From: Epibacterium ulvae
GTDB taxonomy: Bacteria > Pseudomonadota > Alphaproteobacteria > Rhodobacterales > Rhodobacteraceae
Length of the DNA: 64,000 bases
Assembly: GCF_018678075.1 (NCBI RefSeq)
Contig: NZ_JAHHIR010000022.1
Location: forward strand, 124,001 to 188,000
Reading direction: 5' to 3'
Part shown: piece by piece, positions 1 to 64,000 of the stretch
Position numbering within the stretch: the first letter of the stretch is position 1
How the letters are laid out: the number at the start of each line of letters is the position of its first letter
Program-made: the position numbers and the translations under genes
The notes under the pieces: generated by a model
Told to the model about the DNA's origin: nothing
Databases searched by the model: none
The model's input: only the letters and a program-made list of their open reading frames with translations

Positions 1-448
1 GGATTTGGTTCAGGTGGCTGCCATAGACCGGACGCACGATGAGCCGTTCAAACCCCCATCCCACCGCAGCACAGACCGCCATCGCCGCACATATGGACAA
101 CAGCACGGCGGCAATGTTTTGCCACAACACCGGGCTTTCGGAAAAGGCACCCAGTTGCAGCAGCACCGTCACCCCGACAAAGGCACCCAGCGACACAAAG
201 GCACCATGCCCAAAGTTGATCACGTCCATCAGGCCAAAGACCAGTGTCAGCCCCGTGGACATGATAAAATACATCATCCCCATGGCGAGGCCCGACAGGG
301 TCAGCGTCATCCAGCTGGAGGGGATACCAATCGCCAGATAACCGGCGCAAATCAAAAAGATCACCATGCAGAGCGGGGTGAAGGGGACAATCAGCTCTGA
401 CACCGTGCGGCGCACCATCGTTGGGGTATGTTCGGGGGCAGCGGTCAT
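1..448 (-). CDS. livH: branched-chain amino acid type ABC transporter permease, LivH family (partial)
   Basis: Inner-membrane permease of a liv-type (HAAT) ABC importer. The window edge cuts it, leaving about 149 N-terminal residues. The protein starts MTAAPEHTPTMVRR, has a first hydrophobic segment near residues 26-40, and carries the LivH-like stretch GLTLVFGLMDVINFGHG at about 66-82, which distinguishes it from LivM. It begins 33 bases after the livF stop, so it is the fourth gene of the livK-livG-livF-livH operon; livM is presumably outside the window. The ATG at 448 was chosen because it follows livF closely; a later GTG is possible. The substrate could be amino acids or, given the neighbouring HpaR-like regulator, an aromatic or other carboxylate. 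Confidence 0.85.
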   Translation of the reverse strand, partial: MTAAPEHTPTMVRRTVSELIVPFTPLCMVIFLICAGYLAIGIPSSWMTLTLSGLAMGMMYFIMSTGLTLVFGLMDVINFGHGAFVSLGAFVGVTVLLQLGAFSESPVLWQNIAAVLLSICAAMAVCAAVGWGFERLIVRPVYGSHLNQI

Positions 449-481
449 CGGCGCGCGCTTTCTGGTGTCAGGCGGGGCAGT

Positions 482-1207
482 TCAATTTCCAGCAAGACTC
501 AATCCCATCAGTTTTTGTTGCAGCTCATCGCTTTCGGACAGGCGCGACATGGCGCCGGACCAAATGACGTGGCCGTCGTCCATCACATCGGCAAAATCAC
601 CCAGCGCCTTGGCCACGGCAAAGTTCTGTTCCACCAGAAAAATAGCCGCGCCTTGACGTTTCAGGTCAGCCAAAGCCCGCGCCATGGTGGAGACGATGGC
701 GGGCGCCAGCCCTTTGGTGGGTTCATCGATCAGGTAAAGCTTGCGCTCTTCGATCATCGCGCGCGCAATCGACAACATCTGTTTCTGGCCTCCGGAGAGG
801 TTTCCGGCCGGGGCGAACCAAAAGGTCTTGAGCGCGGGAAAGACCGAAAAAATCCAATCCAGCCGCGCACTGTTGATGGGGCCGGACACTGCCGCAAGGC
901 GCATGTTTTCTTCGACGGTGAGGTCCGCAAAAACCCCCATCTGTTCCGGAACATAGCCAATTCCGGCGCGGGCAATCTCGGCCGTGGGCATCCGGGTGAT
1001 GTCCATCCCGTCGTAGCGGATGAACCCTTCCCGCGCGCGCCAATGTCCTATGATGGACCGCAAGGTTGTCGTTTTTCCCACGCCGTTGCGCCCCAACAAC
1101 ATGGTCACGGTGCTGCGTGGCACGTGCAGGTCAACGCCGCGTAGAATGTGATATTGGCCGATGTCGGTATAGACACCATCCAGTTCCAGAATCGGTTCAG
1201 ACTGCAT
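482..1207 (-). CDS. livF: branched-chain amino acid type ABC transporter ATP-binding protein LivF
   Basis: One of two cytoplasmic ATPases that power the liv-type importer. It is 241 residues, the usual LivF length. The Walker A motif GRNGVGKTT lies at 39-47, the signature is LSGGQKQ, Walker B is LYLIDEP, and the H-loop region reads FLVEQN, in which liv-type ATPases typically have a Glu-Gln pair. The start overlaps the end of livG by 11 bases, which implies translational coupling. It pairs with LivG as a heterodimer. Nothing in the sequence is unusual. Confidence 0.93.
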   Translation of the reverse strand: MQSEPILELDGVYTDIGQYHILRGVDLHVPRSTVTMLLGRNGVGKTTTLRSIIGHWRAREGFIRYDGMDITRMPTAEIARAGIGYVPEQMGVFADLTVEENMRLAAVSGPINSARLDWIFSVFPALKTFWFAPAGNLSGGQKQMLSIARAMIEERKLYLIDEPTKGLAPAIVSTMARALADLKRQGAAIFLVEQNFAVAKALGDFADVMDDGHVIWSGAMSRLSESDELQQKLMGLSLAGN

Positions 1208-1973
1208 CCAACACCCCTTCCAATCCGCGCCCGATATAGGCTTCTTGGACGATGTCAGAGTTCATCACGTCCTCTGGTGCGCCATCCGCAGCCAACGCCC
1301 CGTTGTGCAAAACGATGATCCGATCCGCCAGGGCGCGGATCACCTCCATCTTGTGTTCGACCAGTAATATCGTGCGGTCCGTGCGCTGTTTAAGCTGGGC
1401 GATCAGCTCAAGCACAACCGGCGCTTCGTCCATGCTCATCCCCGCTGTGGGTTCGTCGAACATGTAGACCAGCGGGTCCAACGTCATCAGCATCGCAACT
1501 TCAAGCTTGCGCTGATCCCCATGCGACAATTCCGAGACGGTCTGCTTGCGCTGGTCGGCCAGTTGAACCTGCTCCAACGCGCGTTCAGCGATGGCAATCA
1601 ACCCTTTGTGGCGGCTGGCCATGGACCAGATGCAGGCTGGGCGCGCAGATTTGGACTGCGCAACAAGGCGCAGATTTTCCATGACCGTCAGATCGGGAAA
1701 CAGGTTCGTCAGCTGAAACGCACGCCCAATGCCCGCGCGGGTGCGGGAGGCCACCGACATACGGCTGATATCGTGACCGTCCAGATAAACCCGTCCGGTG
1801 CTTGCGTTGACCTGACCTGAAATCAGGTCGAAATAGGTGGTCTTGCCCGCGCCGTTTGGCCCAATAATTGCCGTCAGGGACCCGGCTTGAAACGCGCAGC
1901 TAACAGCGTTGACTGCCACATGACCGCCAAAGCGGGCCGTCAGATCCTGTGTTTTGAGCAAAGCTGATGACAT
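1197..1973 (-). CDS. livG: branched-chain amino acid type ABC transporter ATP-binding protein LivG
   Basis: Second ATPase of the liv-type importer, 258 residues. Walker A GPNGAGKTT is at 38-46. The signature is LSHGDQRKLE, the variant normal for LivG, and Walker B is YMFDEPTAGM followed by a LLVEHKM H-loop. The reading frame stays open upstream to about 2057, but AGGAG lies 11 bases before the ATG at 1973 and only 2 bases before the ATG at 1982, so the shorter start is preferred. A strong hairpin separates it from livK upstream. Its end overlaps livF. Confidence 0.9.
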   Translation of the reverse strand: MSSALLKTQDLTARFGGHVAVNAVSCAFQAGSLTAIIGPNGAGKTTYFDLISGQVNASTGRVYLDGHDISRMSVASRTRAGIGRAFQLTNLFPDLTVMENLRLVAQSKSARPACIWSMASRHKGLIAIAERALEQVQLADQRKQTVSELSHGDQRKLEVAMLMTLDPLVYMFDEPTAGMSMDEAPVVLELIAQLKQRTDRTILLVEHKMEVIRALADRIIVLHNGALAADGAPEDVMNSDIVQEAYIGRGLEGVLDAV

Positions 1974-2030
1974 GAGGTCCATATCTCCTGAGCATAGTTC
2001 ACGGAATGTGAAGACGTGAAAAATCGTCCG

Positions 2031-2073
2031 CAAAAAGAGACGGGTCCAGGACTTCAAGAGCGTCCTGGACCCG
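2031..2073 (-). terminator. intercistronic hairpin terminator or attenuator between livK and livG
   Basis: On the minus strand a perfect 12-base stem (CGGGTCCAGGAC with GTCCTGGACCCG) closes a 9-base loop and is followed by TCTCTTTTTG. It lies just after the livK stop and before livG. Such partial terminators commonly let the binding protein be made in excess over the membrane and ATPase subunits. Confidence 0.8.
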
Positions 2074-2094
2074 CTAAAATATGCGCCACGTGGG

Positions 2095-3270
2095 TTAGTC
2101 GTTGCGCACGGGGACAGGAAGTTCGTCGATGGGGAGTTCGCGGACCAGTGTGGGAATGGCCCATTCGACGCCGTCTTGGACGTCGAGTTTAAAGTGGTAC
2201 ATCGACTGCATGGCTTGGTGGTCTTGGGCGCGGAATTTCATGGTGCCCTTTGGGCTTTGCCATTCCATACCTTCCATTGTCGTGATCAGGTCTTCGCTGT
2301 CGGTGGAGCCAGCTTTTCTGATCGCTTCAACGGCGGCAATGCCCGCTGCCATGCCTCCTGCCGTAAAGAAATCCGGTGGGCCGTCAAACCGTTCAAAATG
2401 CGTTTTGACCAGCCAGTCGTTCACCGGATTATCGGGGAGTTCGTAGTAATAATATGTGCCGCCTTCCATGCCTTTGAAGTCTTTGAACCCTTTGAGGGCG
2501 GCCAGAATATTGCCAACGCCGGCGAATTCTATGCCAAAACGTTGGGGGTTCATTGCGTTGATCTTGGCCCAGGGGTTACCGCTGCCGGCCCACAGGATGA
2601 ACAGGCGTTTTTCACCCTCTAACCCTTTCATGGCGTTAAAAATCCGCTCAGCCGCCGCGGTGAAATCGGCCGTGTCGGTGGGGACAAACTCTTCGTGGGT
2701 GATCTGGTGGCCTTGTGTTTCCAGCGCTTCGCGGAAGGCTTCAATCCCGTCACGTCCAAAGGCATAGTCTTGCGCCAGGGTGGCAATTTGGACGTTGTCT
2801 CCGGCCAGCGCGACAGCGCTTGCAACCGCGTCTTGTGATGAGTTGCGGGAGGTGCGGAACACATATCGGTTCCAGTTTTCGCCAGTGATTGAATCCGCCA
2901 CAGCGGGCTCTACAATCAGAACCTTCTCATATTCCTCTGCAACCGGCAGCATGGCCAGCGCCACGCCCGAGCTGACAGGGCCAATGGCAATGTCCACTTC
3001 GTCGTCGCCATAGGCTTCTTCCAACAAAGCACGGCCGTTTTCGGGTTTTAATTGGGTGTCTTTCTCCAGCACAATGATGGGTTCGCCCAAGACCTGCATG
3101 GTGCCGCCGGTTGCGTATTCTATGCCCAGCATCAACCCGTCATGGGACTGTTTGGCGTAGGCTTCGAACGGCCCCGTCTTGCCATAGATATGTGCGATCT
3201 TGATCTCCGCAGCTGCACTAGTAGTGAGCGAAATCAGCGCTAAGCTACTGGCAAATATACGATATTTCAT
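2095..3270 (-). CDS. liv-type ABC transporter periplasmic substrate-binding protein
   Basis: Periplasmic binding protein of the liv-type importer (type I periplasmic fold, Peripla_BP_6), 391 residues. It opens with a Sec signal peptide, MKYRIFASSLALISLTTSAAA, with likely cleavage before EIKIAH. The mature start IKIAHIYGKTGPFEAYAKQ is the usual first strand and ligand loop of LivK/AmiC relatives. An excellent ribosome site (GGGAGGAAG) sits 4 bases from the ATG. It is the first gene of the operon, with a promoter region holding an inverted repeat upstream and a divergent HpaR-like regulator. The ligand cannot be told from sequence; LivK proteins bind amino acids, amides, or aromatic acids. Confidence 0.9.
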   Translation of the reverse strand: MKYRIFASSLALISLTTSAAAEIKIAHIYGKTGPFEAYAKQSHDGLMLGIEYATGGTMQVLGEPIIVLEKDTQLKPENGRALLEEAYGDDEVDIAIGPVSSGVALAMLPVAEEYEKVLIVEPAVADSITGENWNRYVFRTSRNSSQDAVASAVALAGDNVQIATLAQDYAFGRDGIEAFREALETQGHQITHEEFVPTDTADFTAAAERIFNAMKGLEGEKRLFILWAGSGNPWAKINAMNPQRFGIEFAGVGNILAALKGFKDFKGMEGGTYYYYELPDNPVNDWLVKTHFERFDGPPDFFTAGGMAAGIAAVEAIRKAGSTDSEDLITTMEGMEWQSPKGTMKFRAQDHQAMQSMYHFKLDVQDGVEWAIPTLVRELPIDELPVPVRND

Positions 3271-3340
3271 TACTTCCTCCCTGAGGGGTTTGAAATCATA
3301 GGTTGAACCCCTCTGCCCGTATACAATTTAGGCTAAATGC

Positions 3341-3366
3341 CGCGGGAATTGAGGGTCAATTCCGCG
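3341..3366. promoter_or_regulatory. inverted repeat, probable operator in the liv operon promoter
   Basis: The arms CGCGGGAATTGA and TCAATTCCGCG flank GGG. They match over 7 contiguous bases plus an outer CGCG, with one unpaired G. The right arm and spacer contain TTGACC on the minus strand, which could be a -35 element for livK about 70 bases upstream of its start. A repressor bound here would block the liv promoter. The remaining 300-base gap between livK and the MarR gene is AT-rich from about 3435 to 3545 and holds nothing else I can name. Confidence 0.45.
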
Positions 3367-3577
3367 TAAATACGTAAAGCTGACGAATTGGGACTGCGTT
3401 CAAACGGATTTGAACTCGTGCAGATCGCTGCTGAGGGACAGATTTTAATTTGATTTTTACGGAAAAAAAGAAATCAAAAATCGAGATAAAGCGCCGCAAG
3501 CCGTTGCAAAGGCTCGTCAGAAATCAAGAATTTCGAATTTGGTTTGCCTTTAGCGAATAACACGGTGATAATCCCAC

Positions 3578-4027
3578 ATGCCGCGTCGTTTACCTCGTAC
3601 ATCCCGAACCTTGCCCATTGCGCTGTTGCGTGCCCGTGAATCTGTTATGGGGCCCGTCAGAACACTTCTCAGCGAAACTGGTGTAACTGAGCAACAGTGG
3701 CGTGTCCTGCGCGTCGTCGAAGAGAACGGGGCCATCGATCCAACCCAGATCGCCGAACAGACCTGTCTGCTGCTGCCGAGCCTCACGCGGATTTTGCAAA
3801 AGCTCGAAGAGAAGTCCTATATCGCCCGCGAGCGCGATACCGAGGACCGGCGCCGTCAGTTGATTTCTGTCACCGATAAAGGACGGGCATTGATTGCCGC
3901 GAATATTGAATCAGCTCTGGCCTTGGCAGAGCAAATTCGCAGCAAGCTGGGGTCCGAGCGTTATGATCTTTTGCTGGATCTGCTGAACGAGTTACACGAA
4001 GGCGAGCCACCGCAGCACGGCGCCTGA
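3578..4027 (+). CDS. hpaR: MarR-family regulator, HpaR-like
   Basis: Winged-helix dimeric repressor of 149 residues. The stretch IALLRARESVMGPVRTLL, then VTEQQWRVLRVVEE and LLPSLTRILQKLEEK, followed by the wing DTEDRRRQLISVTDKG, matches HpaR, the regulator of homoprotocatechuate (4-hydroxyphenylacetate) degradation, more closely than generic MarR. It is divergent from the liv-type operon and no hpa catabolic genes are present here, so its target is uncertain. I infer that it controls the liv-type importer in response to an aromatic acid. The symbol is by resemblance only. Confidence 0.7.
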   Translation: MPRRLPRTSRTLPIALLRARESVMGPVRTLLSETGVTEQQWRVLRVVEENGAIDPTQIAEQTCLLLPSLTRILQKLEEKSYIARERDTEDRRRQLISVTDKGRALIAANIESALALAEQIRSKLGSERYDLLLDLLNELHEGEPPQHGA

Positions 4028-4048
4028 TCCTACGAGCAGTGCGCCGTA

Positions 4049-5308
4049 TCAGTCGGGCAGGCGCAAAAAGATCTGCAAATCCGCAACATTTGTCCCGGTG
4101 CCGCCGGTGATCACCAGAGATTTTGCAACCGACAGCGCGGTGTAGCTGTCGTTATTGTCCAACAGCGCCTGCGGGTCATAGCCAACCTTGGAAATCGCCT
4201 CCCAGGTCTGGGCATTGACGATCCCGCCGGCGGCATCTGTTGGTCCATCGCGCCCATCGGTGCCTGCGGAGAGGAACAACCACTCCCCGGTCAGCATATC
4301 GGTGCCCATTTGGGCCACCCGCAGGGCGAGCTCTTGGTTGCGTCCGCCACGCCCGTCACCGTGGATTTGCACCGTGGTCTCTCCACCCCACAAAAGCGCA
4401 ATGGGGCGTCGTGAGGGCGCGGATTGTGCCGCATCAATGATCTGACGCGCGGCGTCGCGCACATCGCCGACCAACGCGTTGGATATGATCTGGGTGTCCC
4501 ATTCCTTGGCCGCGAGGGTGGCAACCGCGTCCAGGCTAAAGCGATTGGACCCGATCAGCGTGTTGCGCGCGCTGGGACGTCGGGCGCTGCCACCGGGTTG
4601 GGACAGGTGATCCCGTACGGAGGGAGGCACATCATCCCAAAGACCGGCATTGTCCAACACATCGCGGGCCGCCCCCCGATCCGAGATGGCTGCGACGGTT
4701 GGCCCCGACGCAATGGCGCGCAGGTCATCGCCGATCACATCTGACAGGATATAGGCAAACACAGGTGCCGGCGCGGCCTGACGTAACAAGCCGCCTCCTT
4801 TGAGGTTCGACAGCTGTTGGCGCACCAGGTTCATCTGGTTGATATCGAGCCCAGCACCCAGAAGGAGTTGGTTCACGCGGGCCTTGTCGTCCAGGCTGAT
4901 GCCCTCACTGGGGGCTACCGCCAGGGCGGACCCGCCGCCAGAAATCAGCGCAATGACGCGATCCTTGGCACGGGCCTTTTCCACAAAATCCAAAATCGCC
5001 TTGCCAGCCGCAGCGCTGCCTTGATCCGGTACCGGGTGGCTGCCGATCATGACGGTTGCGCCCTCGACCTCAGCGGCGTTTTCGCCATTGGTGACCATCA
5101 GCGCGGCACAGGTGTCGGTCACATGTGCCAAGGCTTCGCGCATCATCGGGATCGCGGCTTTGCCAATGGAGACAATATAGTACTGACCGCCCTCGGGCAG
5201 GTCCGGCAGGGGTTCCAGCATCAACTGCTGGCGCAGCGCGCGCGCCGGGTCGGCCCGGTCAACACCAGCTTGGAACAGGTGCAAGGCGATTTCTTGCAGG
5301 TCTTTCAT
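4049..5308 (-). CDS. glycerate 2-kinase, MOFRL family (also annotated hydroxypyruvate reductase)
   Basis: Cytoplasmic kinase of 419 residues that converts D-glycerate to 2-phosphoglycerate with ATP. It shows the DUF4147 N-terminal domain (VSIGKAAIPMMREAL, then ALISGGGSALAVAP near residue 115) and the C-terminal MOFRL domain (LFLSAGTDGRDGPTDAAGG). Homologues such as TtuD and GckA were long mislabelled hydroxypyruvate reductase. It is the last gene of the ugp operon, 27 bases after the phosphodiesterase. In this setting it could feed glycerate released from glyceryl phosphodiesters or from glycerol oxidation into glycolysis. It is convergent with the MarR gene. Confidence 0.88.
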   Translation of the reverse strand: MKDLQEIALHLFQAGVDRADPARALRQQLMLEPLPDLPEGGQYYIVSIGKAAIPMMREALAHVTDTCAALMVTNGENAAEVEGATVMIGSHPVPDQGSAAAGKAILDFVEKARAKDRVIALISGGGSALAVAPSEGISLDDKARVNQLLLGAGLDINQMNLVRQQLSNLKGGGLLRQAAPAPVFAYILSDVIGDDLRAIASGPTVAAISDRGAARDVLDNAGLWDDVPPSVRDHLSQPGGSARRPSARNTLIGSNRFSLDAVATLAAKEWDTQIISNALVGDVRDAARQIIDAAQSAPSRRPIALLWGGETTVQIHGDGRGGRNQELALRVAQMGTDMLTGEWLFLSAGTDGRDGPTDAAGGIVNAQTWEAISKVGYDPQALLDNNDSYTALSVAKSLVITGGTGTNVADLQIFLRLPD

Positions 5309-5335
5309 AAGCGCCCCTTGTTGGCTTGTGCGCGG

Positions 5336-6880
5336 CTAGTCATGTGCACCGGTTGCGTGGCGTTGCGATCTGCGCGGGCCGTCTTTGGTGATCATGTCAA
5401 AGGACAATGTATGGTCCTGATATGTCATCTTATGCCGCAGCATCTGCTGTGTCAGTCGGAAAAGGTCGCTTTGGTAATCGAGATCGCCTGCCACGTTCAC
5501 CATTTCACCCGCGGCTGCCTGATCAAACAGCAATGGCGGCAGATCGGCGGCAAATTGCACCAAGGTAAACCGCGCGTCCCGCAGGATCGCGAGGCAGGAA
5601 TTCGCCGTAGTGGTGCCCAGGGCCTGTTGTATTGCTGTTGGAGTGATCGGGTCGCCGAAATCCAGTTCTGAAAAGGAATATTGCCGCCAATCGCTGGGCT
5701 GTTCGCCGCGCAGCAAGGGCATCAACGACCGTCCATCCACCGAATTCGGGATCTCCTGTCCAACCCAGTCGAGAATGGTTGGCATCAGATCGATCGATTC
5801 CGTGAGGGCGGACACATGCGCCCCGGCTTGCGCTGCGTTGTTGGGCATCCGGATCATCAAGGGCGTGTGATAGGCAGAGTCATAGACGGATTGTTTGCCC
5901 CAGGCATGGCGGTCGCCCAGCATCTCTCCGTGATCGGCGCTGAGCACGATTAGCGTGTCATCATATTGGCCGCTGTCGCGCAGATACGCCATAATCCGCC
6001 CGATGTGATGGTCCACCTCGCTGGCCAGTCCCAGATAGATCGCGCGCAGGGTCTGGATGTTTTCCTCGCTCGGCTCCAGGTCCGGGAAGCCTTCGACAAA
6101 GCTTGCGATATCGGCATTGGGGGCTGCACAAAACGGATGCACTGCAGCCTCATCCGCGGGTGTTGGAAGGGCCTGTGGCGGCAGCAACGTGGCCGGATCA
6201 TACATCCGGTTATAGGGCGTCGGCGCAACCAATGGGGGGTGCGGGCGAATATAGGTCAGATGGGCGAACCAGCTTTGCCCCTCGTAGCCGCGCATACGCT
6301 CGAGAAATTGGTCGGTCAGAAACGCGGTGTCGCTGTCCTCAGCCGCATAAATGGCCGGGTCATTCGGTTTGGGCGCGCCACCACCCGGCGCAACGGGACG
6401 GTAGAGATCCCAGTAGTTGTCAAAGTGATAGCCCCGTTTGCGCAGATGCGCCCGCCAGGGAAACGACTCCTCAAGCCGCATTTCCAGCACTTCGTGGAAA
6501 TCGGGCAGGTGGTACTCATAGCTTTGCACTCGCGGATCATTGGGGTGTGAGATGCGCGGATCGTTGGAGGTGTCGGTGTAGCCAAACAGCATCGGCAAAT
6601 AGCCGGCTTTGCGCATTTCACCCGCGATATTGGGAATGTCGTGACGCAGGGGCGTGCCGTTGCGCACAGCGCGATGGTTCATCGCGTATTGCCCGGTCAG
6701 GATCGACGCACGCGAGGGCCCGCAGGGGTTCACCACCGTGAAATTGCGGGTGAAGCTGACCGCATCGCGTTGAAACGCGCGTAGATTTGGCAACTTCACA
6801 TGATCCGCCAAGGCGCCAAAAACCGCGTCTGCACGCAGTTGGTCGATCAGGACAAACAGAATGTTGCGAGGGCGTGGCAT
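5336..6880 (-). CDS. sulfatase-fold phosphodiesterase, phosphonate monoester hydrolase-like
   Basis: Alkaline phosphatase superfamily hydrolase, 514 residues, with no signal peptide and so cytoplasmic. Metal-binding Asp13 lies in LFVLIDQLRAD, and the formylglycine-forming Cys53 lies in NPCGPSRASILTG, the motif read by formylglycine-generating enzyme. Later metal ligands are in LSADHGEMLGD. The pattern NHRAVRNGTPL, PNDPR and ALTESIDLMPTILDWVG resembles the Rhizobium and Burkholderia phosphonate monoester hydrolases, which cleave phosphodiesters, phosphonates and sulfates. With ugp genes upstream, a phosphodiester substrate is more likely than a sulfate ester. AGGAG lies 5 bases before the ATG. 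Confidence 0.8.
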   Translation of the reverse strand: MPRPRNILFVLIDQLRADAVFGALADHVKLPNLRAFQRDAVSFTRNFTVVNPCGPSRASILTGQYAMNHRAVRNGTPLRHDIPNIAGEMRKAGYLPMLFGYTDTSNDPRISHPNDPRVQSYEYHLPDFHEVLEMRLEESFPWRAHLRKRGYHFDNYWDLYRPVAPGGGAPKPNDPAIYAAEDSDTAFLTDQFLERMRGYEGQSWFAHLTYIRPHPPLVAPTPYNRMYDPATLLPPQALPTPADEAAVHPFCAAPNADIASFVEGFPDLEPSEENIQTLRAIYLGLASEVDHHIGRIMAYLRDSGQYDDTLIVLSADHGEMLGDRHAWGKQSVYDSAYHTPLMIRMPNNAAQAGAHVSALTESIDLMPTILDWVGQEIPNSVDGRSLMPLLRGEQPSDWRQYSFSELDFGDPITPTAIQQALGTTTANSCLAILRDARFTLVQFAADLPPLLFDQAAAGEMVNVAGDLDYQSDLFRLTQQMLRHKMTYQDHTLSFDMITKDGPRRSQRHATGAHD

Positions 6881-6986
6881 ATGGGCTCCTGCAGGTGGCT
6901 CGGCCTCAGCTATGCATGTTTTTGGAAATAGGTGAACCCGTTGATTTCAAAGGGCCCACTGAATTTTCACATGCGGCATTCCGGGC

Positions 6987-7733
6987 TTAAACGAGCCTCA
7001 CCGGGCAGCCGTCCCATGTGGCCTGATCTGGCAGACGATTGGTGATGAAGTGGTCCGCTGTGTGAAAGTCATAGACCCGGTGGCGGGCCCGGTTTTGCCA
7101 TTTGCTGTCATCGGCCAACAACAGATGCTGGCGCGCGGCACGACGGATGGTGTTGCTGACATCCGCGTCGAATTGTTTGTAGTCCAAAACGCCGTGATCC
7201 GGGTCCAGCGCACCGCAGCTGACGATGCCAAAATCGGCCACAAAACGTCGGTAGCCGTCCAATGTGCCGGGGCCCACCAGATCGCGGTCTTCGGCGCGTA
7301 GTTGCCCGCCGACCAGATGCACCTCGTTGTGATCCACGCCGCACATCAGGCTGGCCACTTCAAGGTTGTTGGTCACCAGCGTGATGTCCGGCGTCTGCAT
7401 CAACGCCTCGGCTGTGTATTGCACGGTTGTGCCGATCCCCAACAGAACGGTCGAACCCGGCGGGACCATCGCGGCGGCGGCAGCGGAAATGGCGCGTTTT
7501 GGGGCCTCGTTCAGGATGGAACGGGCACGAAAGTTCAGATTGACCGGATTGGCAGGCGGGGCGACACCGCCATGAACACGACGGGCCAGACCCTGATCAC
7601 ACAGCGCGTTGGTATCGCGGCGAATGGTCTGGGTGGCCACACCGTATAGGTCGGCCAGTTCATTGATCGATTGCTGGCCGGTCTCGCGCAGCCGTTCAAC
7701 GATTTCGCGTTGCCTGACGTTTAATTCGCTCAT
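6987..7733 (-). CDS. DeoR-family transcriptional regulator (GlpR-like)
   Basis: Repressor of 248 residues. The N-terminal winged helix reads NVRQREIVERLRETGQQSI, ELADLYGVATQTIRRD and RRVHGGV; this last motif is typical of DeoR/GlpR proteins. The C-terminal sensor domain has the sugar-phosphate-binding loop VLLGIGTTVQYTAEAL. It sits inside the ugp operon between the HAD hydrolase and the phosphodiesterase, so it probably controls this operon in response to glycerol 3-phosphate or a related phosphate ester. The effector is inferred. Confidence 0.85.
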   Translation of the reverse strand: MSELNVRQREIVERLRETGQQSINELADLYGVATQTIRRDTNALCDQGLARRVHGGVAPPANPVNLNFRARSILNEAPKRAISAAAAAMVPPGSTVLLGIGTTVQYTAEALMQTPDITLVTNNLEVASLMCGVDHNEVHLVGGQLRAEDRDLVGPGTLDGYRRFVADFGIVSCGALDPDHGVLDYKQFDADVSNTIRRAARQHLLLADDSKWQNRARHRVYDFHTADHFITNRLPDQATWDGCPVRLV

Positions 7734-7766
7734 GGCTAGCCTTGTATGGCAATGGCGCAGATGAGG

Positions 7767-8663
7767 CTAGATGGTCGGGACAATCCAGTCCGGAATGATG
7801 CCGCTTTGTGTGATAAAGGGGCCAACATCCAGCCCGGCAAACAGCCCGTGATCGGTGACCAGAACACTGCCCCAGCCCCGCGATTGCGCGCCCAAAATAT
7901 CCGTGTGCAGCGTGTCTCCCACCATGGCGACACGGGCCGGTGCGATGCCGCTCAGGCGGCGCTCGACCTCGTCATAGACAGACGGGAAGGGTTTGCCGTG
8001 AAACTCTGCCGCACAGCCCAGCTTGTCCTGCAGATCCTGGGCATAAAATCCCGGCTCCAGTGACAGACCATCTTCGCGCGGGGCCACCAGATCGGGATTG
8101 GCCACCACAATCGGGCGCGGGTTCTGTTTGAGGCTGCTGCACAACAGATCGTGGCGCTTTGCGGTCCATCCGGCGGTGGACAACAGCAAGAAACCAGCCG
8201 CGTTGCGATAGGCGTCTGGCTGATCCTCTAACACCAAGGATTTGACCGACAGCTCATCCGTTTGAAACCCATCCGGCGCCATGACGCCCCAGGTGCCTTT
8301 GGTTGTCATCTGCTGCTCGCAGACCTCACGGCTTGAGACGATCTCAGCCGGGGAGAAATCAAAACCGAGGCGTTTGAACTTGGCGTCCGTCTGCAGACGG
8401 GTGAAACTGGCGGCATTGGTCAGAACGATGACCTGTTTGCCCGCGTCCCGTAGGGCATCGATGCGCTGTCGTGCACCTGGAACAGGCTGGTCGCCGACGT
8501 TCAAAACCCCGTAAGCATCAAAAACAAACGCATCAAAAAGTGCGCTGACTTCGGCGAGGGAGGCGACCTTTTGCGCGGCCCCCGGCGCGCCAGCATTCGG
8601 CAGGCGCGGGCGAATGGCCTCGTATCGCGCAAAGGCCTGTGCCGGGGTCATCTGCGCGAACAT
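7767..8663 (-). CDS. HAD superfamily IIA hydrolase (TIGR01459-type)
   Basis: Phosphatase of the NagD-like subclass IIA, 298 residues. HAD motif I is FDAYGVLNVGD (two catalytic Asp positions, the second replaced by Tyr-Gly as in other IIA members of this type). Motif II is VLTNAASF, and the late motif is VAMVGDTLHTDILGA. It lies 3 bases after ugpQ and is clearly co-transcribed. A role as glycerol 3-phosphate or sugar-phosphate phosphatase fits the operon but is not shown by sequence. Confidence 0.82.
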   Translation of the reverse strand: MFAQMTPAQAFARYEAIRPRLPNAGAPGAAQKVASLAEVSALFDAFVFDAYGVLNVGDQPVPGARQRIDALRDAGKQVIVLTNAASFTRLQTDAKFKRLGFDFSPAEIVSSREVCEQQMTTKGTWGVMAPDGFQTDELSVKSLVLEDQPDAYRNAAGFLLLSTAGWTAKRHDLLCSSLKQNPRPIVVANPDLVAPREDGLSLEPGFYAQDLQDKLGCAAEFHGKPFPSVYDEVERRLSGIAPARVAMVGDTLHTDILGAQSRGWGSVLVTDHGLFAGLDVGPFITQSGIIPDWIVPTI

Positions 8664-8666
8664 TAT

Positions 8667-9548
8667 TTAAACCTTGTCTGCTTTAAGGGAGACGGCGGCC
8701 CTGGGGTTGTCAGTGATGACCCCATCGACGCCACGGTCCAATTCAGTGCGCAGCGCGTCGGTGCCGTTCACGGTCCAGGTCATGACCTGGAGACCCAAAG
8801 ACTGTGCAAGCATCAGGTGTTCGGGCGTGAGGTCCTTGTAAAACGGGCTCCAGACTTGTGCACCCCGGTCGACCAGTTGCGGCAACATCTGTTCGGGATC
8901 ATGCGAGACACCATCCAGCCAGGGGGATCCCGCATACAGAGAGCCATCGCCGTGGTGGTTGCGACCACAGCTGAGGTGCGAGCGGCGCCAGTTCGGGCAC
9001 ACCCGCGCTGCCGCGCTCAGGATCTGCCAGTTGAAGGAATGGATATAGCTTTGGTCAAACACGCCATGGCGCGCCACCACGGCTGCAACCGCGTCGACAA
9101 AGGCATCCGGGCTGGGGCCATGTTCCGCATCGGGTTCATGTTTCAGCTCGACCAGAACCTGCACCGGGCGTTCATAGGCGGCGACCTGCGCCAGAACCGC
9201 GTCCAAGCTCGGAACCGGGGTAAAGCCAAGCGGCGTCTGGTCCGGGTGTTTGGCCGCATGCCGCCCGTCCGGATGGCAGGCCCCGATGTCAAAACCCTGC
9301 AGCTCCGCCAGTGACAGCGCCGCAACCTCGGGCCCGTCACCCGCCAGCCAGGTCCCGTCGGCCCCTTTGGTGGTATCGGGTGCCAATCGCGGATTATGGG
9401 TCACCACGGGTACGCCGTCACGGGTCAGCAGCACGTCCAGTTCAATACCGTCCGCGCCCGCATCCATTGTGTGCTGAAACCCGGCCAGCGTGTTTTCAGG
9501 CAGCACCGCAGGCGCGCCGCGGTGGCCAAAGATCAAAGGTGTAGACAT
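8667..9548 (-). CDS. ugpQ: glycerophosphodiester phosphodiesterase UgpQ
   Basis: Cytoplasmic GDPD of 293 residues that hydrolyses glycerophosphodiesters to glycerol 3-phosphate plus an alcohol. The catalytic HRGAPAVLPENTLAGF lies at the N terminus (His9, Arg10 and Glu18), followed by ADGIELDVLLTRDGVPVVTH, which holds the metal ligands Glu and Asp and the second His. There is no signal peptide, so it acts on substrates brought in by UgpBAEC. It starts 7 bases after ugpC. Length and motifs are complete. Confidence 0.92.
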   Translation of the reverse strand: MSTPLIFGHRGAPAVLPENTLAGFQHTMDAGADGIELDVLLTRDGVPVVTHNPRLAPDTTKGADGTWLAGDGPEVAALSLAELQGFDIGACHPDGRHAAKHPDQTPLGFTPVPSLDAVLAQVAAYERPVQVLVELKHEPDAEHGPSPDAFVDAVAAVVARHGVFDQSYIHSFNWQILSAAARVCPNWRRSHLSCGRNHHGDGSLYAGSPWLDGVSHDPEQMLPQLVDRGAQVWSPFYKDLTPEHLMLAQSLGLQVMTWTVNGTDALRTELDRGVDGVITDNPRAAVSLKADKV

Positions 9549-9555
9549 CAGACCA

Positions 9556-10635
9556 TCAATTTAAACGTTCGCCGCTCACACTGTCAAAAAGATGCAGGTG
9601 ATCGGCATTTGCCCCCAGCGACAGGATCTCTCCGGCTTCTGGAGCGTGAATGCCTGTCAAGCGCAGGGCGAGCGGGTTTTCAACCCCTTTTTGGTAGCCA
9701 TGGACAACTGTATCCGCGCCAAGCTGTTCGACAAAATCAACCGTCAGCTGGAATTGCGCGGTTTCTGATGAATAGGCTTCCAGATGTTCGGGGCGCACGC
9801 CGACGTCGACTTTGGTGCCCACAGCGGCGTTTACAGCCAAGGGCAGACGCAAGGCAGAGCCATCCGCCAGCGTGACCGAGGCCTGATCTTCACCCAAAGT
9901 GCCATGGACGATGTTCATCGCGGGGCTGCCAATGAAATCCGCCACAAACCGGGAGGCGGGGCGCAGATACAGATCCATCGGCGTGCCGATCTGTTCGATC
10001 TGTCCGGCGCTCATGATGATGATCCGATCCGCCAGGCTCATGGCTTCGACCTGATCGTGGGTCACATAAACAAAGGTGGCTTCCAGACGTTTGTGCAAGG
10101 CCTTCAACTCGGCGCGCAACTGGGTGCGCAGCTTAGCGTCCAGATTGGAGAGGGGTTCGTCAAACAGGAACACTTTGGGGTGGCGCACAATGGCGCGACC
10201 CATGGCAACGCGCTGGCGCTGACCGCCGGACAATTGACCGGGCTTGCGCTCCAGAAACTCTTCCAGACGCAGGGTGCGCGCGGCTTCTTCGATGCGGGTC
10301 GCGATCTCACTTTTGGCCATGCGCTGGTTCTTCAACCCATAGGCCATGTTTTGACGCACGCTCATATGCGGATAAAGCGCGTAGTTCTGGAACACCATCG
10401 CGATATCGCGGCGCGCCGGGTCCACATCGTTTACCACCGCATCGTCGATCAGAATGTTGCCGTCGGTGACGTCTTCAAGACCTGCGATCATCCGCAAAAG
10501 GGTCGATTTTCCGCAGCCCGATGGGCCCACCAGCACGATAAACTCGCCATCGTGGATCTGGAAATCGGCGCCCTGCACGGCCTTGTAGCCATTGGGGTAG
10601 GTCTTGCGAACGGTGTCCAGGGTGACATTTGCCAT
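9556..10635 (-). CDS. ugpC: sn-glycerol-3-phosphate ABC transporter ATP-binding protein UgpC
   Basis: ATPase of the Ugp importer, 359 residues, the MalK/UgpC length with a C-terminal regulatory OB domain. Walker A is GPSGCGKST near residues 37-45, the Q-loop region is MVFQNYALYPHM, the signature LSGGQRQRVAMGRA, Walker B VFLFDEPLSNLD, and the H-loop THDQ. The C terminus HLFDSVSGERLN matches the UgpC ending. It lies between ugpE (12 bases) and ugpQ (7 bases), so all three are coupled. Confidence 0.93.
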   Translation of the reverse strand: MANVTLDTVRKTYPNGYKAVQGADFQIHDGEFIVLVGPSGCGKSTLLRMIAGLEDVTDGNILIDDAVVNDVDPARRDIAMVFQNYALYPHMSVRQNMAYGLKNQRMAKSEIATRIEEAARTLRLEEFLERKPGQLSGGQRQRVAMGRAIVRHPKVFLFDEPLSNLDAKLRTQLRAELKALHKRLEATFVYVTHDQVEAMSLADRIIIMSAGQIEQIGTPMDLYLRPASRFVADFIGSPAMNIVHGTLGEDQASVTLADGSALRLPLAVNAAVGTKVDVGVRPEHLEAYSSETAQFQLTVDFVEQLGADTVVHGYQKGVENPLALRLTGIHAPEAGEILSLGANADHLHLFDSVSGERLN

Positions 10636-10647
10636 AACCTTGGTTCC

Positions 10648-11544
10648 TTATTTATCAGATTCCGTCAGGCCCTTGACGAACCAGCTTTGGAAGAAAATCA
10701 CGATTGCAACTGGCGGCGTCATGGCGATGATCGCCAAAGCCATGGCCAGGCCATAGTCGGGGATATTGGCGCCGATCCAGACCTGCATGATCTGTTTGAT
10801 GCCGCGCACCAGGGTGAACATCGACTCGTCCGTCGTCATCAGCGTCGGCCACAGATATTGGTTCCAGCCAAAGACAAACATGATGATGAACATCGCCGCG
10901 ATCATCGTCTGGCTCAGTGGCACCAGAATATCGATGAAGAATTTGAACGGACCCGCGCCATCAATCCGCGCCGCTTCCAACAGCTCTTCGGGGACCGAGC
11001 GGAAGAATTGCCGGAAATAGAAGGTCCCCGTGGCCGAAGCGATCAGCGGGATGATCAGACCGGGGTAGCTGTTGAGCATGCCCAAGGATTGCACCACCTC
11101 ATAGGACGGCAGGATGCGCACCTCGAGTGGCAGCAGAAGCGTGGTGAAAATTACCCAGAACGCAACGGTACCAAAACGGAAGCGGAAGTAGACAATCGCA
11201 TAGGCCGCCATCATCGAGATGACGATCTTGCCCACCGCAAAACCAAAGCCGAGGATCAGCGAATTCATCAACATCCGCGCGCCATCGACGGTTTTGGTAA
11301 ACCCGCCCTTTTCAAACAGCGCTTGTTGGTAGTTTTCTACCAGCTGGTCGCCAAACAGGAACTGGATGCCCTCTTTGTGGATGGTCACATTGTCATAGCT
11401 TGAGGTGGTCAACACCATCAGAACCGGCAACAGCATCAACAGCGAGCCGGTAATCAGGATCGCATGATCGCCAATCAGCCGCCATTTGATTTGCCGCCTG
11501 GGCCGGGTGGTTTGCGGCACCATCGTGGTCTGTACATCAGTCAT
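10648..11544 (-). CDS. ugpE: sn-glycerol-3-phosphate ABC transporter permease UgpE
   Basis: Inner-membrane permease of 298 residues with six predicted transmembrane segments. The ATPase-coupling EAA loop is EELLEAARIDGAGPFKFF. Segments such as LLLPLEVRILPSYEVVQSLG and IASATGTFYFRQFF resemble E. coli UgpE closely, which is why a glycerol 3-phosphate transporter is preferred over a generic sugar transporter. An N-terminal extension of about 20 polar residues precedes the first membrane helix. Confidence 0.92.
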   Translation of the reverse strand: MTDVQTTMVPQTTRPRRQIKWRLIGDHAILITGSLLMLLPVLMVLTTSSYDNVTIHKEGIQFLFGDQLVENYQQALFEKGGFTKTVDGARMLMNSLILGFGFAVGKIVISMMAAYAIVYFRFRFGTVAFWVIFTTLLLPLEVRILPSYEVVQSLGMLNSYPGLIIPLIASATGTFYFRQFFRSVPEELLEAARIDGAGPFKFFIDILVPLSQTMIAAMFIIMFVFGWNQYLWPTLMTTDESMFTLVRGIKQIMQVWIGANIPDYGLAMALAIIAMTPPVAIVIFFQSWFVKGLTESDK

Positions 11545-11555
11545 TGGGCCACACC

Positions 11556-12437
11556 TCAGCTGTAATGAACGCGGCGTTCCATGAAACGGAACTGAAACAC
11601 GGTTAGGATTAGAACAAGCACCATCAAGATCACTGATTGGGCCGACGATCCGCCCAGATCATTGCCACGGAACCCGTCCAGGAACACTTTGTAAACCAGG
11701 GTGATCGGGTTGTTGCCGGGCTCGCCCTTCAACACGATGTCGATGACGCCAAAGGTGTCAAATAGCGCATAAGTGATATTGATGATCAGCAGGAAAAACG
11801 CGGTGGGTGCCAGCAGCGGGAAGGTGATGGAAAAGAACCGGCTGACCGACGAGGGGTCATCAATGATCGCCGCTTCGCGCACGCTGCGGGGGATGGATTG
11901 CAGACCAGCCAGGAAGAAGATGAAATTGATCGGAACCTGTTTCCAGACCGAGATCACAATCATCGCGGTGGCCGTGTCCCAATAGTTCACACCCAAGCGC
12001 AGGTCCCAGCCAAAGAACTCAGCCAAATGCGTCAGCGGGCCAAGGCTTTGATCAAAAAGCAAGATCCCCATCAAGCCGGCAACAGGTGGCGCGACCGCAT
12101 AGACCCACATCAAAAAGATCCGATAGGATTTGGCACCGCGGATAACCGCATCCGCTTTGGCCGCCAACAGCAGGGCCAGCGACAGCGAAAAGAAGGCAAC
12201 CAAGCCTGTGAACACCAACGTGAAACGGGCGATATTGCCGTATTCCGACCCGGTGACCGCATTGTGGTAATTTTCAAAACCAACATAGGTGGAGCTAAAT
12301 CCAAACGGATCTTCGAGGTAGAATGACGACCGGATCGCCTCGGCCGCAGGCCAGTAAAAGAAGATCAGGATAATCGACAGCTGTGGCACCAACAACAGGT
12401 ACGGAAACAGCGGCCTTGAGAATTGCACGCGCTTCAT
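11556..12437 (-). CDS. ugpA: sn-glycerol-3-phosphate ABC transporter permease UgpA
   Basis: Partner permease of UgpE, 293 residues. The N terminus SRPLFPYLLLVPQLSIILIF followed by FYWPAAEAI and DPFGFSS is characteristic of UgpA, and the EAA loop reads REAAIIDDPSSVSRFF. The frame stays open upstream to a TTG at 12479, but the ATG at 12437 has GGAG 9 bases ahead and gives the E. coli-like N terminus. In the EAA loop the usual Asp-Gly is Asp-Asp, a small deviation from the consensus glycine. It follows ugpB after a hairpin. Confidence 0.9.
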   Translation of the reverse strand: MKRVQFSRPLFPYLLLVPQLSIILIFFYWPAAEAIRSSFYLEDPFGFSSTYVGFENYHNAVTGSEYGNIARFTLVFTGLVAFFSLSLALLLAAKADAVIRGAKSYRIFLMWVYAVAPPVAGLMGILLFDQSLGPLTHLAEFFGWDLRLGVNYWDTATAMIVISVWKQVPINFIFFLAGLQSIPRSVREAAIIDDPSSVSRFFSITFPLLAPTAFFLLIINITYALFDTFGVIDIVLKGEPGNNPITLVYKVFLDGFRGNDLGGSSAQSVILMVLVLILTVFQFRFMERRVHYS

Positions 12438-12486
12438 TGGGGGAGGCTCCGGATGCGGCGGCTTTGCGGGATGAGGCAAAGGGTCG

Positions 12487-12521
12487 TGAAAAGAAAAGAC
12501 GACGCGCCATTTCTGGCGCGC
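12487..12521 (-). terminator. intercistronic hairpin between ugpB and ugpA
   Basis: On the minus strand GCGCGCCA and TGGCGCGT form an 8-base stem (one G-T pair) around a GAAA tetraloop, followed by CGTCTTTTCTTTTC. This looks like a partial intrinsic terminator or 3' stabilising hairpin that would make ugpB more abundant than the downstream permease genes. Confidence 0.7.
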
Positions 12522-12542
12522 CGCGTGGGGGTGGGGCTTAAA

Positions 12543-13844
12543 TTAGCCCTGGGTCTTAGCGAAACGAGCCAGCAGTTTGTTGGATTCGTCCTCGATAGTC
12601 TGGAACGCGTCTTCTACAGAAGCTTCACCAGACAGGATCTTGCCGTATTCACGGTTCATCACGTCACGCACCTGAACATAGAAGCCCATGCGATACCCTT
12701 TGGTGTTCTCACCGGCAGGCAGGGTCAGCTGCTGGATGCCAACTTCGGCAGCAGGCGTGCGGTCATAGTGACCGTCTTCTTTTGCCAGGTCGTATGCAGC
12801 GTTGGTGATTGGCACATAACCGGTTTCTTTGTGCCATGTGTACTGAACCTCAGCAGAGGTCAGGAAGCGGAAGAATTCAGCAGACGCTTTGTTTTCTTCG
12901 GCAGATTTGCCAGCCATTGCAAACAGCGCCGCGCCACCGATGAAGGTGTTGGTGGGCTCGGTTGTTACACCTTCCCAATAAGGCAGGTAGGTCGCAGAGA
13001 AGGGGAACTCAGCAGTTTCTGACAGGCCGCCAAAAGAACCGGAAGACCCCAGCCACATTGCAACTTCGCCTTGCTCGAACGGGGTTTGGTTGTCGCCCCA
13101 ACCGGTGCCGTAGTAGCCAAACAGACCATCATCGATCCAGCCCTTCAGCGCGGTGAAGTGACCTTTGATTGCGTCGTTGTTCACCAGGATCTTGGTTTCC
13201 GCATCGCCATAGCCGTTTTCGTTTGTCGCAAACGGCAGGTTATGGCGAGACATGAAGTTCTCGGTAAAGATCCATGGCAGGTGCGATTGCGCCATTGGAG
13301 TGTAACCGGCTTCTTTCAACGCAGGCGCAGTCACAGACTGGAACTCTTCCCAGGTCTTTGGTGCGGAAACGCCAGCTTTTTTCAGGGCGTCTTCGTTGTA
13401 GTACAGGATCGGAGTGGACGAGTTGAACGGCATGCCGACCATTTTGCCCGCAGCATCCGCATAGAAGTAGCGCACACCAGAGATATAGTCGTTTGCGTCA
13501 AACGCGATACCGTTGTCGGTCAGCAGGTCCTGAGCCGGAATAACAGCGCCTTTTGCACCGATGATGGTTGCGGCGCCGGCGTCAAATACTTGGATGATGT
13601 CGGGCTGCTCGCCTGCGCGGAACGCAGCGATACCTGCGGTCAGGGTCTCTTCGTAGTTACCCTTGTAAACTGGAACCAGGGTGTAGTCGTCTTGGGACGC
13701 GTTAAAGTCGGTCGCGATTTCGTTCACGACCTCGCCCAGACGGCCGCCCATGGCGTGCCAGAATTCGATTTCGGTCTTGTCAGCAAAAGCTGCGGTACCG
13801 GCGAAAGCAAAGACGGAGGCCGTCAATACGGACTTCAGATTCAT
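12543..13844 (-). CDS. ugpB: sn-glycerol-3-phosphate ABC transporter periplasmic binding protein UgpB
   Basis: Periplasmic binding protein of 433 residues with a Sec signal peptide, MNLKSVLTASVFAFAGTAAFA. The mature start IEFWHAMGGRLGEVVN, then YKGNYEETLTAGIAAFR and FNSSTPILYYNEDALKKAG, aligns well with E. coli UgpB, which binds glycerol 3-phosphate and glycerophosphocholine. The start at 13844 is set by AAGGAG 7 bases upstream; the open frame beyond it is not coding. First gene of the nine-gene operon. Its codon choice is visibly more biased than its neighbours', as expected for a highly expressed binding protein. Confidence 0.94.
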   Translation of the reverse strand: MNLKSVLTASVFAFAGTAAFADKTEIEFWHAMGGRLGEVVNEIATDFNASQDDYTLVPVYKGNYEETLTAGIAAFRAGEQPDIIQVFDAGAATIIGAKGAVIPAQDLLTDNGIAFDANDYISGVRYFYADAAGKMVGMPFNSSTPILYYNEDALKKAGVSAPKTWEEFQSVTAPALKEAGYTPMAQSHLPWIFTENFMSRHNLPFATNENGYGDAETKILVNNDAIKGHFTALKGWIDDGLFGYYGTGWGDNQTPFEQGEVAMWLGSSGSFGGLSETAEFPFSATYLPYWEGVTTEPTNTFIGGAALFAMAGKSAEENKASAEFFRFLTSAEVQYTWHKETGYVPITNAAYDLAKEDGHYDRTPAAEVGIQQLTLPAGENTKGYRMGFYVQVRDVMNREYGKILSGEASVEDAFQTIEDESNKLLARFAKTQG

Positions 13845-14158
13845 TTCTATCTCCTTGACCTGTCTGGGCATCGCGCCGCAGTGGTCCCCTGTGACAGTGG
13901 TTCGGGTGATCAAGTCACCGCTAGTCTGGGCCATATTTGACGTCTGTAACGTTCATATGAAGCTTTTATGCATTCACTTCGACATTTATGAATCAAAAAA
14001 CACATGCGGGTAGACTTTGGTCTGTTGTTTCGGAGGGTTAACGACCGCGTGAACGTGACACGCAAACGTTGTGGCCTCAGATAGAGTGTGACAAGAGACC
14101 GACTTTGCGTAGGTTGGGTGAACAAAGAGTCTTGTTCAGGGAGGAAAGAGGGTTGGTC
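13845..14158. promoter_or_regulatory. divergent control region between ugpB and the cyclase gene
   Basis: About 314 bases without a gene. It contains a 10-base palindrome TTCATATGAA at 13952-13961 and two similar words, TTTATGCATTC (from 13965) and TTTATGAATC (from 13985), about 20 bases apart in an AT-rich stretch. These are candidate sites for the operon's DeoR regulator. I looked for a Pho box (paired CTGTCAT-like repeats) and do not see a convincing one. Confidence 0.4.
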
Positions 14159-15397
14159 ATGAAAGCAGTACAAGGACAAGAGGCAGGGCCACAATGTCAG
14201 GTGCAATCTCTCGTAACTTGGCTGGTTGATCAGGGCCTCAAAGGCGCCAGCCAAGAAGACGTCCTGCAGGGCTATTGCGACCGTTTGGTCCAGATCGGCG
14301 TGCCGCTGTGGCGGTTCTTCCTGGGTCAGCGCGCCTTTCATCCGAAGTTCGGCAATATCGGCTTCAACTGGATGGCCGACGAAGGTGTGACGTCGCAGGT
14401 CTTTGAATACAGCGAAACCCCGTCCGAGGATTGGCTGCAAAGCCCGCTTTATGCCATGCTCGAACGCGGGTTGAGCGAGCTGCGGTTTGATCTGGTCAGC
14501 GACACCGCCTACCAAGATTTCCCACTGCTGGTCAGCCTCAAGGAGCGCGGTGTCACAGATTACATCGGCGCGGGCCTGCTGTTCACTGGGGATGCGTTCT
14601 CGATCGAAAGCAACGCCAGCAACGAAGGGGTTCTGCTCAGCTGGTCGACCAACAGCCCGGCCGGGTTTTCCGATCCCGATCTGGAAGCCATTCGGGCCAG
14701 CCTGCCGCATTTGGGCCTCGCGCTCAAATCCTCGGCCAACCGGCGCATGGCTAGTGATCTGCTCAAAGTCTATTTGGGCCGTGATGCCGGACGTCGGGTT
14801 CTGTCCGGTGAAATCCGGCGCGGCTCTTCGCGCGAAATCAACGCAGTGATCTGCCTGTTTGACCTGCGCGGATTTACCAGCCTTGCCGAACAAATCCCCG
14901 GTGCGGATTTGATCGAAATGCTGAACGACTACTTTGGTCTGGCAGTTGGCGCGATCCAGTCCAAAGGCGGCAATATCTTGAAATTCATGGGCGACGGCAT
15001 TCTGGCGATCTTTGATCTGGGGAACCTGGAGGAAGACGCGCTTGCAGCGTTGGATGCCGCCCAAGAGCTTGGGATCGCAATTGGAGCGCGCAATCTGGAA
15101 CGCGCAGCAAGCGGCTTGCCGACCACGGAATTCACCCTCGCGCTTCACGCAGGTCCGCTGCTGTATGGCAATATCGGTGCCGAAAACCGGTTGGATTTCA
15201 CGGTGATCGGCCCCGCCGTCAACCTGGCCGCGCGGATCTCGGACATACATGTCTTGGTCGAACGCAATATTATCGTCTCAGAAGATGTGCAGCGCGCGGC
15301 GGCCGGGTCGCCGCATGATCTGGTCTCTCTGGGCCGCTACATGCTGCGCGGCGTGTCGGAACCGGTGGAGCTGTTCACCATCTACTCACAGGAATAG
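14159..15397 (+). CDS. class III adenylate/guanylate cyclase with N-terminal sensor region
   Basis: 412-residue cytoplasmic protein making cAMP (or cGMP). The C-terminal ~180 residues are a class III cyclase: the first metal Asp in CLFDLRGFTSLAEQ, the second in LKFMGDGILAIF, and the transition-state Asn and Arg in VIGPAVNLAARI. The substrate-selecting Lys in ILKFMGDG and the Thr in DFTVIG favour ATP over GTP. The first ~220 residues have no transmembrane segment and look like a small-molecule sensor (GAF-like by general pattern, not confirmed). GAGG lies 7 bases before the ATG; the frame is open further upstream without a ribosome site. Divergent from ugpB and convergent with trmD. Confidence 0.85.
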   Translation: MKAVQGQEAGPQCQVQSLVTWLVDQGLKGASQEDVLQGYCDRLVQIGVPLWRFFLGQRAFHPKFGNIGFNWMADEGVTSQVFEYSETPSEDWLQSPLYAMLERGLSELRFDLVSDTAYQDFPLLVSLKERGVTDYIGAGLLFTGDAFSIESNASNEGVLLSWSTNSPAGFSDPDLEAIRASLPHLGLALKSSANRRMASDLLKVYLGRDAGRRVLSGEIRRGSSREINAVICLFDLRGFTSLAEQIPGADLIEMLNDYFGLAVGAIQSKGGNILKFMGDGILAIFDLGNLEEDALAALDAAQELGIAIGARNLERAASGLPTTEFTLALHAGPLLYGNIGAENRLDFTVIGPAVNLAARISDIHVLVERNIIVSEDVQRAAAGSPHDLVSLGRYMLRGVSEPVELFTIYSQE

Positions 15398-15421
15398 GGC
15401 CGCATCACCGGCGGTCTTGGC

Positions 15422-16213
15422 CTATTTCTTGGAGGTATGGGCCTTCCACAGGTCTGGACGACGTTCCTGGGTGATCTTTTCGCTCATCTCGCGGCGCCAT
15501 TTTTCCACGTTGCCGTGGTGGCCGGACATCAGCACCTCGGGGATCGCGCGGCCCATCCATTCAGCGGGGCGGGTGTATTGTGGGTGTTCCAGAAGGCCAG
15601 AAGAAAAGCTCTCCTCCTCGGTTGAAGCCTGATTGCCTAACACGCCGGGGATCAGGCGCACGGTGGCGTCGATCAGCGCTTGCGCCGCGAGTTCGCCACC
15701 GGTCATGACAAAATCACCCAGCGAGACTTCCATGATGCCGTAGTGTTCCAGCACCCGTTCATCGACGCCCTCAAATCGGCCACACAGAAGGGTGACACCA
15801 TCACAGCGTGCCAGATTCTGCATCATCTGCTGGTCCATGCGCCGCCCCCGTGGCGACAGATAGATCAGCGGCCAGTTGCGGCTGGTGCCGGCCATTGTGT
15901 GTTCAATTGCGTTGCCCAACACATCGGGGCGCAACACCATGCCCGCGCCGCCACCGGCCGGCGTGTCGTCCACGTTGCGGTGTTTGCCAACGCCAAATTC
16001 CCGCAGGTCGGTGGTTTCCAGCTGCCATAAACCTTGTTGCAAAGCTTTGCCCGTCAGGCTTTCGCCCAGCACACCGGGAAAGGCGGTTGGGAACAGGGTC
16101 ATCACCTTGGCCTTCCATACGCCCACAAGGTCCGGCGTGGATGTTATCAGCTCACGCGGTTTCAAGGTCGGGCGAATGGCCTTGCGGCCGTGGGATTTAT
16201 TTGGTGCTGTCAT
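15422..16213 (-). CDS. trmD: tRNA (guanine37-N1)-methyltransferase TrmD
   Basis: SPOUT-class methyltransferase of 263 residues that makes m1G37 in tRNAs with a G at position 36, preventing +1 frameshifts. Recognisable elements are MTLFPTAFPGVLGESLTGKA, then TPAGGGAGMVLRPDV, LLCGRFEGVDERV and the trefoil-knot segment IGDFV-type GDFVMTGGELAAQALIDA. A 36-residue N-terminal extension precedes the usual start of the family. In most bacteria it lies directly after rimM; here an opposite-strand phosphotransferase separates them, so it needs its own promoter in or behind that gene. Confidence 0.95.
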   Translation of the reverse strand: MTAPNKSHGRKAIRPTLKPRELITSTPDLVGVWKAKVMTLFPTAFPGVLGESLTGKALQQGLWQLETTDLREFGVGKHRNVDDTPAGGGAGMVLRPDVLGNAIEHTMAGTSRNWPLIYLSPRGRRMDQQMMQNLARCDGVTLLCGRFEGVDERVLEHYGIMEVSLGDFVMTGGELAAQALIDATVRLIPGVLGNQASTEEESFSSGLLEHPQYTRPAEWMGRAIPEVLMSGHHGNVEKWRREMSEKITQERRPDLWKAHTSKK

Positions 16214-16288
16214 GCAGTGGTGTTTAATTCAAACAGCCGCGCGCGCAACAGAAAGCTTGAGATTTGGCAGCAAGGCACGTCACTGAAG

Positions 16289-17314
16289 ATGCGGAACATA
16301 GGACCAGACAGCCATATGCAACGCGATGAAACACAGGCGCGGACCGAAGACCTGTGGGGAGAAATTGCACCAGATCTCGGAATGTCTGGTTTAGAGCCCC
16401 GTTTCCGCAGAATGAAGGTGAACTGCAGATATGTAGATCGGCGATGTGTTCTGGCGGTTTCTTTGTCCGACGGGACCGAATTGGTGTTACGTGCGGATTT
16501 TGGTGAAGACCGAATTGATCGGTTCCAGAGAATTGTGAACCGGCATCGTGCGGCTGCGCAGGGGGTCGAAGCTGTTGCCGGAGTCAATGTGCCCAAAATC
16601 ATCTGGCAGCACCCAACCCGCCACTTCACCGTGATGGAGTTTGCCCCAGGTGAAACCGCGTTTCGTGAGCTGGATCTGTCTGATTTTGGTTTGGCAAACC
16701 GCGCGCAAACCTTGCAACGGATTGGTCAAGCGGTTGCAGAACTACACGCATGTTCAAAGACGGAACAACGAGAATTCTGGCCGAAACACAACTTGAACCG
16801 GGTTGCAGACCGGGCGCGGGACGTTCGCTCCGGAGTCTTGGGTATGCGAAAAAAAGCGAAGTTTCTGGGCCTATGCGCTTATCTGCATCGCGCAGGACGA
16901 CGCGCGCGTGGTGTTTCTTTTGCGGGGGCGATCGAACATGGCGACTTGCATTTGCGGAACATATTGATGACAGAGGATACGGTCTCTTTCATTGATTTTG
17001 CCAATGATAGAAACGCGGTGCCTCAAAATGATATCGCGAACCTTTGGTTGGCAAATTGCCCTGATCACCTTGCACAAGCGGGGCAGAAAGTCGGATATGG
17101 GCAGGTTGCTGAGGCAGACTGGGCTGCGTTCTTTAGCGGATATGGGCAGGATTTTCGGCTGGACCCGGTTTTTCAATTCTGTTTTGCGATGCGCCTGTTC
17201 AGTGTCTGGCGGAGGCTTCCAGCGCCGATGGATCCGGTCGATCCACGCGCACAGGCAATGATCAATGGCGTCGTCTCAGTTTTCAACTGGCTGATAGAGA
17301 ACGAGCCGGACTGA
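16289..17314 (+). CDS. aminoglycoside phosphotransferase-family (APH/ChoK-like) kinase
   Basis: Protein-kinase-fold small-molecule phosphotransferase, about 341 residues. The catalytic loop is EHGDLHLRNILM (catalytic Asp and Asn) and the metal Asp is in VSFIDFAND. The N-terminal lobe has LRADFGEDRIDRFQ instead of a clear Lys-Glu pair. The substrate is unknown; homologues act on aminoglycosides, choline, homoserine or sugars, and some act on lipopolysaccharide core. It lies opposite to the flanking rimM and trmD genes and abuts rimM stop to stop (TGA then TTA with no gap). Three 60-base stretches counted by eye are 47-53% G+C, against about 65% in one similar stretch of trmD, suggesting acquisition. 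The start could also be the ATG at 16316. Confidence 0.75.
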   Translation: MRNIGPDSHMQRDETQARTEDLWGEIAPDLGMSGLEPRFRRMKVNCRYVDRRCVLAVSLSDGTELVLRADFGEDRIDRFQRIVNRHRAAAQGVEAVAGVNVPKIIWQHPTRHFTVMEFAPGETAFRELDLSDFGLANRAQTLQRIGQAVAELHACSKTEQREFWPKHNLNRVADRARDVRSGVLGMRKKAKFLGLCAYLHRAGRRARGVSFAGAIEHGDLHLRNILMTEDTVSFIDFANDRNAVPQNDIANLWLANCPDHLAQAGQKVGYGQVAEADWAAFFSGYGQDFRLDPVFQFCFAMRLFSVWRRLPAPMDPVDPRAQAMINGVVSVFNWLIENEPD

Positions 17315-17818
17315 TTACAGCACGCCTTCCGGGGGATCTGCAACAATGCGGCCTTTCTCCAGATCAACGGTCGGGACCGCAGCCAGGGTGAAGGGCAGCA
17401 GGACGGTGCCTTTTAGATTGGGGCCATGAAGCTCCAACAGGTCGCTGGCGCCGTGGTTTTGCACGGATTTAACCGTGCCCAACAGGGTGCCGCCGGTGTC
17501 ATAGACCTCAAGCCCCATCAGATCGGCGTGGTAGTATTCGTCGTCCGGCAGTTTGGGCATACGGTCGCGGGGGATGAACAGGCGCAGACCCTTGATGGCA
17601 TCGGCTTGTTCCTTGGTCTCAACCCCGCTCAGATGACCGGAAAACCCATTTTTGATCGGGCGCGACAACGTCAGCGTATAGGACTGGCTGCCGTCTTCAT
17701 TGGTCAGAGGCGAATACTCCGCGATCTCTTCCGGCACCGCGCAAAAGCTTTTGAGGCGGATTTCACCGCGTACGCCATAAGATCCGGCAACGGCTCCTAC
17801 ACAGATCAGATCGCTCAT
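17315..17818 (-). CDS. rimM: 16S rRNA processing protein RimM
   Basis: Ribosome maturation factor of 167 residues for the 30S head, which binds S19. The N-terminal RimM domain has the diagnostic start [21 protein letters not shown], and the C-terminal PRC-barrel reads [13 protein letters not shown], with [18 protein letters not shown] near the end. The frame is open 33 codons further upstream, but the ATG at 17818 gives the normal length and has GGAAA 8 bases ahead. It lies 4 bases after a small membrane-protein gene and further downstream of bluB and rpsP. Confidence 0.94.
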
Positions 17819-17822
17819 GTTG

Positions 17823-17969
17823 TCATTTCCCGACGCAATATCCCGCAGCGCCCCATTGGCCGCCGTTCTGGGCACATAATTCACGCTGGTGATAACGTTC
17901 AAACAGGATCCCTGCAAGAAAGGTTACCCCCAACAGGATGGCCAGTCGGATCAGACGAAAAATGATCAT
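17823..17969 (-). CDS. small single-pass membrane protein, 48 residues, unknown function
   Basis: A short gene easily missed by length filters. It begins [20 protein letters not shown] with one membrane helix (about residues 6-23), then a short cytoplasmic or periplasmic tail that ends in [17 protein letters not shown], with two Cys in a Cys-x3-Gly-Gly-x-Trp-x4-Gly-x-Cys pattern. Its ATG overlaps the bluB stop by 4 bases (ATGA) and its stop lies 4 bases before rimM, so it is tightly embedded and translationally coupled. The composition is protein-like and the frame is intact. I do not recognise the family. The two cysteines could form a disulfide or a metal knuckle. Confidence 0.72.
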
Positions 17970-18610
17970 CGCGTCTCAACTGGAACTGTGCCGCGCCGGT
18001 CTTCCCAGCCGACCTGCTGCAATTCCGGCGTGTCAGAGTATCGCTCGGGATAGCCGACGCAGAAATACCCGATGAGTTTCCATTGTGGTGGCACATCCAG
18101 ATCGCGGTTCATTTGCGCGGGATCCAGGATCGACACCCAGCCCAGGCCCAACCCTTCGGCGCGCAGACCCAGCCAAAACAGCATGATAGCTGCAACCACG
18201 GAATAGCGCCGCATCTCGGGCATGGTGGCGGCACCCAGGCCGCTGCCCTGTTCGGTGCCATCGTCGCAATAGATCGCGATCTGCTCCGGCGCGTCCCGCA
18301 TCCCCGACAGTTTGAGCGAGGCATAGGTTTCGGATTTATCACCGCTGTAGCCAGCAAGCGCATCTGCGTTTGCGGCCTCGAAATTCTTGAGCGCAGCAGC
18401 GCGCGCGCTGTCGCTTTTGACGCGAATGACGCGCCAGGGCTCGCTGAGCCCGACAGAAGGGGCCAGCTGAATCAGATCGAGGCAGCGCATAAACGCTGCC
18501 TCGTCAATTGCATCTCGCTTAAAGCGCCGCACATCGCGCCGAAGCTGCATCAGCAGCTCCAGCTGTCTGCGGAAGTCGTCCGTGAATCCAGTCCCCTCCC
18601 GCAGATCCAT
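17966..18610 (-). CDS. bluB: 5,6-dimethylbenzimidazole synthase BluB
   Basis: Nitroreductase-fold enzyme of 214 residues that cleaves reduced FMN with oxygen to form 5,6-dimethylbenzimidazole, the lower ligand of vitamin B12. BluB-type segments are RRDVRRFKRDAIDEAAF, LAPSVGLSEPWRVIRV, YASLKLSGMRDAPEQIAIYC, TMPEMRRYSVVAAI and GLGLGWVSILDP. The frame is open 55 codons upstream through rpsP in another phase, but family length and the alignment start support the ATG at 18610. It lies 4 bases after rpsP, an unusual place for a cobalamin gene. Other cobalamin genes (cobD, cobC) occur 25 kb away. Confidence 0.9.
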   Translation of the reverse strand: MDLREGTGFTDDFRRQLELLMQLRRDVRRFKRDAIDEAAFMRCLDLIQLAPSVGLSEPWRVIRVKSDSARAAALKNFEAANADALAGYSGDKSETYASLKLSGMRDAPEQIAIYCDDGTEQGSGLGAATMPEMRRYSVVAAIMLFWLGLRAEGLGLGWVSILDPAQMNRDLDVPPQWKLIGYFCVGYPERYSDTPELQQVGWEDRRGTVPVETR

Positions 18611-18614
18611 GCGC

Positions 18615-18989
18615 TTACTCCGCGGTTGCTTCTTCGGGGGCTTCAGCTGCTTCTGCGGCCTTGGCTGCTTTTTCTTCTGCGCGCTCTTGAGCTTTCTTGC
18701 CAGGAACGGCTTTCTCGGGGTTGTTGCGCTCTTTCTTGGCGACAACACCGGCAGCTTCCAGGAAGCGGGCAACACGGTCGGACGGCTGTGCGCCTTGGTC
18801 CATCCAGTATTTTACGCGGTCCAGGTCCAGCTTTACGCGCTCTTCGCTGTCTTTCGGCAGCAGGGGGTTGTAGGTGCCCAGCTTCTCGATGAAGCGGCCG
18901 TCACGTGGCATGCGGCTGTCCGCAGCAACAACACGGTAGAAGGGGCGTTTTTTCGAGCCACCACGGGCCAGACGGATCTTCATTGCCAT
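18615..18989 (-). CDS. rpsP: 30S ribosomal protein S16
   Basis: Ribosomal protein of 124 residues. The first ~80 residues are the S16 core ([20 protein letters not shown], then [20 protein letters not shown] and [12 protein letters not shown]). The tail after about residue 90 is an Ala/Glu/Lys-rich extension seen in alphaproteobacterial S16. It has AGGAG-like bases before the ATG and follows chorismate mutase, from which it is separated by a short hairpin. Strong codon bias fits high expression. Confidence 0.96.
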
Positions 18990-19015
18990 TGTTCAATTCT
19001 CCTTTGATGGCGTGT

Positions 19016-19032
19016 CAGGGATGTGATCCCTG
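19016..19032 (-). other. intercistronic hairpin between chorismate mutase and rpsP
   Basis: A perfect 7-base stem (CAGGGAT with ATCCCTG) with a 3-base loop lies immediately after the chorismate mutase stop codon. There is no T tract. It could be an RNA processing or stability element separating the weakly translated upstream genes from highly expressed rpsP. Confidence 0.4.
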
Positions 19033-19329
19033 TTATTCCTGGTGTTTTTGGTGATGCTGAATGACTTCAGCGATAATGAAGTTGAGAAACTTCTTGGCGA
19101 ATTCGGGGTCCAGGTTGGCCCGTTTTGCCAGATCTTCGAGCCGCGCAATCTGGCGTTCCTCGCGAGAGGGGTCAGAGGGCGGCAGGCCGTGTTTAGCTTT
19201 CAGCTTGCCCACGGCCTGTGTGTGTTTGAACCGCTCACCCAGCGTGTAGACCAAAATGGCGTCCAGGCGGTCGATGCTTTCACGGTGGTCTTTGAGGATA
19301 TCCGCTGCGCGGGTCACATCATTAGTCAA
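19033..19329 (-). CDS. chorismate mutase, AroQ class
   Basis: Small all-helical chorismate mutase of 98 residues that converts chorismate to prephenate for Phe and Tyr synthesis. Helix 1 contains RESIDRLDAILVYTLGERFK, followed by AVGKLKAKHGLPPSDPSREE, which holds the Arg and Lys active-site positions of the AroQ fold, and the C-terminal helix FAKKFLNFIIAEVIQHH. The start is a TTG at 19329 with AAGGA 7 bases ahead; a GTG at 19317 is a fallback. The start overlaps the upstream GNAT remnant's stop by 8 bases, so its translation probably depends on ribosomes finishing that gene. Confidence 0.87.
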   Translation of the reverse strand: MTNDVTRAADILKDHRESIDRLDAILVYTLGERFKHTQAVGKLKAKHGLPPSDPSREERQIARLEDLAKRANLDPEFAKKFLNFIIAEVIQHHQKHQE

Positions 19330-19678
19330 GGGCCCATCCTTTTGGCTTGAACAGCGGGTCAGCGTAATGGCTGATCTCCATTTCGATCCCATGTGCCAGC
19401 TGGCTGTCGGCCAGATCGGCGGGGCTGGGGTGACGGTAGACGGCATCATTGCAATCAACTGTTGCGGCTGCGTGATCTTTGGCGGCACCCAGATGTTCCA
19501 CAAGGCGGATCGAATCCAGGTTCTTGGGGTCAATGTAGCTGACCGTCGTTGCCCAACCTAGGGTTTTGTAAAAGTAATCCCGTGTCGCATTGGTTGCTAC
19601 AGGATCCGGAGCGGCTTCGGTGGTTGAGCCGCGCAAGGTCAGGCGCTGGGTTTCGAGGGTTGAGATCGCGGTTGTCAT
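19322..19678 (-). pseudogene. internally deleted GNAT acetyltransferase (fourth of four tandem copies)
   Basis: 118 residues. The first ~15 residues (STLETQRLTLRG) match the N terminus of the neighbouring GNAT genes. A later stretch (ATRDYFYKTLGWATTVSYID, then SIRLVEHLGA and AVYRHPSP) matches their C-terminal third. Between them about 80 residues are missing, including the acetyl-CoA binding strand and the Gly-x-Gly-x-Ala loop, so it should not bind acetyl-CoA. The frame is intact through the deletion and it keeps 4-base and 8-base overlaps with its neighbours. It also has a C-terminal extension of about 25 residues with no match in the other copies. It may survive as a translational coupling leader for chorismate mutase. 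Confidence 0.75.
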
Positions 19679-20217
19679 GCGGCGCCTCCCTCAGGCGTGT
19701 TTTCCAACGGGTGACGCCAGATCTGGCAGGGTTTGCCAAAAAACACGCGGTCGCATTCATGGGTTGCGCCAAGGCGTTCGGCCAAGGCAGCAGAGCGGGC
19801 GTTGTGGGGACGGATGTAGGAAATCACCCCGTCCAATTTATACTCCTGCGCTCCAAAGGCTCGTGCGGCGCGGGCCGCCTCAAAAGCATATCCTTTGCCC
19901 TCGGCTGTGGCATAGACATGCCAGCCCAGTTCTGGCTCGTCCCAGCCCTCGTGATAGATGAAACCCACACGTCCCAGTGGGGCGTCGGTTTTCTTTTCCG
20001 CAACCAGCCACATGCCATAACCGCGCATCATCCAATGGCCCAGGCTGCTGCAAAAGCCGCGCCAGGCCTCACTCCGGTTCTGTGGCCCGCCAACAAATGC
20101 GGCCCGGTCCGATGCCATGAACTCCGCATGTGCCTCGAAATCCTTTTCGCGCGGGGCGCGCAGGACCAGACGTTGGGTTTCCAGTTCCGGGATCGGCAGG
20201 GTGAAAAACGCGCTCAT
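19675..20217 (-). CDS. GNAT-family N-acetyltransferase (tandem copy 3)
   Basis: RimJ/RimL-type acetyltransferase of 180 residues. It begins IPELETQRLVLRAPREKDFE, has the strand-helix acetyl-CoA site GWHVYATAEGKGYAFEAARA, and ends HNARSAALAERLGATHE. Closest relatives in the window are its two neighbours, implying local duplication. It overlaps both neighbours by 4 bases (ATGA). The substrate is unknown: the RimJ/RimL subgroup acetylates protein N termini or amino compounds. Position between ffh and rpsP hints at a link to translation but proves nothing. Confidence 0.85.
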   Translation of the reverse strand: MSAFFTLPIPELETQRLVLRAPREKDFEAHAEFMASDRAAFVGGPQNRSEAWRGFCSSLGHWMMRGYGMWLVAEKKTDAPLGRVGFIYHEGWDEPELGWHVYATAEGKGYAFEAARAARAFGAQEYKLDGVISYIRPHNARSAALAERLGATHECDRVFFGKPCQIWRHPLENTPEGGAA

Positions 20218-20762
20218 GCGGCACCTCCTGCGATCAAACTGTCCCGGCTCGGATGGCGATAGATCAAGGCGGGTTTGCCCGAAGGTGTGGACCAGTCGTC
20301 CTGCTCAAGCGTCGCGCCAAGGCGTTCGGCCAACCGGATAGACCGTGTGTTTTGCGGTGCGATCACACTGATAAGCGGGTCCCAGCCAAGGGTGTTATAG
20401 GCATAGTCGCGTGCGGCGCTTGCGGCGTTGAATGCAATGCCCTTGCCCTCAAACCCTGCAAAGGCACGCCAGCCAAGCTCGACCTGCAGCCAGCCTTCGG
20501 GGTTCCAGAACCCAGTTTGCCCTGCGATGCGTCGGCTTGCCTTGTCGACCACAGTAAACATGCCATAGCCGCGCAGCACCCAATGCCCGGTCTCGCAGGC
20601 AAAGCTGCGCCAAGCGGCTGGGTGATCCAGCGGGCCCCCGGTCATATGGCTGCGGTCACTGTTCATAAAATCGGCGTAAGCGTCGAAATCGTTGGCCTCG
20701 GGCGCGCGCAGCAGCAGCGTGTCGGTTTCGATCACCGGATATGAAAGCTGGGAGAGGCTCAT
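20214..20762 (-). CDS. GNAT-family N-acetyltransferase (tandem copy 2)
   Basis: 182 residues of the same subfamily as its neighbours. It begins YPVIETDTLLLRAPEANDFD. The acetyl-CoA site ELGWRAFAGFEGKGIAFNAA is slightly altered where the other copies have Tyr-Ala-Phe/Tyr-Glu-Ala: here it is Ile-Ala-Phe-Asn-Ala, so the glutamate is Asn. The C-terminal part reads APQNTRSIRLAERLGATLEQ. The 4-base overlaps on both sides show one transcript and coupled translation. The altered loop suggests the copies have diverged in substrate or activity. Confidence 0.85.
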   Translation of the reverse strand: MSLSQLSYPVIETDTLLLRAPEANDFDAYADFMNSDRSHMTGGPLDHPAAWRSFACETGHWVLRGYGMFTVVDKASRRIAGQTGFWNPEGWLQVELGWRAFAGFEGKGIAFNAASAARDYAYNTLGWDPLISVIAPQNTRSIRLAERLGATLEQDDWSTPSGKPALIYRHPSRDSLIAGGAA

Positions 20763-21289
20763 GCGTAGGCCTCCACCGAACCGTCGGTCTGGGGAATATG
20801 GCGATAGACCAGATCTTCGGGGTCTTCGCCGTGTTCCTTGGTGTCCAAAACTCCACCAAGGCGTTTGGCCAGGGCGATAGAACGCGCATTTTGGGGATCG
20901 ATGTAGGAGACCAGCGTTTGCAGGCCACGGGTTTCAAAGCCCCAGTCGCGTGCGGCGGATGCGGCCTCATAGGCGTAGCCTTGGCCTTCGTAGGCGGGGA
21001 ATACAATCCAGCCCAGTTCAACCTCGGGAAAGCGCGGTGGTTTGTTGATGCCGACCTGACCGATCAGCGTGTCGGTTTCGCGCAGCTCAACCGCCCAGGA
21101 GCCATAGCCCAGCCATTCCCAGCTGATGGTCTCTGCCGCGATCCAGCGCCACAGTTCATCATGGGAAATCGGCCCACCCATATAGCGTGCCCAATCGCTG
21201 GCAAACAGATCCACCATCGGCGTGATATCCTCACACCGGTGATGGCGCAGTCGCAGGCGCTGGGTTTCTATGGTGGGCGCTTGGGTCAC
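20759..21289 (-). CDS. GNAT-family N-acetyltransferase (tandem copy 1)
   Basis: 176 residues. It begins TIETQRLRLRHHRCEDITPM, has the acetyl-CoA site ELGWIVFPAYEGQGYAYEAA and ends with the family motif DPQNARSIALAKRLGGVLD. The start is a GTG placed directly after the ffh TAA with no intervening base, so it is translated by ribosomes leaving ffh. It is the least similar to the others at its C terminus (ends DGSVEAYA). It starts a run of four overlapping GNAT genes. Confidence 0.85.
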   Translation of the reverse strand: MTQAPTIETQRLRLRHHRCEDITPMVDLFASDWARYMGGPISHDELWRWIAAETISWEWLGYGSWAVELRETDTLIGQVGINKPPRFPEVELGWIVFPAYEGQGYAYEAASAARDWGFETRGLQTLVSYIDPQNARSIALAKRLGGVLDTKEHGEDPEDLVYRHIPQTDGSVEAYA

Positions 21290-22813
21290 TTATTTTTTCT
21301 TCCCAAATCCGGACAGACCGCCGGGCAGGCCCATACCGCCGCCAAGACCGGGCAGACCGCCGGGCAGGCCGCCTTTGCCACCGATCGCTTTGGCAGCTGC
21401 TTCCAGCGCTTTGGGGTCCATTTGCGAGGGGTCCATGCCAGCCATATCGGGCATGCCACCTTTGCCGCCCAGCATGCCTTTCATGGCCTGCTTCAGCATC
21501 TTGCCTTTGCCCATTTTGGACATTTTCTTCATCACGTCGGACATCTGGCGATGCATCTTCAACAGCTTGTTCAGCTCTGAGACTTCCATGCCGGCACCGG
21601 CCGCGATGCGTTTCTTGCGGCTGGCTTGCAGCAACGCGGGATTGGCGCGCTCTTTCTTGGTCATAGATTGCACAAGGGCGATCTGGCGTTTGATGACTTT
21701 GTCGTCCATGCCGGATTCTTCGACCTGTTTGGCCATTTTACCCATGCCTGGCATCATCTGCATCATGCCCTGCATGCCGCCCATCTGCTGCATCTGTTCA
21801 AGCTGCATGCGCAGGTCGTTCATATTGAACTGACCCTTCATCATGCGCTTCATCATCTTTTCGGCTTTTTCAGCCTCGATGGTTTCCTGGGCCTTTTCAA
21901 CCAAGGCAACAATGTCGCCCATGCCGAGGATCCGGCCGGCGATCCGGTCAGGCTCGAAGGTTTCAATGGCGTCCATCTTCTCGCCCAGACCGACAAAGCG
22001 GATCGGCTTGCCGGTGACCGCGCGCATCGACAGCGCCGCACCACCGCGCCCGTCGCCGTCCATCCGGGTGAGGACCACGCCCGAGATGCCAACCTTGGCG
22101 TCGAACTCTTCGGCGACCTCAACCGCGACCTGACCGGTCAGCCCATCGACCACCAGCAGGGTCTCGCGGGGTTCAACCGCGTTGCGGACCTGTTCGACCT
22201 CATCCATCAGGACTTCGTCGATGTGCAAACGGCCGGCCGTGTCGAGCATATAGACGTCGTAACCGCCCAGCATCGCCTGTTGTTTGGCGCGTTTGGCGAT
22301 GTCGACGGGTTTTTGTCCCTGAACGATTGGCAGCGTATCAACGCCGACTTGTTTGCCGAGAACCGCCAGCTGGTCCATCGCTGCCGGGCGATAGATGTCG
22401 AGGGAGGCCATCAAGACCTTTTTGCCCTCTTTCTCTTTCAGACGTTTGGCCAGCTTACCGGTGGTGGTCGTCTTACCAGAACCTTGCAGACCAACCATCA
22501 GGATCGGCGCAGGCGGGTTGTCGATTTTCAGAACGCCGGGATCAACGTCACCATGCAGGGTGTCGACCAGCGCGTCGTGCACGATCTTGACGACCTGTTG
22601 GCCGGGGGTGACGGATTTGGTCACAGCCTGGCCAGTGGCCTGGTCCTGCACCTTTTTGATAAATTCGCGCGCAACCGGCAGCGAGACGTCGGCTTCCAAG
22701 AGCGCCACGCGCACTTCGCGCAATGCGGTTTTGACGTCTTCCTCGGACAGGGCGCCTTGCTTGGTCAGCCGGTCGAAGACGCCGGATAGGCGTTCGGATA
22801 GATTTTCAAACAT
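21290..22813 (-). CDS. ffh: signal recognition particle protein Ffh
   Basis: SRP54 GTPase of 507 residues that targets ribosome-nascent chain complexes to FtsY and the Sec translocon. N domain, then G domain with GLQGSGKTTTTGKLAKRLK (G1), the LDTAGR box (G3) and GLGEKMDAIETFEPDRIAGR at its end. The Met-rich M domain (repeated Met-Gly-Gly and Met-Gln-Gln runs near residues 320-345, then SRKKRIAAGAGMEVSELNKL) binds SRP RNA and signal peptides. It ends in a Gly-rich tail with Lys-Lys-Lys. It is the first gene of the operon that leads to rpsP and rimM. Confidence 0.96.
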   Translation of the reverse strand: MFENLSERLSGVFDRLTKQGALSEEDVKTALREVRVALLEADVSLPVAREFIKKVQDQATGQAVTKSVTPGQQVVKIVHDALVDTLHGDVDPGVLKIDNPPAPILMVGLQGSGKTTTTGKLAKRLKEKEGKKVLMASLDIYRPAAMDQLAVLGKQVGVDTLPIVQGQKPVDIAKRAKQQAMLGGYDVYMLDTAGRLHIDEVLMDEVEQVRNAVEPRETLLVVDGLTGQVAVEVAEEFDAKVGISGVVLTRMDGDGRGGAALSMRAVTGKPIRFVGLGEKMDAIETFEPDRIAGRILGMGDIVALVEKAQETIEAEKAEKMMKRMMKGQFNMNDLRMQLEQMQQMGGMQGMMQMMPGMGKMAKQVEESGMDDKVIKRQIALVQSMTKKERANPALLQASRKKRIAAGAGMEVSELNKLLKMHRQMSDVMKKMSKMGKGKMLKQAMKGMLGGKGGMPDMAGMDPSQMDPKALEAAAKAIGGKGGLPGGLPGLGGGMGLPGGLSGFGKKK

Positions 22814-22894
22814 GCCCGCGGACTCCTTTGCCGGTTATCGGTTGTGCCCCTAGATGTAAGGAGCGGATGATCCATACGCAATCGCTCAGACGTG

Positions 22895-23045
22895 TGTCGC
22901 CACAACGTAAGGGCGATCCATGCACAAGCGCCCCCACGGGCGTAACACGCTGGTGGAGGGCGATCCCTGGCAAAGGCCGGGGACCGGAAGACTCAGAGAC
23001 TTCCGGATGGTTGACCGGGCGATACGCGCTTTGCCCTAGAGAGTC
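22895..23045. other. structured intergenic region upstream of ffh, possible RNA element
   Basis: The 438-base gap between ffh and the next gene codes for nothing convincing. Inside it, CCGGAAG (22984-22990) and CTTCCGG (23000-23006) form a perfect 7-base stem with a 9-base loop. The word GGGCGAT occurs three times (22911, 22958, 23017), and AAGGGC near 22910 can pair with GCCCT near 23034 to enclose the whole. It lacks the GGAAG-GAAGCAG core expected of SRP RNA. It could be an ffh 5' leader or a small RNA; the rest of the gap to 23251 shows nothing. Confidence 0.3.
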
Positions 23046-23251
23046 AACATATCCGAGCCGATTGCCTGCCTGCGCTTGGCTTGCTGAGGCTTGAGAGTAG
23101 GTTTAAACATGCGACCGGTTCTATCGCAAATACATTTTAGGTTCTGCCTGTACGCAGTTGTATCAGTGATTGCATCGCTGGGGGTGTCTACACTTTTGGA
23201 CGCTCTTACTGCCCTTTAGCGTGATACTTTTTTGAATTGAAAGTTAAACCG

Positions 23252-24220
23252 ATGAATAAATTTTGGACCTCAGTCAAATTGCTTTTGCTGAGTTTGGGTG
23301 CGCCTTTGGTCTTGGCGGGAGGGATGATCCTTCTGTCACTCTTGCTGCAATATCTAGGTATGGAGACTGTTGGGGTCCCGTTCCTGCTCGGTTTTCCGAT
23401 TGTGGCAACGGCGCTTATCCTGAGATTTCGCCCCAAAGGTCGTGGTCGTGGGGTTCTGCGGGCTATTGCCTTTTTGTGTGGCGTATGGGCGTTGGCGCTT
23501 GTCGGTGCGTTTGTGTTTGGTCTGGAAGGATTGATCTGTATTGCAATGGCGGTCGGACCTATTCTGTTGGGGACCACTTTTGGCGGGCTCATTTACATCG
23601 TGTACTTGCGGCTTCAGGAGGCCAAGAAAAACGGGGCAAAGCTTGTCGTTGTCATGCCTCTATTGGCTTTGGTGGTGTTGGATGGCGGCCTGAAGAACAC
23701 GGAGGCTAGGGTTCACTCAATCTCAAATGAGATCGTTATTGAGGCCCCGCCAGAGGTTGTATTCGCGATGGTGAAAACTATTCCCGACATCCGGCCCGAG
23801 GAAGTGCCCACACGGTTTTCGCACCTGTTAGGCGTGCCCAAGCCGACCGAGGCTCGCTGGGTCGGTGGTCCAGACGGCGTGGTGCGGCATTCCCATTGGG
23901 GGCCGGAGGTACATTTTCAGGAACGCATTGTTGACGTGGTCGAAAACCACGAAATTGCCTGGGAGTTTGAGTTTCCGGAAGGCTGGGTGTCTGAACGGAT
24001 CGAAGACCCGCATGTGCGTGTTGGGGGGGAGTATTTTGATGTGCTGTCAGGTGGCTATGTTCTGCAAGACCTGGGCCAGCAGACCCGTCTGACACTGACC
24101 ACCCGCACCTGGGATGGGTCGAGACTGGGGTTTTACGCCAAATTCTGGCATCATTTCTTCATCGAAGATTTCCACGAGGTGGTGCTGGAACTGGTCAAGG
24201 CACGGGTCGAGGCGCTGTAG
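23252..24220 (+). CDS. membrane protein with C-terminal SRPBCC (START-like) domain
   Basis: 322 residues of unknown function. The N-terminal ~150 residues hold about five hydrophobic segments (for example SVKLLLLSLGAPLVLAGGMI and LVVVMPLLALVVL). After residue 155 comes a soluble domain beginning SNEIVIEAPPEVVFAMVKTI, the typical first strand and helix of SRPBCC ligand-binding domains. The later stretch TRLTLTTRTWDGSRLGFY and a C-terminal helix complete that fold. Membrane helices followed by an SRPBCC domain is an uncommon order. The ribosome site is weak (TTGAAAG); a TTG at 23237 is an alternative start. It stands alone, with a GC-rich hairpin at 24235-24256 just downstream. Confidence 0.68.
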   Translation: MNKFWTSVKLLLLSLGAPLVLAGGMILLSLLLQYLGMETVGVPFLLGFPIVATALILRFRPKGRGRGVLRAIAFLCGVWALALVGAFVFGLEGLICIAMAVGPILLGTTFGGLIYIVYLRLQEAKKNGAKLVVVMPLLALVVLDGGLKNTEARVHSISNEIVIEAPPEVVFAMVKTIPDIRPEEVPTRFSHLLGVPKPTEARWVGGPDGVVRHSHWGPEVHFQERIVDVVENHEIAWEFEFPEGWVSERIEDPHVRVGGEYFDVLSGGYVLQDLGQQTRLTLTTRTWDGSRLGFYAKFWHHFFIEDFHEVVLELVKARVEAL

Positions 24221-24425
24221 CTGTTGCCAAGGCGACCGGTGGCGCTGCGCCACGGTCAGGCTTGACGAGGTTGGGGGGTGTTGGCGTAACATAATACAGC
24301 GCCATGGGTGACGGAGAGATCCGTCGTGGCATCCTGTGGCCGGGGCAGAAGACCCTGCAGGCATATCGTAGACGCATCCGCGCTTTTCCCTATCGGGCTG
24401 GGAATGAGCAAAGGAGCCAAGCATT

Positions 24426-26330
24426 ATGCGCGTATTAACTGTATTGGGCCCGTCACAGGCGGGCAAATCGACCTTGGTCAGGGCAATGGCCGGGCTGGAC
24501 GCAGGGGCCGGTCAAAAACATGAGGCTGCGGGTGTTGTCACCTTGCAGCCTTTTTCATTTATGGACGAGGATTGGGGCGCACTCGAGGTCACGGGCGGTG
24601 CCGAAAACCTGGCGCAAGCGGGACCGGCCCTTGCGGCCAGCGATGCGGCGGTTGTCTGTGTGCCCGCCGATGCCGAGGCGGCCGTTCTGAGCGCGCCCTA
24701 TTTGCGCAAAGTCGAAGAAGCCGGGTTGCCGGTGTTTCTGTTTATCAATCGGATAGATCAGGCACGGGGCCGTGTTGCTGAGATTCTGGCCGCTTTGCAG
24801 ACCTATTGCGCCCATCATCTGGTGCTGCGGCAGATCCCTTTGCGCCAAGAGGGGCACGTTGTAGGGGCTGTTGATCTGATTTCGGAACGAGCCTGGGCCT
24901 ATCGGACGGGGAAACCTTCGTCATTGGTAGAACTGCCAGAGGCGATGAGATCGCGCGAGAGTGAGGCGCGCGCCGAATTGTTGGAGGCGCTGGCAGATTT
25001 TGATGACGCCCTGTTGGAGGAGCTGATCGAGGATCAAGAGATCCTGCCCAAGGAAATTTACGATGTCGCCACTCGCACGCTGCAACATTCCGATCTGATC
25101 CCGGCCTTTTTGGGGGCCGCGCAACATTGCAACGGCGTGATGCGCCTGATGAAATCACTGCGCCACGAAGCGCCTCCGGTGGAACAGGCGCTTGCCCGGA
25201 TTTCACCCGGTGGTCGGGTTGTGGCGGTGGGCTGCACAGGCGAGCTGGTCAAACATCTGGGCAAATCCGTGCTGTTGCGGGCGATGAACGCCGATTGCTG
25301 CAGCGGTAATGAGGTGGCAGGCGCGGCCTTGGGCGGGCTTACGATGGTGTCTAAATCGGGCAACGGCAGCCTTCAGATGGGCGACCTGGGGCGGGTGGTG
25401 AAATCCGATCACCTACGGCTGGGGCAAGTTTATCTCAAAGACGGAGCGCGGGCCTTGCCCGACTGGGCGCAGCCTCGACCCGCAACCTATCGCCGCCTGA
25501 TCACCCCGACGCATCAACGTGACGAAACCCGCCTGTCCACCGCCTTGGACCGGATGGTTGAGGTGGATCCCGCCATGAAGGTCACCCAGGATGAGTCTAC
25601 GGGCCACGCACTGTTGAACCTGCAAGGGCCCCAGCATCTGCGCCGTGTGATGGAGACGCTAAAGGGCGAATTCGGTGTCGAGGTTGAGGCCGCGCAGGTG
25701 CCGCCGGCCCTGCGGGAGACCATCACCAAACCGGTTCAAATCCACCACAGGCATCGCAAACAATCCGGCGGCGCTGGGCAGTTTGCTGATGTGGTGCTGG
25801 AGATTGCGCCGCAATCGCGCAGTGGCGGCGTGTCCTTTGCGGAATGTGTCAAAGGCGGTGCTGTGCCCAAGAACTATATCCCTTCGGTCGAACAGGGCGC
25901 GCGCGAAGCCCTGCAACAGGGTCTGAACGGGTATCCAATTGTCGATGTGGCGATCACGCTTAAGGATGGGAAGCACCATTCGGTCGACAGTTCGGACTAT
26001 GCGTTCCGCACGGCCGGGAAAAACGCGGTGCGTGAGGCGTTGAAAGAGGCGGGCTTGGTCCTGTTGCAGCCCATCGTCAAAGTGGCGATCCATGTGCCAT
26101 CGGTGTTCTCGGGCAATCTGGTGCCGATGGTCAGCGGTATGAAAGGGCAGATCCTGGGGTTTGAGGCCGAACAGAACGCCGCCGGATGGGATCTGTTTGA
26201 AACGCTGCTGCCGATGGCCGCAGAGGATGAGCTGTGTCACGCATTGGCCAGCGCCACCCGGGGCACCGCCTGGTTTCAAAGCGGCTTTGACCATTACGAG
26301 GAGGCGCGGCGCGCGGATTTCATCACCTGA
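24426..26330 (+). CDS. elongation factor G-like protein with degenerate GTPase domain
   Basis: 634 residues, against about 690-700 for EF-G. G1 is present (GPSQAGKST, residues 8-16) but G3, normally DTPGH, reads VTGGAE. G4 is Asn-Arg-Ile-Asp in place of Asn-Lys-x-Asp, and the G2 region is not recognisable. Domains II-V are well kept: RRLITPTHQRDETRLSTALD, the domain IV strand HHRHRKQSGGAGQFADVVLE and SGNLVPMVSGMKGQILGFEA near the end. It belongs to an EF-G-like branch that has probably lost canonical GTP switching; its ribosomal role is unknown. The ribosome site AAGGAG lies 9 bases ahead. The 205-base leader includes a GACGGA-GAGA-TCCGTC hairpin at 24310-24325. Confidence 0.8.
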   Translation: MRVLTVLGPSQAGKSTLVRAMAGLDAGAGQKHEAAGVVTLQPFSFMDEDWGALEVTGGAENLAQAGPALAASDAAVVCVPADAEAAVLSAPYLRKVEEAGLPVFLFINRIDQARGRVAEILAALQTYCAHHLVLRQIPLRQEGHVVGAVDLISERAWAYRTGKPSSLVELPEAMRSRESEARAELLEALADFDDALLEELIEDQEILPKEIYDVATRTLQHSDLIPAFLGAAQHCNGVMRLMKSLRHEAPPVEQALARISPGGRVVAVGCTGELVKHLGKSVLLRAMNADCCSGNEVAGAALGGLTMVSKSGNGSLQMGDLGRVVKSDHLRLGQVYLKDGARALPDWAQPRPATYRRLITPTHQRDETRLSTALDRMVEVDPAMKVTQDESTGHALLNLQGPQHLRRVMETLKGEFGVEVEAAQVPPALRETITKPVQIHHRHRKQSGGAGQFADVVLEIAPQSRSGGVSFAECVKGGAVPKNYIPSVEQGAREALQQGLNGYPIVDVAITLKDGKHHSVDSSDYAFRTAGKNAVREALKEAGLVLLQPIVKVAIHVPSVFSGNLVPMVSGMKGQILGFEAEQNAAGWDLFETLLPMAAEDELCHALASATRGTAWFQSGFDHYEEARRADFIT

Positions 26331-26404
26331 TGGCGCAGGGGCTTGTCAAAAAGAGAGGGCGGGCGTAGTGGCAAAAGTCTGAACAAGACGAAAGCCCGCT
26401 GATC

Positions 26405-26932
26405 ATGGATGCCTCATCGCTTTATCAGGACAGCCTGCCCATCACATCCGATGCGTTTCTGGCGCAGCTGGACGCATGGGATATTCCCTATGCTCTGCAC
26501 ACCCATGTGCCGCTGCGCACTGTGGAGGATGCAAAATCGATCGAAGCCGCATTGACGGTTGCGGGGGAAAAGGCGTTTCGAATCAAAAACCTGTATCTGC
26601 GGGACCGCAAGAAACGCAATCATCTGGTGACGTTGGAACAGGACCGAGACATCGACCTAAAGGCGCTGGCGGTTCAGCTGGGATTGAGCAACCTGTCCTT
26701 TGGCTCGCCTGAGCGTTTGATGCAGCATTTGGGTATTCGCCCCGGTGCCGTCAGCCCGCTGGCCATGGTCAACGGTGTCCAGCACGAGGTCACATTTTAT
26801 ATGGATCGCGCTGCCCAAGAGGTGGACGTCATCTATATGCATCCGCTGGTCAATGATCGCACGGTTGCCATGGCGCGCGCTGATCTGATGCGGTGGTTTG
26901 ACCAAATCGGCTGTTTAGTGATCTGGATCTAA
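26405..26932 (+). CDS. prolyl-tRNA editing protein, YbaK/ProX family
   Basis: 175-residue trans-editing deacylase that removes mischarged Ala (or Cys) from Pro-tRNA. The family motif is KAFRIKNLYLRDRKKRNHLV, with the catalytic Lys in the Lys-Asn-Leu-Tyr-Leu segment, and GIRPGAVSPLAMVNG at about residues 115-130, which matches the ProXp-ala/PrdX branch rather than YbaK. A free-standing copy complements ProRS enzymes that lack the internal editing domain. It follows the EF-G-like gene by 74 bases on the same strand and may be co-transcribed. Confidence 0.88.
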   Translation: MDASSLYQDSLPITSDAFLAQLDAWDIPYALHTHVPLRTVEDAKSIEAALTVAGEKAFRIKNLYLRDRKKRNHLVTLEQDRDIDLKALAVQLGLSNLSFGSPERLMQHLGIRPGAVSPLAMVNGVQHEVTFYMDRAAQEVDVIYMHPLVNDRTVAMARADLMRWFDQIGCLVIWI

Positions 26933-27040
26933 AACACAAGGCGCGGGCCGATGCGCATGCGCGACCGTTGCGGCACGGGAATAACTGCCTATATTCTCAA
27001 CGGTAAAATGTAATTTGATGAGCGTGTTGCGGAGAGTATC

Positions 27041-27916
27041 ATGGAAAATTGGGATGAGGTTCGCACCGCCTATCAGGTTGCGCGCATGGGCACGGTGAGC
27101 GGTGCCGCAGAGGTTCTGGGCGTGCATCATGCCACGGTCATCCGTCATATCGATGCGATTGAGGCCCGGCTTGGCGTGAAGCTGTTTCAGCGCCATGCTC
27201 GCGGATATACGCCAACCGAATCCGGACAGGATCTGTTGCGGGTGGCCCAGACTACGGATGACCAGTTCAACCAGCTTGTCGGACGTCTCAAGGGGCAGGG
27301 CGATGATGTTTCGGGCGAATTGGTTGTCACCTCAGTCGAGAGCATGTCGGGCCAATTGGTGCCCATCCTTAACCGGTTTCAAGAGCAGCATCAGGGGTTG
27401 ATCATTCGCTTTCTGACCGGCTCGCGCTTGTTTCGTTTGGAATACGGTGAAGCCCATGTGGCCATTCGGGCGGGCTCTGTACCGGATCAACCTGACAATG
27501 TGGTGCAGCCGTTTCGGACCCAGCAGTTCGCGCTTTATGCGCATCGCGACTATCTGGCGGCCAACGGGCCGTTCAACGGGTTCGAGGACATGGTCAACCA
27601 TCGCTTTGTGGTGGATGATGACGATGTGCCAAAGGCCCCGTTCTCCAGATGGATGCGCAATCACGCGCCGGACGGGACAGCGCTGTTTCGGGTGAGTCAT
27701 ATGAATTCCATGGTGCACGCGGTGCTGGCCGGAGCCGGGATCGGGTTTGTGGCATGTTGGGAGGCGCAGATGCATCCGGACTTGGTGCAGGTTGTCGCAC
27801 CTATGGATGAATGGCAGGCGCCTTTGTGGATCGTGACCCATGTGGATCTGCATCGCACCTCCAAAGTTCAAAGTTTCCTGACCTTCCTAAAAGCCGAGGC
27901 CAAAGCGTGGGTCTGA
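27041..27916 (+). CDS. LysR-family transcriptional regulator
   Basis: 291-residue LysR regulator. The N-terminal winged helix reads NWDEVRTAYQVARMGTVSGA, AEVLGVHHATVIRHIDAIEA and LGVKLFQRHARGYTPTESGQ. The effector domain follows from about residue 90 (GELVVTSVESMSGQLVPIL). It overlaps the downstream EamA transporter gene by 10 bases on the same strand, so unlike most LysR genes it is co-transcribed with its probable target. The effector is unknown. Confidence 0.9.
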   Translation: MENWDEVRTAYQVARMGTVSGAAEVLGVHHATVIRHIDAIEARLGVKLFQRHARGYTPTESGQDLLRVAQTTDDQFNQLVGRLKGQGDDVSGELVVTSVESMSGQLVPILNRFQEQHQGLIIRFLTGSRLFRLEYGEAHVAIRAGSVPDQPDNVVQPFRTQQFALYAHRDYLAANGPFNGFEDMVNHRFVVDDDDVPKAPFSRWMRNHAPDGTALFRVSHMNSMVHAVLAGAGIGFVACWEAQMHPDLVQVVAPMDEWQAPLWIVTHVDLHRTSKVQSFLTFLKAEAKAWV

Positions 27917-28827
27917 CCCGCAGCGAGTGGCAGGGCCATGGTGCAATGCTGTTGTTCTCGGCGCTGGTGGGAGGCTCGTTCTCGCTAGGTGCGCAGGTTG
28001 CAGGTGAAATCGCACCGGCTGCGTTGAATGCGCTGCGCTTTGCGATTGCGGCGGCGGTTGTTGGCAGCGTTGTGGCCGCGACAACCGGTCTGAAGCGTGC
28101 AAACTTTTGCGCGCCCTGGCGATTTGTGATGATGGGCACTATCTTTGGCGGATACTTCCTGCTGATGTTTCATGGGCTGCGATATGCGACCTCGGTCAGT
28201 ACTGCGGCTGTTTACACGCTGACCCCGATCATGGCGGCTGGGTTCGGCTGGCTGTTGTTGCGCCAGATCACCACCAAACGCATGGCACTGGCACTGGCCA
28301 TCGGGGCGTTGGGCGCAATGATCGTAATCTTTCGTGCCGATTGGCAGGCCTTTATGCGGCTGGAGATCGGCAAGGGTGAGGTGATCTATTTCTTTGGCTG
28401 CGTCGCGCATGCGGTCTACACCCCGTTGGTCCGACGGCTCAATCGCGGCGAGCCGGCCGGCAGTTTCACCTTTGGCATGTTGATTGCCGGAACGGTGGTG
28501 CTGACGCTCTTTGGCTGGCGCGATATCGTGGCAACCGATTGGGGCGCTTTGCGGCCGTTGGTGTGGATCACGATTGCCTATCTGGCGGTGTTTGCCAGCG
28601 CGGCGACCTTTGTCCTGTTGCAATTTGCCACCCTGCGTCTGCCCTCGGCCAAGGTCATGGCCTATAACTATCTTGTGCCAAGCTGGGTGATCCTGTGGGA
28701 TCTGGGTGTCGGGTTTTCGCTGCCCAATGGTCTGGTGTTTTTGGGGCCGGTTCTGTCGATCTTGGCGCTGACGTTACTGTTGCGCGGCGATGGGCATAAT
28801 GCGTTTGACACAAAGGCCGATGTATAA
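27907..28827 (+). CDS. EamA/DMT-family transporter
   Basis: Drug/metabolite transporter of 306 residues with ten predicted transmembrane helices in two EamA repeats (first from AMLLFSALVGGSFSLGAQVA, second from IGKGEVIYFFGCVAHAVYTP). Such proteins usually export amino acids or metabolites. The GTG at 27907 has GAGG 7 bases ahead and overlaps the LysR end by 10 bases; an ATG at 27946 would drop the first 13 residues, just before helix 1. It is likely controlled by the upstream LysR protein. Confidence 0.86.
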   Translation: MGLTRSEWQGHGAMLLFSALVGGSFSLGAQVAGEIAPAALNALRFAIAAAVVGSVVAATTGLKRANFCAPWRFVMMGTIFGGYFLLMFHGLRYATSVSTAAVYTLTPIMAAGFGWLLLRQITTKRMALALAIGALGAMIVIFRADWQAFMRLEIGKGEVIYFFGCVAHAVYTPLVRRLNRGEPAGSFTFGMLIAGTVVLTLFGWRDIVATDWGALRPLVWITIAYLAVFASAATFVLLQFATLRLPSAKVMAYNYLVPSWVILWDLGVGFSLPNGLVFLGPVLSILALTLLLRGDGHNAFDTKADV

Positions 28828-28855
28828 GGGCTCCAAACAGACATCGGATCCTGTG

Positions 28856-29692
28856 ATGATTGAACTGACCTACCGCTTTGCGATCTCCAAAGATGCGCGT
28901 TTTGTGACGCCTATGGGCATGACAACGCCGCATGTCTCTGTGCTTGGCTTTGATATCGAGGGCGCGCGCGTCAGCGGTGTTGCAGCGCCCAACTGCGCCC
29001 AGATGCTGGCGTTTGGCGTGCCCGAAGCTAGTGAGATCGCCCTTCGTGTGCAATTCGCCCCCGAAGGTCCCGGTTATCCCGAGCAGATGTTCCACCCCAC
29101 CGACAGCCGCTACACACGCAGCGCGGCGGCTCTGGCTGGCGAAACCCGCAGCATTGCCGAGGCCGCAGGCGGTGGCGCCGCAGGGTTGCAGGCGATTGTG
29201 AACCATGTGGCGGGATTGTTCGAATATGGCCATCCCGAAGAGCGGTTCTATGATGGACAAGACGAGCTGCCCCAATTGTGTAGCCTGGCCCAAGGGTCTT
29301 GCGTCGATATCAATGCCTATCTGATCGCGGCCCTGCGTGCGGCGGGATATGAGGCGGGTTATATCTACGGTGTTTTTGTCCCCGAAGAAAAACAAACCTG
29401 GGCCGAAGATGGCCATTGTTGGGTTGTGACTCGCCACTATGGTGTCTGTCAGGAATGGGATATCGCGCATTTCCTGAAAATGGGCATGCGTGATATTCGC
29501 CCCGGTCTGAACCCAAAACCGGGCGTGCGTCTGCCGATGGCGCATTCCATGGGGTGGACCGTGCCTGCGTTGGGGATCCGTGATTTTAAACTGATGGGTT
29601 TGCCACTGCTTTTGACCGAAGACGGCGTGCTGGATTTTCCGGATATGACATTGTCGTTGACCGGATATCAGGACTTGGCGGCCCAGACCTGA
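28856..29692 (+). CDS. transglutaminase-like cysteine protease-fold protein
   Basis: 278 residues with the bacterial transglutaminase-like core. The catalytic Cys is in LAQGSCVDINAYLIAALRAA, the His in EDGHCWVVTRH, and the Asp in CQEWDIAHFLKM, so the triad is complete. The N-terminal ~90 residues are the strand-rich domain common in this family (IELTYRF, TPHVSVLGF). There is no signal peptide, so it is cytoplasmic, and the substrate is unknown: relatives include proteases and amidases. It starts 28 bases after the EamA gene; GTG at 28853 is an equivalent start. Confidence 0.85.
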   Translation: MIELTYRFAISKDARFVTPMGMTTPHVSVLGFDIEGARVSGVAAPNCAQMLAFGVPEASEIALRVQFAPEGPGYPEQMFHPTDSRYTRSAAALAGETRSIAEAAGGGAAGLQAIVNHVAGLFEYGHPEERFYDGQDELPQLCSLAQGSCVDINAYLIAALRAAGYEAGYIYGVFVPEEKQTWAEDGHCWVVTRHYGVCQEWDIAHFLKMGMRDIRPGLNPKPGVRLPMAHSMGWTVPALGIRDFKLMGLPLLLTEDGVLDFPDMTLSLTGYQDLAAQT

Positions 29693-29701
29693 AGCGCAAA
29701 T

Positions 29702-30052
29702 CTAACCCGGTGTTGCGTCCTCGGACGGGGCGTCGCTGAGTTCGCGTTCGAGAAAGCGTTCAAAATCGTCAAGGTTCACGGGTTCGAACTGGCCAAACCC
29801 TTGCATCCAGACAGACGCCGCGCGCAGGGCATCGGGTTGCAGTTTGCACCATTTGACCCGCCCGCGTTTTTCCTGCGCGATCAGACCGGCGCGTGTTAAA
29901 ATGGTCAGATGCTTGGAAATGGCGGCAAGCGACATCTCAAACGGGTCGGCCACATCAGTGACCGCCATATCATCTTCGAGCAGCATATTCAGGATCTCAC
30001 GGCGTGTGGGATCGGCGAGGGCCGCAAAGACTGTGTCGAGGGTGTTGCTCAT
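29702..30052 (-). CDS. ArsR-family transcriptional regulator
   Basis: 116-residue winged-helix regulator. The core is TVFAALADPTRREILNMLLE, then FEMSLAAISKHLTILTRAGL and QEKRGRVKWCKLQPDALRAA. It lacks the paired cysteines of metal sensors in the recognition helix, so it is of the SdpR/self-regulating type rather than an arsenic sensor. The ATG at 30052 has AGG 10 bases ahead; an ATG at 30061 is too close to it. It is divergent from the EamA exporter at 30142 with 89 bases between, so it probably controls that gene. Confidence 0.88.
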   Translation of the reverse strand: MSNTLDTVFAALADPTRREILNMLLEDDMAVTDVADPFEMSLAAISKHLTILTRAGLIAQEKRGRVKWCKLQPDALRAASVWMQGFGQFEPVNLDDFERFLERELSDAPSEDATPG

Positions 30053-30141
30053 GACGATCATACCTAAACCGCAAGCTTCGGATCGACAATCCCGGTTAAA
30101 GGGCGAATAAGCGACAGGCACGACAGAAGGAGCCAGTCGGT

Positions 30142-31029
30142 ATGGCATTGCAGCATTGGTTGATCATTATCCTGTTGGGCATCGGATGGGGCATGTCCTT
30201 TATGTTCAATGCCATCCTATTGCAGGAAGTCGGCCCATTTGTGGTGGCCGCAGGGCGGGTCGCCTTTGGCGCGTTGGGATGCTGGGCCTATCTGCTGCTG
30301 CGCGGGGTCAAAGGACAGCTGCCGTATCGCACCGCATTGGCGTTGATGGCCTTTGGCGGTCTGGCCTATTCGGCGCCATTTACCTTTTATGCCCTGGGGC
30401 AGCAGCATATCGCCAGTGGCGTTGCGGGCATTATCAACGCGACCACGCCTGCGCTGGCCGTGGTGGTGGCGCATTTCTGGCCCGGCGGCGAACGCGCGAC
30501 CTGGCTAAAATCTGTCGGCGTTTTGTGCGGCCTGTCGGGGATTGCAGTTCTGTCACTGCCGCTGTTGCGCTCGGGCGAAGGATCGGCGGTCTGGGCGGTG
30601 ATGATCACCCTATGTGCGCCGGTGTGTTATGCCTTTTCTGTCAATGTCGCACGCCAGTTTCGCGCCATTGAACCGGTTGTCTTGGTCTCATGGGCGCTAA
30701 CCGGCGCGACCCTGTGCCAGATCCCGGTGACCCTACTGTTTGACGAGGTGCCGACGGGGTTGAGCCTGCAGGCCCTGGCGGCGTTTGCGGCGATTGGCTT
30801 TGTGCTGACCTCTGCGGCCTTTATCATCTTTTACTGGGTGTTGCCCAAAGTGGGGCCCACCAATATCACCCTGCCAACCATGATTGCGCCGGCCTCTGCC
30901 TTGTTCTTTGGCGCTTGGGCCTTGGGCGAACAGCTGACGCGGGCACATGGCGTCGGCCTTGCGGTGATCTTGGTTGGCCTGTTGCTGATCGACGGGCGTC
31001 TGTTCAAGTCACTGGCCGCACGAGCCTGA
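30142..31029 (+). CDS. EamA/DMT-family transporter
   Basis: 295-residue exporter of the drug/metabolite superfamily with ten hydrophobic segments in two repeats. It begins LQHWLIIILLGIGWGMSFMF, and the second repeat ends with LPTMIAPASALFFGAWALGE. It is not a close copy of the EamA protein at 27.9 kb. AAGGAG lies 9 bases before the ATG. The divergent ArsR gene is its likely regulator. A hairpin with a T tract lies about 70 bases after its stop. Confidence 0.88.
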   Translation: MALQHWLIIILLGIGWGMSFMFNAILLQEVGPFVVAAGRVAFGALGCWAYLLLRGVKGQLPYRTALALMAFGGLAYSAPFTFYALGQQHIASGVAGIINATTPALAVVVAHFWPGGERATWLKSVGVLCGLSGIAVLSLPLLRSGEGSAVWAVMITLCAPVCYAFSVNVARQFRAIEPVVLVSWALTGATLCQIPVTLLFDEVPTGLSLQALAAFAAIGFVLTSAAFIIFYWVLPKVGPTNITLPTMIAPASALFFGAWALGEQLTRAHGVGLAVILVGLLLIDGRLFKSLAARA

Positions 31030-31098
31030 ACAGGGGTCTGAAAACTAAGATCAACCATTTGGTTGAATATAGCATTTGAACGCTGTCATAGGGTCTGA

Positions 31099-31127
31099 CC
31101 GCCCAAGGGCGGCGTTTTCGATTTTTA
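31099..31127 (+). terminator. intrinsic terminator after the EamA gene
   Basis: CCGCC, a CAAG loop and GGCGG, followed by CGTTTTCGATTTTT. The stem is only 5 bases but GC-only. It separates the exporter gene from the ATP synthase operon; atpI begins 124 bases later. A 7-base inverted repeat, TCAACCA and TGGTTGA around TT, lies just before it at 31051-31066. Confidence 0.55.
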
Positions 31128-31250
31128 GATTTCCTTTAAGTGTCTGAAAGTAAATGACATAATGTGCGACCTTTTGCTGTGTCTGGGTCGTTGACTCTTG
31201 AACCTTCACCCCTTAGCAACCATTGCAGAATTCGCGTGAGGATGGTGCCC

Positions 31251-31589
31251 GTGATTGACGACGACCAAAAGCAGCGCTTGGCGCAGCTTGAGGCGCGGTT
31301 GAGCGAGGTGCGTAAGGCCCAGGAGCCCAAGCCGCGCACGGAGGAACATTATACGATGGCCAATCAGGCTTGGCGTATGGTGACGGAATTAGTGGCCGGT
31401 TTGGTGATCGGCCTTGGCATCGGGTATGGGCTGGATAGCCTGTTCGGGACGATCCCGATCTTTCTGGTGACATTTACATTGCTGGGCCTTGTCGCGGGCA
31501 TACGGGTCATGATCCGCAGCGCGAACGAGATCCAGGAGACGAAACTGGCCGAAGAGGCCGACGAAAAAGAGACGCAAGACCGGGATTGA
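31251..31589 (+). CDS. atpI: ATP synthase protein I (AtpI)
   Basis: 112-residue membrane protein that helps assemble the c-ring. It has an N-terminal polar helix (KQRLAQLEARLSEVRKAQEP), then two membrane helices (MVTELVAGLVIGLGIGYGLD and IFLVTFTLLGLVAGIRVMIR) and an acidic tail, the usual AtpI layout. The start is set at GTG 31251 because GAGG lies 9 bases ahead; an ATG at 31242 lies immediately after that ribosome site and is unlikely. It is the first gene of the F0 operon. Confidence 0.85.
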   Translation: MIDDDQKQRLAQLEARLSEVRKAQEPKPRTEEHYTMANQAWRMVTELVAGLVIGLGIGYGLDSLFGTIPIFLVTFTLLGLVAGIRVMIRSANEIQETKLAEEADEKETQDRD

Positions 31590-31616
31590 TCCCTCGGCGA
31601 CAGGAGACACGGGACG

Positions 31617-32420
31617 ATGGGCAAGATTTTCTTTTATGTGGCGCTCGCTGCAGTCGTACTTTCGGGGCTTCTCTTTGCTCCCGAAGAGGCCGGCCTGGCA
31701 ATTCACCCGGTTGACCAGTTTGAGGTCAAATCCCTGTTCGGTGGTGGCCACGTTGGTATGATGACCCCGACAAACGTCACCCTGTGGATGGTTGTTGCGA
31801 TCGTCGCGATCTTTGCTCTGCTGGTTCTTGGCTCTTCGGGCCGTGCGATTGTCCCGTCGCGCGCTCAGTCGGTTGCTGAACTGGCTTATGGCTTTATCTA
31901 CAAGATGGTCGAAGATGTGGCTGGCAAAGACGCCGTCAAGTTCTTCCCTTATATCATGACCCTGTTCATGTTCATCGTGACTGCCAACTTCCTTGGCTTG
32001 ATCCCGATGTCCTTTACCACCACCTCGCATTTTGCCGTCACCGGCGTTCTGGCGATCCTGGTGTTCGTGACCGTGACCCTGATCGGGTTTGTTATGCACG
32101 GTGCCAAGTTCCTGGCACTGTTCTGGGTCTCCTCTGCGCCTCTGCCGCTGCGTCCGGTTCTGGCCTTGATCGAGGTGATCTCCTACTTCGTGCGCCCCGT
32201 CAGCCTCTGCATTCGTCTGGCTGGTAACATCATGGCGGGCCACGCTGTTCTGAAAGTTTTTGCGGGGTTTGCCGCAGGTCTGGGACTGTTCTCCTTCCTG
32301 CCGATCTTCGCCATCAGCGCCTTCTATGCGCTCGAAGTTCTCGTGGCCTTCATTCAGGCTTACGTATTCACCATTCTGACCTGCGTGTATCTGAAAGACG
32401 CGCTGCATCCGTCGCACTAA
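31617..32420 (+). CDS. atpB: ATP synthase F0 subunit a
   Basis: 267-residue membrane subunit that forms the two proton half-channels against the c-ring. The essential Arg lies in the helix [20 protein letters not shown], and later polar residues in [20 protein letters not shown] are in place. It begins with an extra hydrophobic segment ([20 protein letters not shown]) before the usual IHPVDQF start, which may be a cleaved leader or an added helix. CAGGAG lies about 10 bases before the ATG. Second gene of the operon. Confidence 0.95.
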
Positions 32421-32481
32421 GGCACGGCTGCACAGGTCTGAACTCTAAATCCGCAACTTCCAATCGTAAGGAGAATTCACA

Positions 32482-32706
32482 ATGGAAGGCGAACTCGCAC
32501 ACATCGGCGCTGGTCTGGCTGGCATGGGTACTGGTATTGCTGCACTGGGTGTTGGCAACGTTGCTGCTAACTTCTTGGCAGGCGCACTGCGCAACCCCTC
32601 TGCGGCTGCTTCGCAAACCGCAACTCTGTTCATCGGTATCGCATTTGCAGAAGCTCTGGGCATCTTCTCGTTCCTGGTTGCTCTGCTGCTGATGTTCGCC
32701 GTCTAA
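32482..32706 (+). CDS. atpE: ATP synthase F0 subunit c
   Basis: 74-residue hairpin of two membrane helices that forms the rotor ring. The proton-carrying Glu lies in [20 protein letters not shown] and the polar loop is ALRNPSAA, with the conserved Arg-Asn-Pro. No sodium-type ligand set (Gln and Ser/Thr around the Glu) is apparent, so proton coupling is inferred. AAGGAG lies 9 bases ahead. Codon bias is extreme and a stem-loop follows, both consistent with the need for many copies per enzyme. Confidence 0.97.
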
Positions 32707-32733
32707 GAACCTTCGGAACCTTTTTCCTTACGG

Positions 32734-32764
32734 CCGGGCGGGGTGGTTTGCCCATACCGCCCGG
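32734..32764 (+). other. intercistronic hairpin between atpE and the b' gene
   Basis: CCGGGCGG and CCGCCCGG form a perfect 8-base stem around a 15-base loop. It is not followed by a T run. A likely role is to stabilise the upstream atpE message so that subunit c is made in excess of b and b'. Confidence 0.55.
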
Positions 32765-32793
32765 TGTAACGGCAAGTTCCTTAGGAGGACGAC

Positions 32794-33360
32794 ATGGCAT
32801 CAAACTCGCATGACGCAGGTCACGGTGCTGCAGACGCAGCCCACCACGCAGCAGATGCTGCGCATGGTTCGGGCGGTATGCCGCAACTGGACTTCTCGAC
32901 CTATGGAAACCAGATCTTCTGGCTCCTGGTCACTCTTGTCGTGATCTACTTCATCCTGTCGCGCATTGCGCTGCCCCGTATCGCTGCGGTGCTGGCGGAG
33001 CGTCAGGGAACCATTACGAATGACTTGGCTGCGGCCGAGGATCTGAAAGCCAAGGCTGTTGCGGCGGAAGACGCCTACAATAAAGCACTGGCCGAAGCGC
33101 GTGGCGAAGCGCAGCGTATTGCTGCTGACGCACGTGCCGCCATTCAGGCGGACCTGGACGAAGCCATCGCAAAGGCAGACGCCGATATCGCAGCAAAAGC
33201 TGCGGAAGCAGAAAAAGCCCTCGCCGAGATCAAAGCAGGCGCTTTGGAAGCTGTACAAGTTGTTGCAGCCGACACCGCAGCCGAGCTGGTTTCTGCCCTT
33301 GGTGGCAAGGCGGACGCAAAAGTAATCGCAGCTTCGGTTGCTGACCGGATGAAAGGATAG
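32794..33360 (+). CDS. atpX: ATP synthase F0 subunit b'
   Basis: 188-residue stator subunit. A His/Ala-rich N-terminal segment is followed by [20 protein letters not shown], its membrane helix, and then by a long Ala-rich coiled coil. Photosynthetic and related alphaproteobacteria have two b-type subunits, b and b', which form a heterodimeric stalk; this is the b' by its place before atpF. AGGAGG lies 7 bases before the ATG. The N-terminal His/Ala repeat has no known role. Confidence 0.9.
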
Positions 33361-33364
33361 GGAC

Positions 33365-33928
33365 ATGCGCACAGTTATCGCTCTTGCCCTGACCCTGGGT
33401 GCTGCTAGCCCGGCTTTGGCCGCATCTGGTGGCAAATTTCTGGCAATGGACAACACAGACTTTGTTGTTCTGCTGGCGTTCCTGCTGTTTGTTGGCATTC
33501 TGCTTTATGTCAAAGTGCCTGGCCTTTTGGGCAAGCAACTTGACGATCGTGCCGAAGGTATCCGCAAGGAGCTGGACGAAGCACGTGCTCTGCGTGAAGA
33601 AGCACAGACCATTCTGGCCTCTTACGAGCGCAAGCAAAAGGAAGTCAGCGAACAAGCTGATCGGATCGTTGCAAGCGCCCGCGAAGAAGCCACTGCGGCG
33701 GCTGAACAAGCCAAAGCGGATCTGAAAGTCTCGATCGAACGTCGCCTTGCTGCGGCCCAAGATCAGATTGCTTCTGCAGAAGCGTCCGCGATCAAGGAAG
33801 TGCGCGACCAGGCAATCGACGTTGCCGTAAACGTTGCGGATGACGTGATCTCTAAACAGCTGTCTGCCGCTGAGGCAAACAAGCTGATTGATGCGGCCAT
33901 CGCTGACGTCGATAGCAAGCTGCACTAA
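33365..33928 (+). CDS. atpF: ATP synthase F0 subunit b
   Basis: 187-residue stator subunit. It begins with a signal-like segment, RTVIALALTLGAASPALA, then the membrane helix TDFVVLLAFLLFVGILLYVK and a long charged coiled coil (for example GIRKELDEARALREEAQTIL) that reaches F1 subunit delta. It follows b' by 4 bases and is the last gene of this F0 operon, closed by a strong terminator. The F1 genes are elsewhere, as is usual in Rhodobacteraceae. Confidence 0.94.
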   Translation: MRTVIALALTLGAASPALAASGGKFLAMDNTDFVVLLAFLLFVGILLYVKVPGLLGKQLDDRAEGIRKELDEARALREEAQTILASYERKQKEVSEQADRIVASAREEATAAAEQAKADLKVSIERRLAAAQDQIASAEASAIKEVRDQAIDVAVNVADDVISKQLSAAEANKLIDAAIADVDSKLH

Positions 33929-33953
33929 ACCAGCTTCACATAAGTAATTGATG

Positions 33954-33986
33954 AAACCCGGCCTTTGCGCCGGGTTTTTCTTTTTT
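33954..33986 (+). terminator. intrinsic terminator of the atp F0 operon
   Basis: AAACCCGGC and GCCGGGTTT form a perfect 9-base stem around CTTTGC, followed by TTCTTTTTT. A textbook factor-independent terminator 25 bases after the atpF stop. Confidence 0.92.
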
Positions 33987-34087
33987 GCTGTTTTGTGAAT
34001 TTTTTGTGAAACCTGTGGTTGTTAACCGGAGGATAGCGGCTGATCTGTTAAGAAGTGGATCGACATCAACCAAGCGGTTTGGCCGAA

Positions 34088-34897
34088 ATGCTGGATTCAC
34101 TCTCCATTCGCGATCACATGAAAACCGAGACCACGCAGGCGGGTCCGGTTATTTCGGTGCGCGGGTTGGGGCTGACGTTTGGCCGCACGGATGTTTTGCA
34201 AGATGTCAGCTTCGACCTCGTTCAGGGAGAGGTGACGTGCCTGTTGGGTGCATTTGGCAGCGGTAAATCGATGTTGTTGCGTTGCCTGAACCGCACGGCC
34301 GAAGAGCTGCCAAGGGCCAAGCAGACTGGGACTGTGTTCCTGCGGGATCGCGACGTGATGGATCCGACGTGGGATCTGCCGCTGATCCGACGCACGGTTG
34401 CGTTGATCCCTGAGGTCCATAATCCGTTTCCCATGTCCACCTGGGACAACCTCGCCTATGTGCTGCGCCTACATCGATTGGCCAAGGCTAAAGCCGATCA
34501 GGAACCCCTGATCGAAGCCGCGCTGCGGCGTGTAGGGATCTGGGACGACGTGAAGGACCGATTGCACCACGCCCCAGTCCACCGGATGGAGCCGATGATG
34601 CAGCGGTTGATCTGCATTGCCCGCGCGCTGATGTTGGAGCCACAGATCTTGCTGCTGGATGAACCGTCTTCAGGCACCGATTGTATCGATCTGCATCGCC
34701 TTGATGCGCTATTGGCGGATCTTAAACGGGATATGTCTGTGGTCCTCAGCACGCCATCGTTGAAGGTCGCCGCGAATGTCTCGGACCGTGCGGCGCATTT
34801 GGATGGTGGAAGGGTGTTGGAGCTGGATGCGACCGAGTTGGTTTTGACCAATGCGCAAAACCCGACCACCAAAGCATTTGTCGAGGCACATTGCTGA
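34088..34897 (+). CDS. orphan PstB-like ABC ATPase lacking signature and H-loop
   Basis: About 269 residues, in the PstB (phosphate importer ATPase) branch of the family. Walker A is GAFGSGKSM and Walker B ILLLDEPSSGTD, both intact. The signature, normally LSGGQQQR, is HRMEPMMQR, and the H-loop, normally VTHNM, is LSTPSL, so the residues that sense ATP across the dimer are gone. No permease or binding protein gene is near. It may bind nucleotide but is unlikely to drive transport in the usual way; a regulatory or stress role is possible. The start is uncertain: GTG 34055 and ATG 34118 are in frame and none has a good ribosome site. Confidence 0.7.
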   Translation: MLDSLSIRDHMKTETTQAGPVISVRGLGLTFGRTDVLQDVSFDLVQGEVTCLLGAFGSGKSMLLRCLNRTAEELPRAKQTGTVFLRDRDVMDPTWDLPLIRRTVALIPEVHNPFPMSTWDNLAYVLRLHRLAKAKADQEPLIEAALRRVGIWDDVKDRLHHAPVHRMEPMMQRLICIARALMLEPQILLLDEPSSGTDCIDLHRLDALLADLKRDMSVVLSTPSLKVAANVSDRAAHLDGGRVLELDATELVLTNAQNPTTKAFVEAHC

Positions 34898-34900
34898 GCT

Positions 34901-35671
34901 TCAACGCTGTTCGGTCTCTTTCTCGAGCTTCTGGCGCGCAATTTCCGCATTGCGTTGCGCACGCTGGTGTTCGCGCAGGCAGATCTCGACAAAGTCCAGA
35001 TGGGCCTCGACGGCATAGCGTGCTCCGTCTCCATCGCGAGCCTGAATGGCGACGTTTATCGCTTTGTGTTGATCCAGCAAGGCCTCGCGCGTGGTATTGC
35101 CCTGGAACATGATACGGCGGTTGTAGAACACGCCTTGGTGCAGCAATTCGAGCATCGACCGCATCACATGCAGCATCACCACGTTGTGGCTGGCGTCCAT
35201 GATGGCCGAATGAAACTGCGCGTCCAGCTTTGCCGCTTCTTCCGACGACGCAGGATCGCCGGCGGCTTCCATCCGGTCATAGATGGTTTGAATGATGCGC
35301 AGGTCTTCGTCCGATCCCAATCGCGCTGCGCGTTCGGCTGCGTGCCCTTCGATATCACGGCGAAACGACAGGTAATCAAACACCGCCTCGTCATGGCGGG
35401 CAAACAGATCCACCAAAGCGGGGGAAAACGCAGACCCCAGCACATCGGCGACATAGACGCCGGACCCTGCCTTGGCGCTCAACAATCCGCGGTCCTGCAA
35501 TTCCGACAAAGCATCCCGCAGCGAGGGGCGGGACACGCCCAACCGGTCCGCAAGGTCACGCTCTGACGGCAACCGGTCACCGGGCACCAACACGCCGCGC
35601 AGGATCAAGAGCTCGATTTGGCGAACAACAGCAACAGAAAGCTTGGCAGCAGTGACTTTTTGGAAGGGCAT
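34901..35671 (-). CDS. GntR-family regulator, FadR/FCD subgroup
   Basis: 256-residue regulator. The N-terminal winged helix reads LILRGVLVPGDRLPSERDLA and LGVSRPSLRDALSELQDRGL, then GSGVYVADV. The C-terminal helical FCD domain (residues ~95-230) contains the metal-binding pattern of this subgroup, including LDAQFHSAIMDASHN and QHKAIN with His ligands, so its ligand is probably a small carboxylate. The sequence is PdhR/LldR-like. It is divergent from an aminotransferase and a perfect palindrome lies 20 bases before its start, so it very likely represses itself and the aminotransferase. It ends 3 bases from the convergent PstB-like gene. Confidence 0.88.
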   Translation of the reverse strand: MPFQKVTAAKLSVAVVRQIELLILRGVLVPGDRLPSERDLADRLGVSRPSLRDALSELQDRGLLSAKAGSGVYVADVLGSAFSPALVDLFARHDEAVFDYLSFRRDIEGHAAERAARLGSDEDLRIIQTIYDRMEAAGDPASSEEAAKLDAQFHSAIMDASHNVVMLHVMRSMLELLHQGVFYNRRIMFQGNTTREALLDQHKAINVAIQARDGDGARYAVEAHLDFVEICLREHQRAQRNAEIARQKLEKETEQR

Positions 35672-35690
35672 GGACGTCCCGTGATTTGTT

Positions 35691-35719
35691 CTATGTGGTC
35701 AAATCATTTGACCACATAG
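35691..35719. promoter_or_regulatory. perfect palindromic operator for the GntR regulator
   Basis: Arms CTATGTGGTCAAAT and ATTTGACCACATAG are exact reverse complements around a single C, 29 bases in all. The TGGTC and GACCA cores are typical of FadR/FCD-type GntR operators. It lies between the divergent GntR and aminotransferase genes, 19 bases upstream of the regulator's start codon, so binding would cover the regulator's promoter or leader. Confidence 0.8.
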
Positions 35720-35821
35720 GGTGCGCAGCCTCAAGCAGATGGATTGAATATGGTAGGTCAGTAATGTTGACTTAATGGCGCGAATCCCATAGGCATGCCG
35801 TAGCAAAGCGAAAGGTTTCAC

Positions 35822-37033
35822 ATGGATTTCCGACATAATTTTTCTTCTCGCAGTGAAAAAATGAAAGCTTCGGAAATTCGCGAGCTTTTGAAACTGCTCA
35901 ATCGCCCCGGAGTCATTTCTTTTGCGGGTGGTATTCCCGACCCTGCCTTGTTTCCCAACGACGCCTTGGCCACCGCGGGCGAGGGCGCATTGTCCGGGCC
36001 TGCCGCCGCGATGGCTCTGCAGTATTCCGTCAGCGAAGGCTATCTGCCGCTGCGCGAGTGGATTGTGGGGCATATGGCGCGCTTGGGCGTGACCTGCGAC
36101 GTGGAGAACGTGCTGATCACCTCTGGATCGCAGCAGGCGTTGGATTACATCGGCAAACTGTTCCTGTCGCCGGGCGACACTGCGTTGGTGCAATGGCCGA
36201 CATACCTCGGTGCACTGGGGGCGTTTAATGCCTATGAGCCGCGTTTTGATCGGCTGCACCCACAGGACAATCGCAGCGTAAAAGACATCATAGCCGCGGC
36301 CCAAGCCGAGGGAAGTCAGGTGAAGTTTGCCTATGTCACGCCCGAGTTTGCCAATCCAACCGGTGTGACCCTGACGCGTGAAGAGCGGTTGAACATTCTG
36401 CATCGCGCGGCAGATCTGGGTGCAATGGTCATTGAAGACGCCGCCTATCAGGGTTTGCGGTATGATGGTGACAGCATTCCACCAATCTTGGCGCTGGAAC
36501 AAGAACAACAGGAGGATATGGACAAATGTCGGACCCTCTATTGCGGCACGTTCTCCAAAACCCTGTCGCCGGGTCTGCGGGTTGGCTGGGTGGTTGGCGC
36601 GCGGTCGGTGGTTGACCAGATGGTGCTGATCAAACAAGCCTCGGACCTGCATTCTTCCACGTTAAACCAGATGATGGTCACTGAGGTGGTCACCCAGGAT
36701 TTTGACGCCCACATTGAACGGTTGGTGGCCAGCTATGGTGCGCGCCGGGATGAGATGTTGAAGGCGCTGGATCAGGAGATGCCCGAGGGTGTGGAGTGGA
36801 GCCATCCCGAAGGCGGCATGTTCATCTGGCTCACCCTGCCCGAACAGTTGGACGGTGCCGAGGTGTTGAAATGGGCTCTTGATCACTTGAACGTGGCCTT
36901 TGTGCCGGGGCAGGCGTTCTTTGCCGATGGCAGCGGGTCCAACACGATCCGGCTCAGTTTTTCCTGTGCATCTGCCGAGCAGACGCAGGTGGGGATCAAA
37001 CGTCTGGGCCAGGCAATCCGCCATTTCCTGTAG
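35822..37033 (+). CDS. PLP-dependent class I/II aminotransferase (LysN/MocR-type domain)
   Basis: 403-residue fold-type I aminotransferase. The PLP lysine is in GTFSKTLSPGLRVGWVVG. Other family marks are ISFAGGIPDPALFP near the N terminus, ITSGSQQALDYIGKLFLSPG, YVTPEFANPTG and the substrate Arg in SNTIRLSFSC. It most resembles 2-aminoadipate/aromatic aminotransferases of the LysN type. The substrate is not decided by sequence. It is divergent from a GntR regulator and lies downstream of its palindromic site, so it is probably induced by its amino acid or keto acid. Confidence 0.86.
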   Translation: MDFRHNFSSRSEKMKASEIRELLKLLNRPGVISFAGGIPDPALFPNDALATAGEGALSGPAAAMALQYSVSEGYLPLREWIVGHMARLGVTCDVENVLITSGSQQALDYIGKLFLSPGDTALVQWPTYLGALGAFNAYEPRFDRLHPQDNRSVKDIIAAAQAEGSQVKFAYVTPEFANPTGVTLTREERLNILHRAADLGAMVIEDAAYQGLRYDGDSIPPILALEQEQQEDMDKCRTLYCGTFSKTLSPGLRVGWVVGARSVVDQMVLIKQASDLHSSTLNQMMVTEVVTQDFDAHIERLVASYGARRDEMLKALDQEMPEGVEWSHPEGGMFIWLTLPEQLDGAEVLKWALDHLNVAFVPGQAFFADGSGSNTIRLSFSCASAEQTQVGIKRLGQAIRHFL

Positions 37034-37166
37034 GGTTCCGTTCAACCGGCGGTTTTCTGACCTTGGCGTGCGACTGTCATTGCAGCGCTGATCAATCCGC
37101 GCTAGATGGCAGCGCTCAGCCTTTGGAAATGAGGTTGAGATCAAAATGCACGCGTAATCGCGTGAG

Positions 37167-37175
37167 TTATCCACA
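37167..37175 (+). promoter_or_regulatory. single perfect DnaA box upstream of smc
   Basis: TTATCCACA, the strict DnaA-box consensus, about 110 bases before the smc start. Only one copy is present, and no cluster or AT-rich unwinding element is near, so this is not an origin. It could let DnaA influence smc transcription. Chance occurrence cannot be excluded. The rest of the 250-base gap holds nothing recognisable. Confidence 0.35.
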
Positions 37176-37285
37176 AGATATAGGGTCGCGAACCCGATTT
37201 CAGCCTTTATATGGGGTGCTGCCACGTTGACAGCCCAGCCTCAATTCGCTGAAATCACCAGTGAGTGTTGGCGAGAGAGGTCACT

Positions 37286-40200
37286 TTGCGCTTTTCCAAG
37301 CTTCGGTTGAACGGTTTCAAAAGCTTTGTTGATCCAACGGATCTGATCATTTCGGATGGTCTCACGGGGGTTGTCGGGCCAAATGGCTGCGGCAAGTCCA
37401 ATCTGTTGGAAGCCCTGCGGTGGGTGATGGGGGAAACCCGGCCCAAGGCGATGCGCGGTGCGGGCATGGAAGATGTGATCTTTGCCGGGGCCAGCGCACG
37501 ACCCGCCCGGAATTTTGCCGAAGTCAGCCTGTTGATCGACAACAGCGAACGCTTGGCGCCGTCCGGGTTCAACGATGCCGATCAATTGGACATCGTGCGC
37601 CGGATCACCCGCGATGTTGGCAGCGCGTTTAAATCCAATGGCAAAGACACCCGCGCGCGCGATGTGCAGATGTTGTTTGCCGATGCCTCTACCGGTGCAC
37701 ATTCGCCGTCTTTGGTGCGTCAGGGGCAGATTTCTGAGCTGATCAACGCCAAACCCAAGGCGCGCCGACGTATTCTGGAAGAGGCTGCCGGTATCTCAGG
37801 CCTCTATCAGCGCCGCCACGAAGCTGAGTTGAAGCTGAAGAGCACCGAACAGAACCTGTTGCGGGTGGATGATGTGATTGAACAGCTGGCCGGTCAGCTG
37901 GGGCAATTGGCCCGCCAGGCCCGCCAGGCGCAACGTTATCGCAGTATTGGTGAGACGCTGCGCCACGCCGAAGGAGCCTTGTTGTATCGTCGTTGGCGCG
38001 AGGCTGATGAGGCCCGCCTGACGTCCGAGGAAACGCTGCGTATTCGTGTGACCCAAGCCGCAAAAGGCGAGGCATTGGCGCGCGCTGCGGCGGAAAAACG
38101 CGTTCAGGCCGACGGCAAACTGCCGCCCTTGCGCGAAGAAGAAGCCATCGCAACCGCGATTTTGCAGCGGTTTGTGGTGCAGCGCGATGCTCTGTCCGAC
38201 CAGGACGCCCAGGCCCGCCAGACGATTGAGACGCTGAACAACCGTATTCGCCAGTTGGGCGCGGATATCGATCGCGAAAGCGGGTTGAACCGTGACGCGG
38301 GTGAGACGATCGAGCGTTTGGAATGGGAGCAGCGCGAGCTGGAGAAGGCCGGTGATGGTCAGGATGACCGCCTGTCCGAGGCCGCCGAGCTGACCCGCAA
38401 TGCAACCACCGTCTTGCAGCGCCGCGAAGACCATCTGGCGCAAGTCACCGAAGATGTTGCGCGTCTGGCAGCGCGTCACCAATCAGCGCGCCGTCTGGTC
38501 GAAGATTGCAAACGCGCCGCCGAACGCGCCACCAGCGAAGGTGCGACCGCACGTGGTGCCATGGATGCTGCGCGTGCGCATTTGCAGCAGGCACACGACC
38601 TGCGTGACGCTGCCATTGACGCGGAAGAAGAAGCGCGCGCTGCAGCGGAAGATGCCGAAGAGGCCTTGGCCGCCGCTGACGAGCTGCGCACCGAGACACA
38701 AGCCCGCGAATCTGAGGCCCGGTCCCAGAAATCTGAGGCGGATGGCGAATTGGGGGCCTTGCGCTCGGAAGCGGTGGCGCTGGCCAAATTGGTGGAACGC
38801 GACACCGCAGAGGGCGGGCAGGTTCTGGATGATCTGCGTGTGGCTCCGGGATATGAAAAAGCGCTGGGGGCGGCCTTGGCGGATGATCTGCGCGCGCCCT
38901 TGGCGGATGTGGATGGCCCTTCTGGTTGGCTGGCCTTGCCTGGCTATGACCGCGAGGCGGATTTGCCCGAGGGGGTGAAACCCTTGGCATTGTTTGTGTC
39001 CGGGCCCGATGCGCTGTCCCGCCGGATGACCCAGATTGGGGTTGTTGATGCGGATTTGGCCGCGCAATTGCAGGCGCGTTTGCGTCCCGGACAACGTCTG
39101 GTCACCGTCGAAGGTGATCTGTGGCGTTGGGATGGCTATCGCGCCTGGGCCGAAGATGCGCCAAGTGCGGCTGCGCTGCGCCTGGAGCAGATGAACCGGT
39201 TGGAAGCGTTGAAGCAAGACGTGGAACATGCCGAGGCGCGCGCTGCGGGTCTATCAGCCGCGCATGAGACATTGATGCGCAAATTGACCGAGGTGACCGC
39301 AGCGGATCAGGCGGCCCGACAAGCCCGTCGTGTGTCGGATCAGCGTGTCGCAGATGCCGCCCGCGCGCTGAGCAAGGCCGAGGCCGAGTGCAACCTGTCA
39401 GATGCCAAGCTGGAGACGCTGACCGTTGCGCTGGCCCGTCATACCGAAGATGCGGAAGCCGCCACCGAACGGCTGGCCGAGGCGCAGGACGCGGTTGAAG
39501 ACCTTGGCGATCTGGAAGCCGCGCGTGTCGCGGTTGAAGATATCAAACACAGCGTCGAGGCCGCGCGGATCACGATGATCAGCCACCGCTCTGCCCATGA
39601 TGAGCTGCGCCGCGATGGCGAAGCGCGGGTGCGGCGCAAGCAGGAAGTTATCAAAGAGCTGTCGGGCTGGAAACACCGTCTGGAAACCGCCGAACGCCGG
39701 ATTTCGGAACTGGTGCAACGCCGCGACGCCAGCCAGGACGAGCTGGAAGAGGCGATGGCGAAACCCGCCGAAATCGAAGAGACCCGCGATGAGCTGAATG
39801 CCTCGATCGAGGATGCCGAGGCGCGTAAATCAGCCGCCACCGAGACTTTGATCACCGCCGAAGCGTCCCTGCGCGAAGCCTCGCAGCATGAGAAAGAGGC
39901 CGAACGCCTTGCCTCGGACGCGCGGGAAGAACGGGCCCGTGCCGAAGCGTTGACAGACAGCGCGCGCGAGGCGGTTCAAGCCGCAGCAGGACGTATCATC
40001 GAAGAGCAGCAGGTGACACCCCAGGCGTTGTTGGAGCGTCTGGGCGTCAGTCTGGAAGAGATCGAAGACGTTGATGTGCTGGAAACCCAAGTTGGCCAGT
40101 TGAAACGACAGCGGGACTCGCTCGGAGCGGTGAACCTGCGCGCCGAGGAAGACGCCCGCGAGATCCAGGAAGAACACGACCATCTGGTGTCGGAAAAACG

Positions 40201-40741
40201 CGATCTGGAAGAGGCGGTGAAAACCCTGCGTGCGGGGATTTCCAGCCTCAACCGGGAAGGGCGTGAACGTTTGTTGACGGCCTTTGAACAGGTCAACAGC
40301 AGCTTTACATCGCTGTTTCAGCATCTGTTTGGCGGTGGTGAGGCCAATCTGGTGATGGTCGAAAGCGATGATCCGCTGGACGCCGGTTTGGAAATCATGT
40401 GCCAGCCACCGGGCAAAAAACTGTCGACCCTGTCGTTGCTGTCGGGCGGTGAGCAAACGCTAACCGCGCTGGCGCTGATCTTTGCGGTGTTCTTGTCGAA
40501 TCCAGCGCCGATCTGTGTCCTGGATGAGGTCGATGCGCCGCTGGATGACGCCAATGTCACCCGATTTTGCGATCTGTTGGATGAGATGTGCCGCCAGACC
40601 GACACGCGGTTCTTGATCATCACTCACCATGCAGTGACCATGGCGCGGATGGACCGCCTGTTCGGGGTCACCATGCAGGAAAAAGGTGTCAGCCAGCTGG
40701 TGTCAGTGGATCTGAAAAAAGCCGAGGCGATGGTCGCCTAA
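37286..40741 (+). CDS. smc: chromosome segregation protein SMC
   Basis: 1151-residue condensin ATPase. The N-terminal head has LNGFKSFVDPTDLIISDG and Walker A GPNGCGKSN. Two long coiled coils flank a hinge around residues 515-630 (GYEKALGAALADDLRAPLAD). The C-terminal head has the signature LSLLSGGEQTLTALAL and Walker B ICVLDEVDAPLDDAN. The start is a TTG at 37286 giving MRFSKLRLNGF, with GAGG 5 bases ahead; the frame is open a few codons upstream. The kleisin genes scpA/scpB are not in the window. Confidence 0.95.
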   Translation: MRFSKLRLNGFKSFVDPTDLIISDGLTGVVGPNGCGKSNLLEALRWVMGETRPKAMRGAGMEDVIFAGASARPARNFAEVSLLIDNSERLAPSGFNDADQLDIVRRITRDVGSAFKSNGKDTRARDVQMLFADASTGAHSPSLVRQGQISELINAKPKARRRILEEAAGISGLYQRRHEAELKLKSTEQNLLRVDDVIEQLAGQLGQLARQARQAQRYRSIGETLRHAEGALLYRRWREADEARLTSEETLRIRVTQAAKGEALARAAAEKRVQADGKLPPLREEEAIATAILQRFVVQRDALSDQDAQARQTIETLNNRIRQLGADIDRESGLNRDAGETIERLEWEQRELEKAGDGQDDRLSEAAELTRNATTVLQRREDHLAQVTEDVARLAARHQSARRLVEDCKRAAERATSEGATARGAMDAARAHLQQAHDLRDAAIDAEEEARAAAEDAEEALAAADELRTETQARESEARSQKSEADGELGALRSEAVALAKLVERDTAEGGQVLDDLRVAPGYEKALGAALADDLRAPLADVDGPSGWLALPGYDREADLPEGVKPLALFVSGPDALSRRMTQIGVVDADLAAQLQARLRPGQRLVTVEGDLWRWDGYRAWAEDAPSAAALRLEQMNRLEALKQDVEHAEARAAGLSAAHETLMRKLTEVTAADQAARQARRVSDQRVADAARALSKAEAECNLSDAKLETLTVALARHTEDAEAATERLAEAQDAVEDLGDLEAARVAVEDIKHSVEAARITMISHRSAHDELRRDGEARVRRKQEVIKELSGWKHRLETAERRISELVQRRDASQDELEEAMAKPAEIEETRDELNASIEDAEARKSAATETLITAEASLREASQHEKEAERLASDAREERARAEALTDSAREAVQAAAGRIIEEQQVTPQALLERLGVSLEEIEDVDVLETQVGQLKRQRDSLGAVNLRAEEDAREIQEEHDHLVSEKRDLEEAVKTLRAGISSLNREGRERLLTAFEQVNSSFTSLFQHLFGGGEANLVMVESDDPLDAGLEIMCQPPGKKLSTLSLLSGGEQTLTALALIFAVFLSNPAPICVLDEVDAPLDDANVTRFCDLLDEMCRQTDTRFLIITHHAVTMARMDRLFGVTMQEKGVSQLVSVDLKKAEAMVA

Positions 40742-40804
40742 ATATTGTCACTTTAGGCTCCTAAGGCGTTAAGCTGTATTTGGGGCTAAATGGGAGGCTA
40801 TTTC

Positions 40805-41287
40805 ATGAATTTCATTGCTAAAACTTTGGGGGCGATCTGCCTGAGCACCGGACTGATTGCCGGAGCCGTCAGCGCACAAGAGAGCAATATCACAGCGTTG
40901 ACGCCGGGCAGCCTGTCGACGTTTCTGGACGGCGAAGAGATCGCATATGAACAGTCAGTGGACGACGTTGGCGATCCCAAATTTGACGTCGACTATTACG
41001 GTATTGAATTTTCGGTGTTTTATTATGGATGCCGGGACAACGTTGACTGCGACTCAATCCAGTTCTTTTCAGGCTATGATGTGAACGGTGGCATTCGCTT
41101 GTCCAAAATCAACAGCTGGAACAAAGACAACCGCAACGCGCGGGCCTATATCTCTGACAATGGATCGGTATGGGTGGAACAAGACGTGTTCTTGGGGCAG
41201 CACGGCCTGCACCCGGATGACTTTGCCAAGGCAATTGGCGTTTGGACCGGCGTTCAGAAAGAGTTCGAAACCTACATCGGATGGTGA
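40805..41287 (+). CDS. YbjN domain-containing secreted protein
   Basis: 160 residues with a Sec signal peptide (NFIAKTLGAICLSTGLIAGA, likely cut after VSA). The mature part matches the YbjN pattern: a strand pair ending IEFSVFYYGC, then CDSIQFFSGYDVNGGIRLSK, Trp-Asn and SVWVEQDVFLGQHGLHPDDF. YbjN proteins have a chaperone-like fold of unclear role; periplasmic versions are common in this group. GGAGG lies 7 bases before the ATG. It follows smc on the same strand but after a gap. Confidence 0.78.
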   Translation: MNFIAKTLGAICLSTGLIAGAVSAQESNITALTPGSLSTFLDGEEIAYEQSVDDVGDPKFDVDYYGIEFSVFYYGCRDNVDCDSIQFFSGYDVNGGIRLSKINSWNKDNRNARAYISDNGSVWVEQDVFLGQHGLHPDDFAKAIGVWTGVQKEFETYIGW

Positions 41288-41345
41288 GCCGGCGCGTCAC
41301 ATCAACGTGACGCCTGTTTCAAAGCTTTGTGCTTAAGGTGGCCTT

Positions 41346-41702
41346 ATGAAACATCTTTTGCTCCTGCTTTGTGTTGCGCTTCCGGTTTCCGCGTCTGCCG
41401 CCGATTGGTCGCTGCGCGCCACGGATCGCCCGTTTTCAGCCGAGGAATTGGCGGATCTCCCCGGGCGGTCCTTGGTCTTTTTTGATGATGGGGAGACGAT
41501 CTATGGGGCGGATGGTGCCTATTCCTATACCTATTCCACTGCGAACGGCGGTGGGACGGCGTGGGGAACCTATCAGATCGCAGAGGACGGCAGCATCTGT
41601 GTGGAGTTTGCCAGCGGCGCGATGCGCTGTGACGTTCTGGTCCACAGCGGTGAACGGGTGATTTTGATCACCGAAAAAGGCGAGCGGTTCCCGATCCGCT
41701 GA
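41346..41702 (+). CDS. small secreted protein, unknown function
   Basis: 118 residues with a clear signal peptide (MKHLLLLLCVALPVSASAA). The mature domain is strand-rich: DGETIYGADGAYSYTYS, then GGTAWGTYQIAEDGSICVEF and two cysteines (in ICVEF and RCDVLV) that could form a disulfide. The pattern of a Trp-Gly-Thr-Tyr strand followed by a cysteine pair is seen in small periplasmic proteins of this group. I do not recognise a named family. It lies 58 bases after the YbjN gene and ends 7 bases from the convergent transglycosylase gene. Confidence 0.65.
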   Translation: MKHLLLLLCVALPVSASAADWSLRATDRPFSAEELADLPGRSLVFFDDGETIYGADGAYSYTYSTANGGGTAWGTYQIAEDGSICVEFASGAMRCDVLVHSGERVILITEKGERFPIR

Positions 41703-41709
41703 CCTTTGC

Positions 41710-42879
41710 CTAAAGGCGGTTCAATAATGCGGGCGTTGGCCATGCATCGGCCGGCAGACCAAGACGGCGTTGTTCAGCCTGCACGGCGGACCGGGTTTTG
41801 GCGCCCAGAATGCCGTCGACCTTACCCACGTCATAGCCCCGTGCCTGCAGGCGATTTTGCAGGTCTTTCATCTGCGCTCCGGAAAGCCCGGTGTCAGGAC
41901 TGCGCGGATCATAAACCGGTGCGCCGTTCAGGCGGGTGGCAAAATAAGCGGCCGTCAGAACATAGGTAAAGCTTTGGTTCCATTCGAAATAGACGTCGAA
42001 ATTGGGGTAGGCGAGGAACGCTGGCCCCTTGTGCCCCTGCGGCAGAATGAGGGCCGCGTTCATGTCGTCAAACGGCAGATCTCCGGACCGTGCCATTACG
42101 CCCAATTCGCGCCATTGCGTGAGCGTGCGTTTTTTTGCAATGCCCGTCTGTGACAGGTCCAGATCGCTGGGAATGGTCACTTCCTGAAGCCAGGGTTGAT
42201 CAGGCTGCCAGCCCAGTTCTGACAGCATTTTACCTGCAGACATCAGCGCATCGGGGGCCGAGTTCTTCAGATCCACGTGCCCGTCACCATCCGCATCCAC
42301 ACCGTTTTCGATGATGTCACGCGGTAGCATTTGCACCATGCCAATTTCCCCGGCCCAGGCACCGGTTGTTCTGTTGGGGTCAAAATCCCCATGGGCAAAC
42401 AGTTCAAGCGCGGCAAAAACCTGCGGGCGGAACAGCTCTGGCCGACGGCAATCATGTGCCAGCGTCACCAGCGCGTTGCGGGTGTTGAAATCGCCTTGGA
42501 ACGCGCCGTAGTCGGTCTCAAAAGCCCAAAACGCCAGCAGGACATTGCGATCAATGCCATATGTGGTCTCAACCCGGCGGAAGATACTGTCGAATTTCTC
42601 GGACATGGCTTTGCCACGGTCCAGCCGGTTTTGCGAAATCAGGCGGCGCGAAAACTCGATAAAGGGTTTTTGGAATACCCCTTGCGCGCGGTCGGCGTTG
42701 AGGACTTTTGGATCCTGGCGCACCCCGTGAAAGAACGCGTTTACGTCCTTCTGTTCGAACCCGGCGCTGATCGCCTCGTTCTTGAGGCTGAGAACAAAGT
42801 TGGAGAATCCACCGCCACATTGGGCCGCCACAGTCAGCGGGGCCAGGGTGAGAGCGAGGGTCAGTGGCAATACGCGCAT
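41710..42879 (-). CDS. lytic murein transglycosylase, MltB family, with peptidoglycan-binding domain
   Basis: 389-residue periplasmic enzyme that cleaves the glycan strand to 1,6-anhydro-MurNAc ends. Signal peptide MRVLPLTLALTLAPLTVAA. The SLT_2 domain holds the catalytic Glu in LLAFWAFETDYGAFQGDF and the motif WAGEIGMVQMLPRDIIENG. The C terminus is a PG_binding_1 domain (DLQNRLQARGYDVGKVDGIL). The frame opens 10 codons earlier, but the ATG at 42879 starts the signal peptide properly. It is not lipidated (no lipobox), so it is a soluble MltB type. Confidence 0.9.
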   Translation of the reverse strand: MRVLPLTLALTLAPLTVAAQCGGGFSNFVLSLKNEAISAGFEQKDVNAFFHGVRQDPKVLNADRAQGVFQKPFIEFSRRLISQNRLDRGKAMSEKFDSIFRRVETTYGIDRNVLLAFWAFETDYGAFQGDFNTRNALVTLAHDCRRPELFRPQVFAALELFAHGDFDPNRTTGAWAGEIGMVQMLPRDIIENGVDADGDGHVDLKNSAPDALMSAGKMLSELGWQPDQPWLQEVTIPSDLDLSQTGIAKKRTLTQWRELGVMARSGDLPFDDMNAALILPQGHKGPAFLAYPNFDVYFEWNQSFTYVLTAAYFATRLNGAPVYDPRSPDTGLSGAQMKDLQNRLQARGYDVGKVDGILGAKTRSAVQAEQRRLGLPADAWPTPALLNRL

Positions 42880-42915
42880 AACAGCAGTCCAAGTTAGGTC
42901 TTGGCCCACTTTCTG

Positions 42916-43827
42916 CTAGAAGAGCTGGGCCAAAGCAACTGTAACCAGCAGGAATATCCCCCAAACTTGCCACAAGACGGTTATTGTTCGTGAGATATCG
43001 GGCGCGTTGAGGTCTTTGCGTCCTTTGGGGTGAACCCATGCAAATTCCTGCAGCTTTCCGTCGTAGGAGCGTGGCCCTGCCAAGGCGCAGCCCACCACAC
43101 GCGCCATCGCTGCCTCGGGCCAGCCCGCATTGGGGGAGCGGTGACGACCGGCGTCCTGCGCGATTTCGGGGAGGGTGTTCAGGCACCAACCGGTCAGAGC
43201 AATGAGGGCAGCGGTCAAACGGGCAGGGATCAGGTTCAACAGATCGTCCAGCCGGGCCGCCGCCCAGCCAAATTCCAGATACCGGTCATTGCGATAGCCG
43301 ATCATACTGTCGGCCGTATTGACCATCTTGTAGATCAAAATGCCCGGAACGCCGGCGACCAGAAACCAGAAGGCAGGGGCGATCACCCCGTCCGAGAAGT
43401 TCTCGGCGCCGCTTTCGATGGCAGAGCGCGCGACTTGGCTTTCGGTCATCTGCTTGGTGTCGCGGCTGACAATCATCGCCACGGCGTCGCGCCCGGATTG
43501 CAGATCGGTTTGCAGCCCCGTAGCCACGGCCCGCACGTGATCGACCAGCGAGCGTTGCGCCAACAAGATTGCGGCCACCAGAACCGAAGGGACAGGCCCG
43601 AGCAGGCTGATGCCAATACCAAGGGCCGCACCAACCGCAACAAGGGTGAGAGTGGCCGCTGCGCCTTTGCCCCGTTTGTGGGAACCCTGGTTCAACCGAT
43701 TGTCGAGCAAACCCACCAATCGTCCCATCAGAACCGCAGGATGGGGCAGGCGGGACCACAGCCATTTGGGCTCACCCAGAGCCGCATCCAGCAGCAATGC
43801 CGGGATCAGCAGCAAGGCGGTGATCAC
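42916..43827 (-). CDS. cobD: adenosylcobinamide-phosphate synthase CobD (CbiB)
   Basis: 303-residue inner-membrane enzyme that joins adenosylcobyrate to aminopropanol phosphate in cobalamin synthesis. Family segments are [40 protein letters not shown] (with the Glu-Asn-x-x-Asp-Gly core) and [20 protein letters not shown]. Several membrane helices are present. The start overlaps the cobC stop by 4 bases, so the two are coupled, as in other alphaproteobacteria. bluB in this window makes the lower ligand for the same pathway. Confidence 0.94.
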
Positions 43828-44777
43828 AGCGCGGCCTCAAGCCGGTCCCATCCATCGCTGGGTGGTAATCCCAGACGCAGATAGGTGTCCGAATAGGGGA
43901 AAATACGGCTCCAGATGTGGTGTTCCGCCAGCCGGTTCTGCCATGCGGCCGCATTGTCGACCTCATACAGGCGGAATAGGTCGGTGCCACCAACCAGTAT
44001 TGCGTCCTTTGCCTGGACCATCGCATCCATCCGGGTGCTGTCTGTTTTGAGCCGGTCGCGGGTTTGGTCGGCCCATGCGGGATCCGACAGTGCCCGCGCG
44101 CCGATGCGCAGAGCGGGGCCTGACACGGCCCAAGGGCCTTGGACATCTGACAGGCGGCGGATCAAGGCGGGGTCACCAATCGCAAAGCCAAGACGCAGGC
44201 CGGCAAGGCCCCAGAACTTGCCAAAGCTTTTGAGGATAATGGTACCCGAGCGCGCGGCTTCGGCCATCAATGACTGATCCGGGCAGACATCGCAGAAGCT
44301 TTCATCAATGACCGTCAGCGGTGCGGTGATCTCTTCCCGGTGCCACATCCGGCCATCCGGATTGTTGGGGTGCACCATGACTTGGGCGTCGGCGCCGGCA
44401 GTGTCAGACACCTGCCAGCCGTGATTGCGAAACCCGGCGGCGTGTTCGTTGTAGGTCGGTGTGGTGATCTGAACCCGCCCTGCCGATGCCAACGACGGAA
44501 TGGCCGCGATCAACGCCGATGCGCCGGGGGCTGGAAGCACCATTGCCCCGTCCGGGACGTTCCAGAACTGCCGCGCCGCGGCAACCAAGGTGTCGAGCTC
44601 AGCCAGATCGGGAAGTGCGGCCCAATCCGTCGGTGACAACTCCCCCACCGGGTAGGGCTGCGGGTTGATCCCGGTGGACAGGTCAATCCAATCCGCCCGC
44701 TGGCCGCCAAAACGGGCCACCGCCGCAGAGAGGTTTCCGCCATGATCACGTGGTGCGTCTTGATCCTTGCCAGCCAT
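43824..44777 (-). CDS. cobC: threonine-phosphate decarboxylase CobC
   Basis: 317-residue PLP enzyme that decarboxylates L-threonine O-3-phosphate to (R)-1-aminopropan-2-ol phosphate, the substrate of CobD. The PLP lysine is in [20 protein letters not shown]. Other family marks are [10 protein letters not shown] near the N terminus, [13 protein letters not shown] and YLRLGLPP at the end. Only 91 bases separate it from the next gene upstream, which leaves no room for a full cobalamin riboswitch. Confidence 0.92.
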
Positions 44778-44868
44778 GTCGACCCTTGTGCTTTGCCACC
44801 GTGTTTAGCGTTGGCGGTATGCCGGAGCTGATAGGCTTACACAAGAAACTTCGCGCGGGTGTGGCATT

Positions 44869-45852
44869 TCACGCCATCTCATCGCGCCCGTGCGGCAGGT
44901 CCCAGTCGAGCACCGGGTTGATCGGCAAAATGCGATTCGGGTTAATGGTGTCGTGGCTGTAGTGGTAATGGCGCACGATATGGTCGAAATTCACGGTCTG
45001 CGCGACGCCGGGCCATTGGAACAGCTCCCGCGTATAGGCCCAGAGGTTGGGATAGTCGATCAACCGCTTTTTGTTGCATTTGAAATGCAGGTGATAGACC
45101 GGATCAAAGCGCACCAATGTGGTGAAGAGACGCCAATCGGCCTCGGTGATGCGATTGCCCATCAGGTAGCGGTGGTTTGACAGCAGATCTTCCAACCAAT
45201 CGAGCGTCTCAAACAGTGGCGTGACCGCGGCGTCATAGGCAGCTTGGGTGGTGGCAAAACCGCTTTTGTAGACACCGTTGTTGACCGTGTCGTAGATCCG
45301 CGCGTTCACCGCCTCGATCGGTTCGCGCATGTCTTCGGGCCAGAAGTCCAGCGTATTGCCGGTGATGTCATCAAAAGCTGCGTTGAACATGCGAATGATT
45401 TCAGAGCTTTCGTTGGACACGATGGTGTTCTGCGCCTTGTCCCACAGGATCGGCACGGTCACACGCCCGCTGTAGTTCGGGTCCGCTGCAGTATATATTT
45501 GATGCGCAAAATCCTTGCCCAGCAAAGTGTCGCCGGTGGCACCATGGTCGTCCTGTGCAAATGTCCACCCTGTGTCGAGCATATCGGGATGCACTGCAGA
45601 AACCGTAATATGTGGCGCAAGATCTTTCAGCTCGCGACAGACCAACGTGCGGTGGGCCCAAGGGCAGGCGTATGAGACATAAAGATGGTAGCGACCGCTT
45701 TCTGCTTTGAACCCGGCTTTGCCCGACGGGCCTGCTCTGCCATCTGCTGTGATCCAGTTGCGAAACTGGGCCGCAGAGCGTTTGAATGCCCCGCCGGTGG
45801 ATTTGGTATCATACCAAGTGTCGTGCCAGACGCCGTCTACCAAAAGTCCCAT
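44869..45852 (-). CDS. glutathionyl-hydroquinone reductase (YqjG/ECM4 family)
   Basis: 327-residue Xi-class glutathione transferase that removes glutathione from glutathionyl-hydroquinones. The catalytic Cys is in YVSYACPWAHRTLVCRELKD (Cys-Pro-Trp-Ala). The alpha-helical C-terminal domain has RYLMGNRITEADWRLFTTLV and HFKCNKKRLIDYPNLWAYTR, both typical. The ATG at 45852 gives the normal N terminus; the frame is open further upstream. It is cytoplasmic and stands alone between cobC and a divergent small gene. Confidence 0.92.
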   Translation of the reverse strand: MGLLVDGVWHDTWYDTKSTGGAFKRSAAQFRNWITADGRAGPSGKAGFKAESGRYHLYVSYACPWAHRTLVCRELKDLAPHITVSAVHPDMLDTGWTFAQDDHGATGDTLLGKDFAHQIYTAADPNYSGRVTVPILWDKAQNTIVSNESSEIIRMFNAAFDDITGNTLDFWPEDMREPIEAVNARIYDTVNNGVYKSGFATTQAAYDAAVTPLFETLDWLEDLLSNHRYLMGNRITEADWRLFTTLVRFDPVYHLHFKCNKKRLIDYPNLWAYTRELFQWPGVAQTVNFDHIVRHYHYSHDTINPNRILPINPVLDWDLPHGRDEMA

Positions 45853-46065
45853 GTGCCGTTCCTGTGCCGCTGTGCAATTGTCGGACTTACATCTAGGTGA
45901 CACAAAGTTGCGCGAAAATGCTATTATGCGCGCAGCCCCTCTGTATTCCTGCACAGGAAAAGGCTTCGGTGGGGACGTGCCGCAAGATTCGGTTTATTCA
46001 TCAAATTTTATCGAATAACCAAGAAGCTGAACGACACCGTTACGAAAACCAGAAGGTTTACTGGA

Positions 46066-46422
46066 ATGACCACCTATGTTCCCAAATCCGTTCAAGAGGC
46101 CATGGACGCCGCCCGTCTTGATGGGTTTCGCAAGAAAAGCCGTCTGCGGGTTCAGGTCAAAGATCAGTATTACCCCGTGCTCCGCCTATGGGATGACGGG
46201 TTTTCTGTTGAAACAGAGACTGTTCCGCAGCTGCGCGGGTTGGTGGATCTGTTTGATGGGGCGCGCCAGTTGTCGCAGTGCCTGATTGTCGCCTCCGAAG
46301 AGGAAGCAGGCGAGGTTCGTTATGAGTTCAAGCGGTCCACCGCTGCGGCTGACCGGGCACCGTTGGATTTTTACCAGGCGCCGGATGCGCCGGTTGGGTT
46401 GATCGAATCACAAAGCGATTGA
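46066..46422 (+). CDS. conserved small protein, possibly PilZ-like
   Basis: 118 residues, no signal peptide, so cytoplasmic. Near residue 22 it has RKKSRLRVQV, which fits the Arg-x3-Arg motif that binds cyclic di-GMP in PilZ domains, followed by strands ending LRLWDDGFSVE where PilZ has Asp-x-Ser-x-x-Gly. The second motif is imperfect, so the assignment is weak. The rest is acidic with no known family. GGA precedes the ATG closely. It faces the convergent C-S lyase gene with a hairpin between. Confidence 0.6.
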   Translation: MTTYVPKSVQEAMDAARLDGFRKKSRLRVQVKDQYYPVLRLWDDGFSVETETVPQLRGLVDLFDGARQLSQCLIVASEEEAGEVRYEFKRSTAAADRAPLDFYQAPDAPVGLIESQSD

Positions 46423-46430
46423 TGACACGA

Positions 46431-46456
46431 TCGGCCCCACCACTGGGCGGGGCCGA
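46431..46456. terminator. hairpin between convergent genes
   Basis: TCGGCCCC and GGGGCCGA form a perfect 8-base GC-rich stem around a 10-base loop, between two convergent stop codons. There is no strong T run on either side, so it may act as a weak bidirectional terminator or as a 3' end-stabilising structure. Confidence 0.5.
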
Positions 46457-46463
46457 CATTCGA

Positions 46464-47636
46464 TCACTGAAGATCGCCAAAGGCGGCTTTTAGTCGGGCG
46501 CAGGCTTCTTCGACGCGACTGCGTGGGGTTGCTAGGTTGAACCTCAAGAAATTTTCTCCGCCGGTGCCGAAGCTGGTGCCGTAATTGGCAGCGATCTTGG
46601 CCCCTTGTTCGACACGTTCGGTGAACTCTGCGCGCTCCATCCCGGTGTCGGTGAAATCGACCCAGGCGAGATAGGTGGACTGCAAATTCATCGAGGACAG
46701 GCCAGGGATTTCGGCCATTGCTGCGTCAAACACCTGCCGGTTGCCATCCAGATAGGCGAGCTGCGCATCGGCCCAGGCCGCGCCTTCGGGAGAATAGGCG
46801 GTGGTGGTGGCGTATTGGCCCAAAGAATTCGATGCCAGCGATAGGGCCAGCATACGTGCTTTGAACCGTGCCCGCAGATCGGGATCGGGGATGATGACCT
46901 GACCGGTGTGCAGACCGGCGATATTGAACGTCTTGGACGGGGCCGACAGCACCATCAAGCGGTCGATCACGTCCGGTGTCGCAACTGGCATTGGAATGTG
47001 CCTGTGACCGTCAAACACCAGATCCTGATGGATCTCATCCGATAGCAGCATCAGATTGTGCCGTTTGGCAAAATCCGCCACACCGCGCAGCTCTTCCTGG
47101 GTCCAGACCCGACCGCCGGGATTGTGGGGCGAACACAGGATGAGCATTGATTCTTTGCCGGTCATTTGCGCGTCATAGGCGTCAAAATCCAGCGTGTAGA
47201 GACCATCGGAATTGACCATCTCGCATTCCACCACCTCGCGGCCCGCATTGCGGATCACCTTGGCAAAGGCGTGGTAGACCGGGGCAAATACAACCACACC
47301 GTCGCCGGGCTGGGTAAATGTATCCAGACACATGCCGACGCCGTTGACCAAACCTGTGGTGGTAAAGATGCTGTCGGTGTCCAGATCCCATCCGTGGCGG
47401 GTTTTCATCCACCATTGGATCGCGTCGCGGTAAGGGGCTTCGGCGTCAATATAGCCGAGAATCCCCTCGTTCACCGCCTCATGCAGACGATCTGCAATGA
47501 CGTCGGCAATTTTGAAATCACTATCGGCAACCCACATGGACAGGCCATCTTCTTTGGGTACGCCGTAAATCGTCTCCATCTCGTCCCATTTGACGCTAAA
47601 TGTGCCGTGACGGTCTACCAGCTCATCAAAATTCAT
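46464..47636 (-). CDS. PatB/MalY-type PLP-dependent C-S lyase (cystathionine beta-lyase)
   Basis: 390-residue fold-type I PLP enzyme. It begins MNFDELVDRHGTFSVKWDEM and shows the MalY/PatB marks WVADSDF, GILGYIDAEAPYRDAIQWWM, ILCSPHNPGGRVW and the PLP lysine in LSAPSKTFNIAGLHTGQV. These enzymes cleave cystathionine or cysteine conjugates to a thiol, pyruvate and ammonia. In roseobacters such lyases may also take part in organic sulfur metabolism, but this is inference. It is divergent from def with about 100 bases between. Confidence 0.92.
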   Translation of the reverse strand: MNFDELVDRHGTFSVKWDEMETIYGVPKEDGLSMWVADSDFKIADVIADRLHEAVNEGILGYIDAEAPYRDAIQWWMKTRHGWDLDTDSIFTTTGLVNGVGMCLDTFTQPGDGVVVFAPVYHAFAKVIRNAGREVVECEMVNSDGLYTLDFDAYDAQMTGKESMLILCSPHNPGGRVWTQEELRGVADFAKRHNLMLLSDEIHQDLVFDGHRHIPMPVATPDVIDRLMVLSAPSKTFNIAGLHTGQVIIPDPDLRARFKARMLALSLASNSLGQYATTTAYSPEGAAWADAQLAYLDGNRQVFDAAMAEIPGLSSMNLQSTYLAWVDFTDTGMERAEFTERVEQGAKIAANYGTSFGTGGENFLRFNLATPRSRVEEACARLKAAFGDLQ

Positions 47637-47736
47637 GTGCTGCTCCTAAAAAATTATGTTTTGCGACGCTATCGCCTTTGATCACAGGTGCAAGGGGCGT
47701 TGCGAGCCTTGGTACAATCGCATAAATGGCTTGGGT

Positions 47737-48264
47737 ATGAAGCGCCCAATTTTGATCCATCCTGATCCCCGCCTGAAAAAGGTCTGCGCCCCGGTTGCCG
47801 ATATCTCGGACGAGCTGCGCAAGCTGGCCGATGATATGTTAGAAACCATGTATGACGCGCCGGGCGTTGGTCTGGCCGCGCCCCAGATCGGCGTGCTGGA
47901 TCGGCTGATCGTTCTGGACTGCGTCAAAGAAGAGGGCGAGGCTCCGCGCCCGCTGCAGATGTTCAACCCGCGTGTGATCGCGGCGTCGGACGAAGAGAAC
48001 GTCTATGAGGAAGGGTGCTTGTCCATTCCTGACCAATACGCCGATGTGACCCGCCCCAAAGTGGTGGATGTCGAATGGCTGGACCGCGACGGTAATCTGC
48101 AGACGGATACGTTTGATGGGCTATGGGCAACCTGTGTCCAGCATGAGATCGACCATCTCGAAGGCAAGCTGTTCATAGATTATCTGAAACCGATAAAAAG
48201 GCAGATGATCACCCGCAAAATGCAGAAATTCAAAAAAGAGCGTGCGCGCCAGAAGGACGGTTGA
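47737..48264 (+). CDS. def: peptide deformylase
   Basis: 175-residue metalloenzyme that removes the formyl group from nascent proteins. All three motifs are intact: GVGLAAPQ at 43-50, EGCLS with the metal Cys, and QHEIDH with the two His and the catalytic Glu. The frame opens earlier, but the ATG at 47737 gives MKRPILIHPDPRLKKV, the normal start. It precedes a degenerate second copy by 2 bases and fmt after that, so the three form one operon for formylmethionine handling. Confidence 0.96.
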   Translation: MKRPILIHPDPRLKKVCAPVADISDELRKLADDMLETMYDAPGVGLAAPQIGVLDRLIVLDCVKEEGEAPRPLQMFNPRVIAASDEENVYEEGCLSIPDQYADVTRPKVVDVEWLDRDGNLQTDTFDGLWATCVQHEIDHLEGKLFIDYLKPIKRQMITRKMQKFKKERARQKDG

Positions 48265-48266
48265 TC

Positions 48267-48776
48267 ATGGCTGTGAAACCCTGCCTGCCCTGGCCTGACA
48301 AACGCCTGCGCACACCTGCCGTTGACGTAAGCGAGATCACCGATGAGGTGCGCACCGTCTGGAACGACCTGATCGACACGATGGAAGCCATGCCCGGTGT
48401 TGGCATGGGCGCGAACCAGATCGGTGTGCTGCTGCGCCTCGCCGTGGTGGATGGTTCCACCGAACGGGGCAAGGCGGTTCGGCTGGCCAATCCCGAGATC
48501 CTGCATAAATCGGTCGAGCTGCGCGAACACGATGAGGCCAGCCCGAACCTGCCTGGCGTCTCGGCCAAGATCAAACGCCCCCGCGCCGTCACCGTGAAAT
48601 TCATGGATGAAACGGGTGCCTGGGTCGAAAAGGACTTTGTTGGCATCGAAGCCACCAGCGTGCAGCACCAGATCGATCATCTGAACGGCAAGATGTATTT
48701 TGACCACCTGTCCAAAATGAAACGCGACATGCTGATCAAGAAAGCCAAGAAACACAGCACTGGTGGGGTGAACTGA
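48267..48776 (+). CDS. peptide deformylase-like protein lacking catalytic residues
   Basis: 169 residues with the deformylase fold and spacing but altered in every catalytic motif. Motif I is GVGMGANQ (44-51) instead of Gly-x-Gly-Leu-Ala-Ala-x-Gln. Motif II, normally EGCLS, reads LPGVS (95-99), so the metal Cys is Gly. Motif III is HQIDH (134-138), so the catalytic Glu is Gln. Both His ligands remain. It should not deformylate. Second deformylase-like genes next to def-fmt recur in Rhodobacteraceae, and their role is unknown. AAGGA lies 9 bases ahead. The stop overlaps the fmt ATG by 1 base. Confidence 0.85.
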
Positions 48777-49681
48777 TGCGGGTCGTCTTTATGGGCACGC
48801 CGGAGTTTTCGGTTCCGGTTCTGGATGCGCTGGTGGCGGCTGGTCACGATATTGCCGCCGTCTATTGCCAGCCCCCTCGGCCTGCTGGCCGCGGCAAGAA
48901 AGACCGCCCGACACCCGTTCACGCCCGCGCCGCGGCTTTGGGGCTGGAGGTGCGCCACCCGGTGTCCCTGAAAGGTGAGGCCGAGCAGACAGAATTCGCA
49001 GCGCTCAAGGCAGATGTTGCAGTGGTCGTGGCCTATGGGCTGATCCTGCCGCAGGCGGTTTTGGACGCGCCCACACAGGGCTGCCTCAATATTCACGCAA
49101 GCCTGTTGCCGCGCTGGCGGGGGGCCGCGCCCATTCACCGCGCCATCATGGCAGGCGACGCCGAGACCGGCATTTGCATCATGCAGATGGAAGCCGGGCT
49201 GGACACCGGGCCGGTTTTGCTGCGCCAAAGCACTGTGATTGGCGACGATGAAACCACCGCAGGCTTGCATGATCGCCTGTCTGACATGGGCGCTGGGCTG
49301 ATTGTTACGGCACTGGATGGGCTATCCGATCTCACGCCTGAGCCGCAGCCGCAGGACGGCGTCACCTACGCGCATAAGATCGACAAATCCGAGGCGCAGA
49401 TCGACTGGACATCGCCCGCCGCAGAGGTGGATCGCAAAATTCGTGGCCTGTCACCTTTTCCTGGTGCCTGGTGCGAGGTTGAGGGGCAGCGGGTGAAGCT
49501 GTTGGCCTCAAAGCTTGCCACAAACACGGGTCCTTCGGGACAAGTCTTGGATGACGCGCTGACTGTTGCGTGTGGCGAAGGGGCGGTTGAACTTATCCGC
49601 TTGCAACGCGCAGGCAAAGGCGCGCAGGATCGTGACGTGTTCTTGCGTGGCTTTCCGATCGCCAAGGGCACGCAGCTTTAA
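48776..49681 (+). CDS. fmt: methionyl-tRNA formyltransferase
   Basis: 301-residue enzyme that formylates initiator Met-tRNA using 10-formyltetrahydrofolate. It begins [19 protein letters not shown]. The catalytic Asn, His and Asp are in the [16 protein letters not shown] and LDTGPVL region, with the [12 protein letters not shown] motif diagnostic. The C-terminal OB-fold domain (ending [13 protein letters not shown]) binds the tRNA. It starts by a 1-base overlap with the deformylase-like gene, so def, the def-like gene and fmt are translated together. Confidence 0.96.
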
Positions 49682-49699
49682 TCCGCGAGAGGGGTCCAC

Positions 49700-49939
49700 A
49701 TGTTTCTGGCTTTGTTTGGCACCGTCGTGATTGCGGGGATCATTGGTTATGCGTCGGAACGCACCGGCTGGACCAGCAACGGTGTGATCCCGTCGATCAT
49801 CATCTGCGTTGGTGGAGCCTTTCTGTTTTACTTTGTGCGGATCATGTTTGGCATCGGGTTTTCCGCGCCGGGCTGGAATGCAATTGCGTCCGCCATTGGG
49901 GCCTTGATCATTGTGCCAACCCATTGGCGCAGCAGGTAG
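49700..49939 (+). CDS. small membrane protein, unknown function
   Basis: 79 residues with three hydrophobic stretches (MFLALFGTVVIAGIIGYASE, NGVIPSIIICVGGAFLFYFV and AIASAIGALIIVP). The middle and last glycine-rich helices resemble the GlsB/YeaQ/YmgE family loosely. It follows fmt by 18 bases and precedes another small membrane protein by 9, so it is part of the same transcript. No functional residues can be picked out. Confidence 0.68.
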   Translation: MFLALFGTVVIAGIIGYASERTGWTSNGVIPSIIICVGGAFLFYFVRIMFGIGFSAPGWNAIASAIGALIIVPTHWRSR

Positions 49940-49948
49940 GAGAGTGTG

Positions 49949-50188
49949 ATGTCCATCGTATTCCTGATCATCATTGGTGCCGCTGCCGGGTTTCTGGCCA
50001 CGCGCTTCATGAAGATTGAGGCCGATTTGATCACTACCGTTGTTGTCGGCATGGCCGGCGCGCTGGTGGGCGGCTTCCTGTTGCGCGGTATCCTAAGCGT
50101 GCTGGGCCTTTTGTCCGGGCTGGTGGGCGCGGTTCTGGGCGCTATGGCGCTGATCTGGCTGTGGCAGACCTACGGCCCCAAAAAGTGA
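49949..50188 (+). CDS. GlsB/YeaQ/YmgE-family stress-response membrane protein
   Basis: 79 residues with three membrane helices rich in Gly and Ala: IVFLIIIGAAAGFLATRFMK, TTVVVGMAGALVGGFLLRGI and GLVGAVLGAMALIWLWQTYG. The Gly-Ala-Leu-Val-Gly-Gly-Phe pattern is the mark of the transglycosylase-associated protein family (GlsB/YeaQ/YmgE), whose members respond to stress by an unknown mechanism. AGGAG lies 6 bases before this ATG; the GTG three bases earlier is an alternative. It ends 1 base before the convergent TRIC-type gene. Confidence 0.78.
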   Translation: MSIVFLIIIGAAAGFLATRFMKIEADLITTVVVGMAGALVGGFLLRGILSVLGLLSGLVGAVLGAMALIWLWQTYGPKK

Positions 50189-50189
50189 T

Positions 50190-50813
50190 CTAACTGCGCG
50201 GCGGGCGGCTTTTGTAGACGGGTAGGTGCCAGCCAAAGGCGATGGAACCGGCCCGCAGCACCCATGTTACGCCCGCGCAGATCAGCAATCCGCGGGTCAG
50301 ATCGCTGCCCATGTTCAATGCAACCAATGTCGACATCGCACCGGCCATGGCGCAGGACATGTACAACTCACCCTGTCGCAGGACCAAGGGCACCTCGTTA
50401 CAGACAACATCGCGCATCAACCCGCCAAGCGATCCCGTGGCCATCCCCATCAAGACCACAATGACCGCGTGTTGGCCGGTTTCAACGGCGGCGGCAACCC
50501 CGGCGGGAACCGCAACGGCCAGCGCAAAACTGTCGAGCCATACCAGCCATTTCATCCGACTTTCCACAAGATGCGCGGTAAAGAAAATCACAACGGCCGC
50601 GCCGACGGCCCAAAGTATAAAGCCGGGATTTTCGATCCAGAACACCGGGTGGCGGTCCAACAGCAGGTCGCGAACCGTGCCACCGCCGACGGCGGTCAGA
50701 CAGGCGACAAAGGCAAAACCCACAATGTCCAACTGCGCCCGACTGGCCACCAGCGCACCGGTGAGGGCAAAAACCACAACCGATGCAGGGTCCAGAATGG
50801 TGAGCGGGGTCAT
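50190..50813 (-). CDS. TRIC/UPF0126-family membrane protein
   Basis: 207-residue membrane protein with seven predicted helices in two repeats. The repeated motif is GGGTVRDLLL in the first half and GGLMRDVVC in the second, as in prokaryotic trimeric intracellular cation channels (YadS/YicG). These form potassium-permeable trimers. It follows rnhA by 14 bases on the minus strand. No other nearby gene explains its role. Confidence 0.88.
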   Translation of the reverse strand: MTPLTILDPASVVVFALTGALVASRAQLDIVGFAFVACLTAVGGGTVRDLLLDRHPVFWIENPGFILWAVGAAVVIFFTAHLVESRMKWLVWLDSFALAVAVPAGVAAAVETGQHAVIVVLMGMATGSLGGLMRDVVCNEVPLVLRQGELYMSCAMAGAMSTLVALNMGSDLTRGLLICAGVTWVLRAGSIAFGWHLPVYKSRPPRS

Positions 50814-50827
50814 TGCGATCCTTTGAA

Positions 50828-51280
50828 CTATTTCTTGAACGGCGCCATGCCTGCACGGGCCAATTCATCGGCGCGTTCGTTTTCGGGATGGCCGGCGTGG
50901 CCTTTGACCCATTCCCAGGTGACTGTATGGCGCGCTTGGGCAGCGTCAAGGCGTTGCCACAGTTCGACGTTTTTCACCGGCTTCTTGGCAGATGTTTTCC
51001 AGCCGTTCTTCTTCCAGCCAAAAATCCAGCCAGTGACGCCGTTTTTTACATAAGCGCTGTCGGTGACCACGGTGATTGTCGACGGGCGCGCTAGACTTTC
51101 CAGCGCGCTGATGGCGGCCATCAGCTCCATCTGGTTGTTGGTGGTGAGCGCTTCGCCGCCTTGCAGCTCGCGTTCCTTGATAACGGTCTCCCCGTCCATG
51201 GCGCGCAACAACGCACCCCATCCACCTGGCCCGGGATTTCCCGAGCATGCTCCGTCGGTATATGCGTATAGATCTGCCAT
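50828..51280 (-). CDS. rnhA: ribonuclease HI
   Basis: 150-residue enzyme that degrades RNA in RNA-DNA hybrids. The catalytic set is present: Asp in [18 protein letters not shown], Glu in [14 protein letters not shown], Asp in [11 protein letters not shown] and the late Asp in NERADELAR, with the His in VKGHAGHPE. The basic handle ([17 protein letters not shown]) is complete. The ATG at 51280 is chosen by family length; the frame is open 56 codons more. It follows the LysE gene by 31 bases on the same strand. Confidence 0.95.
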
Positions 51281-51311
51281 AAAGGCGGAGTGCCAGTGAG
51301 GGCGATCCAGG

Positions 51312-51926
51312 TCAAGCCCGTTCCAAGGCAAGCCGTCCCGCAAGCAGGGCAAAGATCCCGGCGATGCTGCGGTTGAGCCAGCGCATCGCGCGGTCGTTGG
51401 CCAGAAACAGGTCGCGGGCCTGGGCGGCAAAGATCCCGTAGAGCACAAAAATCACAAATGTTAAGACCATGAAGGTGGCGCCCAGCATGAGCATCTCAAC
51501 CGTGGCGGTGCCTGGGCTGCCGGACAGGAACGGCGGCAGAAGTGCGAGGAAGAAGAGGGAGAGTTTTGGGTTCAACACATTGATCAGCGCGGCGCGCCGT
51601 CCGATTTCCCACCCGCTGCTGGCGTTGCGTTCGGCGCGCGGTGCCAGTGGTCCGCCCTCTTTCACCGCCAGAACCGCGAGGTAGAGAAGATAGGCAACGC
51701 CGAGCCATTTTATCACGGAAAACAACAGCGCCGAACTGTGCAGAACAGCGGCCAGACCAAAAATTGCAACAAAGAGATGGGGGAGGATGCCGATTGTGCA
51801 GCCAAACGCCGCCCAGATCGCGGCACGCGCCCCTTGTCCGAGGCCAATGGCCAGCGTGTAAATCACCCCGGTGCCAGGGGCGAGTACCACGACCAATGCG
51901 GTCAAAAGAAACTGTGTTGAAACCAT
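51312..51926 (-). CDS. LysE/RhtB-family amino acid exporter
   Basis: 204-residue membrane protein with about six helices. The family mark [20 protein letters not shown], followed by [17 protein letters not shown], matches the LysE/RhtB start, with [19 protein letters not shown] in the middle. Such proteins export lysine, homoserine, threonine or related compounds. The ATG at 51926 is chosen over an in-frame site 13 codons upstream because the first helix starts there. It is upstream of rnhA on the same strand. Confidence 0.9.
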
Positions 51927-52047
51927 GATCCAAACCCTTAAGCCCGCGCGTGATATCCACCCCATAACATGGGCGCTGCAGGTCTGTTTGTCATCAGGCT
52001 AAGGCTAGGTCAGGGCGGGCGAGATCTGGCCAGGCTAGGGCAGGGGC

Positions 52048-52998
52048 TTAGGCGGTTTGGCGCAGCACTCGGGGGACTTTGAATTCGACCCGCTCAATGG
52101 CGGTTTCAACCTGTTCCACGGTCACGTCATATCGGGCGCGGAAGGCGTCGATAACCTCGTTCACCAATAATTCCGGAGCTGATGCGCCCGCGGTGATAGC
52201 GACAGAACGGATCCCGTCCAATGCGCGCCAGTCGATATTGTCGGCCCGTTGCACCAATTGCGCGTAGTTGCAGCCGTTCTTGGCGCCTACTTCGACCAAC
52301 CGGCGTGAGTTTGATGAGTTTGGCGCGCCAACGACCAGCAGCGCGTCTGCCTTGGGCGCGACCGCCTTGACGGCTTCCTGGCGGTTGGTGGTGGCGTAGC
52401 AAATGTCTTCTTTGTGGGGGCCGATGATCGCCGGGAAGCGGCGTTGTAAGGCCGCTACGATGTCTTTGGTGTCATCGACCGAAAGGGTGGTCTGGGTCAC
52501 AAAGGCGAGGCTGTCCGGGTTGCGCACATCAACGGTTGCAACGTCATCCACGGTTTCCACCAACAAGACCTCACCATCGGGCAATTGTCCCATTGTGCCC
52601 ACCGTTTCAGGATGGCCTTTGTGGCCGATCATAATGATTTGCAGACCGTTTTCCGCGTGGCGCTCGGCCTCGATGTGCACTTTTGACACCAAGGGGCAGG
52701 TCGCATCCACATAGACCATCTTGCGTGTTTCAGCTGCTGCGGGGACGGATTTGGGCACGCCGTGGGCGGAAAAGATCACCGGGCGGTCATTGGGGCATTC
52801 GTCCAGCTCTTCGACAAAAACCGCGCCTTTGTCGCGCAAGCCATCGACCACAAATTTGTTGTGCACGATCTCATGGCGCACATAGACCGGAGCGCCCCAT
52901 TTCTCGAGCGCCATTTCAACGATCTTGATCGCGCGGTCCACACCGGCGCAAAAACCGCGTGGTGCTGCAAGATAAAGGGTCAGGGCTGGCTTGGTCAT
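52048..52998 (-). CDS. ispH: 4-hydroxy-3-methylbut-2-enyl diphosphate reductase IspH
   Basis: 316-residue iron-sulfur enzyme, the last step of the MEP pathway to IPP and DMAPP. The three cluster cysteines are in [29 protein letters not shown] and KNGCNYAQL; the substrate-binding motif SAHGVP and the catalytic Glu in [22 protein letters not shown] are in place. AAGGAG lies 6 bases before the ATG at 52998. It stands on the minus strand after the NYN gene, from which a terminator separates it. Confidence 0.96.
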
Positions 52999-53060
52999 GG
53001 ACGTCTCCTTACTGGGCCAGAGGTAAGGGTTTCCCCATGCGGCGTCCAGTCCAGGCGGAT

Positions 53061-53090
53061 GACAAAAGAAAAGGGGGCACATGCCCCCTG
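53061..53090 (-). terminator. intrinsic terminator of the NYN-domain gene
   Basis: On the minus strand GGGGGC, loop ATGT and GCCCCC form a 6-base stem of G-C pairs, followed by CCTTTTCTTTTGTC-type T-rich sequence. It lies about 30 bases after the NYN gene stop and before ispH, so the two genes are separate transcription units. Confidence 0.7.
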
Positions 53091-53120
53091 CTTCCATTAG
53101 CTTTCGAAGTCTTCGACGAC

Positions 53121-53696
53121 TTACTGACCGGTTGCGACCGACAGCGGCGCTTCTTCGCCCGGCATTTCACGTGGTGGGCGGCCAATGACGTCCTTCAGCT
53201 CCTCAAGCTCGATGAAATTATCGGCCTGACGACGCAATTCGTCGGAAATCATCGGAGGCTGGCTGCGAATGGTTGATACAACCGAGACGCGGACCCCTTG
53301 ACGTTGGAGGCTGGCAATAAGCGGGCGAAAATCCCCATCGCCCGAAAACAGCACAATATGATCAACGCGCGGAGCCAATTCCATTGCGTCAACCGTTAGC
53401 TCGATGTCCATATTGCCTTTGACTTTCCGACGCCCCATGCTGTCGGTGTATTCTTTGGCAGGTTTGGTCACCATGGTGAAACCGTTGTAATGCAACCAGT
53501 CTACAAGAGGACGAATAGGCGAATATTCATCGTTCTCCAGCAGGGCAGTATAATAAAACGCCCGCAAGAGTTTTCCGCGGCGCATAAATTCTTGCCGAAG
53601 AAGCTTGTAGTCGATATCGAAACCCAGCGCTTTTGCGGCGGCGTACAAATTCGAACCGTCTATGAACAGCGCAAGCCGTTCGTCCTTGTAAAACAT
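53121..53696 (-). CDS. NYN-domain (LabA/DUF88-like) putative ribonuclease
   Basis: 191 residues with a PIN-like NYN nuclease fold. The acidic set is complete: Asp in [20 protein letters not shown], Asp and Glu in [17 protein letters not shown], and Asp in [20 protein letters not shown]. It is therefore probably an active RNase; LabA homologues affect circadian expression in cyanobacteria, but roles in alphaproteobacteria are unknown. It is divergent from folK across 138 AT-rich bases. Confidence 0.87.
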
Positions 53697-53834
53697 TAAC
53701 TTGTCCTTCCGGTATAGCCCGCACGCCGTTTGTTATATGAGTGAGTGGAAATCGACTTTGCGGGACGGGTACGTATAAATTAGATTTTTTACGCGCTGCC
53801 GCAAGTGTATCATCTTTGTGAAGTAGGGTCAAAA

Positions 53835-54404
53835 ATGACAAAAGTAGCACCCAAAGCACTCATCGCGCTTGGTGGTAATCTACCCTTTGGAGAATTGGCT
53901 CCGGAAGAGACACTTTTCCGTGCAATTGATGCCTTGGATCGCGCGGGTTTAAAACCACTATCGACGTCGCGATTCTTCACAACTCCGTGTTTTCCAAAAG
54001 GGGCGGGCCCGGATTACGTAAATGCAGCGCTGGTCACGGAAACCGAGCTTTCACCGCAAGATGTTTTGGCGATCCTGCATGAGGTCGAAGCCGCGTTTTC
54101 TCGTACCCGAGATCAGCGGTGGGGCATGCGTACCTTGGATTTGGATCTATTGGCGTTGGATGATCAGATCCTGCCAGACATGACCGTATATACGCGTTGG
54201 CTAAATTTACCGCAAAAAGAGCAAGTCGCCACCGCGCCTGAACAATTGATCCTACCGCATCCGCGCATTCAGGACCGTGGCTTTGTCTTGATTCCTTTAT
54301 GTGATGTCGCGCCCGACTGGATGCATCCGGCGCTGAACTTAACGGTTCGACAGATGGCAGATCGCCTCTCTCCTGAAGAAATCCGCGAGATTGTCCCGAT
54401 TTAA
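53835..54404 (+). CDS. folK: 2-amino-4-hydroxy-6-hydroxymethyldihydropteridine pyrophosphokinase
   Basis: 189-residue HPPK that transfers pyrophosphate to the pterin alcohol in folate synthesis. Marks are [12 protein letters not shown] at the N terminus, [20 protein letters not shown] (the magnesium Asp pair) and [20 protein letters not shown]. It precedes rpoZ by 90 bases and rsh after that. The 130 bases upstream, shared with the divergent NYN gene, are AT-rich and presumably hold both promoters. Confidence 0.93.
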
Positions 54405-54493
54405 CAGGCGATCGCACGCTTCGGCGCTTGTCAAGGGACTTCATAGGGATTACATGGTTCAACTCTGGATCCATTTGCATTGGAGAGTCGCCT

Positions 54494-54847
54494 ATGGCCC
54501 GCGTGACGGTTGAAGACTGCGTCGATAAAGTTCCCAACCGCTTTGAGCTGGTGATGCTTGCTGCCCATCGGGCGCGCGAGATTTCCGCCGGTGCCGCACT
54601 GACTGTGGACCGTGATAACGACAAGAACCCGGTCGTTTCGCTGCGGGAAATTGCAGAAGAAACGCAAAGCACCGATTCTCTGCGTGAACGGATGATCGAA
54701 AGCAACCAGACTCAGATCGAAGTCGATGAGCCGGAAGAAGATTCCATGGCGCTGCTGATGGGGTCGGACACCGACAAGCCCGAAGCGGATGACATGTCCG
54801 AAGAAAAACTGCTGCGCGCATTGATGGAGGCCCAGGGTCAGGGCTGA
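54494..54847 (+). CDS. rpoZ: RNA polymerase omega subunit
   Basis: 117-residue subunit that helps fold beta' and contributes to the ppGpp site. The core [20 protein letters not shown] and [20 protein letters not shown] is diagnostic. The acidic C-terminal half (from [13 protein letters not shown]) is longer than the 91 residues of E. coli omega, as in other alphaproteobacteria. GGAG lies 8 bases before the ATG. It precedes rsh by 37 bases, the usual coupling of omega and stringent-response genes. Confidence 0.95.
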
Positions 54848-54884
54848 TCCGGGCGCCACGCCAAACGAAGATTGCGGACCACCT

Positions 54885-57017
54885 ATGATTTCTGCCGAAC
54901 GTCTGATCGAGCTGGTCCGCACCTACAACCCCAAGACAAACGCCGACAAGATCGCTGCGGCGTTTGAATTTGGCAAGCAGATGCATGACGGGCAATTCCG
55001 TCACTCTGGCGAGCCCTATTTTACCCACCCCGTTGCCGTTGCCGCCATCCTGACCGAACAGCGTCTGGATGATGCCACGATCATTACGGCCATCCTTCAC
55101 GACACAATCGAAGATACCAAAGCCTCTTATGAGGAAGTGTCCGATTTGTTCGGCGAAGAGGTGGCCAAGCTGGTGGATGGCGTCACCAAGCTGACGAACC
55201 TTCAGCTGTCCAGCCGCGAGACCAAACAGGCCGAAAACTTCCGCAAGCTGTTCATGGCGATGTCCAAGGATCTGCGGGTAATCCTGGTGAAACTGGCCGA
55301 CCGTTTGCACAATATGCGCACGATCAAGGCGATGCGCCCTGAGAAACAGGCACAGAAAGCCCGCGAAACCATGGACATCTATGCGCCGTTAGCCGGCCGT
55401 ATGGGCATGCAGTGGATGCGCGAAGAGCTCGAGGATCTGGCGTTCCGGGTTCTGAACCCCGAAGGGCGCCAGTCGATCATCCGCCGCTTTATCACCCTGC
55501 AGCGGGAAACTGGCGATGTGATCCACCGGATCACTGGCGATATGCGCACCGAGCTGGACAAGGCCGAAATCGAGGCCGAAGTCTTTGGTCGCGCCAAGAA
55601 ACCCTATTCCATCTGGCGCAAGATGCAGGCCAAGGACCAAGGGTTCTCGCGCCTCTCTGACATCTATGGCTTCCGGGTCATCACGAAATCCGAAGAAGAC
55701 GCCTATCGCGCACTTGGGGCCATCCATCAACGGTGGCGTGCGGTGCCGGGACGGTTCAAGGACTACATCAGCCAGCCGAAATCGAACGGCTATCGCTCGA
55801 TCCATACCACCGTGTCGGGCCGGGATGGCAAACGCGTTGAGGTGCAGATCCGAACCCGCCAGATGCATGATGTGGCCGAGTCTGGTGTGGCCGCGCATTG
55901 GTCCTATCGCGATGGGGTCCGGGCCGAGAACCCGTTTGCGGTCGATCCCGCGAAATGGATTGCATCGCTCACCGAACAGTTTGACGCCGAGGAGGACCAC
56001 GACGAGTTCCTCGAAGCCGTAAAGCTGGAGATGTATTCCGACCAGGTGTTCTGTTTCACCCCCAAAGGTGACGTTATCAAATTGCCCAAAGGGGCGACGC
56101 CGATCGATTTCGCCTATGCGATCCACACGCGGATTGGTCACGCCTGTGTAGGGGCCAAGGTCGACGCGATCAGGGTGCCTTTGTGGACGCGGCTGCGCAA
56201 CGGTCAGTCGGTTGAGGTGATCACCGCCGAAGGCCAGACCCCGCAGGTCAGCTGGTTGGAGATTGCGACAACCGGCAAGGCACGGACCGCTATTCGCCGG
56301 TCGCTGCGCGAAGCTGATCGCGAACGGTTTGTGAAGCTTGGCCATGAATTGGCGCGCTCTGCTTTTGAACACGTGCAAAAGAAAGCCACCGACAAGGCGC
56401 TGGAAACCGCCGCGCGCGCCCTGCGGGTCAGTGGCCCGGATGAGCTGTTGGCGCAGCTTGGATCGGCGGAAATCACCACACATGATGTTGTGCAGGCCGT
56501 CTATCCGGAGCTGTCCACCAACGACGGTGATGAGATCTCGCCGCGCCGTGCCGTCATTGGTCTGGAACCGGGCCAAAGCTTTGAACGTGCGCCGTGCTGT
56601 CAGCCGCTGCCGGGTGAGCGTATTATCGGCATCACCTACCGCGGGCGCGGCGTTGTGGTCCATTCCGCCGATTGTGATACATTGAGTGAGTTTGAGGACC
56701 AGCCCGAACGCTGGGTCGATGTGAACTGGCACAGCGGCACGCACCCGGCGGCTTATGCGACCACTTTGGAACTCACTATTGGTAACGATGCAGGCGTTTT
56801 GGGTCGGATCTGCACATTGATAGGTGAAAAGAAGGCCAATATTTCCGATCTCGAATTCATTGATCGGAAACCTGACTTTTACAAGCTTATGGTCAATGTA
56901 GAATTCCGGGATGTAGAACAGCTGCATTCCGTCATGTTGACTTTGGAAGCTGAAAGCGACGTCGCTGCCGTCGCCCGGTATCGGGCGACACCCGAGAAAC
57001 CGGGTTGGAAGGGATAA
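54885..57017 (+). CDS. rsh: bifunctional (p)ppGpp synthetase/hydrolase Rsh
   Basis: 710-residue RelA/SpoT homologue. The HD hydrolase site is intact (YFTHPVAVAAI with its first His, then AILHDTIEDT). The synthetase has the motif RAKKPYSIWRKMQAKDQGFS and YGFRVITKSEEDAYRALGAI. A TGS domain (VFCFTPKGDVIKLPKGATPI) and a C-terminal ACT domain (ELTIGNDAGVLGRICTLIGE) complete the full-length layout. As the only such gene seen, it is probably the cell's main (p)ppGpp enzyme. The gap from rpoZ is short, so the two are co-transcribed. Confidence 0.95.
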   Translation: MISAERLIELVRTYNPKTNADKIAAAFEFGKQMHDGQFRHSGEPYFTHPVAVAAILTEQRLDDATIITAILHDTIEDTKASYEEVSDLFGEEVAKLVDGVTKLTNLQLSSRETKQAENFRKLFMAMSKDLRVILVKLADRLHNMRTIKAMRPEKQAQKARETMDIYAPLAGRMGMQWMREELEDLAFRVLNPEGRQSIIRRFITLQRETGDVIHRITGDMRTELDKAEIEAEVFGRAKKPYSIWRKMQAKDQGFSRLSDIYGFRVITKSEEDAYRALGAIHQRWRAVPGRFKDYISQPKSNGYRSIHTTVSGRDGKRVEVQIRTRQMHDVAESGVAAHWSYRDGVRAENPFAVDPAKWIASLTEQFDAEEDHDEFLEAVKLEMYSDQVFCFTPKGDVIKLPKGATPIDFAYAIHTRIGHACVGAKVDAIRVPLWTRLRNGQSVEVITAEGQTPQVSWLEIATTGKARTAIRRSLREADRERFVKLGHELARSAFEHVQKKATDKALETAARALRVSGPDELLAQLGSAEITTHDVVQAVYPELSTNDGDEISPRRAVIGLEPGQSFERAPCCQPLPGERIIGITYRGRGVVVHSADCDTLSEFEDQPERWVDVNWHSGTHPAAYATTLELTIGNDAGVLGRICTLIGEKKANISDLEFIDRKPDFYKLMVNVEFRDVEQLHSVMLTLEAESDVAAVARYRATPEKPGWKG

Positions 57018-57049
57018 CGCTCTACGCGGGAACTGGGAAGGAATGCGCG

Positions 57050-57769
57050 TTGGTATTCAAGCGCCGAGATAGGCGGCCGCTGCTTCGGATCATCGCCGAC
57101 TTTCTCTGGCCGCGTGGCGGGTGGGGACGCGCTTTTCTATACGTAAAACACAGGATCCGGCGTCTGCCAGATTCCCCAGAGCGTATTGCGCGCGGGGTTG
57201 GCGTAGGTGTGTTCACAACCTTTACCCCCTTTTACGGCATGCATTTTGTTGTGGCCGCTATGATGGCGCGTCTGTTGAACGGCAATCTCCTTGCTGCCCT
57301 TAGCGGTACGTTTTTTGGCAACCCGTTGACCTATGTGCCAATTGGTGTGATCTCTTTGCAGCTGGGTCATTGGATCCTGGGAGAAGATTTCGTCGAAAAC
57401 GTCGATGATTCCCTGGTGTCAAAATTCTTTGGTGCCGGGAAAGATCTCAAAAACAACCTGATCGCTTTGTTCACTGACAATAACGCCGATTGGACCGGTC
57501 TGATCCGGTTTTTTGATGAGGTGTTTTACCCCTATCTACTGGGTGGGCTATTGCCGGGGATCATCGCGGGCACCGTCTGTTACATGCTCAGCCTGCCGGT
57601 TGTGCGCGCCTATCAGCATCGTCGCCGTGCCAAAATCAAAGCCAAATTTGATGCGATCAAACGCGCCGCGGACATCAGCGAGGCAGAGCTTGCAGCGTTG
57701 GAGGTCAAACATCCCCAGCCGCCGTTTGATGAAGACGATGCGCCCGAGCCTCTACGCAAAGCAAACTGA
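57050..57769 (+). CDS. DUF2062-containing membrane protein
   Basis: 239 residues of the DUF2062 family, found next to rsh or glycosyltransferases in many alphaproteobacteria. It has a basic N terminus (FKRRDRRPLLRIIADFLWPR), then two or three membrane helices (for example RGVGVGVFTTFTPFYGMHFV) and the motif FFGNPLTYVPIGVISLQLGH typical of the family. A charged C-terminal helix ends in EPLRKAN. The start is taken as TTG 57050 with AAGGA 7 bases ahead; an in-frame site lies at 57005. Function unknown. Confidence 0.82.
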   Translation: MVFKRRDRRPLLRIIADFLWPRGGWGRAFLYVKHRIRRLPDSPERIARGVGVGVFTTFTPFYGMHFVVAAMMARLLNGNLLAALSGTFFGNPLTYVPIGVISLQLGHWILGEDFVENVDDSLVSKFFGAGKDLKNNLIALFTDNNADWTGLIRFFDEVFYPYLLGGLLPGIIAGTVCYMLSLPVVRAYQHRRRAKIKAKFDAIKRAADISEAELAALEVKHPQPPFDEDDAPEPLRKAN

Positions 57770-57886
57770 TCTTTCAGTTTAAACTTGGCGCGTCCTGTCA
57801 GATTGTATCGTTTTGCCGGTCGCTACTTGCCCTTATCGGCGTGAACGCTAATCTCCGCGCAAATGCTTCATCAAAGGACTGATGTG

Positions 57887-58642
57887 ATGGCGGAAAACCA
57901 ATTGCGTCTGGGTGTAAATATCGACCACGTGGCCACTGTACGCAACGCGCGCGGGGGGGCAGTGCCGGACCCGGTCCGCGCGGCCCTTTTGGCGCAAGAG
58001 GCGGGCGCGGATGGAATCACTGCGCATCTGCGCGAAGATCGCCGCCACATCATGGACGCCGACATCGAGGCCCTGATGGACCAGCTGAAGGTTCCGCTGA
58101 ACTTTGAGATGGCCGCGACCGACGAAATGCAGGCCATCGCGCTGCGCCATAAACCACATGCCGTCTGCATCGTTCCGGAAAAGCGCGAAGAGCGCACCAC
58201 CGAAGGCGGTCTGGAAGTGGCGCGTGAGGAAAACAAGCTGGCCCATTTCATCGCACCGTTGCGCGATGCGGGCTGCCGGGTGTCGATCTTTATTGCCGCT
58301 GACCAAAAACAGATCGAAGCCGCCCATCGCATCGGTGCTGAGGTGATCGAGCTGCACACAGGCGCCTATTGCGACGCCCATGCCGAAGGGGATTTCGAAA
58401 CCCGCGACCGTGAACTGGTGGCGCTGCGCGAAATGTCGACCTTTGCCCATTCCTTGGGGTTGGAGGTGCATGCGGGCCATGGTCTGACCTATGAAACCGT
58501 AAAACCCGTGGCGGCATTCCCCGAAGTGCGGGAGCTGAACATCGGACACTTCCTGATTGGCGAGGCGATTTTTGCAGGGCTCACACCCGCCATCGAACAG
58601 ATGCGCCGCCTGATGAATGAAGCCCGCGCAGGAGAGCTTTGA
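57887..58642 (+). CDS. pdxJ: pyridoxine 5'-phosphate synthase PdxJ
   Basis: 251-residue TIM-barrel enzyme, the last step of DXP-dependent vitamin B6 synthesis. It begins [19 protein letters not shown]. Phosphate- and substrate-binding segments include [27 protein letters not shown] and [15 protein letters not shown]. The frame opens 8 codons earlier, but AAGGA 8 bases before the ATG at 57887 decides the start. Its stop overlaps the next gene's ATG by 1 base. Confidence 0.95.
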
Positions 58643-59079
58643 TGGATCTGAAACGGTACGCGCTGAATTTCATTCTGACCGCCCTTGCGCTGATGGTTGT
58701 GAACTACGCTCTTTTGACGTTTGCAGATGTGGACATCGGCAATGCAGGCATGGGTCTGATCCCGATCTTCCTTGCTGCGATGCTGGAAGGGCAAAGATAT
58801 GCGCGTGAACACGGCGATGTGCCCGAAAGCCGCGCGATGTGGCAGTTTTCTAAACAAGCCGCGATGGTGGTTGTCGCCATTAATATGGTGCTTGTTGCCG
58901 CGCTCAGCTTTGTGTTGCCGGATCTGCGATACCTGATGACCCAATCCTGGGGACCGGGTGTTTTGCTGTGCGTTATCCTTGTTGTTGGGGTGATCAGCTT
59001 CCTGCTGACCCGCCAGTTCCTAGGCATGGGCGCGCGCACAACGCTCAAGGCCGAAGCCAAAAAGCGCAAGAAACAGTGA
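58642..59079 (+). CDS. ABZJ_00895-family small membrane protein
   Basis: 145 residues with four hydrophobic segments ([56 protein letters not shown] and [20 protein letters not shown]) and a basic tail ending [10 protein letters not shown]. The length and helix pattern fit the ABZJ_00895 family, whose function is unknown. It overlaps pdxJ by 1 base and precedes acpS by 16, so it belongs to the pdxJ-acpS-lepB-rnc transcript. Confidence 0.72.
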
Positions 59080-59095
59080 TGGCGGGGCGCCCCCC

Positions 59096-59521
59096 ATGAT
59101 CCTTGGCATCGGCACAGATCTCGCCAATATCGAACGGATCCAAGGCACGCTGGATCGCTTTGGGGATCGGTTTAAAAACCGGGTCTTCACCGAAGTTGAA
59201 CAGGGTAAAGCCGAGCGTCGCCATGACGTTGCGGGAACCTACGCAAAACGCTGGGCAGCCAAGGAAGCCTGCTCCAAAGCGCTTGGTACTGGCCTGCGGA
59301 TGGGGATCGCCTGGAAAGACATGGCGGTCTCTAACTTGGACACCGGTCAGCCGGTTATGGCCGTCACCGGCTGGGCTAGGGAACGGCTGGATCAGATGAC
59401 GCCACCGGGCCATTGTGCGATTATTCATGTGACACTGACGGATGATCACCCTTGGGCGCAGGCCTTTGTGGTGATCGAGGCGCGACCATTAAACCCAGAT
59501 CATTTGTCGCACAGCGCTTGA
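59096..59521 (+). CDS. acpS: holo-[acyl-carrier-protein] synthase AcpS
   Basis: 141-residue phosphopantetheinyl transferase that activates acyl carrier protein. It begins [20 protein letters not shown], which holds the first magnesium Asp, and has the catalytic segment [15 protein letters not shown] with the conserved Lys and Glu. Usual length. It lies between a small membrane gene and lepB in the conserved pdxJ-acpS-lepB-rnc-era order. Confidence 0.95.
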
Positions 59522-59581
59522 CTCGCGCCACGGGTCTGCGCATGTAGCCACGGACTTTCTATTTAGAACTTGGAGAGCCTT

Positions 59582-60418
59582 ATGGCCGCCAAAGCAAAGA
59601 CCCAAAATCCTATTGTTGAGACGATTAAGACCGTTGTGTACGCTTTGCTGATCGCGGGTGTGTTTCGCACCTTGTTCTTTCAGCCGTTCTGGATTCCTTC
59701 GGGGTCTATGAAGCAAACGCTTCTGATTGGCGATTTCCTTTTCGTGAACAAAATGGCCTATGGCTATTCCTATGCGTCCTGTCCATCGGTGCGCCTGGCG
59801 CGTTTTGGTGTGAATATCGATGCCAAGGATATCTGTGGCTTCATCGACGGTGACAACACCCGGATCATGGGCGGTGAGCCTGAGCGCGGCGATGTTGTGG
59901 TTTTCCGCCATCCTGTGCACGGCGCAGATTTCATCAAACGTCTGGTTGGTCTGCCCGGTGACACGATCCAAGTCAAAGATGGCGTGCTGCATATCAATGG
60001 CGATGCGGTCAAACTGGAAGACGACGGGCTGTTTTCCGAAATCTATGATGCGCAAGGTCCACAACGGTCCGCGCCACGCTGTGAGAACGCACCAGTTGGC
60101 CGCGGTGGCACGTGCACCAAATCCCGCCAGCTGGAAACCTTCCCCGGTGGAACGCCGCATGCGATCTTGAACATTGGCAACCAGCCGATGGACCACACCG
60201 GCATCTATCAAGTCCCCGAAGGGCATTTCTTCTTCATGGGTGACAACCGCGACAACTCCACCGATAGCCGCCTGCCGCAATCTGCGGGTGGTGCTGGATT
60301 TGTGCCCTATGAAAATCTCATCGGTCGTGCTGATCGCATCATGTTCTCTTCTGCGGGACGTTCGATGTTGTTCTTCTGGACCTGGCGCAGCGACCGTTTC
60401 TTGAAGGCGGTCGAGTGA
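59582..60418 (+). CDS. lepB: signal peptidase I
   Basis: 278-residue membrane serine protease that cleaves Sec and Tat signal peptides. One N-terminal membrane helix ([20 protein letters not shown]) precedes the catalytic Ser in [20 protein letters not shown] and the general-base Lys in [20 protein letters not shown]; the later box [11 protein letters not shown] is present. An insert with several cysteines (PSVRLARFG to GFIDGDN) is typical of alphaproteobacterial forms. GGAG lies 6 bases before the ATG. The stop overlaps the rnc GTG start by 4 bases. Confidence 0.96.
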
Positions 60419-61107
60419 GATTATCGAGGGAACTCCGCGCGTTTGAACAGCGCATCGGGTACAAGTTTGAAAACCCGGAACTGCTGATGCGGGCGGTGAC
60501 GCATGCCTCGATGTCTTCGCCCACGCGCGAAGACAATCAACGGCTCGAGTTCCTGGGCGACCGGGTGCTGGGGCTGGTGATGTCCACCGCGCTGCTTGAT
60601 GCGGATAAAGAGGCCACCGAAGGTCAGCTTGCGCCGCGTTTCAATGCATTGGTGCGTAAAGAAGCTTGCGCAGAGGTTGCGCGCGAAATCGATCTTGGCA
60701 GTGTCCTGAAACTGGGCCGCTCTGAGATGATGTCTGGTGGCCGCCGCAAACAGGCGCTGCTGGGCGATGGGATGGAAGCGGTGATTGCCGCCGTCTATAA
60801 AGACACCGGTTTCGAAGCCGCACAGACGTTAATCCTGCGGCTTTGGGGCACACGGATCTTCACGGTCGAAGAAGACGCGCGCGACCCCAAGACGGCGTTG
60901 CAGGAATGGGCCCAGGCGCGCGGTCAAAAACCACCTAGCTATACCGAGGTGTCGCGCACCGGCCCCGACCATGCGCCAGTGTTCTCCATCGCAGTGCATC
61001 TGGACGATGGCCGCACGGCCAAGGCACAGGCAGGGTCCAAACGTCTTGCCGAACAGGCCGCAGCCAAGGTTCTGCTGGCTGAGGTCGAAGGATCTGACGA
61101 CAGCTAA
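60415..61107 (+). CDS. rnc: ribonuclease III
   Basis: 230-residue double-stranded RNA nuclease for rRNA and antisense processing. The signature [13 protein letters not shown] near residues 43-55 holds the catalytic Glu and Asp, with the later acidic residues in [19 protein letters not shown]. The C-terminal dsRNA-binding domain begins [20 protein letters not shown]. It starts with GTG by a 4-base overlap with lepB. Unlike the common rnc-era arrangement, 352 bases separate it from era. Confidence 0.95.
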
Positions 61108-61122
61108 GCCTTTGACCTTAGG

Positions 61123-61272
61123 TCACGCGCAGACGCAAAACCTAGCTTCTGTGCCCCACTCTAACGTCTCCATGACCTGTGTCCCTCCTCCACAGGCCCC
61201 CCCGGTCAGCGACGATGCACCCCAACCCGCGACACTGGCACCACCAGCCAAAAGAAAACCACGCCGTTTCAT
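61123..61272 (-). CDS. possible small Tat-signal-like peptide gene (low confidence)
   Basis: A 49-codon minus-strand frame in the 352-base gap between rnc and era. It begins MKRRGFLLAGGASVAGWGAS, like the start of a secreted or Tat-exported protein (Arg-Arg-Gly-Phe-Leu), with GGGGA 6 bases ahead, and ends after GTEARFCVCA. It may be a remnant of a longer gene or a chance frame. No other product is apparent in the gap, including its plus-strand frames, which are proline-rich and unconvincing. Confidence 0.25.
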   Translation of the reverse strand: MKRRGFLLAGGASVAGWGASSLTGGACGGGTQVMETLEWGTEARFCVCA

Positions 61273-61459
61273 CCAGCGTCCCCGCAATTGCCAAATCAAA
61301 CCTGCGCCGTGATCATTGTATGCCCACTTGTCACCGCCTGCTCAGTCGGTGACTATGGCACACGGGGTCGCAGGCCCATTTGGGACAGTAAATTGTCCTC
61401 TGGTCCCGCACAGCGATCTCTAGTATGGCTGCAGCGTTTCACACAGGATCGACACCATC

Positions 61460-62365
61460 ATGACCAAACGCGCGGGCTTTGTTGCCCTGATTGGCGAACC
61501 AAATGCCGGGAAATCTACGCTCACCAACCTGATGGTGGGGGCAAAGGTCTCGATTGTGACGCATAAGGTGCAGACCACCCGCGCCCGTATTCGCGGCGTC
61601 GCGCTGGAAGGTGAGGCGCAGCTGGTCTTTGTCGACACCCCCGGCCTGTTCAAACCCCGCCGCCGCCTGGACCGCGCCATGGTTGCCGCCGCCTGGGGTG
61701 GAGCTGCCGATGCGGATGTCGTGGTCTTGATGATCGAGGCCCACCGCGGCATATCCGAAGGTGTGGAGCGGATCTTGGAAGGTCTGCAAGAGGTCGGCCA
61801 GGGCCGCACCGTTGCGCTTGCCATCAACAAGATCGACAAAGTCGAAGCCCCCGTTTTGTTGTCGCTGACCAAGGATCTGAACGAGCGCTACGACTTTGCG
61901 GAAACCTTTATGATCTCGGCCGAACGCGGCCACGGCGTTGACGCGCTGCGCACATGGCTGGCCGGGCAATTGCCCGAAGGCCCCTGGCTCTACCCCGAAG
62001 ACCAGATCGCCGATCTGCCAATGCGGATGATCGCTGCAGAAATGACCCGCGAAAAACTGACACTGCGCCTGCATCAGGAATTGCCCTACCAGCTGACGGT
62101 TGAAACTGAAAATTGGGAAGAGCGCAAGGATGGCTCGGCCAAGGTCGACCAAGTGATCTATGTGGTCCGCGATGGGCACAAGGGTATTGTCCTCGGCAAA
62201 CGCGGTGAGACGATCAAGGCGATCAGCCAGGCAGCCCGCGCCGAATTGGAAGAATTCATGGGCCGCAAGATCCATCTGTTCCTGCAAATCAAAGTGCGCC
62301 CGAACTGGCTGGAAGATTCCGAGCGTTACTCCGAAATGGGGCTCGATTTCAAAGACGGCAATTGA
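61460..62365 (+). CDS. era: GTPase Era
   Basis: 301-residue GTPase that assists 30S assembly near the 16S 3' end. G1 GEPNAGKSTLTNLMVG, G2 with QTTRAR, G3 FVDTPGLFKP and G4 NKID are all present. The C-terminal KH domain has VIYVVRDGHKGIVLGKRGET (the Gly-Lys-Arg-Gly loop) and a tail ending LKFKDGN-type residues. It stands alone on the plus strand after a gap; DUF1491 and recO genes follow. Confidence 0.96.
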   Translation: MTKRAGFVALIGEPNAGKSTLTNLMVGAKVSIVTHKVQTTRARIRGVALEGEAQLVFVDTPGLFKPRRRLDRAMVAAAWGGAADADVVVLMIEAHRGISEGVERILEGLQEVGQGRTVALAINKIDKVEAPVLLSLTKDLNERYDFAETFMISAERGHGVDALRTWLAGQLPEGPWLYPEDQIADLPMRMIAAEMTREKLTLRLHQELPYQLTVETENWEERKDGSAKVDQVIYVVRDGHKGIVLGKRGETIKAISQAARAELEEFMGRKIHLFLQIKVRPNWLEDSERYSEMGLDFKDGN

Positions 62366-62469
62366 CGAAAGCGCCACCGGCCTTTCATCTTTTTCAAAAT
62401 ACTTCCGCCGGAGGCTCCCGCACTTTCCCCCAAAAACGGCGTTTGTGATACCAGACCAAAGGATGCCAC

Positions 62470-62799
62470 ATGGCCCGTCTTACCGCTGAATTCTGGGTGC
62501 AGGCCTATCTGGCGCGCCTGCGGTTTCAGGACATCCCGGCCTTTGTCACCGCACATGGGGACAACACGGCCGGTGCGGTTCTGGTCAAACTCAATACATT
62601 GGACGGGCAGGCGCAGGCCTTTCACCGGACTTACGATTTGATGAGCGGCAATCGCACATGGGATCAACTGGCAAAAGGTGATGAGCCGGACGTGGACGCC
62701 TCCATTCGCCGCCAACAAGCGTTTGATCCCGACCTCTGGGTGATTGAGGTCGAGGACCGCCAGGGCCGTCATCTGCTGGACGAACCGGGGTTGGAGTAA
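62470..62799 (+). CDS. DUF1491-family protein
   Basis: 109-residue protein of the alphaproteobacterial DUF1491 family, commonly found between era and recO. Family marks are TAEFWVQAYLARLRFQDIPA, GAVLVKLNTLDGQAQAFHR and QAFDPDLWVIEVEDRQGRHL. Function unknown; cytoplasmic. It precedes recO by 3 bases, so the two are co-transcribed. Confidence 0.88.
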   Translation: MARLTAEFWVQAYLARLRFQDIPAFVTAHGDNTAGAVLVKLNTLDGQAQAFHRTYDLMSGNRTWDQLAKGDEPDVDASIRRQQAFDPDLWVIEVEDRQGRHLLDEPGLE

Positions 62800-62802
62800 T
62801 CT

Positions 62803-63528
62803 ATGGAGTGGCGTGATCAGGGCATTTTGCTGAACCTGCGCCGTCACGGGGAAACATCCGTCATCATTGATGTCTTCACCCGCACACACGGGCGTCACGC
62901 GGGCATTGTCCGCGGAGGCGCCGGGCGCAGGCTGGGGCCTATTTTGCAACCCGGTGCCCAATTGGATCTGACCTGGCGGGCACGGCTGCCGGATCAACTG
63001 GGCGGCTATACGGTCGAACCTTTGCGGTCCCGCACATATACCGCGATTTCCGACCGGGTTGCTTTGGCTGGGCTCAATACGGTCTGCGCGTTGTTGACCT
63101 TTTGCCTGCCAGAACGCGAAGCCCATGCAGGTCTCTATGAAAACACCGAATTTCTGCTGGATCTGCTCGAACACCCCGAGGTCTGGCCGTTGGCCTATGT
63201 CAAATGGGAGATGCAGATGCTCGAGGAAATGGGCTTTGCCCTCGACCTCAGCGCATGTGCGGTCACCGGCGCAACCCAAGAGCTGATCTATGTTTCCCCC
63301 AAGACCGGGCGCGCGGTGTCACGCGCGGGGGCGGGGGAATGGGCGGACCGGCTGCTGCCCTTGCCGCCCGTGTTGCGCGGGGTGGGGGATGGCAATCCAG
63401 AAGAGATCAAACAGGCACTGCATACCACCGGACATTTCCTGCAAAACCATCTTGCTCCAAGCCTCGGCAACCGCCCGATGCCCGAAGCGCGCAGCCGTTT
63501 TTTGAACGCGCTTAACCGTCGGACCTGA
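62803..63528 (+). CDS. recO: DNA repair protein RecO
   Basis: 241-residue recombination mediator that loads RecA in the RecFOR pathway. The N-terminal OB fold begins [20 protein letters not shown] and continues [16 protein letters not shown]; the helical C-terminal domain holds [20 protein letters not shown] and [20 protein letters not shown]. Cysteines near TFCLPE and SACAVTG do not form a complete zinc site of the type seen in Deinococcus. Its last 17 bases overlap the convergent META-domain gene. Confidence 0.93.
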
Positions 63529-63907
63529 ACAACATCTCACGCCCCGCGCCCGTGCGCAGGATCATGACGTTTCCGGAAATTTCCGATTGCGTCATCGCTT
63601 GCAACAGCGTCAGAAACATCTGCTCCTGGGCAAGTTCACTGCAGGCACGTTTGGTCGCGGCAATCGGCGATAGGGTGAACCAGGGATAGGGGGCCGTATT
63701 CTGCGCACTGAACCGATTGCAGGGTGCTGATCCGGACACTTGCCCGTCTTCGCCAAAGTGCAGGGTCAGGGATGCGCCGGGATCTGTCCCATCAACCTCA
63801 GCCAACACCCAGGTCCCCTGTCCCGCGCTATAGGCTGCAACCGTCTCATCTCCCCGACACGCTCCGAGGGTGAGGGCGGCGATCAGCAAGGGCAGTAACA
63901 CTCTCAT
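63512..63907 (-). CDS. META-domain lipoprotein (HslJ-like)
   Basis: 131-residue outer-membrane or periplasmic lipoprotein. It has a lipoprotein signal peptide with lipobox LTLGAC, so the mature protein starts at a lipidated Cys near residue 17. The rest fits a META domain: [20 protein letters not shown], then [20 protein letters not shown] with the family Cys-Asn motif, and [20 protein letters not shown]. Its 3' end overlaps recO by 17 bases on the opposite strand. The ATG overlaps the upstream gene's stop by 4 bases. Confidence 0.85.
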
Positions 63908-64000
63908 GGCTTGGTCCTGTTGCCCTGAATGACAGCGGCAAGCCGCTTGCCAATGGCGCGACTGCCTTTGATGGATGGGTGAATACGGTCCAGCGCGTGA
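63904..64000 (-). CDS. SGNH/GDSL hydrolase (C-terminal fragment; cut by window edge)
   Basis: Only the last ~31 residues lie in the window. They read LDRIHPSIKGSRAIGKRLAA followed by a short tail. The Asp-x-x-His pair in this stretch is block V of SGNH/GDSL esterases, where the two complete the catalytic triad. It is a lipase/arylesterase-type protein such as TesA, upstream of and coupled to the META lipoprotein gene through a 4-base overlap. The remaining sequence outside the window is needed to name it. Confidence 0.65.
   Translation of the reverse strand, partial: HALDRIHPSIKGSRAIGKRLAAVIQGNRTKP

Follow-up and report, generated by a model that had tools for sequence, protein, structure and literature searches.

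Between ffh and the chorismate mutase gene of the Rhodobacteraceae, a large and mostly marine family, lies an ordered set of GNAT acetyltransferase genes which we consider, with moderate confidence, to be an old multigene array, co-translated with ffh, whose products would N-acetylate small-molecule or peptide amines. No description of this array was found in the literature, in a search limited to open PubMed Central papers. In the window (the whole stretch of 64,000 nucleotides of Epibacterium ulvae DNA that was analysed), the array comprises four ORFs on the minus strand with ffh on one side and chorismate mutase (CM) and rpsP on the other, as a sequence-only reading of this DNA had placed them (Table 1). 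That reading also described the junctions correctly: copy 1 follows directly on the ffh TAA, with no nucleotide between them, and 4-nt overlaps (ATGA) occur at junctions 1/2, 2/3 and 3/4. Its description of the copies as paralogues was borne out by 58-nt DNA families which repeat every 539-548 nt in copies 1-3, and by the placing of these copies in one clade. The shared TxETQRL start and DPQNARS-type ending that it reported were recognisable but looser than claimed, with copy 2 starting IETDTL and the endings of copies 1 to 4 being DPQNARS, APQNTRS, RPHNARS and DPKNLDS. The GC content of the array was 57-61% compared to 58% for the window, which is nothing unusual, and a foreign origin by composition was rejected on these values. 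No sigma-70-like internal promoter sites were found (mean of 1.2 in shuffled sequence), the sigma-70 pattern being not informative for this lineage.

Table 1. Positions of the array and its flanking genes in the window
Feature	Position	Strand	Remarks
ffh, SRP GTPase	21290..22813	(-)	upstream anchor of array; ORF, search query
Copy 1, 176 aa, subfamily B	20759..21289	(-)	GTG start directly behind ffh stop
Copy 2, 182 aa, subfamily D (copy 2 lineage placed more weakly)	20214..20762	(-)	
Copy 3, 180 aa, subfamily D	19675..20217	(-)	
Copy 4, 118 aa, terminal subfamily A remnant, in-frame 82-codon internal deletion, predicted non-catalytic	19322..19678	(-)	
Copy 4 deletion junction, GCAAC	19593..19597	(-)	GCAAC at both ends of missing stretch in intact G015 gene
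Subfamily A C-terminal tail, 27 codons, intact within copy 4 remnant	19325..19405	(-)	
Chorismate mutase (CM_2)	19033..19329	(-)	TTG start 19329 (overlaps copy 4) or GTG 19317
rpsP	18615..18989	(-)	downstream anchor of locus; ORF, search query

Copies 1-3 matched Pfam PF13302 Acetyltransf_3 with 113.8, 93.5 and 103.1 bits, exceeding the gathering cut-off of 25.4 and far beyond chance (E 1e-26 to 1e-32), and the dN/dS values of 0.151, 0.105 and 0.085 for copies 1, 2 and 3 against congener G015 indicate that purifying selection acts on all three (values for copies 1 and 3 against other congeners were higher, 0.126-0.373). The claim of four GNAT genes thus holds for these complete copies and fails for copy 4, which matched only profile positions 100-137 with 22.2 bits, below the same cut-off. 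Alignment of its DNA to subfamily A genes, by which it was assigned to that subfamily, identifies copy 4 as an in-frame deletion remnant: codons 28-109 of the intact gene are missing, together with the equivalents of Glu92, Gly103, Gly105 and Ala107, and these 82 codons are intact in congeners G015, G001 and G003.

To place the array in relatives, the stretches behind ffh were collected from 140 of 154 other family genomes with an ffh match and from 17 congeners (own genome included; an 18th, G009, gave no ffh match), and 5 of these 157 stretches were left out, as CM was out of reach, giving 152 loci. Full copies (model matches beginning at position 30 or earlier and reaching at least position 130; four partial copies, including window copy 4, remained uncounted) were present at 137 of the 152 loci, with 1-11 per locus and 359 in total, every one on the ffh strand. 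Conservation at the locus in relatives, the lack of which had been named as a ground against the sequence-only reading, was thereby confirmed. The remaining 15 loci held no copy, so no array member is generally essential, and in the genus of the window genome losses stand alongside gains, two congeners having no copy at all between ffh and CM. For the rest of the class, 40 of the 90 genomes outside the family that gave a match were taken, and ffh and rpsP were both detected in 38; none of these 38 usable loci of other alphaproteobacterial families carried an array copy. The array is a Rhodobacteraceae family trait. Of 223 copy-to-copy junctions, 178 were 4-nt and 32 were 1-nt overlaps when starts were chosen by a picker that prefers those close to the preceding stop, and, independently of this picker, the overlaps are supported by the ATGA ending 169 of the 223 internal copies.

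In a phylogeny of 82 of the 359 array copies and 30 off-array homologues, copies 1-3 fell inside a single array clade (support 100/98). Three off-array rows also lie within this clade, two from congener G016 and one from another family, and in a quick tree of off-locus GNATs from eight congeners, built without three long-branched rows of the main tree, 2 of 13 fell inside it (SH-aLRT 97); these off-locus members rule out strict confinement of the clade to the ffh-CM locus. The array copies split into approximately ten old subfamilies, to which 344 of the 359 could be assigned, some being weakly supported (subfamily I at a support of 0.0, G at 0.47, and C and I scattered in the main tree). The order of subfamilies along the locus agreed in 346 of 399 pair comparisons; 500 shuffles averaged 249 and reached 275 at most. 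When subfamily A was omitted, the order still agreed in 212 of 262 (shuffled maximum 191). On a tree of the neighbouring genes (148 loci), the presence of subfamily A required 20 changes (shuffled mean 45) and that of E, G, H, I and J came close to shuffled labels. Window copies cluster with orthologues of other genera and not with one another, copies 2 and 3, members of one subfamily, being the exception. Old subfamilies, conserved order and patchy presence together point to birth-and-death evolution of long standing, in which recent duplications are few, and not to the freshly expanding family proposed earlier.

This pattern is hard to reconcile with a recent amplification for dosage of a single enzyme, which we regard as highly improbable: a few close pairs do exist (80% in locus L077, 70% and 66% in L142, 66% in L171), but the median identity within arrays was 40% across 462 pairs, with only four pairs at 60% or above, and both the clustering of the window copies with other genera and the differing acceptor-side residues of the subfamilies speak against it. 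The 80 named loci are the best 80 of 402 by subfamily A match, with copy counts that include some partial matches, and, being picked in this way, are no test of frequency. Four copies are present in the Ruegeria pomeroyi genome SZCCDBG043 (locus L267). Mosaic genes were also considered and no clear domain swapping was seen; of the 344 copies with a subfamily label, 44 had halves that disagreed in subfamily, compared to 21 of 344 for odd and even columns, and most of the disagreements involved E, G, H and I, which are poorly resolved. A plasmid origin was rejected (no match in a DNA search, and 134 records in a protein search, all below 60% identity), as was a phage origin (three weak matches of 31-34%).

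Subfamily A stands apart from the other subfamilies. Its clade (n=58) is last in its own array in 56 cases, and its mean identity across genera was 77%, compared to 42-60% for the others and 82% for CM and RpsP, and when the comparisons were paired it exceeded the others in 857 of 859 (the identity and change-count analyses leave five members, basal or stray, out of subfamily A). By this measure subfamily A is conserved almost to the level of its housekeeping neighbours, which is more in keeping with an endogenous substrate than with xenobiotics, and it probably has one fixed substrate while the other subfamilies have diverged. It is this best-conserved member of the array that has been hollowed out in the window genome, where it should be inactive.

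Catalytic residues were matched to the numbering of the Pseudomonas aeruginosa enzyme PA3944 (Glu102, Ser148) by sequence alignment. The Glu92 equivalent was present in all 359 array copies, Asn135 in 354 and Ser138 in 338 (replaced in 21), and the E92 and S138 equivalents are both present in window copies 1-3. Acceptor-side positions vary between subfamilies. A Glu-to-Asn difference noted earlier in copy 2 is real but sits just after the acetyl-CoA loop and not inside it, with one N at that position among 359 aligned array copies. Models for enzymes of known substrate were missed by wide margins: the BlmB model NF000483 (cut-off 625 bits) scored 22.2 for copy 1 and 26.3 for copy 3, the spermidine model SpeG NF011709 (cut-off 218 bits) 26.7 for copy 1 and 18.1 for copy 2, and the S5-alanine model RimJ NF008072 (cut-off 190 bits) 12.6 for copy 1 and 28.1 for copy 3, copies 2 and 4 being absent from the RimJ matches listed.

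We suggest that a single origin of the array, between ffh and chorismate mutase in Rhodobacteraceae, is most likely, and that its genes were later duplicated, diverged and were frequently lost, occasional members settling elsewhere in the genome. Judging by gene anatomy, the 4-nt start/stop overlaps behind ffh make it very probable that termination-reinitiation on the ffh message serves to translate the copies. Full copies retain catalytic machinery of the PA3944/2fsr type, with a Glu on strand beta-4 and a Ser on the helix after it, and as acceptor-side residues differ, we infer that each subfamily probably has an amine substrate of its own. The most likely role would be constitutive N-acetylation of small-molecule or peptide amines, as detoxification or metabolite repair; among the functions proposed by the sequence-only reading, detoxification of amino compounds is preferred because of the fold neighbours.

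That reading had also proposed RimJ/RimL-type acetylation of ribosomal or nascent proteins. Such a role would account for genes lying in an SRP/ribosome operon, between ffh and rpsP, and can draw on the shared Pfam domain family and on RimL, RimJ and 2fck (titled putative ribosomal-protein-serine acetyltransferase; Z 18.8-20.2, near bleomycin acetyltransferase) among the fold matches. We consider it rather unlikely: only the location favours ribosomal or nascent-protein modification, RimJ/RimL likeness is contradicted by RimJ scores of at most 28 bits against 190 and by 2fsr, PA3944 and bleomycin acetyltransferase being closer folds than RimL (RimL at Z 17.5 and 18.7, 2fsr at 26.9 and 28.1), and a copy number that varies from 0 to 11, with most subfamilies diverging fast, is not what would be expected of an enzyme whose ribosomal target is conserved. 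Five more Acetyltransf_3 matches outside the array in the same genome further weaken the case; the best RimI match of this genome, also outside the array, reached 82.1 bits (cut-off 86.4). A module of GNAT toxins, in toxin-antitoxin or phage defence, is very improbable. GNAT operons with DNA-binding partners do exist, their authors preferring antibiotic resistance to a toxin role (PMC2701414), but none of the four copies matched PADLOC at E 0.1 or better, the ORFs in array gaps of more than 150 nt across the family set were NIPSNAP-like, YeeE-like or short and unassigned, with no antitoxin-type gene recognised by eye, and the chromosomal site is stable across the family.

Whether the copies share an array function at all is a separate matter. 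The site behind ffh might simply tolerate in-frame duplicates, with copies turning over like a ratchet; the patchy presence of most subfamilies, the copy-less congeners and the decay of copy 4 are in line with this, but purifying selection on copies 1-3, an order conserved over very long times, conserved catalytic residues and the housekeeping-like conservation of subfamily A make it unlikely. Similarly tentative is an extension of the favoured reading, under which the ffh-CM interval would be an exchangeable chemical-protection locus: homologous recombination in the highly conserved flanks (ffh; CM-rpsP) would swap co-translated acetyltransferase sets with different acceptor sites between species while the subfamily register stays fixed. 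Such swapping would account both for the combination of a conserved order with a patchy content and for the abrupt fall in divergence between the window genome and G015 at the copy 4 junction. The same fall bears on the idea that truncated copy 4 still works without catalysis, through the conserved subfamily A C-terminal tail. Against G015 the 27 codons of this tail show three synonymous and no nonsynonymous changes, compared to approximately 15 nonsynonymous changes in the first 27 codons of copy 4, and the tail is well conserved throughout subfamily A, with 56 matches in the family ORF set, all of them in GNAT ORFs and none a stand-alone tail. The change counts are small, however, two of the 20 subfamily A proteins that were aligned (L139, L062) deviate at the end of the tail, and the C-terminal core part of copy 4 and CM have likewise barely diverged from G015 (dS ~0.1), which a recent import of the segment may be enough to explain. 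We judge a retained function of copy 4 to be distinctly improbable.

In the reading that we favour, of an array of amine N-acetyltransferases, the locus is a large ordered gene family in which 1-11 acetyltransferases extend the operon behind the very highly conserved ffh, offering a natural series by which acceptor-site variation may be connected with substrate; for subfamily A, a strongly conserved enzyme, the substrate should be findable. Two warnings for annotation follow: 'ribosomal-protein acetyltransferase' is unlikely to be correct for the array genes, and the last array ORF in the window genome should be taken as a remnant.

Compared with known systems, the nearest relative of the array copies was 2fsr, an uncharacterised acetyltransferase of Agrobacterium tumefaciens, which gave both the best sequence match (E 3e-44) and the best fold match (Z 26.9 and 28.1, the latter for copy 1 at 1.2 A over 164 residues). 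PA3944, a Ser/Glu GNAT that has polymyxin B and NANMO as substrates and in which S148 was shown to be critical for activity (PMC8072286), resembles the copies in fold (Z 22-23) and in its aligned Glu102/Ser148 pair but differs in sequence (27-29% identity in fold alignments). The bleomycin N-acetyltransferase BmNat/BlmB was similar in fold (Z 19.8-20.3), although BmNat chains are longer than the array copies. RimL, RimJ and SpeG were also among the fold matches at lower Z, RimL and RimJ sharing the Acetyltransf_3-type GNAT fold but RimL ranking only 12th by Z. At the level of the gene cluster, Deinococcus radiodurans DR0678-DR0684, described in PMC2701414 as consisting mainly of GNAT-related genes, is GNAT-rich like the array but belongs to a different lineage.

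Behind ffh in the window lie four open reading frames, the first of which starts directly on the ffh stop, with three 4-nt overlaps linking them and with the chorismate mutase (CM) gene and then rpsP downstream. They had been read from sequence alone as four overlapping GNAT acetyltransferase genes; the arrangement was confirmed, and a profile search identified copies 1 to 3 as full Acetyltransf_3 GNATs, but copy 4 covered the end of the profile only and scored below the cut-off.

Features at and near the array in the window
Feature	Coordinates	Strand	Remark
ffh	21290-22813	minus	upstream of array
copy 1	20759-21289	minus	
copy 2	20214-20762	minus	
copy 3	19675-20217	minus	
copy 4	19322-19678	minus	
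C-terminal tail in copy 4	19325-19405	minus	27 residues, well conserved in subfamily A, retained
ffh sRNA motif	22923-22974	minus	Rfam RF01793, 64.1 bits; just upstream of ffh
APH-type phosphotransferase gene	16163-17314	plus	adjoins rimM; region 16.3-17.3 kb has 63-75% DNA identity to congener G015, below its neighbours

The array is a family trait of Rhodobacteraceae. The region behind ffh was taken from 17 genomes of the genus, the window genome among them, and from 140 genomes elsewhere in the family, and at least one full GNAT copy (model match from position 30 or before to 130 or beyond) lay between ffh and CM in 137 of the 152 loci with CM in reach (15 of 17 congeners, 122 of 135 other-genus loci), which bears out the conservation in relatives that the sequence-only reading had named as a test. 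All 359 full copies were on the ffh strand; 15 loci held none, 31 one, 45 two, 36 three and 11 four, with larger arrays of five (8 loci), six (2), seven (2), nine (1; L077) and eleven copies (1; L142). In other alphaproteobacterial families, ffh and rpsP were both detected in 38 of the 40 stretches taken; an array-family GNAT lay between the two genes in none of these 38, and CM in one (L197).

Several loci carried other genes. The largest array, L142, has one partial copy beside its 11 full ones and an inserted ORF that is YeeE-like by eye; similar ORFs, also judged by eye, lie behind ffh in L089 and L190. A small gene of the NIPSNAP family (Pfam PF07978, E 5e-17; for example L279:5112-5453) was found directly behind ffh or within the array in seven family-set loci and 11 of 80 named loci.

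The array copies are old and ordered. The supposed expanding family gains no support from within-array identity (median 40% over 462 pairs, at least 60% in 4) or from a careful tree of 103 rows, in which each window copy clustered with other-genus orthologues, copies 2 and 3 both in subfamily D and copy 2 long-branched. FastTree analysis of the 359 copies gave ten subfamilies, named A to J, as a rule with no more than one member of each per array (15 copies unlabelled) and with weak support for I (0.0) and G (0.47). Their order was consistent in 346 of 399 comparisons (shuffled maximum 275) and, with subfamily A removed, in 212 of 262 (shuffled maximum 191); B and C had no fixed order (10 against 9). 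Subfamily A, a clade of 58, stood last in the array in 56.

In a tree with 30 off-array homologues, the 82 sampled array copies fell in one clade (support 100/98), and three off-array rows lay inside, one from another family and two (L049, L050) being array-type GNATs of congener G016, whose ffh-CM interval is empty. A quick tree of 13 off-locus GNATs from eight congeners placed eleven outside the array clade and two inside (L346 of G011, L357 of G006). Most members, but not all, are therefore at the ffh locus. In three genomes of other families (G178:C40, G179:C8, G241:C1) a related GNAT gene is found some 13-21 kb away from ffh, which may be what is left of an older gene neighbourhood.

Presence was patchy. 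Mapped on a tree of neighbouring genes from 148 loci, subfamily A required 20 changes (shuffled mean 45) and B 33 (shuffled 45), with E, G, H, I and J near random. Within the genus, 13 of 17 genomes had subfamily A intact; it was missing from G014, G016 and G017, and the window genome carries the broken form. Its loss or breakage in 4 of 17 congeners suggests that it is dispensable. Among named loci, the best 80 of 402 by subfamily A match and so no test of frequency, it occurred in Tritonibacter, Ruegeria, Leisingera, Phaeobacter and others, and the 79 of these 80 with both ffh and CM held 1-6 copies by script, partial ones included. Two subfamily A loci, L253 and L294, come from records with the titles Nocardioides marinus and Flavobacteriia bacterium, which are probably mislabelled or contaminated. 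In Pseudophaeobacter leonis (L239) the first copy appears to be split over two frames and is probably broken.

Copies 1 to 3 are under constraint, with dN/dS against G015 of 0.151, 0.105 and 0.085 respectively; measured against congeners G001 and G003, copies 1 and 3 gave 0.126-0.373. Between genera, subfamily A averaged 77% identity, close to CM (82.5%) and RpsP (82.3%), whereas the means of B to J were 42-60%, with A ahead in 857 of 859 paired comparisons; subfamily A thus has the look of an enzyme whose substrate is fixed, the remainder that of a diversifying set.

Copy 4 is the remnant of a subfamily A gene. Alignment with the intact 200-aa genes of G015, G001 and G003 showed 82 codons missing in frame, among them the codon for the catalytic Glu and those for the Gly and Ala positions in the acetyl-CoA loop, and in G015 the missing stretch is flanked at both ends by GCAAC. 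Against G015 the first 27 codons had a dN of 0.317, where intact genes differ from one another by 0.07-0.08, which points to relaxed constraint; in the tail of 27 codons, 3 changes were synonymous and 0 nonsynonymous. Divergence from G015 falls at the junction: copies 1-3 have a dS of 0.75-1.17 and ffh one of 0.39, whereas CM and the C-terminal core of copy 4 are both near 0.1 and the tail is at 0.21. This drop would be accounted for if a single recombination event had brought in the segment and also caused the deletion.

With residues numbered as in the G015 subfamily A protein, Glu92 was present in 359 of 359 array copies, Asn135 in 354, Ser138 in 338 and all three in 333. By alignment, Glu92 and Ser138 correspond to E102 and S148 of PA3944, S148 being critical for activity according to PMC8072286. 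Positions such as 36, 38, 65, 69, 82, 83, 130, 132 and 157-160, which vary little or not at all in A but do vary in the other subfamilies, may, from where they lie in the sequence, line the acceptor site. For the confidently predicted models (pLDDT 91.3 and 93.4), the nearest solved folds were 2fsr, PA3944, 3juw and bleomycin acetyltransferase; 2fck and others came next, and RimL was twelfth. The NCBIfam RimJ, SpeG and BlmB models scored far under their cut-offs. The suggested RimJ/RimL-like assignment was not supported, given the RimJ score and the RimL rank, and the residues, fold ranking and missed cut-offs together make acetylation of small-molecule or peptide amines the likeliest general role; we infer that the array enzymes may serve in detoxification.

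The kind of enzyme is already known. Searches of open PubMed Central papers found no description of an ordered GNAT array coupled to ffh; for GNAT-rich clusters, DR0678-DR0684 of Deinococcus radiodurans provide a precedent (PMC2701414).
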